This document shows positions 1 through 40,006 of a stretch of 40,006 nt of DNA, one piece after another (the stretch's first letter is position 1; the number at the start of each line of letters is the position of its first letter). Origin of the DNA: a virus; the IMG/VR virus record IMGVR_UViG_3300022745_000078, positions 1 to 40,006 of that record; one strand, 5' to 3'. The notes under the pieces are model-generated. The model saw nothing but the letters and a program-made list of their open reading frames with translations. It had not been told where the DNA came from and made no database searches. A program made the position numbers and the translations under genes.

Positions 1-664
1 CAAGAGTGCGCCCCTTATAGTCATCCAGCCTTCTGGTGAAATCAGGTAGCTGCTTGGCATTAAGCCATAGAAACGGATTTTTCTTTTTGTATTCCAAAGC
101 TTCGATAAGGTCTGCGGCTGGGTTATATTCTATCAACCCTTTAGGCTTGGCATATCGCATGATCTGGTTGATATATTGGTAAATCTTCCTTGTCGTTTCT
201 AACGCGCCGCGCTTTTCTATTTTGTGCAGAGTTTCTAATATCGCTGATGATTTGAGCCTAGAGACAGGAATTGCGCCTATCTGCGGAAAAACATCCTGCT
301 CAAGCCGCCTGAGTATAAGGGCTGCATATTCACTATCCCACCTTGCCTTGCGTTTTAAGTGCCATTCCCTCGCCACTTCTTCAAACGAGTTTTTTGCAAC
401 CTTGTGCCTGCTGTTTTCGCTGGGAGCTTCCCCCGCCCTGATTCGTTTGCGGATTTCCGATTTCTTTTCTCTTGCCTCTATTAGACTGACCTCATCGAAA
501 GAACCAAGTGACACACGCCCCTCTTTGCCGTTCTGTCGAAACTTAAGCCGCCAAAGCTTCGACCCGTTTGGCATTATCTCAATGTATAGCCCTTCGCCAT
601 CAAATAGTTTGTATGGCTTATCGGCTGGCTTTGCGGCCTGAATTTCTTTCACGGTAAGGGGCAT
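1..664 (-). CDS. int: Tyrosine integrase, P4 type, N-terminal part (runs off the window)
   Basis: Site-specific recombinase that would integrate and excise the phage at a tRNA gene. The frame is open from ATG at 664 to base 1, giving 221 residues, so the catalytic half (R-H-R-Y) lies outside the window. Residues 1-90 match the DUF4102 arm-binding domain of P4-like integrases (early DGEGLYIEI and GSKLWRLKFR; then RVSLGSFDEVSLIEAREK). About 95-200 form the SAM-like core-binding domain (RKIYQYINQIMRYAKPKGLI). No frameshift or stop is seen. The attachment core lies about 170 bases upstream, the usual arrangement for this family. Family assignment is firm; activity cannot be judged without the C-terminal half. 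Confidence 0.93.
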   Translation of the reverse strand, partial: MPLTVKEIQAAKPADKPYKLFDGEGLYIEIMPNGSKLWRLKFRQNGKEGRVSLGSFDEVSLIEAREKKSEIRKRIRAGEAPSENSRHKVAKNSFEEVAREWHLKRKARWDSEYAALILRRLEQDVFPQIGAIPVSRLKSSAILETLHKIEKRGALETTRKIYQYINQIMRYAKPKGLIEYNPAADLIEALEYKKKNPFLWLNAKQLPDFTRRLDDYKGRTL

Positions 665-692
665 TTGGGGGCAAGCAACTCAATTTAGAATT

Positions 693-718
693 TCCTGCCC
701 CCATTTCTGCCCCCAAAA
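693..718. repeat. Direct repeat copy 1, probable integrase arm site
   Basis: A 26-base stretch recurs exactly at 895-920, on the far side of the attachment core. Each copy contains two CTGCCCCC units (CTGCCCCCATTT then CTGCCCCCAAAA). A third TGCCCCCAAA unit lies inverted at 665-674 beside the integrase start codon. Exact repeats flanking an attachment core, 12-base periodic, are what arm-type integrase sites look like. The role is inferred. Confidence 0.7.
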
Positions 719-736
719 GCGCTGGGCTGTCAAGGG

Positions 737-765
737 ATAATATGGGACTACAAGGGCGCTAGAAA
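737..765 (-). promoter_or_regulatory. Possible integrase promoter
   Basis: Minus strand: TTTCTA (765-760), 17 bases, then TATTAT (742-737). The -10 matches 5 of 6 and the -35 only 3 of 6. Transcription would start near 730, and the leader would carry the repeat at 693-718, so integrase binding could repress its own gene. Weak call. Confidence 0.25.
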
Positions 766-830
766 TAGGCGATTTACGGCCTTTTGCCTTTGTTTTCTGG
801 TACGTTATGGGATGTAAGGGGATTGTAAAA

Positions 831-854
831 TGGTGCCGACTAGAGGACTCGAAC
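831..854 (-). other. attP: Attachment site core (attP), identical to a tRNA 3' end
   Basis: Read on the minus strand this is a T-loop (GTTCGAGTCC), the 3' side of the T stem, a 7-base acceptor strand (AGTCGGC), a discriminator A and CCA. The 5' side of the T stem is missing: upstream bases do not pair with CCTCT, and no anticodon or D arm follows. It is therefore a tRNA 3' fragment, the classical crossover segment of tRNA-targeting phages. The implied acceptor 5' strand would be GCCGACT, as in some tRNA-Thr genes, but identity cannot be fixed. Phage genes lie on both sides, so attP is more likely than attL or attR. Confidence 0.8.
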
Positions 855-862
855 ATGGCGCG

Positions 863-887
863 AACTATTAGGAAATCCCTAATAGTT
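863..887. repeat. Perfect inverted repeat beside attP
   Basis: AACTATTAG and CTAATAGTT (9-base perfect arms) flank a 7-base spacer, 8 bases from the attachment core. No run of T follows on either strand, so a protein-binding palindrome (integrase core-type or excisionase site) is more likely than a terminator. Confidence 0.5.
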
Positions 888-894
888 GAAAATG

Positions 895-920
895 TCCTGC
901 CCCCATTTCTGCCCCCAAAA
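895..920. repeat. Direct repeat copy 2, probable integrase arm site
   Basis: Exact second copy of the 26-base element at 693-718, in the same orientation, on the other side of the attachment core. Together they would form the P and P' arms. Confidence 0.7.
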
Positions 921-939
921 AAAATCGCCATCGGACAGA

Positions 940-980
940 CATGTTATAAACATGTTACTTCATGTTATATTCTTACATGT
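940..980. repeat. Helically phased CATGTTA repeats
   Basis: CATGTTA occurs at 940-946, 951-957 and 961-967, with a partial copy CATGT at 976-980. The spacings are 11, 10 and 15 bases, so the first three sites lie on one face of the helix. Tandem short sites in an attP arm are typical of excisionase or accessory bending proteins. No candidate Xis gene can be identified in the window. Confidence 0.45.
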
Positions 981-983
981 GGC

Positions 984-1008
984 AAAAGAAAACCAGCCCG
1001 AAGGCTGG
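984..1008 (-). terminator. Rho-independent terminator, leftward
   Basis: Minus strand: CCAGCC, UUCG-type loop (TTCG), GGCTGG, then TTTTCTTTT. A six-pair stem with the stable tetraloop and a T tract. It would stop late-operon readthrough before it reaches attP and the integrase. Confidence 0.75.
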
Positions 1009-1108
1009 CTCTTTCGTCTGCGTTTTTATTTAAGCGCAAGCCCTGATTTTTGCCCGTTAAGTCGGCAAGGCTATGAATAGCTTGGGAAATCTTATTTAAG
1101 CGATTGCC

Positions 1109-1144
1109 AAAAGAAAAGGGCTGCCCCGATAAACAGTACAGCCC
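1109..1144 (-). terminator. Rho-independent terminator, leftward, upstream partner
   Basis: Minus strand: GGGCTG, a 15-base loop, CAGCCC, then TTTTCTTTT. Its T tract is the same as that of the terminator at 984-1008, so the two form a tandem block at the distal end of leftward late transcription. Confidence 0.6.
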
Positions 1145-1244
1145 CTATCTTGCAATGTAGCTATGTTACGCGTCTCGCATCTTCTCAGAACATCGTGACC
1201 CCGTTCATCCAATACATCACCCCTGCATCATACCACATTCACGC

Positions 1245-1272
1245 TTGAGCGCAAGGCCGGATGGTGTATAAT
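1245..1272 (+). promoter_or_regulatory. Promoter of the rightward accessory cassette
   Basis: TTGAGC (1245-1250), 16 bases, then a perfect TATAAT (1267-1272). The ATG at 1279 follows the -10 after only six bases, which places the start point at or next to the start codon, a leaderless transcript. No Shine-Dalgarno is visible for this ATG, which supports that reading. Confidence 0.55.
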
Positions 1273-1278
1273 GCGGAT

Positions 1279-1794
1279 ATGAAAGCAAAGAGCCTCAGAA
1301 ATACGCTGGATGTTGTTTGGGCTACGCTGCCCGAATTGCTGGAATATCCCGAACACTGGCAATCGCTTGATGTTGACTATGAGCCGCCGCGTGTAGAGCG
1401 TGTGTTTCTTGATGAGGCTGGTATTCGTATTTGCTTGCACGTCATCCACAAAACTGACAAGCCATGCTTATTCCATCCGCATCCTTGGCCATCCATCATG
1501 GCAATCATGGAGGGTTCATATCTCAACGTATCGGGATTTGAAGGTAGCAACGAGCGCATGGAAACCATCTATACGGCTGGTAGTTGCTATGAAATGCTTG
1601 ACCCTACAGAATGGCATAGCGTTTCGCCTATCACAGAAACCGTAAAAAGCATTATGATTATGGGTGAGCAGTGGGGTTTTCATGGCGGCAGGAAGCCCAC
1701 AAAGAAACTTCAGCCGCTTTCTCGTGAGCGAAAATTAGAAATCATCAACGATTTTAAGGCGCTGCTTACTGTAAAGGAAGCGGTGAGTGTATAA
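1279..1794 (+). CDS. Cupin-like protein of unknown function
   Basis: 171 residues from ATG 1279; an in-frame ATG at 1261 would sit inside the promoter and is rejected. The middle reads like a cupin barrel: a histidine cluster CLFHPHPWPS followed by a glycine-bearing strand (IMEGSYLNVSG), and 55 residues later a second histidine motif (DPTEWHSVSP) suited to metal binding. The C-terminus is basic and helical. No precise family was recognised. It is the first gene of a rightward cassette placed between attP and the lysis genes, opposite to late transcription. That position suggests a lysogenic-conversion (moron) gene with its own promoter. A metal-binding enzyme or sensor is plausible; substrate unknown. 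Confidence 0.65.
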   Translation: MKAKSLRNTLDVVWATLPELLEYPEHWQSLDVDYEPPRVERVFLDEAGIRICLHVIHKTDKPCLFHPHPWPSIMAIMEGSYLNVSGFEGSNERMETIYTAGSCYEMLDPTEWHSVSPITETVKSIMIMGEQWGFHGGRKPTKKLQPLSRERKLEIINDFKALLTVKEAVSV

Positions 1795-1801
1795 TGGCGG
1801 G

Positions 1802-2044
1802 ATGACATACGAATGCAACACAACATATTCCTTTAAAGGAATCCTTCCAGACAACATCATTATTGATGGATGCTCGCCATATTTTGACTGCGGGGATATG
1901 GGGATGAAGATTGAATATACAAAAATAGATACGGGAGATAAGGGTTTTATAACCGTCCCATTCAACTCCAAAAAGCACGTTGCTATCCGTACTGAAGGCA
2001 TATTTAGCACAAGTCTATATCATGCAGAGGAAGTGGCGGGATGA
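1802..2044 (+). CDS. Hypothetical protein
   Basis: 80 residues; not recognised. Soluble, with three cysteines near the middle and no signal or membrane segment. The start at 1802 is seven bases after the previous stop, and GGCGGG just before it is a weak ribosome site. TATAAT also lies six bases upstream (1790-1795), the same spacing as at the gene before, so a second leaderless start is possible. The stop overlaps the next start as ATGA. Confidence 0.6.
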   Translation: MTYECNTTYSFKGILPDNIIIDGCSPYFDCGDMGMKIEYTKIDTGDKGFITVPFNSKKHVAIRTEGIFSTSLYHAEEVAG

Positions 2045-2208
2045 CGCTAGAAGAATTAAATGATGAATTGAAAAAACATGGCATTGCCAAGGTTGATGGC
2101 GATTCGCTTGCTACTTACGATATTCACTGGACGGACGAGAGAACTTTCAGCATATCTGTGGAAAACGCTGTTGAAAGCGTAACTTTTACTGGGATAATAG
2201 CGAGATGA
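2041..2208 (+). CDS. Small hypothetical protein
   Basis: 55 residues, beginning MTLEELNDELKKHG and ending TGIIAR. It is joined to the preceding gene by an ATGA overlap, which implies translational coupling. No domain recognised. A further 8-codon reading frame (2205-2231, MKAKKQSG) overlaps its stop and the next start in the same ATGA style, and may be a coupling leader. Confidence 0.55.
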   Translation: MTLEELNDELKKHGIAKVDGDSLATYDIHWTDERTFSISVENAVESVTFTGIIAR

Positions 2209-2227
2209 AGGCAAAAAAGCAAAGCGG

Positions 2228-2653
2228 ATGACAGTATTAGTTGACATTAATAAGCTTCCGCGCTGGACTGGCGCACTAGCCTTCGCGCTGCTTTTCTCTC
2301 CATTCTTTTTACAACACCATAAAGAAGCAGAAGATAAGGTAAATCGAGTTTATACAATTACTAAAAAATTCGATATCATGCGAAAGGATTGCATAGGATA
2401 TAATTGTCTGGCAAGCGTTTATATGCCTGTAGAATGTCAAATATCCCCTTTTTATACTTCTAGGATTTACTGCCCATCTCATTTAGAGCTCTGTTTGGAT
2501 AAAGGGTATATTATTGATACCGGAGACTTTAGAGTTGGAGATGAAAAGTCTGGAGGTTGCATATCTGGCAATGAAAAATCTTATGTCGAGGTTTCCAGCG
2601 ATATTCTTACCACCCGCACAACTCAGCGCCTTTCTCATCGTGTTTCAAGATAA
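2228..2653 (+). CDS. Small membrane-anchored cysteine-rich protein
   Basis: 141 residues. One membrane segment near residues 14-29 (GALAFALLFSPFFL), followed by a region with about seven cysteines spread from residue 56 to 112, suggesting an exported domain with disulfides. No family recognised. The start overlaps the 8-codon frame upstream. The 3' end overlaps the lipoprotein spanin gene on the opposite strand by 47 bases, so the two operons converge here. The last 20 or so residues lie inside that overlap and may be poorly constrained. Confidence 0.55.
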   Translation: MTVLVDINKLPRWTGALAFALLFSPFFLQHHKEAEDKVNRVYTITKKFDIMRKDCIGYNCLASVYMPVECQISPFYTSRIYCPSHLELCLDKGYIIDTGDFRVGDEKSGGCISGNEKSYVEVSSDILTTRTTQRLSHRVSR

Positions 2654-2801
2654 GTTTAGCCGTCTCATCGGTGATATGATCGTCATCCGATACCGTTATC
2701 GGCTCTGCTACTAGGCAGAAATCACGAACGCCGCCATTTTGTAAACAGCCGCTTACGAATATCGGCAGCAGGCATAGCATCCACTTTGCGCTCGACCTCA
2801 T
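2607..2801 (-). CDS. Rz1: o-spanin (Rz1-like outer-membrane lipoprotein)
   Basis: 64 residues. Signal sequence with lipobox (PIFVSGC, lipidated Cys19), then a short exported tail ending HDEKGAELCGW, a tail shared by many small phage lipoproteins in lysis cassettes. The gene begins inside the preceding gene in a different frame (overlap 2722-2801), the diagnostic Rz/Rz1 arrangement. GGAG lies seven bases before its ATG. It would pair with the inner-membrane spanin across the periplasm and fuse the membranes at the last step of lysis. Confidence 0.82.
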   Translation of the reverse strand: MRSSAKWMLCLLPIFVSGCLQNGGVRDFCLVAEPITVSDDDHITDETAKLILKHDEKGAELCGW

Positions 2802-2949
2802 TGGCTTTCTCCACAGTTTTTAGTTGTTCCTGCGCTGTGTCTGCCTTTTGCTCGGCCTTCCCTGTCTGTTTGGCCGTAAGATAGGCTGCAATCACCCCTG
2901 CAATGGCGACGATGGCTTTTATCAGTGATGGGATGATTTCCTGCCACAT
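2722..2949 (-). CDS. Rz: i-spanin (Rz-like inner-membrane protein)
   Basis: 75 residues from ATG 2949 (AGGAAG six bases upstream). An N-terminal membrane segment (IKAIVAIAGVIAAYLTA) is followed by a long charged coiled coil and a basic end (RKRLFTKWRR). Size, topology and the embedded out-of-frame lipoprotein gene identify it as the inner-membrane half of a two-component spanin. It is shorter than lambda Rz (153 residues), so the periplasmic reach is small and the partner must be close. Confidence 0.78.
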   Translation of the reverse strand: MWQEIIPSLIKAIVAIAGVIAAYLTAKQTGKAEQKADTAQEQLKTVEKANEVERKVDAMPAADIRKRLFTKWRRS

Positions 2950-2951
2950 CA

Positions 2952-3137
2952 CTACTTCCTTTCGCTTAAAAAGCCCATTGGTATTGACTCACTGGCAAAA
3001 ATAGGGTTTCCGCCCGCATCTAATAATCCGGTTTCTCTGTTCCCCGATTCATGCACGGTTATGGTTGGGCTTGCATCTGTCATAGGGTCTTCTTCGTCCC
3101 AATAAGATTTAGGCCTTGTAAAATATCGTGTCATCAT
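2952..3137 (-). CDS. Small hypothetical protein in the lysis cassette
   Basis: 61 residues, polar and acidic, no membrane segment; not recognised. AGGAG lies directly before ATG 3137, which overlaps the endolysin stop (3134-3136). A longer frame upstream has no ribosome site. The gene sits between endolysin and spanins and is co-translated with them. Confidence 0.6.
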   Translation of the reverse strand: MMTRYFTRPKSYWDEEDPMTDASPTITVHESGNRETGLLDAGGNPIFASESIPMGFLSERK

Positions 3138-3616
3138 GCTTCTCCTATCGTTTGCGGCGCTTCTGCGACCTCTAGATCGGCCTTGGGTATCTGGTAGCCA
3201 GAAGGCCAGCGATAGCCTTTTACGCGCCAACGTGGGAATGATTTGATCGTGACAGCATCCCCCTGATTGCCACCTAGCACTAGCAAATCGCCTTTGTGAT
3301 TCTTGCCCGTCACGAAACCCACATGACCTGACTTGCTATCGGGCGAGCCGCGCCAGAAAACCACTATGCACCCTTCGGCAGGAGCAGAGAGTGGCTGTCC
3401 CCATTTCAGGTAAGATTGCGCGGCTGCGGAGCGTGTGGACTTGATGCCGCATTCTTCTAGCACCCCGCCTAAAAATCCGGCGCACCACGGCGTTTCATCA
3501 TCCGTAAATGGCGCACGGATATACGTCCACCATTGTAAAATCAGCGGATTATGCTTGTTTCCCTTGATTTCGCGCTGGCCTAAATACTTCCGCGCCACGT
3601 CCATCCACGGCGTCAT
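3134..3616 (-). CDS. Endolysin, CHAP/NlpC-P60-like cysteine peptidase (TIGR02594-like)
   Basis: 160 residues. Likely catalytic Cys45 in TPWCAGF, His98 in SGHVGF and Asn117 in GGNQGD, in the order and spacing of the TIGR02594 peptidoglycan amidase/endopeptidase group. No signal peptide, so it needs the holin for release to the periplasm. It overlaps the genes before and after by four bases. It is a second muralytic enzyme: the virion lysozyme at 8838-11372 would act at entry, this one at lysis. Confidence 0.88.
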   Translation of the reverse strand: MTPWMDVARKYLGQREIKGNKHNPLILQWWTYIRAPFTDDETPWCAGFLGGVLEECGIKSTRSAAAQSYLKWGQPLSAPAEGCIVVFWRGSPDSKSGHVGFVTGKNHKGDLLVLGGNQGDAVTIKSFPRWRVKGYRWPSGYQIPKADLEVAEAPQTIGEA

Positions 3617-3864
3617 TCTCCGCCACCTTTCAATCTACTTAGCAATCCAGCCCATGCCATGCCAGATGATAGAGTGAGGAAGGCAAGTATTGCCCATCCC
3701 GCTACCTGATTGAGAAGGCTCTCGCAGCGTTCGCGGTTTTGCCTCAAAAAAGCCATGTCCTTCTGCATCTCGATAGGCGTGTCTTTATTGATGCCCATCT
3801 CAATAAATGCTTCTTTCACGGCTTCTTTTGCGATTTCCCTCGCATCCTCTCGGCTTAGTGGCAT
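3613..3864 (-). CDS. Small membrane protein, possible second holin or antiholin (DUF6127-like)
   Basis: 83 residues. A charged helical first half (EAVKEAFIEMGINKDTPIEM) is followed by one membrane segment around residues 55-75 (GWAILAFLTLSSGMAWAGLL). The layout resembles DUF6127 proteins and XhlA-type holin accessories. It sits between the likely holin and the endolysin. Whether it makes holes, times lysis or only anchors a partner cannot be told. Confidence 0.65.
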   Translation of the reverse strand: MPLSREDAREIAKEAVKEAFIEMGINKDTPIEMQKDMAFLRQNRERCESLLNQVAGWAILAFLTLSSGMAWAGLLSRLKGGGE

Positions 3865-3875
3865 GGATAAGTTCC

Positions 3876-4052
3876 CTACTTAATTTTGGGAAACTTGTCG
3901 CTTTTTGCCAAGACAGACCAAACGGCAGTAAAAATAACCCCGAATGCGCCAACCAGCGGCTCAACGTCTGACTGCGTGATATACCCCTTGCCAAGCAGAT
4001 AACCAGCCCCTGCACTTAGCAACGCCCTGACTATTCCATTCACTGTTTCCAT
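3876..4052 (-). CDS. Holin (small, two-segment)
   Basis: 58 residues, with an ideal AGGAGG before ATG 4052. Two hydrophobic stretches (about 5-23 and 32-49, the latter GAFGVIFTAVWSVLA) are joined by a short turn with KGYITQSDVEPL, and a basic tail follows. This resembles the small holins of the Pam3-gp28 group in phages of Gram-negative bacteria. First gene of the lysis block, followed by the membrane protein, endolysin and spanins. Confidence 0.72.
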   Translation of the reverse strand: METVNGIVRALLSAGAGYLLGKGYITQSDVEPLVGAFGVIFTAVWSVLAKSDKFPKIK

Positions 4053-4071
4053 GATGTCCTCCTAGATGATG

Positions 4072-4095
4072 AAAAGCGGAGGCCGAAGCCCCCGC
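4072..4095 (-). terminator. Rho-independent terminator with UUCG loop
   Basis: Minus strand: an 8-pair stem (GCGGGGGC with GCCTCCGC, one G-U) closed by TTCG and followed by TTTTC. It lies between the spike/microprotein genes and the holin, so lysis genes would be expressed only by partial readthrough or antitermination. Confidence 0.72.
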
Positions 4096-4102
4096 GTTCT
4101 GG

Positions 4103-4150
4103 TTAGCATTTCTTGCCGCCGCCGCCGCCTTTTTTCTTGCCCTTAGCCAT
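4103..4150 (-). CDS. Lysine/glycine-rich microprotein
   Basis: 15 codons: MAKGKKKGGGGGKKC. GGAGG stands nine bases before the ATG, and the gene is closely followed by a terminator. Tiny KG-rich frames of this kind sit at the end of structural modules in other phages, but no function is known. It could be a genuine peptide or a translated leader next to the terminator. Its real existence rests on the ribosome site alone. Confidence 0.45.
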   Translation of the reverse strand: MAKGKKKGGGGGKKC

Positions 4151-4165
4151 GTAGAATTACCTCCT

Positions 4166-6763
4166 TTAGTGTCCAATGGTTCCAACTCCGATATCTGTCA
4201 ACTCATCCAGCGTGGTTTCACCTGCCTCAACTTCTGTTGTCGCCGTAAACCCGTTATTGTCTTCCTTGTAGCCATCCAGCCAGTATTTCTTGCTGGCTGT
4301 GGTGTCATTCTCATCAAAGACATGCTTAGGAAGATTGGCCGCGTTCTTAACTACAAACAGGCCGTGAACTTCAGCCGTAGCCCCTCCGTTCGTTCCATCT
4401 GAGCGCAAGCGGATAGGGAATGTTGTGGTTGGTGAATGCGTGTAGGTCGTTTCGTCATAAACCGAGTTCATGAGGCGAATAGAAGAACCCGCAAACATAT
4501 CCGCAATGGCCGTTACGTCATACGCACGCACGTCATTGGCATATATCTTTGTTTTTTCCCATCCCACGATAGGATAAGCAACGTTGTGGGTTTCGAAGTC
4601 ATCAATCCAGATATTGCGCACATTGGTGTTGCCAACCTGTGAGCAAACACGAATGCCAACTGCCGCATTGGTCGAACCTGTTGAACAGGTCGAGCCCATG
4701 TTTGTTCCGGTGTCCATTAGATCGCGCATGGTGATATGCTTGAAATAATCATTTGACACGCTGTCTTGGTCGGTAGCCTGTACGCGAATACCCATCTTAC
4801 CACCCACCTGATTCATGCCATCGATCGTGACATTCTTGCCGCGAATCTGTGCGCACGTGCCTTCGTAAGAGCCGTATTGCGTGCCACGTTTGCTGTAGTA
4901 GCAGGACACATTGTGGAAATTGATGTCCGACACCTCCTCGTGCGTGTCCCAGCATACGCCGTAAGAATCATGGCATACGCCATTTGATACTGTGACGTAG
5001 GTAGGCATCCCAAAGCGTGAGATACGGAAGCTTGAACCAAGTGTGGTTGACCATGTAGCGCCCACCGCATCAGAAGTAACCGTATGACGGCCTTCCCATG
5101 AGGTGATGCCATCAATAACGGTTCCAAAGCCCGCGCCGTAGACCGAATAGAGGTAGCCAAGGCCTGTTACGTCTGCCAGTTCACCCGCCGTTGCCGAGCC
5201 GGAGAAGGCTGATGCAAAAGCAGAAGAATCGAGATAGTTACCGTAGGTGTCTTTACATTTGAACGTGTTTGCTGCTACGTCCGATGCGCGGCAGTTGATG
5301 TTGTTGAATGCGCTGAAAGCAGAAGGCATTCCCGAAAGGTAAACACTCTTGCCGTTGGTAAAACCGTGCGCGGTTGAAGTAAACACCGCTTGCGATGCGC
5401 GGGAAACGTCCGTGATGGTTTTAGGCGTTCCAGTGGGGTCGTTGGTTGCCCGATTCGGCATGAGTTCGCCAAAGATATTCGTAGCAATAGCCGCAGGCGT
5501 GCCGCGTGATAAGATCGCCGCATCCCATGTGTTCTTGAAGGAAAGGTTGCTGTAAGTGGCATTCGGTACGCCGCCAACATCAATAGCGGGGTCAGAAATG
5601 CCAATGCTTAAGTCTGACGTATCGCCATTCGCTTCAATGTGGAATCCATTAATAGAAAAGGTGTTATTGCGCGTGTAGCGGTACAACACAGGCGACTGCA
5701 CATAGAGATTCTTGTATTGCAGCGCGTGTGACAGGTAGATGTATTTATTAAGCGTATCAATACCCGCAACACGGTTCGCCTCACCCGCCCAGCCGTTACT
5801 GGTGCTGCCCGTTCCGCCGCTGGCATATGTTCCGGTGTCGCAATTTACGTCTGTTCCGGTGTTCGTATCTGTGGAATTATCAAGATTTTGCAGCGTGAAT
5901 TTAGTGGTGGTATTTGCGCCTGTACCATCGCCCAGCGTGATATTGTAGGTACGGCCAAGCCCATCTGCGCCATCCAGCGTGTCGATCTTTGTGCCGCCAA
6001 CCGTCGCTGTAACACCCTTGATATAGACGCGGGACGTATTGAGATAGCCATGCGCTGCTGAAGTGGTAACAACGCATTTGCTGTTAGCGCCATCCCATGT
6101 GACATTGGTGATGGTTTTCGTGCCGCCAATACGGGAAGGAAGCACCACACTATCTGAGATAAGGACATAATCGCCAATGTGATAGCCGGAAACGCTGGCA
6201 ACCGTGAGGCGCGTCAAGCGGTCGTCGATGTTGATTGCATCTGTGCCTGAGATCGTTGTATTGTTCGGATTGGCAATGGCCGTAACCAGTGTTTTGCTAT
6301 CTAAAGCGAGGTTATCCGGCACGTTATCCAGAACCACGCTCTTATCGTTATTATGCTTAAGCGTGCACGTTCCTGCGACGGGGCAGTTCATGGTAATATG
6401 AGGAGCGGAAACGGTCAGCGTATTGCCAACATCGCCAACCAGCCAACAATCCCCAGGGCGCGCATTAACATAGCCGCCATGCGCCGCCATGAAGGTTTCT
6501 AGGTCGCTCGTAACATCCACATCGCAGGTGTTGTGTGTGGTGACGAAAGTGTTGTTTTTGCCATCGATATAGTCGCGCAAAAGCGTATTAGTGACCTTCA
6601 CCATGCCACCAGATGGCGCACCTGCGCGGTTCTGGAGATTAAGGTCTGAATCTTGCAAGCTTGTTGCAGCCGGATAGCTGCTATAACTTCCCGCGAATGC
6701 AGGGACGTAGAAAGACGCTGCGAGCGCGGCTAATGCCACGCACAGTAATGCGCGAAACTTCAT
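4166..6763 (-). CDS. Tail spike-like protein with beta-helix and an N-terminal signal-like sequence
   Basis: 865 residues. Residues 1-24 look like a Sec signal (ALLCVALAALAASF, then PAFA-GS cleavage site), which is unusual for a virion protein. Beyond that come Thr/Asn/Gly-rich repeats typical of right-handed beta-helix spikes, with motifs such as GVCHDSYGVCWDTHEEVSD and ITMRDLMDTGTNMG. Two inserted segments (near 225-320 and 440-530) resemble FCCH-type phage modules, each starting with a HG(Y/F)xN motif. Placed last in the structural operon, where host-recognition spikes usually are. Likely binds or depolymerises surface polysaccharide. AAAGGA precedes the ATG. Confidence 0.72.
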   Translation of the reverse strand: MKFRALLCVALAALAASFYVPAFAGSYSSYPAATSLQDSDLNLQNRAGAPSGGMVKVTNTLLRDYIDGKNNTFVTTHNTCDVDVTSDLETFMAAHGGYVNARPGDCWLVGDVGNTLTVSAPHITMNCPVAGTCTLKHNNDKSVVLDNVPDNLALDSKTLVTAIANPNNTTISGTDAINIDDRLTRLTVASVSGYHIGDYVLISDSVVLPSRIGGTKTITNVTWDGANSKCVVTTSAAHGYLNTSRVYIKGVTATVGGTKIDTLDGADGLGRTYNITLGDGTGANTTTKFTLQNLDNSTDTNTGTDVNCDTGTYASGGTGSTSNGWAGEANRVAGIDTLNKYIYLSHALQYKNLYVQSPVLYRYTRNNTFSINGFHIEANGDTSDLSIGISDPAIDVGGVPNATYSNLSFKNTWDAAILSRGTPAAIATNIFGELMPNRATNDPTGTPKTITDVSRASQAVFTSTAHGFTNGKSVYLSGMPSAFSAFNNINCRASDVAANTFKCKDTYGNYLDSSAFASAFSGSATAGELADVTGLGYLYSVYGAGFGTVIDGITSWEGRHTVTSDAVGATWSTTLGSSFRISRFGMPTYVTVSNGVCHDSYGVCWDTHEEVSDINFHNVSCYYSKRGTQYGSYEGTCAQIRGKNVTIDGMNQVGGKMGIRVQATDQDSVSNDYFKHITMRDLMDTGTNMGSTCSTGSTNAAVGIRVCSQVGNTNVRNIWIDDFETHNVAYPIVGWEKTKIYANDVRAYDVTAIADMFAGSSIRLMNSVYDETTYTHSPTTTFPIRLRSDGTNGGATAEVHGLFVVKNAANLPKHVFDENDTTASKKYWLDGYKEDNNGFTATTEVEAGETTLDELTDIGVGTIGH

Positions 6764-6775
6764 GATGGATTTCCT

Positions 6776-8437
6776 TTATGCTACTAGATTATTGACGTAA
6801 CTCGCCATAGCCGCCGCCATGCCGTCATAGCCGCTGTTCTGGTTGTATTTGTAGGTCGTACCCGAAAGCAGCGAACCCGAAGCGATTGAGCCTAAATGCG
6901 CTCCATCTGCCGCGTTTATCTGATAAGCCGTTGCCCTGCTCCACGATGCCGGATAGGTCGCATCTTGCGTGAATGTGAGCGTATTCATTGGAGCGTAATA
7001 GAAATCATATGGCGCACCGCTTCTCGCCAAGATCGACGCGTTCCACTGGCCGCGTTTTGATGTGTCGGTGGTCGCTCCCGTCGTGCCAAGCGCGGAATTG
7101 AATGGGGCTTGTGTTGAAGCTGGACTAGCGTTGGTGGCCGATGTGATATAAGGGTCAATCGTGCGATAGAATCCTTTTGCACCCCACGTTCCTTCCCAGT
7201 AAGAGCGATGCGTAGAGAGGTATCCCTCCATAGAGGCAACACTGAGCGCCGAATTGCCTACCCAGTCATTTACGCCACGCGAGATGCAATAATTATTGAT
7301 ACGAAGACCGAGCGCCTTGCATGCCTCTAATGCTGTTTTGTAACGCGTATTGGCGGTATGGCTTAGAAGGTCTCCAGAAACACCGACGACGCAAAGGCCA
7401 ACTTTATTAGCAAAGGCCCGGCCATTCGTTCCCTTGCACCCAAGGATGTCGCCATTCCCGTCCGTCGAATTGACGCCGATGCCTCGTGAATCTGAAACGT
7501 CTACAGATGACACAAGTTTGATGGTGCTGTCTGAAAGCTTGCCGAACATCAGCGCTGCGCCATAAACCTGCGTCGAGGTTATGCCGTTCCACAGCCGCGT
7601 TTCTGGCAAGGATGGCGTATTGGTGAACCCAGCGCCGCCCGCATTCTTAAAGCCAGCCGTGACTACGCTTCCCGTCAAGGTCAACGCATAGTTTGCAACG
7701 ACACTGCTTTCGTTTCTGGCGTCATGGAAATACGCGTTCTTTGCCGCTGTAACGCCGTTAAATGTGGAAATCCAGTTTCCGCCGCCCGCATTGATCGTGA
7801 GACTGTTGATAGCGCCCGCTGATAGAACGGGAGTAGCGGTCGCGCCATACCCCAGAACCGCACCGCCTGCTGCCAAACCCGTACCCGGTACGGTAGCACT
7901 CGCGCCAAGTTGACCCTCACCATTCCACGGAACAGTCTGATGCGACACAAGGCGATTGATAGTACCAGCCGTACCGCCAATAACGTCCACGATCTCGTGA
8001 TATTTATCGCCATTCATAGCGGGCGTCGGCATGACGAACTTGAATACACAGTAACCGCCCGTTGCCATGGTGTACGATGCGCCGCCTAATGTATTCGACT
8101 CATTCGCGACACATGTTCCCGTGATAACCGAGCCGCTGCCCCATTTACGCAAGACGGGCTGCACCGTTAATGTCTCGTTGCCAACCTGTGTTCCGCCCGC
8201 GATGCCTGCCCAGTTCGTATATAAAAGATACAACTCGATAAATCCGCCAGCGGAAGTGATAGAAGAATCGAGAGTGATTGGCCGGTTGATGACGGAGCAT
8301 CTGTATTGATTCGCGGATGATGTAAAGCTGCTAGGGAAGATGTTATTGATGCCGCTGGCGATGTAGAGAGGCGTAGTGTTATTCACTGATAGCGCTACGG
8401 AATGGCCGCGCGTCCTAGCCCGATTACGAACAACCAT
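6776..8437 (-). CDS. Tail fibre-associated SGNH/GDSL esterase
   Basis: About 553 residues from ATG 8437 (GGGGGAAG upstream; an earlier TTG is rejected). The N-terminal 290 residues are beta-rich and virion-like. From about 310 the SGNH blocks appear in order: VSDSRG (nucleophile Ser near 317), VVGVSGD (block II glycine), RGVNDW (block III Asn near 390) and DGAHLG (Asp and His near 511 and 514). These proteins deacetylate or de-esterify surface glycans. It lies directly upstream of the spike and likely works with it. The catalytic reading is by motif only. Confidence 0.68.
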   Translation of the reverse strand: MVVRNRARTRGHSVALSVNNTTPLYIASGINNIFPSSFTSSANQYRCSVINRPITLDSSITSAGGFIELYLLYTNWAGIAGGTQVGNETLTVQPVLRKWGSGSVITGTCVANESNTLGGASYTMATGGYCVFKFVMPTPAMNGDKYHEIVDVIGGTAGTINRLVSHQTVPWNGEGQLGASATVPGTGLAAGGAVLGYGATATPVLSAGAINSLTINAGGGNWISTFNGVTAAKNAYFHDARNESSVVANYALTLTGSVVTAGFKNAGGAGFTNTPSLPETRLWNGITSTQVYGAALMFGKLSDSTIKLVSSVDVSDSRGIGVNSTDGNGDILGCKGTNGRAFANKVGLCVVGVSGDLLSHTANTRYKTALEACKALGLRINNYCISRGVNDWVGNSALSVASMEGYLSTHRSYWEGTWGAKGFYRTIDPYITSATNASPASTQAPFNSALGTTGATTDTSKRGQWNASILARSGAPYDFYYAPMNTLTFTQDATYPASWSRATAYQINAADGAHLGSIASGSLLSGTTYKYNQNSGYDGMAAAMASYVNNLVA

Positions 8438-8763
8438 CAATCTTCCCCCTCGCTGAAGCTGATGAGAAGCGTGCCGGATGTCGAGCCGTCATAGGCGATG
8501 GCGCTGAAATGCGTTACACCATCGCGAAGCTCGTATGCGATAGGAGGTGCGCCAGCTACGAGAGGAAGGCAAGTCCCAGAGCCGTACAGCTTGGTCGTTC
8601 CGTCTTCGGTGGCGCTGGCTGAAACAGTAGAGTCGCCGAATCGCACGATGATGTCGGTTGTTAAAGCCCGCATCTCAGCCTGCCGCGAGCCGCCAGTCGC
8701 GCGGGCAGAAGTTGCGGTGCTTACCGCCAGCTTGTAAGAAAGGGCTGGTGTTTTCATGACCAT
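8437..8763 (-). CDS. Hypothetical structural protein
   Basis: 108 residues, beta-rich, with a short repeated style of strands (GTTKLYGSGT, GSTSGTLLISFSEGED). Not recognised. AGGA lies eight bases before the ATG. It overlaps the esterase start by one base (TGATG type), so the pair are probably translated together. Possible adaptor or fibre-attachment protein. Confidence 0.55.
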   Translation of the reverse strand: MVMKTPALSYKLAVSTATSARATGGSRQAEMRALTTDIIVRFGDSTVSASATEDGTTKLYGSGTCLPLVAGAPPIAYELRDGVTHFSAIAYDGSTSGTLLISFSEGED

Positions 8764-8837
8764 GGTAGAATCCTTTTTTTAAACGCATTGAACCGCCGGA
8801 AAGGAGTTACCCTTTCCGTTCTTTGACGATCACTCGC

Positions 8838-11372
8838 CTATCCCTGAAGTATTTGCTTGATGACCTGTCGCGCCCGGTCTGGCGTTTGCTTGTAATAGTC
8901 GCTATTGACCAGCTCTATGGCTGCTTTCCTGTAGTCGCCCTTGCTCATGGCCGTCTTGAATCCCGTAAACTTCTGAAGCGTTGGCGCTCCCATCTGATAG
9001 GACAAGTTCACAAGCGCTGATTTGCGCCCGTTCGATAGCTTGTGGAAAGATGGCAGGAAAGATTGTGCATCTGCGACGGCGATTTCCTGAGAGGCCGCAC
9101 CTAATGCCGCAGCATGTTCGTCCGATATAGAGGCAATCCCTTGATAGGCATCTTCAAAAGGAACGGGAACGCCCGCTTTTTTCCATACCCGCTTGGCAAT
9201 ACCGGAATCCATATTGAAACCATAGCCAACCGTCCGATGTCCGGTCGTGTCGTTATAGGCCAAGTGGCGAAGTCCCTCTGCCTGCATAATGTCTGGTGAG
9301 AGGGAGGCTTGCGGACTCATGCGCCGCGCTTTTACACGCTGCAATACTTGCTCTTTAGTAATTTTTGGATGCGATGCCGCTGCGGGATTTGCTTCTTGCT
9401 CTTGTGTATTGGCGGCTTTAACCTCCGCCAAAGTGCCGCCTCTTTCGATCTGTCCAATTCGCTCAATGATGGCGCGGTATGCATCTGCACTGCGCGGCTT
9501 CATTTTTGAGAGCTTATCAACAAATTCGTCCGAGCCCTGCCCTGTGAAAATGCGCGCCAAGTCTTCATAGCGCTTTTCCATTATCTTTCCACGAACCCAG
9601 TCTCCCGCTGCAAGCGATAGGTCTTTTATTCCTTTACCTTTTGAGACCGCGTCAATCGCAAAATCCGCCCCGCCAGACAATTCATTATCCAGAACCCTTC
9701 CCGCTTCCTGATTCATCGCAGTATCGCTACCCATGCGAATCTTGCTGGCCTTTTTCAGCGAGCTAAACAGCGCATCTCGCGCTGCCCGTTGCTCTTTGGA
9801 TAATGCGGCGTCAAATTTTTGCGCTATATATGCATTTCCAGTAGACAATTCTCCGCTGAGGGCATTCAGAAACTTTACGGGGCTGTGATTAACGGTATCG
9901 CCAATGTATGCCATATGTGACGCCACCATATCATCCCAAGCCTGAGGGTCTGCGGCCTGTATCGTGCGGCGCGCATATCTTATCTGCGCTGGAGTCGTTC
10001 CTTTAGCAAAAAGCTTTTGCGTGGCCTGTGCGACATTACCATCTTCCATGTTGGAGAGAATGCCAACCAGAGATTGCTCTGCTTTATTGATTGGCTTTGA
10101 AGCCTTCGCAAAGGCTTCATTCGCTGCCTTTATTTCTGAGCCCCCGTGCATGTCGATAATATCGCGCAAACGCTGTGCCGCTGCCTCATAATCTTTTTTC
10201 GCCGTCGCATCTCCCTGTCTTGCAGCTACGCCCGCCCGACCAGAAAGCTCTTTACGCGCTTCGTTTATCCATCCAAGAGAGCCCTCAGGATATTCTTTAA
10301 GCCGCGACAAAACTCGCGGGTCTTTCTGCATGGATGTGAATACGCTTGCGGTTAATGGGTCTTCCATCACCGCCTGCATCGCTTCCGGAGATGCTGTTTT
10401 TTTATAGCCAGCCTCATAGAGCGGATTAGATAATGTACTGCGCTTATACTTCAGCACATCAAATACTTTCCTAGCAGCGTCACGCCCTCGCTGGCCTGCC
10501 ACATCCAGCGGTTGCACCCTTCCAATTGCGCTTAAATCACCTTCAATTCTCCGAGGCAGAACGGCGGCGCGCATATCAGTGAACGCGCGCTCAATATCTC
10601 CGGCCTTTCCTGCGTTCTGGCGAAGGCGTTTTTCCAAGCCGAGAAGCTTTGAGCTATCCACTTGCTCTGGAAGAGATAAGGGAATATCACCACTTCCTGC
10701 TTTCTTTACCGCATCTATGGCCTGTTGATGGCTTAAACCAAGATCATCGACTAGCGTGCGATATACCGTGCTTTCAGCGCTGGATAGTTTCGGCGCAGCT
10801 TCTCTGACTTTCCTCCCAACCTTGCCGGAGTTGTCGGCTAAAATCTCTCCAATTATCGGCGCTGTCTTTTGCACGGCCTTTCCCGTGCCATATACGAGCG
10901 GAGCAGTAGCCAAGCTTAATGCTGTACCTATTTCGGTATGCGTTAAGCGGTCTTCGCCTTCGCCCAACGCGTCTGTTCCAGAGGACGCTACTCCATATCC
11001 GAGCGCGGCTTTTCCGATATTAGAAAGCGTTAATCCACCCTTGGCCGCACCGCCCGCTGGAAGATAGGTCAATGGGTCTCCCAGAATTTCGCCCGCAAAT
11101 CCTGCCGCGCCCGTTCCTTCGCCCTGCTGTCTATATTGCTGAGCTAGATCCTGTGCGTCCTGATAAAGAGCGGTATCTTGGTTGCCCTTGGCTTCCATGC
11201 CTAACTGCAAAATACCAAGTGCACGTTTTTTAGCCGCCAAAGGAAGGCTTCTAAGGAAATTATCAAAGCCGGAATCCTGCTGGTTCTGCGCTTTGTATGG
11301 ATTTTCCGGCGCAGAGCCTTGCGAGCGACGCTGTTGCACGCGCGCTAGAACTTCCTCTTTGGTTAATGCCAT
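8838..11372 (-). CDS. Internal virion protein with C-terminal T4-type lysozyme (GH24)
   Basis: 844 residues. The last about 146 hold a complete T4-lysozyme fold with the catalytic triad at the T4 spacing: Glu699, Asp708, Thr714 (EGLRHLAYND, then TTGHRTVGYG). The first 650 residues are long helices with Ala/Lys-rich stretches, as in ejected internal proteins. A 14-residue motif near the N-terminus (TKEEVLARVQQRR) recurs just before the lysozyme (TKEQVLQRVKARR, about 671-684). Likely ejected with the DNA to cut peptidoglycan on entry, like T7 gp16 or P22 ejection proteins. Confidence 0.85.
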   Translation of the reverse strand: MALTKEEVLARVQQRRSQGSAPENPYKAQNQQDSGFDNFLRSLPLAAKKRALGILQLGMEAKGNQDTALYQDAQDLAQQYRQQGEGTGAAGFAGEILGDPLTYLPAGGAAKGGLTLSNIGKAALGYGVASSGTDALGEGEDRLTHTEIGTALSLATAPLVYGTGKAVQKTAPIIGEILADNSGKVGRKVREAAPKLSSAESTVYRTLVDDLGLSHQQAIDAVKKAGSGDIPLSLPEQVDSSKLLGLEKRLRQNAGKAGDIERAFTDMRAAVLPRRIEGDLSAIGRVQPLDVAGQRGRDAARKVFDVLKYKRSTLSNPLYEAGYKKTASPEAMQAVMEDPLTASVFTSMQKDPRVLSRLKEYPEGSLGWINEARKELSGRAGVAARQGDATAKKDYEAAAQRLRDIIDMHGGSEIKAANEAFAKASKPINKAEQSLVGILSNMEDGNVAQATQKLFAKGTTPAQIRYARRTIQAADPQAWDDMVASHMAYIGDTVNHSPVKFLNALSGELSTGNAYIAQKFDAALSKEQRAARDALFSSLKKASKIRMGSDTAMNQEAGRVLDNELSGGADFAIDAVSKGKGIKDLSLAAGDWVRGKIMEKRYEDLARIFTGQGSDEFVDKLSKMKPRSADAYRAIIERIGQIERGGTLAEVKAANTQEQEANPAAASHPKITKEQVLQRVKARRMSPQASLSPDIMQAEGLRHLAYNDTTGHRTVGYGFNMDSGIAKRVWKKAGVPVPFEDAYQGIASISDEHAAALGAASQEIAVADAQSFLPSFHKLSNGRKSALVNLSYQMGAPTLQKFTGFKTAMSKGDYRKAAIELVNSDYYKQTPDRARQVIKQILQG

Positions 11373-12445
11373 AGGGCGCGTTCCTCATCCGTCATGGAGT
11401 TCCAATCTTCCTGAGTAAGGCCATCTGCTGCTGCGGATTCTGGCACGCTGTTTGCGGTTATATCAGGAACATCCGCCCTCATATCTTGCACGACTCTTTT
11501 TGGGTCTAGTCCGTACTGTTGCGAAAGTCCTTGATAGCGCTTTTCTAGCTTCCCTTGATTCTTTTCCATAGAGCCGTATAGATTCTTAGACTGACTTAGA
11601 AAATCTTTTCTTTGTTTTTCCGTAAGTCTCTCGCCATTAAGAATATTGTTGTATGTGGCCATGATCCTATCGCCCACTCCGCCTGCATTTTGGGCATTGG
11701 CAAATTCCCCTTCGCGTACAGTAGAGCCTGGGTCTAATATTTTCATGTAGTTGAATATCAGCGCCAAATCACCGGCAGCGCTTGAATCTTTTGCAGCTCC
11801 GCCTATGCGCGAATAAGCATCCCTTACTTTGACGAACTCGCCGGATTCGTTAATAAACTTATCTCTAAGTTTAGTTTCTTGGTCGAATATTCTCGAATCT
11901 GCGTTGGTTTTTTTATCCTCATTACGATTCTTTTGCGCTTGGTCTACCTTATCCTGCCCCTGCAAGAACCCCGCATATTGAATCATGGATGGGTCGCCTG
12001 TCATTGCGCCATACGCGGCTATCTTCGACGGGTCTGCGGGTGCTTCCTGCGCTTGGCTTTCTCCGCCGAAAATGCCACTCAGCATTTTTTGACGGCTTTC
12101 CTCCTGCGTCTGCTTTCTTTTCATGTCGTCCGATTCCTGTCGGACACGCGCATATTCCAGCGCATATTTCGGGTCAATACGCATAAGCGTGTCGATGGCC
12201 TTTTCTAGCGGCATGGAGTCCAGATCGCCGCGAAGATTTCGCAACTGCTCTTGGGTGTCATATTCCTGCTGCTGAAGGCGCGTTTGCGACTGCTGTGCCT
12301 GCGCCTGCGCCATGGCAACAAGGCTCTGCGGGTGCTGGTTGAGGGCGAACATGTAATCGCCCATCGCCTGCCCCTGAGGGCTGTTGTAGTAATCAGCGAC
12401 TCCCTGCGCGCCGCCTTGAATCATTCGTGCAAGTTCTGCCAGCAT
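11363..12445 (-). CDS. Probable internal virion / ejection protein
   Basis: 360 residues from ATG 12445, chosen because GGAG lies five bases upstream; an ATG seven codons earlier has no ribosome site. Gln-rich helical protein (AQAQQSQTRLQQQEYDTQEQL near the N-terminus). Not assigned to a family. It lies between two other probable internal proteins, overlaps the lysozyme-bearing gene by ten bases, and has the size and composition of podoviral ejection proteins. Confidence 0.6.
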   Translation of the reverse strand: MLAELARMIQGGAQGVADYYNSPQGQAMGDYMFALNQHPQSLVAMAQAQAQQSQTRLQQQEYDTQEQLRNLRGDLDSMPLEKAIDTLMRIDPKYALEYARVRQESDDMKRKQTQEESRQKMLSGIFGGESQAQEAPADPSKIAAYGAMTGDPSMIQYAGFLQGQDKVDQAQKNRNEDKKTNADSRIFDQETKLRDKFINESGEFVKVRDAYSRIGGAAKDSSAAGDLALIFNYMKILDPGSTVREGEFANAQNAGGVGDRIMATYNNILNGERLTEKQRKDFLSQSKNLYGSMEKNQGKLEKRYQGLSQQYGLDPKRVVQDMRADVPDITANSVPESAAADGLTQEDWNSMTDEERALWH

Positions 12446-12446
12446 A

Positions 12447-13310
12447 TCAGCTCCAAGGTAATCCATTAGAGGTGTCTATTTTTGTCGCGCCGAAGCCGAA
12501 TGGCGTAGATGCGCTCCCTGCTGCGCCTAGGATATTGGCGGCTTTTGTGAACGTTGATGTCTTGCCGGGAACAAAATAGCTGCCACCGCTCTGATAATTA
12601 TTGAGCAGCGCAAAGGTATTCCGAAGCTTCGTGAGCGGGTCTTGCGTCTTTGCCGCATAATCTGCCGCAATTTTGTCATCAATTCCCTGATTGAAATCGC
12701 GGATATACCGGCCTGCGCCGAGTTTATTCTTCACGTCATTGATGCGAGATTCTTTCAAGCGATTGCCAAGGTCGAACTGGCTTCCAATCGCGTTCATCCC
12801 CATCTGCGCCAGATTGCCATACTGCCCGCCCGCCGACAGGCTTCTGTTGCGCTCCGTGTTTATCTGAGACAGCGCATCTTTGAAGGTGTTGTAATCGATC
12901 TCGTTCTGGCCTGAGAGCACGCTGTCATTCAGCATGCCATTTTGCACGCCCGTTGACGTGTCGCCGAAGCTCCTGCCGCCACGCATGCCCTGCTTTGCGA
13001 GTATCTGCGCCCGCAACGCCTGCGCGTTCTTGGATAGATTGTCTTTCAAGCCTTGCGCGTAAGGATTGGCAACGCCCATGATTTCCTGCTGCGTCACAGG
13101 ATTCATTGATGCCGCCGTCGCAGCATTGGCGTTTGCGTATGTCTGCGCTGGGTTTCCTGCTTGGATAAAGCCTCGCAGCGAATCCAAAGCGCCCGTCATA
13201 TCGCTGTTTCCGGCGAGATTCTGGGTATTCGACAGGCTTTTTAAGCCCATGCGCTCCCACCCATGCAGCGGCTCAGAGAGCAGCGGCATAGTTCCGATAG
13301 GTGTTGCCAT
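12447..13310 (-). CDS. Probable internal virion / ejection protein
   Basis: 287 residues, Asn/Gln/Ala-rich, with a segment (MNPVTQQEIMGVANPY then LSKNAQALRAQILAKQGMRG) that resembles conserved helical proteins found next to tail hubs in podovirus-like phages. GAGGA precedes the ATG. No enzymatic motif. It follows the small membrane protein at 13320 in the same operon. Role inferred from position and composition. Confidence 0.58.
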   Translation of the reverse strand: MATPIGTMPLLSEPLHGWERMGLKSLSNTQNLAGNSDMTGALDSLRGFIQAGNPAQTYANANAATAASMNPVTQQEIMGVANPYAQGLKDNLSKNAQALRAQILAKQGMRGGRSFGDTSTGVQNGMLNDSVLSGQNEIDYNTFKDALSQINTERNRSLSAGGQYGNLAQMGMNAIGSQFDLGNRLKESRINDVKNKLGAGRYIRDFNQGIDDKIAADYAAKTQDPLTKLRNTFALLNNYQSGGSYFVPGKTSTFTKAANILGAAGSASTPFGFGATKIDTSNGLPWS

Positions 13311-13319
13311 ATTGATTCC

Positions 13320-13463
13320 TCAGTGAAAGATAACGTATGCCAAAGGCAGTAGGCAGAGGTTAAAAAAAGCAGCTACTTTAAGTATTTGCGGCCAAGTCAT
13401 CCGGCTTGCGAACATGGCTAGTTCCTTGACTGATTTTGTTATTTCTGTTACATTCAAAACCAT
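13320..13463 (-). CDS. Small single-segment membrane protein
   Basis: 47 residues from ATG 13463 (AAGGATT immediately before). An amphipathic helix (TEITKSVKELAMF) precedes one C-terminal membrane segment (AAFFNLCLLPLAYVIF). Unknown. Embedded among ejection-protein genes, so it may assist DNA entry, or be a stray lysis-related peptide. Confidence 0.5.
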   Translation of the reverse strand: MVLNVTEITKSVKELAMFASRMTWPQILKVAAFFNLCLLPLAYVIFH

Positions 13464-13487
13464 AATCCTTGTCGCATAAGGGTTATC

Positions 13488-13520
13488 GAGCCCCGACAGC
13501 TCCAACTGTGCGGGGCTTTT
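13488..13520 (+). terminator. Stem-loop with T tract, rightward
   Basis: AGCCCCG and CGGGGCT pair, extended by a CAG/CTG pair inside, followed on the plus strand by TTTTCTT. As drawn it terminates plus-strand transcription, against the late operon. On the minus strand the same hairpin has no T tract and would sit in the message between two virion genes, possibly tuning downstream expression. Confidence 0.5.
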
Positions 13521-13521
13521 C

Positions 13522-14400
13522 TTATCTTGGTTGCGTCCAGTTATTTCGCGCTAATGCCGACAGGTAGCCGTTTGTTATCTGGTCTTGGCCGCTCTGCCCT
13601 ATGCTCGTGGCCCGTGAAGGCGATAAGATGGTCGCCCATTTCCATGCGTCGGCTTGCGATTTTGCAGAATTGATGCCGCTTAGGATGTCACTAACACGCG
13701 GCGGTGTTTTAGATGGCGCGGCGGCCTGTTTCTGCATCATCGCGTCATATGCCACACGGCGCTTGCTGCCAAAGATAGGGTCTGTATCGGACGCATCCAG
13801 TTTGCGCGTTGGCATGCCCTGATATTGCGACAAGGCATATTGTTTGAGCATCTGCCATAGGTCGCCGGACGCAAAATCCATCTGGTCTTTTGGAAGCGTT
13901 CTAAAGCCGCTGCGCTCCTCGCTGTAAGCGCCTCTGTCTTTGCTTTTTCCAAGACCGCCCGCGATGGAAGCTCCGGCGTTTAAGATATCGCTGGTAAGCC
14001 CTATTTTATTTAATGTCCCAATTCCCGTTTTAATTGCCGAAAGCGCTCCACCGGCGCTTGTCGGCATCGCAGCTTGCGCGCCAGAGCCATACTTAGCTGC
14101 ACCGGAAATGGCGCTTGTTGCCGATTTTGCCATATTTACTCCCTTTGCTGCCGTTGCAGCCGTAGTCCCTGCGGTGGATAAAGCAGAAGTTAAACCAGAC
14201 CCAATTCCAGACAACACAGCGGCTTTCAGTAAGGTTCCCGCTAATGAATCGGTGTGTCTTCCGTCAGGAATTGTGCCTTTTAGTCTTGGCGCGTACGGAT
14301 CTGAATTAACGCCATTTGCCGCCCGCCAAGACGCATCTTGCTCCGCCAGTTGCGCTAATCTTGTTTTTTGTGCTGCGGTTTGTGTGCCCATGTAAGCCAT
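13522..14400 (-). CDS. Probable virion protein, Ala/Ser-rich
   Basis: About 292 residues from ATG 14400 (GGAGG seven bases upstream; preceding GTG rejected). The first third is polar, then a long Ala/Gly/Thr-rich stretch with hydrophobic patches (AAVLSGIGSGLTSALSTAGT) such as occurs in ejection proteins that insert in membranes. The C-terminal third contains SDILSGINSAKSQADAW, a helical motif common in podoviral internal proteins. Not assigned more precisely. Confidence 0.55.
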   Translation of the reverse strand: MAYMGTQTAAQKTRLAQLAEQDASWRAANGVNSDPYAPRLKGTIPDGRHTDSLAGTLLKAAVLSGIGSGLTSALSTAGTTAATAAKGVNMAKSATSAISGAAKYGSGAQAAMPTSAGGALSAIKTGIGTLNKIGLTSDILNAGASIAGGLGKSKDRGAYSEERSGFRTLPKDQMDFASGDLWQMLKQYALSQYQGMPTRKLDASDTDPIFGSKRRVAYDAMMQKQAAAPSKTPPRVSDILSGINSAKSQADAWKWATILSPSRATSIGQSGQDQITNGYLSALARNNWTQPR

Positions 14401-14606
14401 CACATCGCCTCCGTTGTTAACGTTCCCGCGTTATCCACGGTTATTTTCCACCGCGCCCCGTCTGGCGACATCAAGTAAAGCGCCTGTCCGTCGGTGATGT
14501 TCTTCAGCGCGCGCTGCATATCTCCAAGCAGTTGAACGTCGCGCTCCCTCTCCCGCAGCACGTCATTCAACGTTGCGCCCGTGTTGTATTTTCTGAAGAA
14601 ACTCAT
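14400..14606 (-). CDS. Small hypothetical protein
   Basis: 68 residues with a helical first half (LNDVLRERERDVQLLGDM) and a short beta-rich end. Overlaps the neighbours on both sides by one to four bases. Not recognised. Its place after the tail hub gene suggests a small connector or chaperone. Confidence 0.55.
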   Translation of the reverse strand: MSFFRKYNTGATLNDVLRERERDVQLLGDMQRALKNITDGQALYLMSPDGARWKITVDNAGTLTTEAM

Positions 14607-16705
14607 CGCCGACCCATCTGCCTTAGATTCACTATCCAGAAGCCAAGCGTCATTGCGCCCGTTCCTGAGAAACGGAACTTGATGAGTCGTCCCGCTGCCC
14701 GAACCGATAGAACCGTGGTCGCGCTTGTGATGTCGTATGTTCCGAAGCTCGTGTCGGATGCCTGCGCGTAGTCCCGCGTAATGATCTCAAGCGTGATGTT
14801 GCCGCTTTGATTGCTGTCCGGCCTTATCTCGTCGATAACAAGGCGATAATCGCCATTTCCGCCATCCATGAAGAACGCAGTCTCCGCAAACCAGCTAAAA
14901 TTGGAATCTCCCGTTGTGAAGTGCTGATAAACAGCATTGTCGCCGTCTATCGCGTAGAACACCTCCCGCAGCGCCCCTGGACGCTGGCCTGCCGTGCGTA
15001 TCATCTTCCCAAGCGTAAAGCTTTCCTGCGCGGGGCTATACAGAACATAATCCCCCGGCTCATCATCGCCGCCCGTAGCAAAGTGAAAATACACCTCCGC
15101 ATTCGTTGCGTCTGCAACCGCAAAGCCATGCCATGCCTTACTGGTGCTGGCATTTGTATCGATCCACGCCTGATTCTGCTTGTTGACTATCTTTTGAACC
15201 AATCCGCCATCATAGCCATAGAACCCATGCTTGCCTCGCCAGATGAGCGCCGTACCCACCCTTGCACACGACAGCGGCGACACCAGCGCATCGTCTTCAT
15301 AGATGTCTGAGATGTCCCATATATCCGCATCACCCGTATAGCGCAGCAAGACCGCGCCGCCGGAATGAAATATGACGCCGTTCTTATCTGCATGGCGATA
15401 ACCCGCATAGAGCAGGTCTACCCGCTCCAGCGTCTTTTCTCGGTAAGACAGGCCGCTCCAGCCCGTTTCGTCGCCAAGTGCTGCTATCTTGAGCGTTCTG
15501 CCGCACAATGCGACAACCGAATTGTTGACCACGAATACCCAGTTGCAATCCGTTGGCGCGTTTTCCAATACGGTCGGCGCGCTATCCGTGTTGCCATCCC
15601 ATAAATATATCTTCTGGCCGTCACCTGCGGCATAATCGCCCGGACACATGACAACGTTGTTACCGAAAGCATCAAAAGACCAGATGCGCGGATAGACGAA
15701 CAAGCCAGAAGCGCTATATTGCCCAACGCCTCTGATGCCAGCACCCCTCAGCCCTGCGCCTTTGCCCTTTGCGCTTACCTGAGCCGCATTTCCTGCGGTT
15801 ATCTGAGCATAATAGACCGCACCCGTGCCGCCGCCCGTAGCAAGGCTGGTCGCATAGGTCGAAACCTGAATATCGTAAGCATTCGCCGATACGTTGCGAA
15901 TGATATGCTCTTTATTGATATTCGCCGCAGGGATGCCGTCCACATCCACCGCGCCCGATATTTTCACACGGTCGCCATCAGATAATCCGTGCGCCGTATG
16001 CACGACCGTCAGGATATTGGTCGCCACCTTGATAGATGAGCCGCCATTGGTTTCGGTAGCACTGGCCGCTGTTGCCGCCTCGAACGTGAAGCTTCCCGCC
16101 GCAACCGATGTCACGACACGCAGGCCATTGATGTCGCTGGCTGCAATGCCTCCAACGGACAAGCTTTCATCCGAGATAAGCGCTATATCGCCAACCAAGA
16201 GATGATGGTCTGGCCACGCTATCGTCACCGTCTTGCTGCCGGAAACCGTGCTGATAACGCCCGTACCAGCGCCGCCATCATCTGTGATGGGCGCGCCAGC
16301 ATCGTCCGTTATGTCTGCGGGAATATCATCAGTAACGATTCCCGCCCCGCCACCGCCTCCCAGCACGCCATAATTCGTGCTAATAAGGTCGGAAATGCTG
16401 ATCGAGGATGTCTTTAATGGCGTGATATTGTGCAAAACGCCGTTTTTTCTAACGTATAGATGCGAGTGTGTTGCGAAAAAATAGCAATCACCCTGAAAGT
16501 CTCCGGTAATGCGCTGCGCGTAGATGCTGCGACATTTACCCGATATGCCATCGATAGCGGTTTCCGCATAAGGCGGTATCGTTTCAAGCCGTCCATCATC
16601 CTGAAAACGAACATGGTCGGTATCAAGAAAAGCAGGCGAGGTTATCTTGGTATGCTGGCGAGATTTGACCGTGCCTGCCGCATATTGAGCGGGAATAAGC
16701 GCCAC
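14603..16705 (-). CDS. Tail hub / DNA-stabilisation protein (P22 gp10-like) with FCCH insertion
   Basis: 700 residues, GTG start at 16705 with GGGGGT six bases upstream. Residues 1-80 and 300-640 read as the beta-propeller style of P22 gp10 relatives (SRQHTKITSPAFLDTDHVRF; later FDAFGNNVVMCPGDY and WRGKHGFYGYDGG). Residues about 130-290 hold two tandem segments with the motifs DHHLLVGDIALI and AHGLSDGDRVKISG, typical of the E1-FCCH-like domain inserted in phage hubs. It would plug the portal-adaptor channel and hold packaged DNA. Confidence 0.72.
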   Translation of the reverse strand: MALIPAQYAAGTVKSRQHTKITSPAFLDTDHVRFQDDGRLETIPPYAETAIDGISGKCRSIYAQRITGDFQGDCYFFATHSHLYVRKNGVLHNITPLKTSSISISDLISTNYGVLGGGGGAGIVTDDIPADITDDAGAPITDDGGAGTGVISTVSGSKTVTIAWPDHHLLVGDIALISDESLSVGGIAASDINGLRVVTSVAAGSFTFEAATAASATETNGGSSIKVATNILTVVHTAHGLSDGDRVKISGAVDVDGIPAANINKEHIIRNVSANAYDIQVSTYATSLATGGGTGAVYYAQITAGNAAQVSAKGKGAGLRGAGIRGVGQYSASGLFVYPRIWSFDAFGNNVVMCPGDYAAGDGQKIYLWDGNTDSAPTVLENAPTDCNWVFVVNNSVVALCGRTLKIAALGDETGWSGLSYREKTLERVDLLYAGYRHADKNGVIFHSGGAVLLRYTGDADIWDISDIYEDDALVSPLSCARVGTALIWRGKHGFYGYDGGLVQKIVNKQNQAWIDTNASTSKAWHGFAVADATNAEVYFHFATGGDDEPGDYVLYSPAQESFTLGKMIRTAGQRPGALREVFYAIDGDNAVYQHFTTGDSNFSWFAETAFFMDGGNGDYRLVIDEIRPDSNQSGNITLEIITRDYAQASDTSFGTYDITSATTVLSVRAAGRLIKFRFSGTGAMTLGFWIVNLRQMGRR

Positions 16706-16708
16706 GAT

Positions 16709-17653
16709 TTACCCCCAGATTGCATAAATATAGTTATCGCCAGACCCGTTTATCTCTGAGCTTACGCCCGTCACCTGCAATGCTGATGCCGATACCAGCC
16801 AGTTCGCCGTCTCATCTTTGATAGGCAGCGAATCATTCAGGTTGATGCTGTAAATATTTGCGCCTTCAACCCATGCAAGCCGCCAGTTGCCAGCGCTTGA
16901 TGCGTTCTTGACCAGCCACGCTTTCGGCCTGAATCCACACGCGATCACCGCGCCAGCCGAGGAACTGTTGCCAACATAGCTGCCGAACTTGCTGATGCCC
17001 GTCTTTTCCGCGAAAAGATAAGCGATATAATTCACTCCGGATTTATTGACCCTTAGATTCGTACCAACGCTAAAATTCGATGCGTCCGGCGCGGCATTCC
17101 AATAGGTCGCATCTGTCGCAAGCGCGTCGCTCGTGCCGCTATATCCGTACTGCGTTCCGGTCGCCGAATGGTAGAAGATGCCATAATCCGTACCAGATGC
17201 GGCAATGCCCCTTGCCTTTGCCAGTATGACGGAAGGCGCAACCTCGAGTGCATGTCCGATGGTGCGTGCCGCGCCCGTTCCGGTATAGGATACAATGTCG
17301 AGATACCCTTTCTTCTTAAGCCAAGAGAACGCTTGCGTAGCTTTGCCTGAATCGTTGACGTTCGTGCTGTTTCCTAAAGAAAAGCCCGTGCTGAGGAAAG
17401 CGGTCAATCCATTGGCTTCGGTGTATTCCTGCAAGGGCGCGTCCGTCCGCCAGCCTATGGTTGCACCGCGCACGGTGTCTATGATATTTCGATTGTCCGA
17501 CTCATCCCGCTTGCTCAACAAGACCATCGCTCCATCAAGAAGCTTCTGGCCTGTTATGATGCTCTGCGTTGTGCCGTTTCCGGTGTAGCGCGTCAGGGCA
17601 AAGTTATTCCCGCCCGAACGACCAAAGATGCCGCCACCGAAGAATCCCGTCAT
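16709..17653 (-). CDS. DUF7483-type virion protein
   Basis: 314 residues with two copies of the pattern (YTGNGTxxxI…, then a K-hydrophobic strand and YIAYLFAE or YIYAIWG at the end), seen as VSYTGTGAARTIGHALEVAP and FGSYVGNSSSAGAVI. This is the repeat of the DUF7483 domain in phage head-tail or receptor-binding proteins. The start overlaps the preceding stop (ATGA). It sits between the hub and an adaptor-linked gene, so it is probably a tail-surface protein. The precise role is unknown. Confidence 0.65.
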   Translation of the reverse strand: MTGFFGGGIFGRSGGNNFALTRYTGNGTTQSIITGQKLLDGAMVLLSKRDESDNRNIIDTVRGATIGWRTDAPLQEYTEANGLTAFLSTGFSLGNSTNVNDSGKATQAFSWLKKKGYLDIVSYTGTGAARTIGHALEVAPSVILAKARGIAASGTDYGIFYHSATGTQYGYSGTSDALATDATYWNAAPDASNFSVGTNLRVNKSGVNYIAYLFAEKTGISKFGSYVGNSSSAGAVIACGFRPKAWLVKNASSAGNWRLAWVEGANIYSINLNDSLPIKDETANWLVSASALQVTGVSSEINGSGDNYIYAIWG

Positions 17654-18087
17654 GCAGTCCCCGTTCCAGTACGGTTCGCATAAAGGTTATAGCGCAGCCA
17701 AGCAGCGCCCGTGATGCCCGATATGGCCAAGGTTACGTTTGCGCCTTCCGGTACAGACCGTAGAGCCGATGCCGATGTCGTGGTTTCCGTTGTGCTGGCA
17801 GAGACCGCCGATAATCCCGTTACGGCCACGCCATCTATCTTGACGGCCGCCGTCAGCGTTCCCGCGTCGGTTTCCAACGTGAGGGATTGAATATCCAGCG
17901 GCCAGCGCGTTTTGGTGATAAGCCTGTATTCGCGTTCCTCTACCGGAAACTCGCCCGTTAACTGGGCAAAGGCAATGGCTTTCTCCCATGTGAGGTGCAG
18001 ATTGTCATCTGTTCCGCCCCACAAGCCTTCGCCTGCGGTGTCAAGTGCCGCGTAGTACGGAATACCGAAATAAGGTGTGGTTGCCAT
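17650..18087 (-). CDS. Small beta-rich virion protein
   Basis: 145 residues. A short N-terminal helix-poor segment is followed by a beta domain with alternating strands (TLTAAVKIDGVAVTGLSAVS, then GANVTLAISGITG) of the type appended to phage fibre and collar proteins. It overlaps both neighbours. Possibly a fibre-attachment domain for the DUF7483 protein encoded next. Confidence 0.55.
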   Translation of the reverse strand: MATTPYFGIPYYAALDTAGEGLWGGTDDNLHLTWEKAIAFAQLTGEFPVEEREYRLITKTRWPLDIQSLTLETDAGTLTAAVKIDGVAVTGLSAVSASTTETTTSASALRSVPEGANVTLAISGITGAAWLRYNLYANRTGTGTA

Positions 18088-18698
18088 TATGCGCCTGCTA
18101 TGTATTTCTCATGTTGGCGGCCTAAATTGGCCAGATATGCCTGAAGCAGCGTCCCGTCCTCATCTGTTGCCGAGAATTGCTGTGATTCACGCTTGAAAAT
18201 GTATTGTGCCGATGCGCGTACAACGTCATAGCCATCGTCAAACCAGACGCTCGTGTCATTGGCCGATGGCAAGGTCGCATCCTGACGGAAATAGGCCGTG
18301 CGAATCTTGTATTCCTTATCCGCCGTATGCGTGAAATAGAGCGTCTTATTGAAGATAGCGCATGCAACAGGCGTCCCTGTCGAAACGGGATGGCTTGTCC
18401 AATAGGTTGCCTTCATATCCTCATACGGCATGAGGTCAAAACCGCGAAGATGCGTCAATCTGGACGTCCCACTTAGCAAATCAAAGGTGTCTGCCACGCT
18501 AAAATCAGAGGGGAGAGCCGTTGCCAGCTCCCCCTGCTCTAAAGTGATCTCTAGAGTCGCCTCCAGAAACCAGTATTTACTCTGTCGAAGTTGCCGAAGC
18601 GATGAGCGGATGGCGTCATCTATCTGCGCGTCCCACGACGAACCGGATATTATCATGTCCGATTTGATGCGTTCGCGAACATCAGCTAGTGTAACCAT
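18087..18698 (-). CDS. Head-tail adaptor (SU10-type; P22 gp4 analogue)
   Basis: 203 residues. The opening TLADVRERIKSDM, the AIRSSLRQLRQSKYWF helix and the LPSDF motif about 60 residues in are the signature of the SU10-like adaptor family in podoviruses. The adaptor ring binds the portal and begins the tail. Position after capsid and decoration genes and before the hub fits. Confidence 0.78.
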   Translation of the reverse strand: MVTLADVRERIKSDMIISGSSWDAQIDDAIRSSLRQLRQSKYWFLEATLEITLEQGELATALPSDFSVADTFDLLSGTSRLTHLRGFDLMPYEDMKATYWTSHPVSTGTPVACAIFNKTLYFTHTADKEYKIRTAYFRQDATLPSANDTSVWFDDGYDVVRASAQYIFKRESQQFSATDEDGTLLQAYLANLGRQHEKYIAGA

Positions 18699-18710
18699 CC
18701 GCCCTATCCC

Positions 18711-19169
18711 TTAAACCGCTTCGATCCAGCCACGGACATAGATAGTGCCCGTGGTGGCCGCTGTTGCGGGGCTCGCCGTGAAGGTGATAACCACATCGCG
18801 GCTTGCGGGAGCGCCAGAATCGCCCGGCTTCACGTCCAGACATGCGCCATCGCCCTCGTAAGAGACGCGACCTACAGCGCCAGTCAGAAGCGAGAATGTC
18901 GGTGTGCGCGTGGTCAAGTAACCATCCGCATCCGTGCCGTCCCCGATCGTGAAGAATGCGGTCGGGCTGGTGTTAGTATCCAGTCGACCGGACTCATAAC
19001 GGAAGTTGCGGACAACAAACGTTCCAAGCTGCGGGAAGACATTAGAGAACGTGATGGTGTCGCCACTTGCCAGCGCTCCCGTCAGGTCGAACTTCCCTGT
19101 GAATAGCGAGAGTGTGCCGCGTTCGCCAGCAATACCCGCTTTGATTACCGTTCCAGTAAAAGCAGTCAT
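18711..19169 (-). CDS. Probable head decoration or capsid-associated protein
   Basis: 152 residues, all-beta in appearance, Gly/Thr-rich, with no membrane or enzymatic motif. AGGAG precedes the ATG. It follows the major capsid gene by 13 bases, where decoration or cement proteins are usually encoded. The assignment is positional. Confidence 0.55.
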   Translation of the reverse strand: MTAFTGTVIKAGIAGERGTLSLFTGKFDLTGALASGDTITFSNVFPQLGTFVVRNFRYESGRLDTNTSPTAFFTIGDGTDADGYLTTRTPTFSLLTGAVGRVSYEGDGACLDVKPGDSGAPASRDVVITFTASPATAATTGTIYVRGWIEAV

Positions 19170-19181
19170 AAATTAGTCTCC

Positions 19182-20402
19182 TTAGGATGCGCTGTAATGC
19201 GTGATGACGTAAGTGCCGAGGTCGTAGCTGTTCGACGCATTGCTGCCCGTGCCAAGAATCTGCGTTTTCTGCACGCCGCCACACCACGAGATGTCCGCAA
19301 AGCCCTGTTTATTGAGCTTTTTGTAGTCTTCGTCGATGTCGACAGAGAAACCGGGGATGATGGCAGAGCCCGACTCGTAGCCCTTACCGGCTGCAATATC
19401 GATGGCGTTTGCGCCCAGCAGAACGGCACGGCGGGTTTGCGCAACAGGCGCACTCGTGCCTGAGTTGACACCGCGCGGCAGAAGGTCATCCGGCACTTCG
19501 ATGAACAGGATGTTTTCCAGCACAAAGCCTGTCATGGCGTTCATGCCGTCTTTTCCGCCCGCCAACTGCGCGTACTGCGTTTGAGCGAAGTTGATGCCCT
19601 GCCCCGAAGCAACTGCGTCGGATTTGAGCTGGTTCATACCCGTGGTGGATACAACCGCAACCGCATCGACCCACTTGCCGCTGATGGTGCGGTCAACACA
19701 AGACCACGTCGGAATGCCAGAGCCCGCCGCGCGAATAACCTCGCGTGCACGCATGAAATCCCGAAGGGTAAGTGGGTTGGTATTATCAACGCTCTGGTCG
19801 GTCGAGTGAGAGCCAGCGCCAAGGCTGCCGATCGCTTTGTATACGCTGGATGGCGCAATAGCGACGTTGTTACCCGTCAACGACAGCATGTCGCTGCTGG
19901 TCGTGATGTTGCTGCTATACACACGCGGCGCGGTGATGGTCGTCGACGTGTTGCCTGCCGCTTGGTTCAGAATGGCGTAAAGCAGCGTGTGCTTCATCCA
20001 TTGCGTTACCATCTGAGGGACGTTTTCCTTCAGATTGAAGTCAACCAATTGCTGACGGAACGTGCCTTCGCGGTCGTAGACGATCGTGCCGGAGATGAGG
20101 TTGATCTTCATCGAACGGTCACCACGCTGCATATTTTTCGCGTTGGTGTACTTATCGATGTCGCCACGGTTCGGCAGCATGTCGAGGCGAGGCGTGTTGT
20201 ACAGACGAACCGTATCGCCAGCCGAGCTAGACAGCTTTTCTTCGTAGTTGAATACACCACACTGCTTGAGGGTATTCATGATCGCGTCAAGCGGGTTATA
20301 TTTCCCGTTGCCGAAAAACTCTGCGTACATACGCGCAGAGGCCTTTGTTAGATTGAACGTCGTGTTGGACGAAACAATCTGTGAATCGGTGATTGTTGCC
20401 AT
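19182..20402 (-). CDS. Major capsid protein (HK97-fold, N4 gp56/DUF4043-like)
   Basis: 406 residues from ATG 20402 (MATITDSQ). A longer in-frame start 22 codons upstream would add an odd Phe-rich leader and is rejected. Features match N4-gp56/DUF4043 capsids: early YAEFFGNGKYN, the KINLISGTIVYDREG strand, and SGTIVYDREGTFRQQLVDFN. The C-terminal SVDIDEDYKKLNKQGFADIS is typical. Follows the scaffold gene after a 142-base gap, the largest in the head module. No clear Shine-Dalgarno is visible for a protein that must be made in hundreds of copies. Confidence 0.85.
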   Translation of the reverse strand: MATITDSQIVSSNTTFNLTKASARMYAEFFGNGKYNPLDAIMNTLKQCGVFNYEEKLSSSAGDTVRLYNTPRLDMLPNRGDIDKYTNAKNMQRGDRSMKINLISGTIVYDREGTFRQQLVDFNLKENVPQMVTQWMKHTLLYAILNQAAGNTSTTITAPRVYSSNITTSSDMLSLTGNNVAIAPSSVYKAIGSLGAGSHSTDQSVDNTNPLTLRDFMRAREVIRAAGSGIPTWSCVDRTISGKWVDAVAVVSTTGMNQLKSDAVASGQGINFAQTQYAQLAGGKDGMNAMTGFVLENILFIEVPDDLLPRGVNSGTSAPVAQTRRAVLLGANAIDIAAGKGYESGSAIIPGFSVDIDEDYKKLNKQGFADISWCGGVQKTQILGTGSNASNSYDLGTYVITHYSAS

Positions 20403-20544
20403 AAAAAATCCATAAAAAAAGCGCACGACAAAGCGCGCGCGGGTGAATAGGATGAAGTTGAGCCTCAATAACGCGTGAGTGGCGCGAATGTGCCTTTACG
20501 CTGGCAAGCGATGGATTTCCTGCGGTTACGCTGGCAGGGAGCGG

Positions 20545-21465
20545 TTAGTAGCCGTTTAGCTGGCGATGCTCATTGTGAATCTGAGACATGAGAGCGTCCA
20601 GTTCACCTGAGCCGCCTGAGCCAGCGGCCACCTTATTCGTCGGAGCGCCTGCGGATTTACGCAGATTCTCGATCTCTTTGATGTCAACGGAAGGCTTTTT
20701 TGCTGCCGGTTTTGCCTTAGCCTGAACCAGCCCTTCGCTGCGTGACATGATGTATTGATAAATGGCCTGCGGGTTGTTCCCGTGCGCCTTGTAGACGGAT
20801 TGCAGCTTGTTGATATAGCTCTGCATGCCCTTTTGATAAGCGGATTCTGCGTCTTTTGCTTGGCCGCCCCAGTATAATTCCTCCGCTTCAGCGCGAATCA
20901 TGGCCTGCACGCGGTCATCAAAGGCCGCATCTTCTTTCTTGCCATGGGATTCCACAAGGTCGAGCGCAGAAACAAACTTCTCTGCCTCGGTCTTTTCCTC
21001 GACCTTGCTCAGCTTTTGCTCCAGTTTCTTTTCCAGCTCTTCCAGCTTCTGCTCGTATTTCCGCGCGGCCTCTGGATCTAGCGGCTCAAAATCATCTTCC
21101 GCCTCTTTTGGCTTTTCTTCCGTTATCTTGCCCTTCAGCAGCGCCTCAAGCTCTGCGATGCGCTTTTCCTTCAGCTCGCTCTCTGCTTTCCAGCGGGCTT
21201 CCGATTCATGGCGCAATTGCTTCTCATGTTCCGCCCACTCTCTTGCAGAGCGGCGTGATTTCTTCTTTGGCTGCTCGTCCTCATCCTCTGAAACAACATC
21301 GTCTTGCGCTGTCTCGTCTTCGGCGGCCACGTCTTCCGTAACTACCTCATCCTGATTTTCTTCCGGCGCGGCTTTTACCTCATCCTGCTTTGCTTCGGGA
21401 GCGGGCTTATCCGCTACTTCCGCGTGAATCTCTGCGAGAATGCTGTCAACGGTGGATTCAGTCAT
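20545..21465 (-). CDS. Scaffolding protein
   Basis: 306 residues. Strongly acidic first 80 residues, a basic patch (PKKKSRRSAREW), then a long coiled coil of E/K repeats (about 85-170), and a basic helical C-terminus. This is the composition of podovirus scaffolds, which bind the capsid through a basic C-terminal helix. Location between portal and capsid agrees, and the ATGA overlap with portal implies coupled translation. Confidence 0.78.
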   Translation of the reverse strand: MTESTVDSILAEIHAEVADKPAPEAKQDEVKAAPEENQDEVVTEDVAAEDETAQDDVVSEDEDEQPKKKSRRSAREWAEHEKQLRHESEARWKAESELKEKRIAELEALLKGKITEEKPKEAEDDFEPLDPEAARKYEQKLEELEKKLEQKLSKVEEKTEAEKFVSALDLVESHGKKEDAAFDDRVQAMIRAEAEELYWGGQAKDAESAYQKGMQSYINKLQSVYKAHGNNPQAIYQYIMSRSEGLVQAKAKPAAKKPSVDIKEIENLRKSAGAPTNKVAAGSGGSGELDALMSQIHNEHRQLNGY

Positions 21466-23486
21466 GATTTACCTTGTTGTTGTGGAGAATGCATTGCATC
21501 GGCGCTGTATTTCTTCGCCATTGCGAGGTTCTTGATGATCTCGGACTGGTCAAGTGGCGGCTGTTTGGCGAGCGTCGCGTTCTTTTCGTTCGCTTCGCTC
21601 ATATATTTTGCAGCCGTTGCCTCCAGAAGCTTAACGTTTGCCTGCGCTGCGGCCTCATCCAGCGGGTTAGGCTGTTGCGGTTGCGGGGTAAATGCCTCAA
21701 CCCACTGTTGACGCGTTGAAGCGTCCATAGGAAGCTGCTTGATAAGCAGCGGCGCAGCAGCAGATACATCCACGCCAACGCCAGCCAATTGCGGCAGAAG
21801 CTGCATGAGAATCTTGGTGTTTTCCGCTTTTTCGTCCTCGGTTATCGGCCGCTCTATCACGCGTACGACATACTGGCGCGCGAGATTCTGTTTCGTCAGG
21901 CGGATATAATCTTCTTTCTCGTGGTCTGGGCTCAGCACCGGAAGAATACGACCATCTTCTGCCCGCGCGATACCCAGCATCAGGTCGCGAAACAGAACGC
22001 CCTGCCTGCGTGAATAACCTGCGGATGAATTGGCGAAATCCTCTAGAACCGCGTAAGACTGGCGCATCACGCGACCATAGAGTGAATCTGTCATGTCGCC
22101 GCTGGTTATGACGCCAAGGAACTCCTGCCCGATACCGATGGCACGCGGCAGCCATTCCATCAGCATCTGAAGGAACTGCAACAAGACCTGCGGCGATTCT
22201 GCGAGTTCCTTTGGGATGATCTCAGCATCCCTCGGCAATGGCGTTACGTCTTCCTCGTTCGCTTTATGCTGCTTGATAAGCTTGATGTCGTCTTTTGCGC
22301 CTTTGATGTATATCTTTCCGCCAGTCGCTGCGGTTCTGCTGTATTCCGTCAGATTGTCCGTTACCTCGTTAATGAGGTCTTGGATTGGCGATAAATGACG
22401 ACATAATCCATAGAACACGCCCGCCTTTTCATCATAATAGCCCGTCACAAAGTTCAGCGGATATTCTTCCTGCGAATAGGACTTGGCCATCGTCAATATC
22501 TGGCCGCGCGCTATCTCTGCTCGGTAATAGCAATAGACCTTGCGGCTGGAAGATTGCAGCGAAATATCAGAAGCGGATAGCGTGGCAATCGCGCCTATTG
22601 TTTCTTCCAGCTTCGTCATCTCATCTTCGTCTAGCGTCCAGTACGAGGCGTCTAGGTCTAGATTCACCTCATCGGTGAATTTTGTCATGATCTCCATGGC
22701 CAGATCATCGTTGACCAGTATCTCGGATATTTGGCTTGGCGCTTCTTCCTCACCTTGTGCAAATGGATTCTGAACGTCATACACGTTTACAAAATCGCGC
22801 CAGAAGTAATGATAGAGGCACTCATAATTCACGCCATCGCGCAGATGTTGCAGGAATTGGCCAGAGAAGTCCGCCCCTGCCGCTACGACCGATTCCTTCT
22901 TGCGTGAGCCCTTTTTCTGCTGCTCAATATAACGCGTCAGGTCTTTAGGGCGCATCGGGTCGACATAACCACAGAAATTGCCATTTGCATTGATGTCATT
23001 CCCGCGTGCCGCATTATCCCAGAACAAGAACAGTGGGAAGATACGGCGACACGACGGCACACCCGAAGCAAAGTCTCGTTTCGTCATGTCCAGATTGGTC
23101 ACGGTTGCGCCTATGCCGCACGCTGCTGCATCCCTTACAGCTACAGCGCGGTTGCTTTTCCACATGCTCGCATGCTGTGCGTAGTCGACAGCCGCATCCA
23201 TGATGTCGGCGTCCGTGTCATATTGCTCATTGTCGATGGCAACGATGTCAATATGCCTGTCCCTCATGATCTCAGAGCCCGCAACAGCGCGGATGATTGC
23301 TGCGGTCAATGGCAGGTTTGCTTTGCTCTTTTTGTCCGCCCTGCGCGGCGTATCTTTCGGGTCGACGATGTTATATGCATCGATATACCCAAGCGAAAGT
23401 GTGATTTCTGTGCATTGCATCTTGTTCGTGCTGAGGAACGTCGTCACGTTCTCAGAAAACGACTCTAAGATTTCAATATCTTTCAT
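21462..23486 (-). CDS. Portal protein
   Basis: 674 residues, in the size range of P22-type portals (725). Recognisable portal features are the N-terminal alpha-rich wing (VDYAQHASMWKSNRAVAVRD), the central stem (IQDLINEVTDNLTEYSR) and the C-terminal helical barrel ending in Gln-rich sequence. The gene is four bases from the large terminase stop and overlaps the scaffold start. Forms the dodecameric DNA-entry ring. Confidence 0.85.
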   Translation of the reverse strand: MKDIEILESFSENVTTFLSTNKMQCTEITLSLGYIDAYNIVDPKDTPRRADKKSKANLPLTAAIIRAVAGSEIMRDRHIDIVAIDNEQYDTDADIMDAAVDYAQHASMWKSNRAVAVRDAAACGIGATVTNLDMTKRDFASGVPSCRRIFPLFLFWDNAARGNDINANGNFCGYVDPMRPKDLTRYIEQQKKGSRKKESVVAAGADFSGQFLQHLRDGVNYECLYHYFWRDFVNVYDVQNPFAQGEEEAPSQISEILVNDDLAMEIMTKFTDEVNLDLDASYWTLDEDEMTKLEETIGAIATLSASDISLQSSSRKVYCYYRAEIARGQILTMAKSYSQEEYPLNFVTGYYDEKAGVFYGLCRHLSPIQDLINEVTDNLTEYSRTAATGGKIYIKGAKDDIKLIKQHKANEEDVTPLPRDAEIIPKELAESPQVLLQFLQMLMEWLPRAIGIGQEFLGVITSGDMTDSLYGRVMRQSYAVLEDFANSSAGYSRRQGVLFRDLMLGIARAEDGRILPVLSPDHEKEDYIRLTKQNLARQYVVRVIERPITEDEKAENTKILMQLLPQLAGVGVDVSAAAPLLIKQLPMDASTRQQWVEAFTPQPQQPNPLDEAAAQANVKLLEATAAKYMSEANEKNATLAKQPPLDQSEIIKNLAMAKKYSADAMHSPQQQGKS

Positions 23487-23489
23487 GTC

Positions 23490-24713
23490 TTATCCATATA
23501 GCTCACTCATGAGCTCGTTGAAGCTGGTTTTTCCGGCATGCCTCAGACCGTAGTGACGAACTGCAAGAGCAAGGGCACATACGCAATCATCGTGCATTCC
23601 TTCCGGCGCGGTATATCGTACGCCTGTGCGCGTATACTCGTATTCAAATTCTTTGAGTTCGTTGTGAAGCTCGCCAGCTGGATATTTAACCAGTTTTTGC
23701 TGGATTGCAGAGGCCAGACCTTCCATCATTTGTTGCTTGCTGGATTGGTTGAACTTCTGCCCTTCAAAGTTCCCGCCGCCTTTGCTTTGCAGCGCTTCAA
23801 GGATAGGGTCTCCTACGCCTGTACTGTCTATGAGCGCCGGAGTGCTACCTGTAATCTGTATGATATTCTCTATGGTTTCCTGCCAAGGCTTTTGCCAGCG
23901 ATGGAAATGCGAGACTTGCCCGTATTCATCTAAGGCAACCCCGACAGTCCAATCCACGCTCTTGGCTAAGTCCCAGCCCCATGCAACAGGAGTATTTCCG
24001 CTGAACCTACTGATGACGCACGCATCAATATGCGATAGGCCAAATGGATTACCTCCATCATCGGAAGGCTCGGCAAGGTATAGCTCACGAAAAACATTTT
24101 CGGGTAAAGTGCGCTTTGCGTCTTCGATTTCTTCATAGGTCAATACGCCAGCATCCGCCGCATCGTAGGCGGTCAGCTTCGAGTAATGATAACCCTCTTC
24201 ATTGGCCTCCGCCTTGCGACAGAGCATATAGAACCAGTTTTTGCGCCCCTTAACGTTGCCAATGATGCGAACCTTGCCGCGCGTGGCAGTGAGCGTTGAG
24301 CGAACTGCAAACCATGCCGCATCCTTCACACGGCTGGCCTCATCTACCACCGCGCCCCATACATCCTCACCATAGAGGCTGTCCGGTTTATCTGCCGATT
24401 TGAACCAAATACACGCGCCATTAAATAGCGTGATCGTGTGTAATGTTTCGTTCGCCTCAAATATATCGCGCGGCAAATAGCGCTTCAGGCGGCGAAAGGC
24501 TATCTCCGCTTGGCTTGATACAGGTGCAACCCACCAGAAGTTCTGCCCGTCCCTGCCCTTTATCGCCTCTTCGCATAGCCAGAAGATGCACCCAACCGTT
24601 TTACCTGTCTTTGTGCTGGCCTCTATCAGCGAGTAGCGGGAATCGTTAAATATAGCCTGTCGCTGCTTGGGATATACCCAAGGCCGCGTATAGGTTATAT
24701 CAACCATCTTCAC
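23490..24713 (-). CDS. terL: Large terminase subunit
   Basis: 407 residues. Walker A at about 32-39 (ASTKTGKT), Walker B at 120-125 (GAVVDE), coupling motif near 150 (IIGNVKG), and the RNase H-like nuclease acids Asp248 (GWDLAKSVDW), Asp296 (LIDSTG) and Asp375/376 (MHDDC). Motor and nuclease are both intact. The start is GTG 24713, or ATG 24707 two codons in; neither has a strong ribosome site. It overlaps the small-subunit stop by 14 bases. Packages concatemeric DNA into the prohead. Confidence 0.93.
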   Translation of the reverse strand: MKMVDITYTRPWVYPKQRQAIFNDSRYSLIEASTKTGKTVGCIFWLCEEAIKGRDGQNFWWVAPVSSQAEIAFRRLKRYLPRDIFEANETLHTITLFNGACIWFKSADKPDSLYGEDVWGAVVDEASRVKDAAWFAVRSTLTATRGKVRIIGNVKGRKNWFYMLCRKAEANEEGYHYSKLTAYDAADAGVLTYEEIEDAKRTLPENVFRELYLAEPSDDGGNPFGLSHIDACVISRFSGNTPVAWGWDLAKSVDWTVGVALDEYGQVSHFHRWQKPWQETIENIIQITGSTPALIDSTGVGDPILEALQSKGGGNFEGQKFNQSSKQQMMEGLASAIQQKLVKYPAGELHNELKEFEYEYTRTGVRYTAPEGMHDDCVCALALAVRHYGLRHAGKTSFNELMSELYG

Positions 24714-25032
24714 CCGTGTTGACTGTTAACGTAAAGCTCTTAAGCCCGCTTGCTGGCGCGTGCTCTACTGATTTGAGTTTGGGAGCAATATATTCCAAAA
24801 GCGTTTTTGCCGCAGTCATCCTTTGGTCTAGCGTTGGTGCAAGCTTGCCTTCTACAAAATCACCCGTTTCATCATTGAAAGAAAGCCTGCAATGCAGCGC
24901 TTTTCCCATCGCAATATCAGCCAAAATATGCGTTGGCTCGCAGTTCATTGTTTCAAGATACTGCGCTACACTTCCGCTATCCCTATTTGGCGTGCCTTTT
25001 GTTCTGCCGCCAGTTTTTTTTCCTTTGGCCAT
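24700..25032 (-). CDS. terS: Small terminase subunit
   Basis: 110 residues. Opens with a basic KGKKTGGRTKGTPNRD tail seen in many phage small terminases, followed by helices (LDQRMTAAKTLLEYIAPKL) that fit the oligomerisation region. Recognises the packaging site. First gene of the packaging module apart from the small gene upstream; no obvious ribosome site before the ATG. Confidence 0.72.
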   Translation of the reverse strand: MAKGKKTGGRTKGTPNRDSGSVAQYLETMNCEPTHILADIAMGKALHCRLSFNDETGDFVEGKLAPTLDQRMTAAKTLLEYIAPKLKSVEHAPASGLKSFTLTVNTGEDG

Positions 25033-25063
25033 ATTTATCTACTTTATCTACTTTTGAATAATT

Positions 25064-25351
25064 CTAAAAACCTATATTTCTAAACGCTTGTTCAGCATAA
25101 TGATAACCCCGCGAGATGTTTACGCATGCGTCGCTACCGTTCTTGCGAAGGGTAACGCTGTGTTCGTCGCTTCCGACTAGGGTCGCATTAAGTGCAGCGG
25201 CCAATCTTGTTGCGACTTGCTCAGACTCAATCATTCCGATGATCTCGGCGGCTTCTCTATATTCTGTTTCTGTCGCGTCCAGATCAATTTTTACGCGTTC
25301 AATAGCTATCGGCTTGGATTCAGCTATTTTCGCTTTCTTTGGCCTAGCCAT
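25064..25351 (-). CDS. Hypothetical protein at the head of the packaging module
   Basis: 95 residues, a basic N-terminus (MARPKKAKIAESKP) followed by a helical domain (AAEIIGMIESEQVATRLAAAL) and a beta-like end. Not recognised. It is the first gene after the late terminator at 25421-25449, so it opens the late operon. It could be a small-terminase accessory. Confidence 0.6.
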   Translation of the reverse strand: MARPKKAKIAESKPIAIERVKIDLDATETEYREAAEIIGMIESEQVATRLAAALNATLVGSDEHSVTLRKNGSDACVNISRGYHYAEQAFRNIGF

Positions 25352-25420
25352 AAAGTCCTCATAAAAAATCCCCGCCCCATTTCTGGAGCGAGGCGAGTTG
25401 GTGCACGAGTGGGTAAAAAC

Positions 25421-25449
25421 AAAAAGCCCCGCGCGGTTGCTACGGAGCT
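25421..25449 (-). terminator. Rho-independent terminator at the early-late boundary
   Basis: Minus strand: AGCTCCG pairs with CGGGGCT (one G-U), followed by a T tract (complement of 25421-25425). It separates the candidate late regulator (25489-25998) from the packaging genes, the place where lambda-like phages need antitermination to enter the late operon. Confidence 0.65.
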
Positions 25450-25458
25450 TTAAACGGA

Positions 25459-25488
25459 ATTATACATATCTTGACACATTGTAGCATC
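25459..25488 (-). promoter_or_regulatory. Possible late promoter -10
   Basis: A perfect TATAAT lies on the minus strand at 25464-25459, 10 bases before the terminator stem. The matching -35 region (25488-25482) is poor (ATGCTA or GATGCT). TTGACA exists here only on the other strand. If real, transcription starts right at the terminator, as in the pR'/tR' design of lambda but far more compact. Confidence 0.25.
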
Positions 25489-25998
25489 TCATGAGACTTT
25501 TTCAAGCTCTTTCTCCACAAACTCGATTGATTTGATGAGGGCATCGAATGCCTCACCTACTCGACGGGATGCTGCCTTGCGTTCTAACTTGCAGAAATCT
25601 GCCACTTCATCCACGCCCCATGTATCGTGTCCGGCTATGTGTTCGATGATGGTGTGCAGTGATTTTCCGCGTGCATAAAATGAATGATAGGCCAGCCGTC
25701 CGCTGATTTTCATGTGAAAGTCTGCCCCGTCTATGATCGATGTTATCTTGTGCCAATACTCGCTTACAGGGTCTGCTGGAGCGCCTTCTGATGATGTCAG
25801 GTTGCCAAGGCTGCTTTTAGGCGATAGATGTCCGTAGCGGGCTTGCCATGCTGCGGCGTAGATGATTCCGGCGCGATATTGATCGTGGTCTATGGTGCGA
25901 CGCTGAAACAGGTATTTGAGGCCGGAGCGCTTAAGGTCTGCTGATGCGATAATGTGCGCCCGTGTCTCTGGTGTGCCATAGTCCGTTTCATTTTTCAT
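25489..25998 (-). CDS. Candidate late-gene regulator (last early gene)
   Basis: 169 residues. AAAGGA precedes the ATG. The segment TIDHDQYRAGIIYAAAWQ resembles the start of DUF6456-like phage proteins, and the C-terminal part includes a helix-turn-helix-like region (VDEVADFCKLERKAASRRVG). It is the last gene of the early-left operon and is followed by a terminator and then the late genes, the position of lambda Q or of other late activators. The late role is inferred from place, not from a known motif. Confidence 0.5.
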   Translation of the reverse strand: MKNETDYGTPETRAHIIASADLKRSGLKYLFQRRTIDHDQYRAGIIYAAAWQARYGHLSPKSSLGNLTSSEGAPADPVSEYWHKITSIIDGADFHMKISGRLAYHSFYARGKSLHTIIEHIAGHDTWGVDEVADFCKLERKAASRRVGEAFDALIKSIEFVEKELEKVS

Positions 25999-26146
25999 GT
26001 GATTCCTTTCGTGCGTGTATCAAGTTGCGCTTAAACTCTTTTCTAATTTCTCCCATCCAGAAAGCCGTAATCATGTCCGCCCATGTCTGGTCGTTCGCTT
26101 TTTCTATTTTTTTATTTTCCAAAGATTTCTTACTTCGGCGCGTCAC
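25988..26146 (-). CDS. Small basic hypothetical protein
   Basis: 52 residues from GTG 26146, with GGGAGG six bases upstream. Lys/Arg-rich, with a helical middle (TWADMITAFWMGEIRKEFKR). The end overlaps the next gene by 11 bases, as elsewhere in this operon. Not recognised; existence rests on the ribosome site and continuity. Confidence 0.5.
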   Translation of the reverse strand: MTRRSKKSLENKKIEKANDQTWADMITAFWMGEIRKEFKRNLIHARKESHEK

Positions 26147-26438
26147 TGGCTGCCTCCCACCACTGCTTTATCTTTTTGTCCTCAATCTTTGCTGTGCGCG
26201 CTTTCATATAAGCTTCACCATCCCACCGAATAGTGTTTTTCTTGACGTCTGGCAGGGATATTCTCGGTAAACAGAACATGTCGCTGATGTATTGTCTGTC
26301 GTCTATCTTTCCATCATTTTCCAATATTCTTTCCTGATGATAAGCCATACTCTCGGCGCAAGCCTGCTTAGTGTCATAACTTTCCTGTATGTTTCCGCCG
26401 CCATTTGCTATGATCAAAAGAATCCAGATTATTTTCAT
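26130..26438 (-). CDS. Small exported or membrane-anchored protein
   Basis: 102 residues with a very short N-terminal hydrophobic stretch (MKIIWILLIIANGGG) of signal-anchor type and a soluble, polar remainder. Perfect AGGAGG before the ATG. Overlaps both neighbours. Unknown function. Confidence 0.6.
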   Translation of the reverse strand: MKIIWILLIIANGGGNIQESYDTKQACAESMAYHQERILENDGKIDDRQYISDMFCLPRISLPDVKKNTIRWDGEAYMKARTAKIEDKKIKQWWEAASDAPK

Positions 26439-26683
26439 GCCTCCTCCTGTTCAATTTTATAAAAATCGGTGCGTATTTCGCCGTTTGGCAGGGTATAAAC
26501 GCGATTAACAAGGATGGGCGAAAATACAGCATAAATCAGTATCGTTACTGGTTTTCCTGTTTCTGCTTCCTTGCTCTTAGCGTATGACCTAGCCCTTCTC
26601 TCTGCCTCTAATGGATCTTTGGTTTCACATATAAGCAAAGAATTATCCCTCTGAATCACTTTATAAATGAGTCCACTAATCAT
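26435..26683 (-). CDS. Hypothetical protein
   Basis: 82 residues from ATG 26683, chosen because GAAGGAG lies just upstream and its ATGA overlaps the preceding stop; a longer start is ignored. Contains ETKDPLEAERRARSYAKSKEA, a charged helix, between two beta stretches. Unknown. Confidence 0.58.
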   Translation of the reverse strand: MISGLIYKVIQRDNSLLICETKDPLEAERRARSYAKSKEAETGKPVTILIYAVFSPILVNRVYTLPNGEIRTDFYKIEQEEA

Positions 26684-27411
26684 GCCCGCTCCTTCTCCAG
26701 ATAATCGCACAGCTTGAGGAATATAAATCCAACATCGGCGTAATTTGATTTTTTATGATGTAAACTCGTAGCCATCTCCCGCACCTCATCGAGCGCGGTT
26801 TTCTTGGCTAAATTATCCGAACTACCGAATTTTCCTTGCCAGTTGCCAGTTTCACCCGCCTTGATGATGGTTTGGGCTTTCTGCATTAAAATAGATGTTG
26901 GGTGGATGATGTCATGATTGTTTTCCGAAATATCTACAATCATCCTAGCCAGCTCCAGCGCTTCGTTGCTTTCCGATATGGGGATTCCCGTTTCGGGTAT
27001 TTCGCGCGGCTCAAGGCGGCGAACAATGGTATTTTCATTGATCCAATGATCTTCTTCTTTCCAATAATAACCCCATGTGGAAAACCTTCGCTCCCTTCTT
27101 GATATATAAAACGCTTCTTCTTTTCCTTTCGCGTTTGTAATCCACCATTCCCCCGCTTTCGGCTCAGTGCTCTTATCGTCCTTCTGGCTACCTTGTGCCA
27201 ACTCCCGTCCTTTCTGCTGCTGTGTGGCCTCCCTATCGCGGTTGGCGAGGATTTCATCAGCCATTTCCCACATAGCTCTCCATATCGATACAGAAACACG
27301 CATTCCCTGCATGCTCGGCGTTTGAGGGTAACTATCGCAATGCTTGGTGAATTCTTCCGCCAACTCCTCGGCCAGTTCTGCCTGCCGCTTGTAAAACTCA
27401 ATCGTGGTCAT
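26680..27411 (-). CDS. Hypothetical phage protein with charged N-terminal coiled coil
   Basis: 243 residues from ATG 27411, with GGGGAAAG upstream. N-terminal helix (IEFYKRQAELAEELAEEF) and a central AGEWWITNAKGKEEAFYISR segment in the style of phage early accessory proteins. No catalytic motif seen. The stop overlaps the next start as ATGA. Confidence 0.55.
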   Translation of the reverse strand: MTTIEFYKRQAELAEELAEEFTKHCDSYPQTPSMQGMRVSVSIWRAMWEMADEILANRDREATQQQKGRELAQGSQKDDKSTEPKAGEWWITNAKGKEEAFYISRRERRFSTWGYYWKEEDHWINENTIVRRLEPREIPETGIPISESNEALELARMIVDISENNHDIIHPTSILMQKAQTIIKAGETGNWQGKFGSSDNLAKKTALDEVREMATSLHHKKSNYADVGFIFLKLCDYLEKERA

Positions 27412-27586
27412 GCTTTCCCCTCGCGTTCCAGCCTGCTTCAAACGCATCCCACTGATTGTAATACTGCATCAACTGAGAGGCGTTTTTCTTCTGATGTTCG
27501 TCCATGTCTCGGCAAAACCATTCACGGAAAGCCTTACCGCTTTCCGTCTGCGTTGTTTTTTCTCCCTGAAAAGCCTGTTCACTCAT
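27398..27586 (-). CDS. Hypothetical small protein
   Basis: 62 residues, no membrane segment, with a Trp-rich helical end (NQWDAFEAGWNARG) seen in small early-gene products of many phages, sometimes near replication genes. Overlaps the next gene by 14 bases. Function unknown. Confidence 0.58.
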   Translation of the reverse strand: MSEQAFQGEKTTQTESGKAFREWFCRDMDEHQKKNASQLMQYYNQWDAFEAGWNARGKHDHD

Positions 27587-27598
27587 CGCCGTTGCCTT

Positions 27599-27763
27599 TC
27601 ACATGATTTTTTTCTGTTTGATGTTTCCGCATTTTTCGCACTCCAAAACAAAAGAAGTTCCATATTGCCTTCCTCCATCTGTTAGAGAAATTGATGTGAC
27701 CCTTTTCCATTTATGAGAGCATCCAAAATTCCCAACTATTAACCACCAAAGCCATCCAAGCAT
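27599..27763 (-). CDS. Zinc-ribbon microprotein
   Basis: 54 residues. Four likely metal ligands, Cys15, His17, Cys42 and Cys45 (FGCSHKW, then LECEKCGN), form a zinc ribbon after a short Trp-rich start. It begins ten bases after the loader gene's stop, with GGGGGTGG as the ribosome site, so the two are coupled. Small zinc ribbons next to replication genes may bind DNA or a protein partner; no proof of either. Confidence 0.6.
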   Translation of the reverse strand: MLGWLWWLIVGNFGCSHKWKRVTSISLTDGGRQYGTSFVLECEKCGNIKQKKIM

Positions 27764-27772
27764 CACCACCCC

Positions 27773-28690
27773 CTATCCGTTAAGAACGCTGGTTTTGCCG
27801 CGATAGCTTTCCCAGTTGAAAATGAGCAGCTTTCCACCATTCTCTTTCATTCGGTCGATGACCCGCTCTCCAGCATATTCACTTAGCCCCTCCATACCTA
27901 AATTACTTATTAAGATGGTTGGCTTCATGGACTCATAACGTCCATTTATGATGTCAAATAAAATGTTTTTTTCTGTATCGCTGCCAAACTGCACACCAAG
28001 CTCATCAACGATCAAGAAATCAGGACGAACGAATGATGATATGACCGAATCTTCACTAGATTTGCTGTCATTTCGGTATGTGTCTTTTACTTTTCTCAGC
28101 ATTTCTGCTGTTTTAACGTACTTGCAGTAGTGAGAATCGTAACGCTTGCCGTTTGACTCGTCCTCAATCGAACGCTCGATGATTCGGCGAATGATTCCAA
28201 TCGCAAGATGAGTCTTTCCGCTTCCTGCGCTGCCACAAAGGATCATTCCCCTCCCAGTCTTCAAAGCGCTTAAATATCCATCAGCGTATTGTTCGCATAT
28301 TTCTTTCTTTTTTTTAGCATCGTCATTGACGGGAAGATAATCCTCAAAACCCTTTAATCTGTAGCGTTCAGGAACATCCGCATTTCGCATTTTTGCCTCA
28401 AAACTAGAGCGCATTTTATTTGCTTTTTCCTGCGGGTCGATATTTCGTTGTGCCGCTGAATAGCCTGCTTTATTAGCTCCCTCATCATCCTCATCTTTGC
28501 AAGACGGGCACATGGTTCCTTGGCTTTCACCACCGCTAAAAAAAGATACATATTTTTGCGTGAACGCGCCGTGCTTATCGCAGTACGCCTGTCGCTCAAA
28601 AACCAGTGGAACGCTTACCCTTTTAGGTAACGTCGAATCCATCTGTTCTGGCGTAATAGTCTTGCTCTCTGAAGTTGTGGTGTCTTGCAT
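27773..28690 (-). CDS. Helicase loader, DnaC/IstB-type AAA+ ATPase
   Basis: 305 residues. N-terminal zinc-binding cluster (CDKHG near 37, CPSC near 61), then an AAA+ domain with Walker A at 153-160 (GSAGSGKT), Walker B at 225-230 (FLIVDE), and sensor-1 region TILISNLG. This is the organisation of DnaC-like loaders that deliver host DnaB helicase to phage origins. It follows the initiator gene with a 68-base overlap, the O-P arrangement of lambda. The end of the gene has a normal TAG stop. Confidence 0.88.
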   Translation of the reverse strand: MQDTTTSESKTITPEQMDSTLPKRVSVPLVFERQAYCDKHGAFTQKYVSFFSGGESQGTMCPSCKDEDDEGANKAGYSAAQRNIDPQEKANKMRSSFEAKMRNADVPERYRLKGFEDYLPVNDDAKKKKEICEQYADGYLSALKTGRGMILCGSAGSGKTHLAIGIIRRIIERSIEDESNGKRYDSHYCKYVKTAEMLRKVKDTYRNDSKSSEDSVISSFVRPDFLIVDELGVQFGSDTEKNILFDIINGRYESMKPTILISNLGMEGLSEYAGERVIDRMKENGGKLLIFNWESYRGKTSVLNG

Positions 28691-29417
28691 TTGGTTTTCC
28701 TTTCGGCTTGTTTTGGTTTGCTTGTGCTTTGTCTGGTATTCTGCTTCGTTCGGCTAAGGCTTGAAGGACAGCACCTTCAAAATATTTCAACGATCTCGGC
28801 GGCGCTGTGGCGCGTGACGCCATGACCTTAATGGTCGGGAATATGTCTAATTCAGGGTCAGCACCTGCATTTAGCCACGCATGGACGGCACTCGTGTTCA
28901 GCGGAAGCGCTGTAATGGGCATGAGGATTTTCTGAATTTCTGCTGACACGCTAGAAAAATCCCAAACGGGTTTCGCGCGTATATCATCAGCATCTATTCT
29001 TTCTTTCTTATCTTCTTTACGTTCTTTAGATGTGGTTAGTTGCTGGTTAGTTGCTGGTTGATTGCTGGTTGATGTTGTGGTTGATTGGCTGGTTGATTCT
29101 TCTTCCTTAGCTTGATATTCTTCATAGTTTACAACAGTTACTATGCTATACTTGCTGGTTGATTCTATGGTTATTTCGTTGGTTGATTTTAGCCTTTCGA
29201 TGCAGGTGCGTAGCGACTGCTCAGTAATTCCGCACTTCTCAGCCCATTCTTTTCTTCCAAAGATTACTTGACCTCTTTTCACAGAAACGCCCTTCCAATT
29301 TCTGTCTTCCCAACATGCGTTAATCAGAAGGTGAACCCATAGCGACACCATGTTAGGTTCGCTTGCCCAGCGCCATTCACGCATGCTACGGTGGATTTTT
29401 ATCCATCCCTCAGACAC
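28623..29417 (-). CDS. Replication initiator (O-like, winged helix)
   Basis: 264 residues from GTG 29417 with GGGAGGG five bases upstream. Residues 1-115 form the winged-helix domain of phage initiators (WIKIHRSMREW; VIFGRKEWAEKCGITEQSLR; ITIESTSKYSIVTVVNYEEY). A Ser/Thr/Gln/Asn-rich linker encoded by repetitive DNA follows, then a helical C-terminal domain that should contact the loader. The DNA repeats inside the gene are candidate initiator sites. Confidence 0.78.
   Translation of the reverse strand: MSEGWIKIHRSMREWRWASEPNMVSLWVHLLINACWEDRNWKGVSVKRGQVIFGRKEWAEKCGITEQSLRTCIERLKSTNEITIESTSKYSIVTVVNYEEYQAKEEESTSQSTTTSTSNQPATNQQLTTSKERKEDKKERIDADDIRAKPVWDFSSVSAEIQKILMPITALPLNTSAVHAWLNAGADPELDIFPTIKVMASRATAPPRSLKYFEGAVLQALAERSRIPDKAQANQNKPKGKPNARHHNFREQDYYARTDGFDVT
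29033..29188. repeat. ori: Iteron-like repeats, candidate replication origin
   Basis: TGGTTGATT and the variant TGGTTAGTT occur about six times in tandem at 29033-29098, at roughly 11-base steps, and again at 29156-29164 and 29180-29188. They lie inside the initiator gene and encode its low-complexity linker, as lambda's origin iterons do within O. The neighbouring sequence at 29100-29155 is AT-rich, as an unwinding element would be. Confidence 0.5.
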
Positions 29418-29431
29418 GGCAACCCTCCCTA

Positions 29432-29454
29432 GCGGGGAGCGTAATGCTCCCCGC
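29432..29454 (-). promoter_or_regulatory. Strong hairpin before the replication gene
   Basis: A perfect nine-pair stem (GCGGGGAGC with GCTCCCCGC) with a 5-base loop. On the minus strand it ends a few bases before the ribosome site of the initiator gene and has no T tract, so it looks like a message-level control element rather than a terminator. On the plus strand it is followed by CTTTATT. Confidence 0.45.
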
Positions 29455-29486
29455 CTTTATTGGATTTAACAAAATAGGATTGCGCT

Positions 29487-30116
29487 CTAGAGGCTTATGC
29501 GAGATATGCCAGGAAACGCGATTTCCGCAGGGAAATAGTCCCGCTGTAGCGACACGGCGGTTTCTACCAGCTCCTTGCTTTTTGCCTCTGCCTCGCGGTA
29601 AACCAGCAGGAAGGATTCCTTGCCCTCTCCGTCCATGAGGTAAAGCAATTGCCCCATGCCCGCGATAAGCGCTTTGAGCTTCTTCGAGTCCACGCTTATG
29701 CCGCAGGCCTGCATTGCAGCGTCCCTGAGTTGCTTTTCCGTGAAGTTGGATGATTTGGGTACAGGAAGCGCCATTTGCGTCTGTACGGGCTTCGTATGGC
29801 TTTTTGTATGCTGCTTGATGACTCCGACTATCCAGCGACGAAATTCCGCTGCTCTGGATGTTTGAGACAGCATGGCAATTAAAGCCGCTCCGTCCGCATT
29901 GAAGTAAATCGGAGCCTTGATAGATTTCTGTAAGCCCACGGTGGGCTTGAGAACCTCGCTTGGGAGAAATTCCGAGGAATGACGGCGATACAGGGCTGCT
30001 AATTTGCTTGCGTCGGAGTAATTCAAAGCGCGAGCAATATCCGTTCCCTTGATGTATGTTTCGCCGTTTGATTCGATTGAGTGAATTTTTGTGTCGTGGA
30101 AAGTAAGTACAGACAT
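29487..30116 (-). CDS. ant: BRO-N type antirepressor
   Basis: 209 residues from ATG 30116 (CGAGG five to six bases upstream; an earlier in-frame start has none). N-terminal BRO-N fold with FHDTKIHSIESNGETYIKGTD style strands and the RALNYSDASK helix; AEFRRWIVGVIKQH marks its end. Antirepressors bind phage repressors to trigger lytic growth. Reading minus-strand transcripts, a 190-base structured leader precedes it (30150-30303) and it is followed by the replication initiator. Lytic timing could therefore depend on leader RNA. Confidence 0.75.
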   Translation of the reverse strand: MSVLTFHDTKIHSIESNGETYIKGTDIARALNYSDASKLAALYRRHSSEFLPSEVLKPTVGLQKSIKAPIYFNADGAALIAMLSQTSRAAEFRRWIVGVIKQHTKSHTKPVQTQMALPVPKSSNFTEKQLRDAAMQACGISVDSKKLKALIAGMGQLLYLMDGEGKESFLLVYREAEAKSKELVETAVSLQRDYFPAEIAFPGISRISL

Positions 30117-30149
30117 GATATACCTCGTTAGTTTTTGAATGAGAGGCAA

Positions 30150-30303
30150 CGCCAAAAGATTTGGCGCTGGGAGCTTCAAACGTTAACGAGAACGCTGGCT
30201 TATTACGGTTTCCCGCTGTTACACCAACTCCCAGCATAAAATCTGGGCACGAAAAAAACCGCTTTCGGATGCAGTTACCGCTCGTTACGGAGTTTGAAGC
30301 TCC
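30150..30303 (-). ncRNA. Candidate c4-like antisense RNA and target in the antirepressor leader
   Basis: In minus-strand RNA order: GGAGCTTCAAAC (30303-30292); a hairpin CCCAG/CTGGG (30247-30230); a GGTG…CGGGAAACCG stem-loop; then GTTTGAAGCTCC (30181-30170), an exact complement of the first segment. The last segment runs into CCCAGC, so 30173-30166 also complements the hairpin strand GCTGGGAG (30235-30228). The two pairings share CTCC and exclude each other. A further hairpin CGCCAAA/TTTGGCG (30166-30150) leads to the gene. This is the layout of phage P1/P7-type c4 RNAs, which silence ant by pairing to its leader. Confidence 0.55.
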
Positions 30304-30346
30304 ATGAACGATAGTGCCTAATGTTACGGTTTCAGTCAACATAAAA

Positions 30347-30583
30347 TTACGCTTCCCCCATCAGCACATATCTGGCAACGCGGTGCGGCTGGCCGTCTGG
30401 CGTGTAATCCCATGCCCAATGCGTCTGCACGTCATGGCCGTTTCTGCGGAGGTCGTACACACGCGCAGAAGGACGCAGGATATGCAGCTTGCTCGTTATG
30501 TCGATGCTGGTAATACCGCGCTTGCGGCGTTGCAGCGCTTTCAAAAGGATGTCGCATTGTACGGCAGTTGAATTACCTGTCAT
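30347..30583 (-). CDS. Helix-turn-helix protein
   Basis: 78 residues from ATG 30583, with GGAGGG upstream. Pattern GNSTAVQCDILLKALQR, then GITSIDITSKLHILRPSARV and YDLRRNGHDVQT, matches the small HTH_39-type proteins found in phage early operons. Likely DNA-binding; target unknown. Its start lies inside the previous gene's end. Confidence 0.65.
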   Translation of the reverse strand: MTGNSTAVQCDILLKALQRRKRGITSIDITSKLHILRPSARVYDLRRNGHDVQTHWAWDYTPDGQPHRVARYVLMGEA

Positions 30584-30893
30584 CCGATCCCTCCACATAA
30601 ATGAGGTCTGAAAAAGCGATTTTCTTTTTTTTGAGAATGTATTTCAGCTTCCTAAGGGCTTTATGCTCGACCTCGTTGACCCTCCCCTTAGAAATCCCAA
30701 AGAATAGGCCAATTTCTTCGCACGTTTTTCCTTCAGATTGAGCGGCAATAGACCTTCTTTCCGCATAATGGCTGGGTCGCGAATCTCGCGAAAACTCAAA
30801 AGTCAGCCGCGCAGCGTTATCACGCGATAAGTCGTTAATGCCATAAGCTGCCCGCGCAGAAATAAGTGGATTAGGGAATGTGGCGCTGGTCAT
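30573..30893 (-). CDS. Sigma-70 region 4-like DNA-binding protein
   Basis: 106 residues from ATG 30893 (GGAG about ten bases upstream; overlaps the preceding stop as ATGA). Residues about 55-95 (CEEIGLFFGISKGRVNEVE, then HKALRKLKYIL) are very like sigma region 4.2, the helix-turn-helix that reads -35 elements. No region 2 is present, so it cannot be a full sigma factor. It may compete with or redirect host sigma, or regulate phage promoters. Confidence 0.68.
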   Translation of the reverse strand: MTSATFPNPLISARAAYGINDLSRDNAARLTFEFSRDSRPSHYAERRSIAAQSEGKTCEEIGLFFGISKGRVNEVEHKALRKLKYILKKKKIAFSDLIYVEGSDDR

Positions 30894-31090
30894 TTGTGAT
30901 ATGCTCCATCTGCAAACAGGCGTTCGATTTCCTTGCGTTTCAGGCGCACTGCATAGGCCGGAATGCCAAGCATCAGCGCCACCTCCTGATCCACCCATTC
31001 AATCGGCGTTTTGCGGTGCTTGTTGAGCGATATTTTACGCTTCAGCATAACGACATTCTCCTCACCCCAAATCTCGCTGTTGACGTTCAC
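30890..31090 (-). CDS. Hypothetical small basic protein
   Basis: 66 residues from GTG 31090, which overlaps the upstream stop (GTGA). A second possible start, ATG 31048, has GAGGAG nine bases before it and would give 52 residues. Basic, with helical elements (WVDQEVALMLGIPAYAVRLK) suggesting a small DNA-binding fold. Function unknown. Confidence 0.55.
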   Translation of the reverse strand: MNVNSEIWGEENVVMLKRKISLNKHRKTPIEWVDQEVALMLGIPAYAVRLKRKEIERLFADGAYHK

Positions 31091-31320
31091 GCGCTTTCTG
31101 CCCCTTTGATAGTGGTGTCAATCCACAGCTTCGCTTGCCACTTGTCCCATCCATCGACCAGCGAATGAGCGAGATATTTGTTGTGCACGTCTCGCTCAAA
31201 CTTCGTATTGTGCGACTCGAATGTGATATGCCACCAATCGCCGCGCACGAGCTTGGCGTGTGCTTTGCGGTCGCTGCCGTAGCAAGACATGGACTCGCCG
31301 GAGACGCTTATTGTCATCAT
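31087..31320 (-). CDS. Hypothetical protein
   Basis: 77 residues, beta and helix mixed, no signal or motif recognised (ends WDKWQAKLWIDTTIKGAE). Overlaps neighbours by four bases at both ends. Confidence 0.58.
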   Translation of the reverse strand: MMTISVSGESMSCYGSDRKAHAKLVRGDWWHITFESHNTKFERDVHNKYLAHSLVDGWDKWQAKLWIDTTIKGAESA

Positions 31321-31520
31321 GCCGCACGCTCCTGCTTAAAACCCATCCAGTCGCAGTAAGCATCGAAGGCGGCATCGTATGTTTTGAAAACGCTGACACG
31401 CTGGCGGCTGCCGGTGTAATGGAACAGGAAACGATACTCCTTTCCGACCTTGAAAATCACGCCACAGCATCCGGTGCGCGCATCAATCGCAGATGTAAGC
31501 CATTCGCTCTTTACCGTCAT
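31317..31520 (-). CDS. Hypothetical protein
   Basis: 67 residues from ATG 31520 (GGGGGG a few bases upstream; four-base overlap with the nuclease gene). Mixed beta and helix with aromatic-rich end (FDAYCDWMGFK). Unknown; small partner genes beside phage VRR-NUC genes are common but undefined. Confidence 0.55.
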   Translation of the reverse strand: MTVKSEWLTSAIDARTGCCGVIFKVGKEYRFLFHYTGSRQRVSVFKTYDAAFDAYCDWMGFKQERAA

Positions 31521-31981
31521 ACAGCCCCCCATGTTTTGAGAATTGCCAAAGCTTCGTCTATGGATGTGAACAGGCCACACGGCACGCCGCGCTTGGCTCG
31601 TGCGTCAAAGAAAGCTTGCTGAAAGGTAGACAGCCCCCTGCCCTGCGCTTTCGCTTCCAGAAAGCCATAGCCGCCCTTCCATTCGATGAGATAATCCGGC
31701 GTTCCGGCAATCCGACCCATTTCTTTCAGGTGGCGGCCAGCACGCTCATAAAACTCTTTTTCGGCTTTGTCTGGCCTCGGTAGCTCATTTGGGATATGCG
31801 TGACGTAAACATGCGGATAAAAGCGCATGGTGCGGATGAACGACTTGCACAATTCACGCTCTGGCTGCGCGTTGCGTTTCTTGCGTGGTTTTCTCGGCGC
31901 TTTGAGCAGGGCTTTCAGTTCGGCTGGCGTGACGAGTGCCGCCTTCCTGTTCTGCGCTCCGATTTGCTGCTCGATTGTCAT
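31517..31981 (-). CDS. VRR-NUC domain nuclease
   Basis: 154 residues. The C-terminal half holds the VRR-NUC PD-D/ExK core: GTPDYLIEWKGG then FLEAKAQGRGLSTFQQAFFD and GVPCGLFTSIDEAL. The first 45 residues are basic. Family members act as structure-specific nucleases in repair or Holliday-type processing. It is the second gene of the leftward early operon, directly after the Cro-like gene and a short terminator. Confidence 0.82.
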   Translation of the reverse strand: MTIEQQIGAQNRKAALVTPAELKALLKAPRKPRKKRNAQPERELCKSFIRTMRFYPHVYVTHIPNELPRPDKAEKEFYERAGRHLKEMGRIAGTPDYLIEWKGGYGFLEAKAQGRGLSTFQQAFFDARAKRGVPCGLFTSIDEALAILKTWGAV

Positions 31982-32051
31982 GCCCGCCTCATTCCTTACT
32001 ACACTTTGCGTAAAAACCGCAGTTTTGCACCATATCTAGGAAGTATATTTA

Positions 32052-32077
32052 CAAAAAATCCGCATATTGACTTGCGG
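32052..32077 (-). terminator. Weak terminator after the Cro-like gene
   Basis: Minus strand: CCGCA, an 8-base loop, TGCGG, A, then six Ts. The stem has only five pairs. It lies between cro and the nuclease gene, at the position of tR1 in lambda, and would hold back the replication genes until later. Confidence 0.45.
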
Positions 32078-32116
32078 TTGTATTTAATCTATTAAGACAC
32101 CCCAGAAAGCGCGGGG

Positions 32117-32338
32117 TTAGTGGGTGGTGTTGGCCGTGTATTTGAAATCGTCCGGCGTGTACTTAATTTTTTTACGCGATGCCAAGTCCATGAATGCAAT
32201 AATTGCCCAGCTAGGCATGTTTTGTCTGTGCTCCCAAAGGCGCAATGCGTCGGAAGTGCAATCGGTGTGACCGGCTTGCTTTAACTCAGTATGTGCAGCG
32301 GCTCGACCGCCGAATTTTTCTACGATTGGAAATGTCAT
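32117..32338 (-). CDS. cro: Cro-like / YdaS-type repressor
   Basis: 73 residues. Helix-turn-helix layout with TELKQAGHTDCTSDALRLWEH as the recognition region, resembling small YdaS-type Cro analogues. It is transcribed divergently from the repressor across a shared operator region. Its ATG follows the -10 hexamer (CATAAT) after only six bases, so its message should be leaderless. No ribosome site is seen. Confidence 0.7.
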   Translation of the reverse strand: MTFPIVEKFGGRAAAHTELKQAGHTDCTSDALRLWEHRQNMPSWAIIAFMDLASRKKIKYTPDDFKYTANTTH

Positions 32339-32343
32339 GACTT

Positions 32344-32374
32344 AATTATGTACGCGATGTACGCAATTAGTCAA
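32344..32374 (-). promoter_or_regulatory. Leftward early promoter (PR-like) with operator O1
   Basis: Minus strand: TTGACT (32374-32369), 18 bases, CATAAT (32350-32345); a 16-base alternative TACATA exists at 32352-32347. The operator GTAC-GCGAT-GTAC (32350-32362) lies inside the spacer and touches the -10, in a larger palindrome AATT-NN-GTAC-N5-GTAC-NN-AATT (32344-32368). Repressor binding here would shut off cro, replication and, later, the late genes. Confidence 0.65.
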
Positions 32375-32387
32375 GTACAAAAAATAC
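32375..32387 (+). promoter_or_regulatory. Operator O2 (imperfect)
   Basis: GTAC-AAAAA-ATAC: the same spacing as the other sites with one base changed in the second half. It lies between the divergent promoters, just upstream of a repressor-gene -10 (TATAAC, 32389-32394; -35 candidate TTAGTC 32367-32372). Confidence 0.45.
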
Positions 32388-32410
32388 CTATAACAACAAA
32401 AAGAATTTTG

Positions 32411-32423
32411 GTACCGAATGTAC
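32411..32423 (+). promoter_or_regulatory. Operator O3, overlapping the repressor start codon
   Basis: GTAC-CGAAT-GTAC with perfect halves; the repressor ATG (32418-32420) lies inside it. A site placed here would let Cro or excess repressor block repressor synthesis, as OR3 does in lambda. Confidence 0.55.
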
Positions 32424-32894
32424 ATGAGACAAGAAAAAGATATAATTTCTCAAAATATAAGAGAAAGCGCCAAAAAGCTCGGCATCACAAAAGTAATTGA
32501 TGCGTCTAGGCTTTGCGGCTTTGAATCTCCAACGGATTACAGAAATTTCTGTAATTACTGGAATGGCGATAGAACGCCAGATATGCCAACCCTTAAAAAG
32601 ATAGCCAATGGATTAAAAACCACATGGCAACGACTTTGTGGCGAAGAAGATGGGGCATCATCAACGCCAAAAGATGCAAGGCGAGTATTGGTTTTAAGCC
32701 ATGATGCTATATTAGAAGCGCTTGGCAAGGGGGCTATAAAAGCCACAAAACAAGCAATCTATGAATTGACTGAATTACTTTTTGATTTTTGCGTAAAAAC
32801 ATCACAAGAGCCAACAAAGCAAATGGCCGAACTGATAATCAACTCAGCAAAAAAGGGTATGAGCAATGGACGAGCGGACGGAGGGGGAAATTAG
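32418..32894 (+). CDS. cI: Phage repressor (CI-like), small, without peptidase domain
   Basis: 158 residues. HTH region near 20-75: GITKVIDASRLCGF, then RNFCNYWNGDRTPDMPTLKKI and ANGLKTTWQRLCG. The remaining half is helical (AIKATKQAIYELTELLFDF) and probably dimerises. The Ser-Lys S24/LexA cleavage domain of lambda CI is absent. No strong ribosome site; a second ATG lies two codons in. Placed divergent from cro over shared operators, and followed by accessory genes. Confidence 0.72.
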   Translation: MYMRQEKDIISQNIRESAKKLGITKVIDASRLCGFESPTDYRNFCNYWNGDRTPDMPTLKKIANGLKTTWQRLCGEEDGASSTPKDARRVLVLSHDAILEALGKGAIKATKQAIYELTELLFDFCVKTSQEPTKQMAELIINSAKKGMSNGRADGGGN

Positions 32895-33042
32895 CAATGT
32901 GATATATACCAAGTACTGGAAGGAGCAAACCCTGAACGCTTTGTCGCGTCAGTGTATGCAACCTGAGAAATCTAACAATGGGAATTTTTCCCGCAAGAGA
33001 CGATTGAGAATAGGGTTTAACATTTTTTTAGACAGGAATTGA
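32866..33042 (+). CDS. Small basic protein overlapping the repressor gene end
   Basis: 58 residues from ATG 32866. Basic (FSRKRRLRIGF), polar, no motif recognised. It overlaps the repressor by 29 bases and stops two bases before the next gene's ATG, so it could be translated by coupling. No clear ribosome site. Confidence 0.4.
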   Translation: MDERTEGEISNVIYTKYWKEQTLNALSRQCMQPEKSNNGNFSRKRRLRIGFNIFLDRN

Positions 33043-33044
33043 AT

Positions 33045-33347
33045 ATGAAGAAAATTGTAGCAATAGCCGTGTTAAGTGTCGTTTTGCCAGCGGGCGCACA
33101 TGCTCAGGTGCAAGTAGATGGATATATGCGTCGCGATGGAACGTATGTGCAGCCCTATGTCCGCTCTGCGCCGGATGACCAGAAGTGGAACAATTACGGC
33201 TCCGGCAATGGAAATGGCATGAGTTCGCCTTATAGCCGCGATAGCGATAGCGATGGCATTCCTAATTTCCAAGATCGCGATGACGATAATGACGGAACGC
33301 AGGATAACCAAGACAATAGTCAATATGGCACAGGGTATGGCAACTAA
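33045..33347 (+). CDS. Secreted Asp-rich protein with thrombospondin-type-3-like motif
   Basis: 100 residues from ATG 33045 (AGGA seven bases upstream). Sec signal peptide (KIVAIAVLSVVLPAGAHA-Q), a Gly/Asn/Ser-rich middle, then an Asp-rich loop set (DSDSDGIPNFQDRDDDNDG, DNQDN) like thrombospondin type-3 calcium-binding repeats. Exported after lysogenic expression. It could alter the cell surface, as phage exclusion or conversion proteins do. No family member known to me fits exactly. Confidence 0.6.
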   Translation: MKKIVAIAVLSVVLPAGAHAQVQVDGYMRRDGTYVQPYVRSAPDDQKWNNYGSGNGNGMSSPYSRDSDSDGIPNFQDRDDDNDGTQDNQDNSQYGTGYGN

Positions 33348-33371
33348 CCCCTTCCCGCCAGCGTGATTTTA

Positions 33372-33653
33372 ATGGAAAATGAAAAAATGCAAACAATCGA
33401 AGAAGAAGCGGAAATAGCGCCAATAAATGCCCCTTCCCTGTTTATTGATGGCTTCCATGGCATGGCCGTTATAAATGGCATGGCGCGGCTGAACCTACAC
33501 GAAGACCGCTATAATCCCATTTCAGGCAAGACAGAGCGCCATATAGTCACACGTTTGGTGTTCCCTGTGGCTGGCCTTGCTGGTTTTATCGAAGGCCTAC
33601 AAAAAGCCAACGAATCAATATCGTCTAGCATTTTAACGGAAAATAAAGAATAA
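33372..33653 (+). CDS. Hypothetical protein in the immunity cassette
   Basis: 93 residues from ATG 33372 (GTG 33363 and ATG 33387 are alternatives, no ribosome site is decisive). Acidic start, then a beta-rich domain (LFIDGFHGMAVINGMARLNL; VTRLVFPVAGLAGFIEGLQ) vaguely like DUF3467. Unknown role. Confidence 0.5.
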   Translation: MENEKMQTIEEEAEIAPINAPSLFIDGFHGMAVINGMARLNLHEDRYNPISGKTERHIVTRLVFPVAGLAGFIEGLQKANESISSSILTENKE

Positions 33654-33663
33654 TAGGGGTAGC

Positions 33664-33969
33664 ATGAAGCAAGCCAATTTTTTTCGTGTAAGGACTCCGG
33701 CAAACGATCATGCCCACGTTTATAAAGGCGGCTTTGGTGGAAACGGTGGAGATGGGGGCGACATTATGGAGCTTCGCGTTCAAAGACTAGAAGAGGACAT
33801 GAGAGAAGTGAAAAACACACTTTCTAGGCTTGAACCTTTGATCGTAAGGATTGACGAGAGGCAAAAGCACCTTCCTACCAACACCACCCTGATTATTAGC
33901 CTCATTACTATTTTTGCCGCAGGATTAGCAATTCCGCAGCTATCCAATATAATTGCGGCATTCAAGTAG
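33664..33969 (+). CDS. Coiled-coil membrane protein (XhlA-like)
   Basis: 101 residues. Gly-rich start, then a coiled coil (LRVQRLEEDMREVKNTLSRLE) and one membrane segment near the end (LIISLITIFAAGLAIPQL). An internal ATG (33766) with a G-rich ribosome site would start just before the coil, giving 67 residues. The layout recalls XhlA-type membrane proteins. In this position (between repressor and the PL-like promoter) an exclusion or immunity role is as likely as lysis. Confidence 0.58.
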   Translation: MKQANFFRVRTPANDHAHVYKGGFGGNGGDGGDIMELRVQRLEEDMREVKNTLSRLEPLIVRIDERQKHLPTNTTLIISLITIFAAGLAIPQLSNIIAAFK

Positions 33970-33992
33970 GGGCGGCATTATGGAAGTACGCC

Positions 33993-34124
33993 ATGAAGAG
34001 AGAATTTATCTGGTTCTGCAATGGCTTCGCTGAAGGGTGGCGGGAAGGCTTCGAGCTTTGGCGAGCCGTGTTTCTATTGGATTTCCGAACTATAAAGCGC
34101 TGGATAAACAAACCCCGCCACTGA
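33993..34124 (+). CDS. Small protein ending in the terminator
   Basis: 43 residues from ATG 33993, with GGAAG six bases upstream. Aromatic-rich, amphipathic (FIWFCNGFAEGWREGFELW). Its TGA lies in the loop of the terminator at 34111-34137, so translation would run through the hairpin. Existence uncertain. Confidence 0.4.
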   Translation: MKREFIWFCNGFAEGWREGFELWRAVFLLDFRTIKRWINKPRH

Positions 34125-34137
34125 GCGGGGTTTTTTT
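34111..34137 (+). terminator. Rho-independent terminator ending the repressor cassette
   Basis: AACCCCGC pairs with GCGGGGTT over a 6-base loop, followed by seven Ts. Strong. It ends the rightward transcript carrying the repressor and its accessory genes. Confidence 0.8.
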
Positions 34138-34219
34138 GTTGTTTATCATAAGCAAGCCTTTATAGTTGTGGACGGGAGCGCGAACTCCCGTCCTTAACCC
34201 TGACACAGAAAGGCATAAT

Positions 34220-34402
34220 ATGTCAGAGAAACCCGAAGTAAATGCGGCTCTTATTCAAGCTGCGGCTACAATAACCGCTTCCATTATGAGTAAAGACATA
34301 CGACAAAGCGCTACAGATACAGACCTCGTGGGTCTTGCTGCATCCGTTTATTCCCGCGTCCATAATCTCATTACAAAACATCATAGCGATAAGTATTCTT
34401 AA
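34220..34402 (+). CDS. Hypothetical small protein
   Basis: 60 residues from ATG 34220 (GAAAGG upstream; a longer GTG start is rejected). Helical with Ala/Ile-rich region (LIQAAATITASIMSKDIRQ). Lies after the immunity terminator, so it needs its own promoter, not seen. It converges with the next gene on the other strand with a 4-base overlap. Confidence 0.5.
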   Translation: MSEKPEVNAALIQAAATITASIMSKDIRQSATDTDLVGLAASVYSRVHNLITKHHSDKYS

Positions 34403-34611
34403 TTAGGATGTTTTACATAGAGGGGCTCACCAGAAGCGCCTTTAATGTATACTTTTCCTGCCAACTCACGAGCGGCGGCGATAACCTCGCCGTCGTTCGT
34501 TCCAAACACAAAATCTGAATATTTACGCGCCACATCTACTGCGTCTGCTCCCTGATAGTGCTGCGCTACTGCCAGCTTCAAGCACTCTAATCTCAATTCT
34601 TCAAGGTTCAT
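34399..34611 (-). CDS. Hypothetical small phage protein
   Basis: 70 residues with an ideal GGGAGGA before ATG 34611. Opening LEELRLECLKLAVAQHYQ and the end VYIKGASGEPLYVKHPN resemble small early proteins of many temperate phages. Function unknown. It is the only minus-strand gene between the repressor and the recombination operon. Confidence 0.6.
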   Translation of the reverse strand: MNLEELRLECLKLAVAQHYQGADAVDVARKYSDFVFGTNDGEVIAAARELAGKVYIKGASGEPLYVKHPN

Positions 34612-34629
34612 AAAATCCTCCCATGTTTA

Positions 34630-34661
34630 GCAGGGGCGCTAACCGGAAGTGGCGCCCCTGC
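34630..34661 (-). promoter_or_regulatory. Stable hairpin in the leader of the minus-strand gene
   Basis: Ten-pair perfect stem (GCAGGGGCGC with GCGCCCCTGC) over a 12-base loop. It lies about 18 bases upstream of ATG 34611 with no T tract, so it would fold in the 5' leader of that message and could modulate translation. Confidence 0.4.
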
Positions 34662-34734
34662 CCGTAACGTATATCCCCCAACTACAAGAGATACCCTCAT
34701 CATACACGGCCTTTTGCGAGATGGAAGAAAAAAA

Positions 34735-34786
34735 GTACATCTAGTACGTTTTTTATCTTGACATAAGCGTACGGGCTGTACATAAT
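34735..34786 (+). promoter_or_regulatory. Rightward early promoter (PL-like) with two operators
   Basis: TTGACA (34758-34763), 17 bases, CATAAT (34781-34786): a strong promoter. Two GTAC-N5-GTAC sites flank and fill it: GTAC-ATCTA-GTAC (34735-34747) upstream of the -35, and GTAC-GGGCT-GTAC (34769-34781) in the spacer and -10. The segment GCGTAC-N5-GTACATAAT is shared with the cro promoter. The repressor should therefore silence both. Confidence 0.72.
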
Positions 34787-34814
34787 CACCTCATAGACAA
34801 CAACGGAGGTGGTT

Positions 34815-35687
34815 ATGAAATTCGATGTATTCAACAGATTCACAGGCGCGGTGCAGTTCACGGCTGAGATCGAATGTGCCGAGGATGAGTCGTTCAGCAT
34901 TAAGCTAGGCCTTGCCGTGAAATGGGCAATTAAAGCACGCGCAAATCTGGCAGGCGCAAATCTGGCAGGCGCATATCTGGCAGAAGCATGTCTGGCACGC
35001 GCATATCTGGCAGAAGCAAATCTGGCAGAAGCATATCTGGCACGCGCAAATCTGGCAGGCGCATATCTGGCAGGCGCATATCTGGCAGGCGCAAATCTGG
35101 CAGGCGCATATCTGGCAGAAGCATATCTGGCACGCGCAAATCTGGCACGCGCAAATCTGGCAGGCGCATATCTGGCAGAAGCATATCTGGCACGCGCAAA
35201 TCTGGCACGCGCAAATCTGGCAGGCGCAAATCTGGCAGGCGCATATCTGGCAGAAGCATGTCTGGCAGGCGCATATCTGGCAGAAGCAAATCTGGCAGGC
35301 GCATATCTGGCAGGCGCAAATCTGGCAGGCGCAAATCTGGCAGGCGCAAATCTGGCAGGCGCATATCTGGCACGCGCATATCTGGCAGGCGCATATCTGG
35401 CAGGCGCAAATCTGGCAGGCGCAAATCTGGCAGGCGCAAATCTGGCAGGCGCAAAAGGATTAAAAAATCCGCCGATCTCTTTTGGATGTGTCGGAAAATA
35501 TAAACGAACAGGATTCGTCATTATTGAAAACGAGGAAATTGTCGTGCGCCTTGGTTGCTTCAAAGGAAGTGAAAAAGGGGCCTTGAAAGCTGTTGGCGAT
35601 AAGTACGGCAAGAAATCGGGATATGTCGCCATGATTAAGGCGGCCTGCCTTGTGGCGCGTGAATATGCACAAGAAGCGAAGGAGTGA
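34815..35687 (+). CDS. Pentapeptide-repeat protein, 34 near-perfect repeats
   Basis: 290 residues; GGAGG five bases before ATG 34815 (GTG 34809 rejected). Residues 1-43 form a beta-like N-terminal domain. Residues 44-213 are 34 units of (N/Y/C)LA(G/E/R)A, which would form a right-handed quadrilateral beta-helix about the size of B-DNA. Residues 214-290 are a C-terminal domain seen in other phage pentapeptide proteins (VVRLGCFKGSEKGALKAVGD). Related folds (MfpA, Qnr) mimic DNA and bind gyrase. It is the first gene of the repressor-controlled operon, so it is made at once on infection or induction. Target unknown. Confidence 0.85.
   Translation: MKFDVFNRFTGAVQFTAEIECAEDESFSIKLGLAVKWAIKARANLAGANLAGAYLAEACLARAYLAEANLAEAYLARANLAGAYLAGAYLAGANLAGAYLAEAYLARANLARANLAGAYLAEAYLARANLARANLAGANLAGAYLAEACLAGAYLAEANLAGAYLAGANLAGANLAGANLAGAYLARAYLAGAYLAGANLAGANLAGANLAGAKGLKNPPISFGCVGKYKRTGFVIIENEEIVVRLGCFKGSEKGALKAVGDKYGKKSGYVAMIKAACLVAREYAQEAKE
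34944..35453 (+). repeat. 15-base tandem repeat, 34 copies
   Basis: The unit is (AAT/TAT/TGT)-CTG-GCA-(GGC/GAA/CGC)-GCA; only codons 1 and 4 vary, the rest is identical at DNA level. 35101-35160 and 35161-35220 are identical 60-base blocks, i.e. a recent four-repeat duplication. Such identity points to ongoing slippage or recombination with expansion and contraction. Confidence 0.9.
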
Positions 35688-35692
35688 CGGAA

Positions 35693-35989
35693 ATGTTCAT
35701 AGATGACGCATACGCTACGGTCGACGCATTCAAGCGCATTCAGGCGGCTTTCGAGCAGGCGGTTCGCAAGGAAATTGACGCGGGCAATCTGAGCGAGGTC
35801 GACGAAACGATTCATGGCCGCCACTACGACACGACATCGCTGTTTATTTAGGTCGAGGGAGCGCTCGAAAGCTATTTTGCGGACGACCTGAAGCATGCCA
35901 AACGCGCAATCGATGAGCACGAAGAGGATGAGTCCCGAGACTATCGCAATCAGGTGCGCGGTCAATACATGTGGGATACGCGCCCATGA
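35693..35989 (+). pseudogene. Small gene interrupted by an in-frame TAG
   Basis: Reading from ATG 35693 gives 52 codons, TAG (35849-35851), then 45 sense codons and TGA (35987-35989), all in one frame with uniform composition. The downstream half has no ATG or GTG near the TAG and no ribosome site. The product, acidic and helical, would be 98 residues with the TAG read through. Likely a nonsense mutation or base error. Readthrough is possible but TAG is used as a normal stop by other genes here. Confidence 0.65.
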
Positions 35990-36102
35990 CGCCGGAGCAA
36001 TACGCAAAACGTGTCCAGCTTAGCTGGAAAATCGGCCTGATGATTGCCTCGGCAACATTGGCTGCTGAGTGTCTTTATCGCATTGTTTTAATGACTTACT
36101 AG
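35986..36102 (+). CDS. Small membrane protein
   Basis: 38 residues, joined by ATGA to the preceding stop. One membrane segment (IGLMIASATLAAECLYRIVL). Its TAG stop is part of the next gene's ribosome site (TAGGAGG). Unknown. Confidence 0.5.
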   Translation: MTPEQYAKRVQLSWKIGLMIASATLAAECLYRIVLMTY

Positions 36103-36111
36103 GAGGCTGGA

Positions 36112-36261
36112 ATGTTTGATTACGATTCGTTTTCGATCTGGGCAGGCGTTGCAGGGTTTGCTGTCGCTTTGTGCTTCTTCGTATGGGCGGCGGCGGGACA
36201 CATGGCCGCTTTCACGCAGAAAGATGTTGATAAGCTGAGAAAGGAGATGGGTCATGATTAA
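36112..36261 (+). CDS. Small membrane protein
   Basis: 49 residues; AGGAGG is spaced ideally before ATG 36112. One membrane segment (IWAGVAGFAVALCFFVWAAAG) and a charged C-terminus. It is in the same frame as the preceding gene, separated by TAG, but the ribosome site makes a separate start likely. Confidence 0.58.
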   Translation: MFDYDSFSIWAGVAGFAVALCFFVWAAAGHMAAFTQKDVDKLRKEMGHD

Positions 36262-36400
36262 GCACGCACTCGATTATTACCGCGCACGGCCTGCGACGTT
36301 CTTTGCTGAGGTTGGTGCCTTGAGCCTTCTGTTGGCGGCGTTTGTGGCGCTGCTATCCATCGCGCCCGCTGTGGACGCAACCATTGTGGGAGTTCGATAA
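36254..36400 (+). CDS. Small membrane protein
   Basis: 48 residues, start overlapping the previous stop. Basic N-terminus, one membrane segment (VGALSLLLAAFVALLSIAP) and a short outer end. AAGGAG lies upstream. Confidence 0.5.
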   Translation: MIKHALDYYRARPATFFAEVGALSLLLAAFVALLSIAPAVDATIVGVR

Positions 36401-36525
36401 TGTGGGAGCAACACAGATTTGAAGACCCAAATCAGAACCGAGGCGGCAATAAGCTGGTGGCGATGGTGATGATCGTTGTCGTGGTGGTGATTTTCGCAGC
36501 ATTGGCAGCATGGGGGCGGGTATGA
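36400..36525 (+). CDS. Small membrane protein
   Basis: 41 residues, TAATG coupling to the gene before. Charged N-terminus, then one Val-rich membrane segment (MVMIVVVVVIFAALAAWG). Its TGA overlaps the next ATG. Confidence 0.5.
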   Translation: MWEQHRFEDPNQNRGGNKLVAMVMIVVVVVIFAALAAWGRV

Positions 36526-36725
36526 GCGAAACTATAAAAAGCGACAATTCCAAGGTTAATGCTGACTTGTTGGCAGAAAATGCGAAGTTGCGGGAGGCTT
36601 TGGAAAACATGATAAACCGCACGAAAAATTTTGGAATGAAGGGGTTTCCGAGTGTAGCTCACTTCGAGGCTTTCTGCGATGCGTGGCAACAAGCAAAAGC
36701 AGCGCTCGCTGCGAAGGAGGCGTGA
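36522..36725 (+). CDS. Small hypothetical coiled-coil protein
   Basis: 67 residues, ATGA overlap with the preceding gene. A helical zipper-like start (VNADLLAENAKLREALENM) and Ala/Lys-rich end. Typical of small phage early genes; unknown. Confidence 0.6.
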   Translation: MSETIKSDNSKVNADLLAENAKLREALENMINRTKNFGMKGFPSVAHFEAFCDAWQQAKAALAAKEA

Positions 36726-36726
36726 G

Positions 36727-36882
36727 GTGGACAATCAAACCGTGGCAGAAATGACTGCCTCTGGCATAGCGCGTGATTTTTCGTGGTTATGCAAAATGAT
36801 TAAAGAACAGCCTGAGTTGGCGAAGTCAGTTCATGGCGATATTGAGGAAATCAAACAGGAATTGGAAGGGTTGAACCAATGA
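36727..36882 (+). CDS. Small hypothetical protein
   Basis: 51 residues from GTG 36727, chosen because GGAGG stands six bases upstream; an earlier ATG in frame would lie inside the previous gene and give a very basic leader. Helical and acidic. The stop overlaps the ERF start. Confidence 0.5.
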   Translation: MDNQTVAEMTASGIARDFSWLCKMIKEQPELAKSVHGDIEEIKQELEGLNQ

Positions 36883-37541
36883 CAGAAAAAACAGAAATTA
36901 ATGATTTGCTGCATAAAATACAGCAGGTTTTAAATGTGCCAAAATCTAGGAAAGCCAAGCATTACAGCTATCGCTCTTGCGAGGACATCTTGGATGCGGT
37001 GAAAAAATTACTCCCAGAGGGCGCAACCATATTGCTAACGGACGAAATCATCTACACGGGAAACCGTTTTTACATCAAGGCACAAGCCTGCCTTCGATTT
37101 AAGAGCGAATGCACTTGCGCCTATGGGTGGGCTAGAGAGCCTGAAACAAAGCCCGGTATGGATGAAAGCCAGATTACAGGCGCGGCGTCTAGCTATGCAC
37201 GCAAATACGCGCTTAATGGGCTTTTCTGCATAGACGATATTCAGGATGCCGACGCGCAGAACGACATTACCATTGCTAAGCCGCAAGAGCCACAGTCCAT
37301 TTTTGCCACCTCAGAAATGCGCGATACATGGAAGCAGAACGTCATGAAAGCGTTTGATGACCAGCCAACCGTAAAGCAGTTGATAGATACGGCGCAGCTC
37401 TACAAAGCGAAGCTGGAGCAAATGCAGGCGAACCCACAAGACTTGAAAGCGCGTAACGAGGTAAATGAATACTTCAAGAAGCGCAAAGCAGATATTGAGG
37501 CCAAGCCGGAAACATACCTAAACGATGAAATTCCGTTCTGA
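36879..37541 (+). CDS. erf: ERF-family single-strand annealing protein
   Basis: 220 residues. The ERF core is clear: YSYRSCEDILDAVKK, TILLTDEIIYTG, and GAASSYARKYALNGLF-CIDD around 105-125. Promotes annealing of complementary DNA in phage recombination and replication repair. The C-terminus ends NDEIPF, like the acidic-Phe tip of bacterial SSB that recruits partner proteins, and such tips are unusual on an annealase. It heads the core recombination genes of the rightward operon. Confidence 0.87.
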   Translation: MTEKTEINDLLHKIQQVLNVPKSRKAKHYSYRSCEDILDAVKKLLPEGATILLTDEIIYTGNRFYIKAQACLRFKSECTCAYGWAREPETKPGMDESQITGAASSYARKYALNGLFCIDDIQDADAQNDITIAKPQEPQSIFATSEMRDTWKQNVMKAFDDQPTVKQLIDTAQLYKAKLEQMQANPQDLKARNEVNEYFKKRKADIEAKPETYLNDEIPF

Positions 37542-37548
37542 GGAAATT

Positions 37549-37950
37549 ATGGAAATCAAGCAACTATTAGGCACATGGGTGAGCGCTGAGAACGCTTTGA
37601 AAGAAGCGGCTGGCAAAGAGAAAGAGCGGGCGCATGAAGTGCAGCGCACTCTTGCCGCTCTTGAGGTGGCCGCCGTGGATGCCAGAAACGCCGTGGATGC
37701 GTACATGAAAGAGCATGGTTTGATTGAGGACGTTATCAAAAGCGGCTCAATTGATTATCGCATTTCCTACAGTGCGCCGCGCTTGTCCGTTAAAGTGGAT
37801 GATGCTGCTGTTCCTGATGCGTTTTGCAGCGTGGTACGCAAGCCAAAGCTGAAAGAGATAGGCGACTTCCTTAAATCTGGCGGTCAAGCGAACTGGGCGC
37901 GATTTGAGGCGGGAGAATCAAAAATCCAATGGAGCGTGGTCAAGAAATGA
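37549..37950 (+). CDS. Gp157-like phage protein
   Basis: 133 residues from ATG 37549 (GAGGA upstream). Helical first half (ENALKEAAGKEKERAHEVQ), then a beta half ending SGSIDYRISYSAPRLSVKVD and the PKLKEIGDFLKSGG segment of siphovirus Gp157-type proteins. Gp157 is linked with phage resistance to superinfection in Streptococcus phage, but its action is unclear. It usually stands next to recombination genes, as here. Confidence 0.7.
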   Translation: MEIKQLLGTWVSAENALKEAAGKEKERAHEVQRTLAALEVAAVDARNAVDAYMKEHGLIEDVIKSGSIDYRISYSAPRLSVKVDDAAVPDAFCSVVRKPKLKEIGDFLKSGGQANWARFEAGESKIQWSVVKK

Positions 37951-38375
37951 AACGCAGCGCGCAATTTACCGGAACCGTGCAGAATGGACGACTGCCGGAG
38001 TGTGTGTCCGATGCTTTTGCGCGTTGCTTGCGTCAGGCTGAGGGAAAGAGGGTCAGCTTGACGCTTCAGGTGGTGCGGCGGAGGCGTAGCAACCCTCAGA
38101 ACGCTTTTTACTGGGGCGCTGTTATCCCCGCCGTACTGGACATGTTTAGAGATGCCGGACAGCCCATGGACGCAGAGGGCGTGCATGAATACCTGAAAGC
38201 GTATGTTGGGCGCATGACGCGGATCGTGCTTGCGCCAAACGGCAAGCGCGTAACGGTTCTGGGCAGCACGGCAGACCTGAATACGATGGATTTTGAGGTT
38301 TACCTTGAGCAGATACGGGCATGGGCTGCTCAATTTGGTGTGATTATTCCATTGCCAAACGAGGAGATGATTTAA
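37947..38375 (+). CDS. NinB-like recombination protein
   Basis: 142 residues from ATG 37947 (ATGA overlap). RRRSNPQNAFYWGAVIPAVL and the final ADLNTMDFEVYLEQIRAW, GVIIPLP are features of NinB-like proteins, which bind ssDNA and help RecA-independent recombination. Gene order ERF - Gp157 - NinB-like fits a recombination module. Confidence 0.68.
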   Translation: MKRSAQFTGTVQNGRLPECVSDAFARCLRQAEGKRVSLTLQVVRRRRSNPQNAFYWGAVIPAVLDMFRDAGQPMDAEGVHEYLKAYVGRMTRIVLAPNGKRVTVLGSTADLNTMDFEVYLEQIRAWAAQFGVIIPLPNEEMI

Positions 38376-38614
38376 TGGAAGGCGGCAAGCAATACAAAGT
38401 GAGCGCGAAGAAAGACGGGAAATGGTGGTCTTTTGGCAACCTCAAGAAAAACCAATACGGCAATTGGTCTATTGGACTGAAGGTAAATGAAGATTTGAAA
38501 AACCTGATTCGCTCAAAAAATGACGGAGAATGGCTGAATCTCTCTTTGTTTGAAGATAAGCCAAAGGATAAGGCAAGCTCCCCCGTGTCGAATAATGATG
38601 ATTTAGCGTTCTAA
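38375..38614 (+). CDS. Small SSB-like protein with acidic-Phe tip
   Basis: 79 residues from ATG 38375 (TAATG coupling; GAGGAG upstream). Beta-rich body with aromatic residues (KWWSFGNLKKNQYGNWSIG; EWLNLSLF), suited to a small OB-like fold that stacks on ssDNA. The tail ends NNDDLAF, resembling the SSB C-terminal tip (DDDIPF). A compact phage single-strand-binding protein is a good guess, but no homology was recognised. Confidence 0.5.
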   Translation: MEGGKQYKVSAKKDGKWWSFGNLKKNQYGNWSIGLKVNEDLKNLIRSKNDGEWLNLSLFEDKPKDKASSPVSNNDDLAF

Positions 38615-38655
38615 CCACACCGGCCAAAAAGCCGCGCAACACAAAGGAGGTGATG

Positions 38656-38901
38656 ATGGCAATCCACGCAATGAATGAATCTGATTTTAGCAAAGCTATC
38701 ATTAACAGCTTGAAAGAGGCGGCCAAATCCATAGTAGATGAAGAATCGGAAAAGGCTGCAAATACTGTGAAAAAACGGGTTGCCGCTCTTGCTGATAAAG
38801 TTTGCTTAGGTTTAGCGCAGCACTACAGCTACCAGACGGATGGCATGCACATAAATATCAAGATTGACGTTGAGAAGCTGGGATTACCAATTGAGAAATA
38901 A
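38656..38901 (+). CDS. Hypothetical protein
   Basis: 81 residues from ATG 38656 (GGAGG five bases upstream; neighbouring ATG 38653 is too close). Helical, with a Lys/Glu-rich middle and short hydrophobic end. Unknown. Confidence 0.55.
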   Translation: MAIHAMNESDFSKAIINSLKEAAKSIVDEESEKAANTVKKRVAALADKVCLGLAQHYSYQTDGMHINIKIDVEKLGLPIEK

Positions 38902-38937
38902 CACCCCGTCCGTGCATGACGGGAGAAGGAGGCAACG

Positions 38938-39360
38938 ATGCAGACGCTTGAGCAGGAAATAGCGGAGTTGGATAGGCTGAACGCCAAAAGAGATGATGGC
39001 GATTGGCAATATGTTGAGCCATTACACGGTCAAAAGGGAGTTAGAAATCGTGGCGGATTTGTGTGCTTTATGACACCCGTATCAAGATTTGATGGGCAGG
39101 ACGAGCGCTATGAAAAAGAATTGTCTGAACGCCTCGCAACTGCCCAGATGATTACATCAATCCCCACGATGATGCGCGTCATCCGCGAACTGCAAGCGCG
39201 GGAGAAGCTGGCGGTGGATTGCTTGCAGGAAATATCTGAAGTGCAGGAGTATGACTCTTATCGCGACAGGACATTTCTCAGTACTGAGGCAAAAATCGCG
39301 GCGTTAACCCTCGCCCGTCTCCAAAGCGGCGAGCGGATTATAAAGGAGGATGGGAAGTGA
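38938..39360 (+). CDS. Hypothetical phage early protein (Ead/Ea22-like style)
   Basis: 140 residues with AAGGAGG before the ATG. Helical start (LEQEIAELDRLNAKRDD), a central WQYVEPLHGQKG, and long helices. The organisation resembles Ead/Ea22-like accessory proteins of temperate phages, but no specific match is claimed. Confidence 0.55.
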   Translation: MQTLEQEIAELDRLNAKRDDGDWQYVEPLHGQKGVRNRGGFVCFMTPVSRFDGQDERYEKELSERLATAQMITSIPTMMRVIRELQAREKLAVDCLQEISEVQEYDSYRDRTFLSTEAKIAALTLARLQSGERIIKEDGK

Positions 39361-39421
39361 TGCGCTTGACAAATGTTTCCGAGTGTGGCAGGGTTGTTTC
39401 TGCAAGCGGTTGTTCGCTTGT

Positions 39422-39562
39422 GGAGTTTGAAACCTCCCACGTCGGCGCAAAAAGCGCCAGAATACAGGGCGCTATTATTTTGTCCGCATTCTGGCGGGAA
39501 GGTGCGAATACAATACCCGAAAGGGAAATTAGCACACTTGCCCGACGCAAGGTTTCAACTCC
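39422..39562 (+). ncRNA. Second candidate c4-like RNA, leader of the rightward antirepressor
   Basis: GGAGTTTGAAACC (39422-39434) pairs with GGTTTCAACTCC (39551-39562) except for one bulged T, the same design as at 30292-30303/30170-30181. Between them stand hairpin GGCGC/GCGCC (39444-39458), a nine-pair stem CGCCAGAAT/ATTCTGGCG (39455-39463/39488-39496) that excludes part of it, and a GGTG…CCCGAAAGGG…GCAC stem-loop. The order of elements matches the other antirepressor leader. It ends 69 bases before the antirepressor ATG. Confidence 0.55.
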
Positions 39563-39631
39563 CGCCACCAGCGGGGATTTTGAAGCGTCTCCTATGGTGG
39601 TTCCAAAAACCATCAACGTCGGAGATGTCTT

Positions 39632-40006
39632 TATGTCCCTTATTTCCATTCAAGACCTGAACACCACGATCAACCACGAGCCACGTATTCACGACTTGCG
39701 GTTAGCAACCGCGCTTGGCTTTCGCCGGACACGCGATATTCGCCAGCTAATTGATGCAAACAGGGTTGAGCTTGAAAGCTATGGCGATATAAGCGGTGAA
39801 ACGCCGCAAACCGCAGAAAATAAGGGCGGGAGACCATCTAAGTCATATTATTTAAACGAAGGGCAGTCCGTACTTCTTTGCATGTTTAGCCGCACGGAAA
39901 AAGCGGCCGAAGTCCGCAAAGCCATTATTCAGGTGTTCATGGACTACCGTCGCGGCGCTCTTGTGCCTGCAATGGTCACGCCGGAGCAGAAAGCAGCACT
40001 CAAAGC
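39632..40006 (+). CDS. ant2: Antirepressor / phage regulatory protein, partial (runs off the window)
   Basis: At least 125 residues from ATG 39632 (GGAG eight bases upstream). RIHDLRLATALGFRRTRD, then GGRPSKSYYLNEGQSVLLC and MFSRTEKAAEVRKAIIQVF, are the DNA- and repressor-contacting region of phage regulatory proteins of the antirepressor type. The C-terminal domain is outside. The frame is open from 39360, but that earlier start would translate the structured leader and is not favoured. Confidence 0.75.

Follow-up and report, generated by a model that had tools for sequence, protein, structure and literature searches.

The window, the whole stretch of DNA analysed here, corresponds to an entire IMG/VR record (40,006 nt) and contains five GTAC-N5-GTAC sites that are very probably the operators of a phage lysogeny repressor, a single repressor silencing both early promoters. 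Three of the sites (OR1 to OR3) lie between the divergent switch genes and two (OL1 and OL2) at the promoter of the pentapeptide operon, with 2.4 kb between the two regions. The initial annotation had located all five correctly, four as exact copies and one with a single mismatch, and its proposal of a two-promoter regulon in a lambda-like OR/OL layout is supported by the clustering of the sites, by their common register to the -10 hexamer and by the gene map (Table 1). We propose that the 156-aa HTH protein would bind all five sites as a dimer. A protein bound at sites in the spacer or flanking the -35 would exclude RNA polymerase from both early promoters, which OR1 and OL1 would thus silence; the leftward replication operon and the rightward recombination operon would thereby stay silent during lysogeny. 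Repressor synthesis itself would be limited by OR2 and OR3, which are placed across the weak promoter and the start of the repressor gene.

Table 1. Candidate operators, promoters and principal genes of the switch region, in window coordinates.
Feature	Position	Strand	Remarks
Candidate operator OR1, GTACGCGATGTAC	32350-32362		leftward-promoter spacer; base 32350 is -10 position 1
Candidate operator OR2, GTACAAAAAATAC	32375-32387		one mismatch; abuts leftward -35 upstream, between divergent genes
Candidate operator OR3, GTACCGAATGTAC	32411-32423		overlaps ATG 32418 and abuts ATG 32424 of repressor gene
Candidate operator OL2, GTACATCTAGTAC	34735-34747		10 bp upstream of rightward -35
Candidate operator OL1, GTACGGGCTGTAC	34769-34781		rightward-promoter spacer; last base is -10 position 1
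Leftward early promoter	32345-32374	minus	-35 TTGACT (32374-32369), 18-bp spacer, -10 CATAAT (32350-32345)
Rightward early promoter	34758-34786	plus	TTGACA-N17-CATAAT, best sigma-70 match of the genome
Possible repressor-promoter -10, TATAAC	32389-32394	plus	sequence inspection
Strong intrinsic terminator closing the repressor operon	34110-34133	plus
DnaC-like and DnaD-like helicase loaders, leftward operon	27773-29417	minus
73-aa Cro-position protein, first gene of replication operon	32117-32338	minus
Short putative repressor, N-terminal HTH	32424-32894	plus	156 aa (158 aa from 32418)
Pentapeptide-repeat protein, first gene of recombination operon	34815-35687	plus	Pfam, 2e-37; strong Shine-Dalgarno, energy -16.4
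Erf-like single-strand annealing protein, recombination operon	36879-37541	plus	phrog_155, E=9e-32

Eight sites in the genome match the sigma-70 promoter consensus at 10 or more of 12 positions. The rightward early promoter ranks first among them (11/12) and the leftward one ties for second (10/12), and only these two carry GTAC-N5-GTAC in their spacer. At both, the CATAAT -10 hexamer begins with the final C of GTAC, despite spacers that are one base apart in length, and a second site lies upstream of the -35 (directly adjoining it on the left, 10 bp away on the right). Judged from the sequence, this shared register to the -10 is the strongest argument, beyond clustering, that the sites are functional. 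A longer segment previously reported as common to the two promoters, GCGTAC-N5-GTACATAAT, is indeed present on the minus strand at 32364-32345 and on the plus strand at 34767-34786; since its ATAAT is part of the -10 hexamer, the extra information resides in GCGTAC-N5-GTAC alone. Sequence inspection of the region upstream of the repressor gene yielded a possible -10, for which no good -35 was seen, and a promoter-like match at 32419-32446 was rejected because its transcript would start inside the gene.

The leftward operon encodes the 73-aa protein, an endonuclease/resolvase-like protein, a sigma-region-4 protein and the DnaD and DnaC helicase loaders. The third of these genes (30573-30998, minus strand) specifies 141 aa with a sigma-70 region 4 domain (E=2.5e-7) and is a possible late regulator. 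The repressor operon runs to the right from the gene of the 156-aa HTH protein through small accessory genes as far as the terminator, and the rightward recombination operon then comprises the pentapeptide protein, Erf, a Gp157/Gam-like and a NinB-like protein. Within the pentapeptide gene, near-identical 15-nt repeats of the GCAGGCGCAAATCTG type (34930-35454) are accompanied by long open frames on both strands. Beside the OL region, a divergent gene (34399-34611, minus strand) has a 70-aa product with a match to PF24182 (Gene 1 ring forming protein, E=1.3e-5), and its leader contains a perfect 10-bp inverted repeat (34630-34661); OL2 could also affect this gene.

The remaining gene content is that of a temperate tailed phage: the minus strand carries the portal, terminase and virion genes, the early genes lie at about 27-39 kb, and the left end of the record truncates an integrase gene. 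Beside the truncated integrase gene, a 20-nt direct repeat, CCTGCCCCCATTTCTGCCCC (at 694 and 896), flanks a segment resembling a tRNA 3'-end (about 831-854), and the region 690-912 resembles an attP bearing arm sites for the integrase. A temperate life is supported by the integrase and by these arm-like repeats, which bracket a core resembling a tRNA 3'-end. Near the attachment site, a cysteine dioxygenase-like gene (1261-1794, plus strand; phrog_4786, E=2e-9) may be lysogenic cargo.

The start of the repressor gene proposed earlier may be at 32424 rather than at 32418, giving 156 instead of 158 residues. HTH matches of its product are weak and recur in three libraries: HTH_3 (E=0.01, below the cut-off), the phrog_8 regulator (E=6e-4) and, for residues 42-80, the RstR-family model NF041951 (E=1e-3). 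RstR-family repressors are likewise short HTH proteins, but the 19.4 bits scored here against an NCBIfam cut-off of 80 do not place the protein among them. No S24 peptidase domain was matched in Pfam, PHROGs or NCBIfam, which makes induction via RecA-stimulated self-cleavage unlikely, and an antirepressor or some other route is probably needed for prophage induction. The divergent 73-aa protein is a probable lytic counterpart (putative Cro). Its ATG lies about 7 nt past the -10 and the Shine-Dalgarno energy is -0.7 kcal/mol, which amounts to no Shine-Dalgarno (compared with -16.4 for the pentapeptide gene), so that its mRNA is probably leaderless. Homologues of the repressor were found neither in phages, plasmids, viral contigs and genome contigs nor in 33 terminase-related phage records, and none of the 73-aa protein in phages, viral contigs and the same 33 records. 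Single-sequence structure models of the switch proteins reached pLDDT values of 47-50, too poor for fold searches.

 The 73-aa protein, as Cro or as the true repressor, might be the main binder, with the 156-aa protein having another role or sharing some of the sites. Its gene heads the leftward operon, and in PY54 and phiKO2 Cro and repressor can differ in their site sets; in phiKO2, however, the prophage repressor binds all five sites and Cro one, and the 73-aa protein gave no family or HTH match in Pfam, PHROGs or NCBIfam, so we regard this assignment as unlikely. With the 156-aa protein retained as the candidate binder, the mode of recognition can also be considered. The GTAC half-site is truly self-complementary, as had been pointed out, and an inverted repeat is consequently indistinguishable from a direct one in the sequence. 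A repressor reading the sites head-to-tail as well as head-to-head, polarity then coming from flanking bases or neighbouring molecules, seems unlikely.

The tetranucleotide GTAC itself is not over-represented in the window (62 occurrences against about 76 expected from trinucleotides), and at this frequency roughly 0.1 N5 pairs would be expected by chance genome-wide. Five exact GTAC-N5-GTAC were counted in the record: the two promoter regions (200 bp in total) hold four, and the remaining one (7962-7974) is within a structural ORF (6776-8440, minus strand). In an unbiased dyad scan covering 256 4-bp arms and 15 gaps (0-14 bp), no dyad except GTAC-N5 reached two or more occurrences in each of the two promoter regions, and none but GTAC-N5 formed two separate clusters anywhere in the genome. 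The clustering is far beyond chance: 2,000 dinucleotide shuffles of both regions never produced a dyad present two or more times in each. A position weight matrix trained on the five sites scored them at 15-18 bits and the next best position at 9.6, a separation that is partly circular. Elsewhere the motif is sparse: six copies are spread over the 33 terminase-related records (about 860 kb), no record having more than one, and each falls within a mechanically called ORF, a background of one copy per about 140 kb that lies in coding DNA. The motif is thus not as frequent elsewhere in the phage, the outcome that would have counted against the initial annotation, and its two clusters have no equivalent in these related records. 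Relatives identified by helicase loader (36-45% identical) likewise showed no GTAC-N5-GTAC clusters.

Viral contigs were scanned for the full promoter-operator pattern and gave seven stretches, all of which we read as chance. Three of the seven (those with ORFs listed) lie inside a terminase gene, and the other four have one other conserved sequence in common and lack a second site nearby. Among the matches listed for tandem sites, repetitive coding DNA predominates, and the few clusters inspected outside long ORFs, in L028, L097, L071 and L047, are not recognisably between divergent switch genes. Two of these contigs are related and share a GTAC-rich intergenic segment (L028, 3950-4060; L097, 260-370) with a hairpin, GTACTCTCTCTAAAGAGAGAGAGTAC, and several GTAC-N5-GTAC; lacking recognisable flanking switch genes, it is possibly an unrelated regulatory or origin element.

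Paracoccus, Microcystis and Rhizobium phages carry relatives of the portal protein (24-26% identical), and Rhizobium and Caulobacter phages have relatives of the pentapeptide N-terminus (57-64% identical), which makes an alphaproteobacterial host likely. The alphaproteobacterial LexA box is GTTC-N7-GTTC and the CtrA box TTAA-N7-TTAA; neither is found at the switch, and GTAC-N5-GTAC has the spacing of neither. The clusters are also absent from the terminase-related phages, where a host factor might recur if the hosts were shared. It is thus very unlikely that the sites belong to a host regulator timing or silencing the phage early promoters, even though host regulators such as CtrA act on phages in alphaproteobacteria (PMC9437464). 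Least credible of all are a chance cluster and a motif for DNA modification or restriction: the shuffles speak against chance, and GTAC is a known restriction site, yet restriction would thin the sites, not gather four in 200 bp at a fixed promoter register. A methylation motif of related form, RTAY-N5-RTAY, does exist in Helicobacter (PMC12679398), and this was the one match in the literature searched, where GTAC-N5-GTAC was not found as an operator under the spellings tried.

Operators of a phage repressor thus remain the preferred reading, and the circuit that they would form has known counterparts. Lambda likewise combines a cro-side replication operon, a repressor operon and a second repressor-controlled promoter, oriented as the repressor gene, that leads into recombination genes; it differs in its three OL sites, cleavable CI and 17-bp operators, whereas here there are two OL sites and a short repressor without S24 domain. 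In the immB regions of the telomere phages phiKO2 and N15, three OR sites likewise lie between cro and the repressor gene, two OL sites are found at a second promoter region beyond the repressor gene, and one repressor serves all five (PMC4997575, PMC4488713), but their operators are 16-18-bp palindromes of other sequence, against a 13-bp palindrome here. No telomere-phage repressor was matched in searches with the switch proteins of this phage. The cro and cI mRNAs of the related phage PY54 are leaderless (PMC4488713), as predicted here for the 73-aa gene. In Rhizobium phage RHph_TM3_3_14B (MN988496), a cro-like gene and a repressor gene are also followed later by a pentapeptide gene (N-terminus 64% identical), and a palindrome, ACAAATTTGT, sits directly on TTGAC at two promoter-like places, where it may be regulatory like the sites described here. 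That phage differs in its putative operator, in its S24-type repressor and in switch proteins without similarity to ours. The operator sequence GTAC-N5-GTAC seems new, and the circuit already known.

Sequence alone has pointed to the probable immunity operators of a temperate phage not described before, and they offer a clean promoter pair for tests. An OR/OL layout served by orphan proteins agrees with the view that the circuit outlives its components, and with a repressor that is apparently not cleavable one must ask by which route the prophage is induced. If the predicted binding is true, the 156-aa protein and its sites would constitute a new repressor-operator pair for bacterial genetics.
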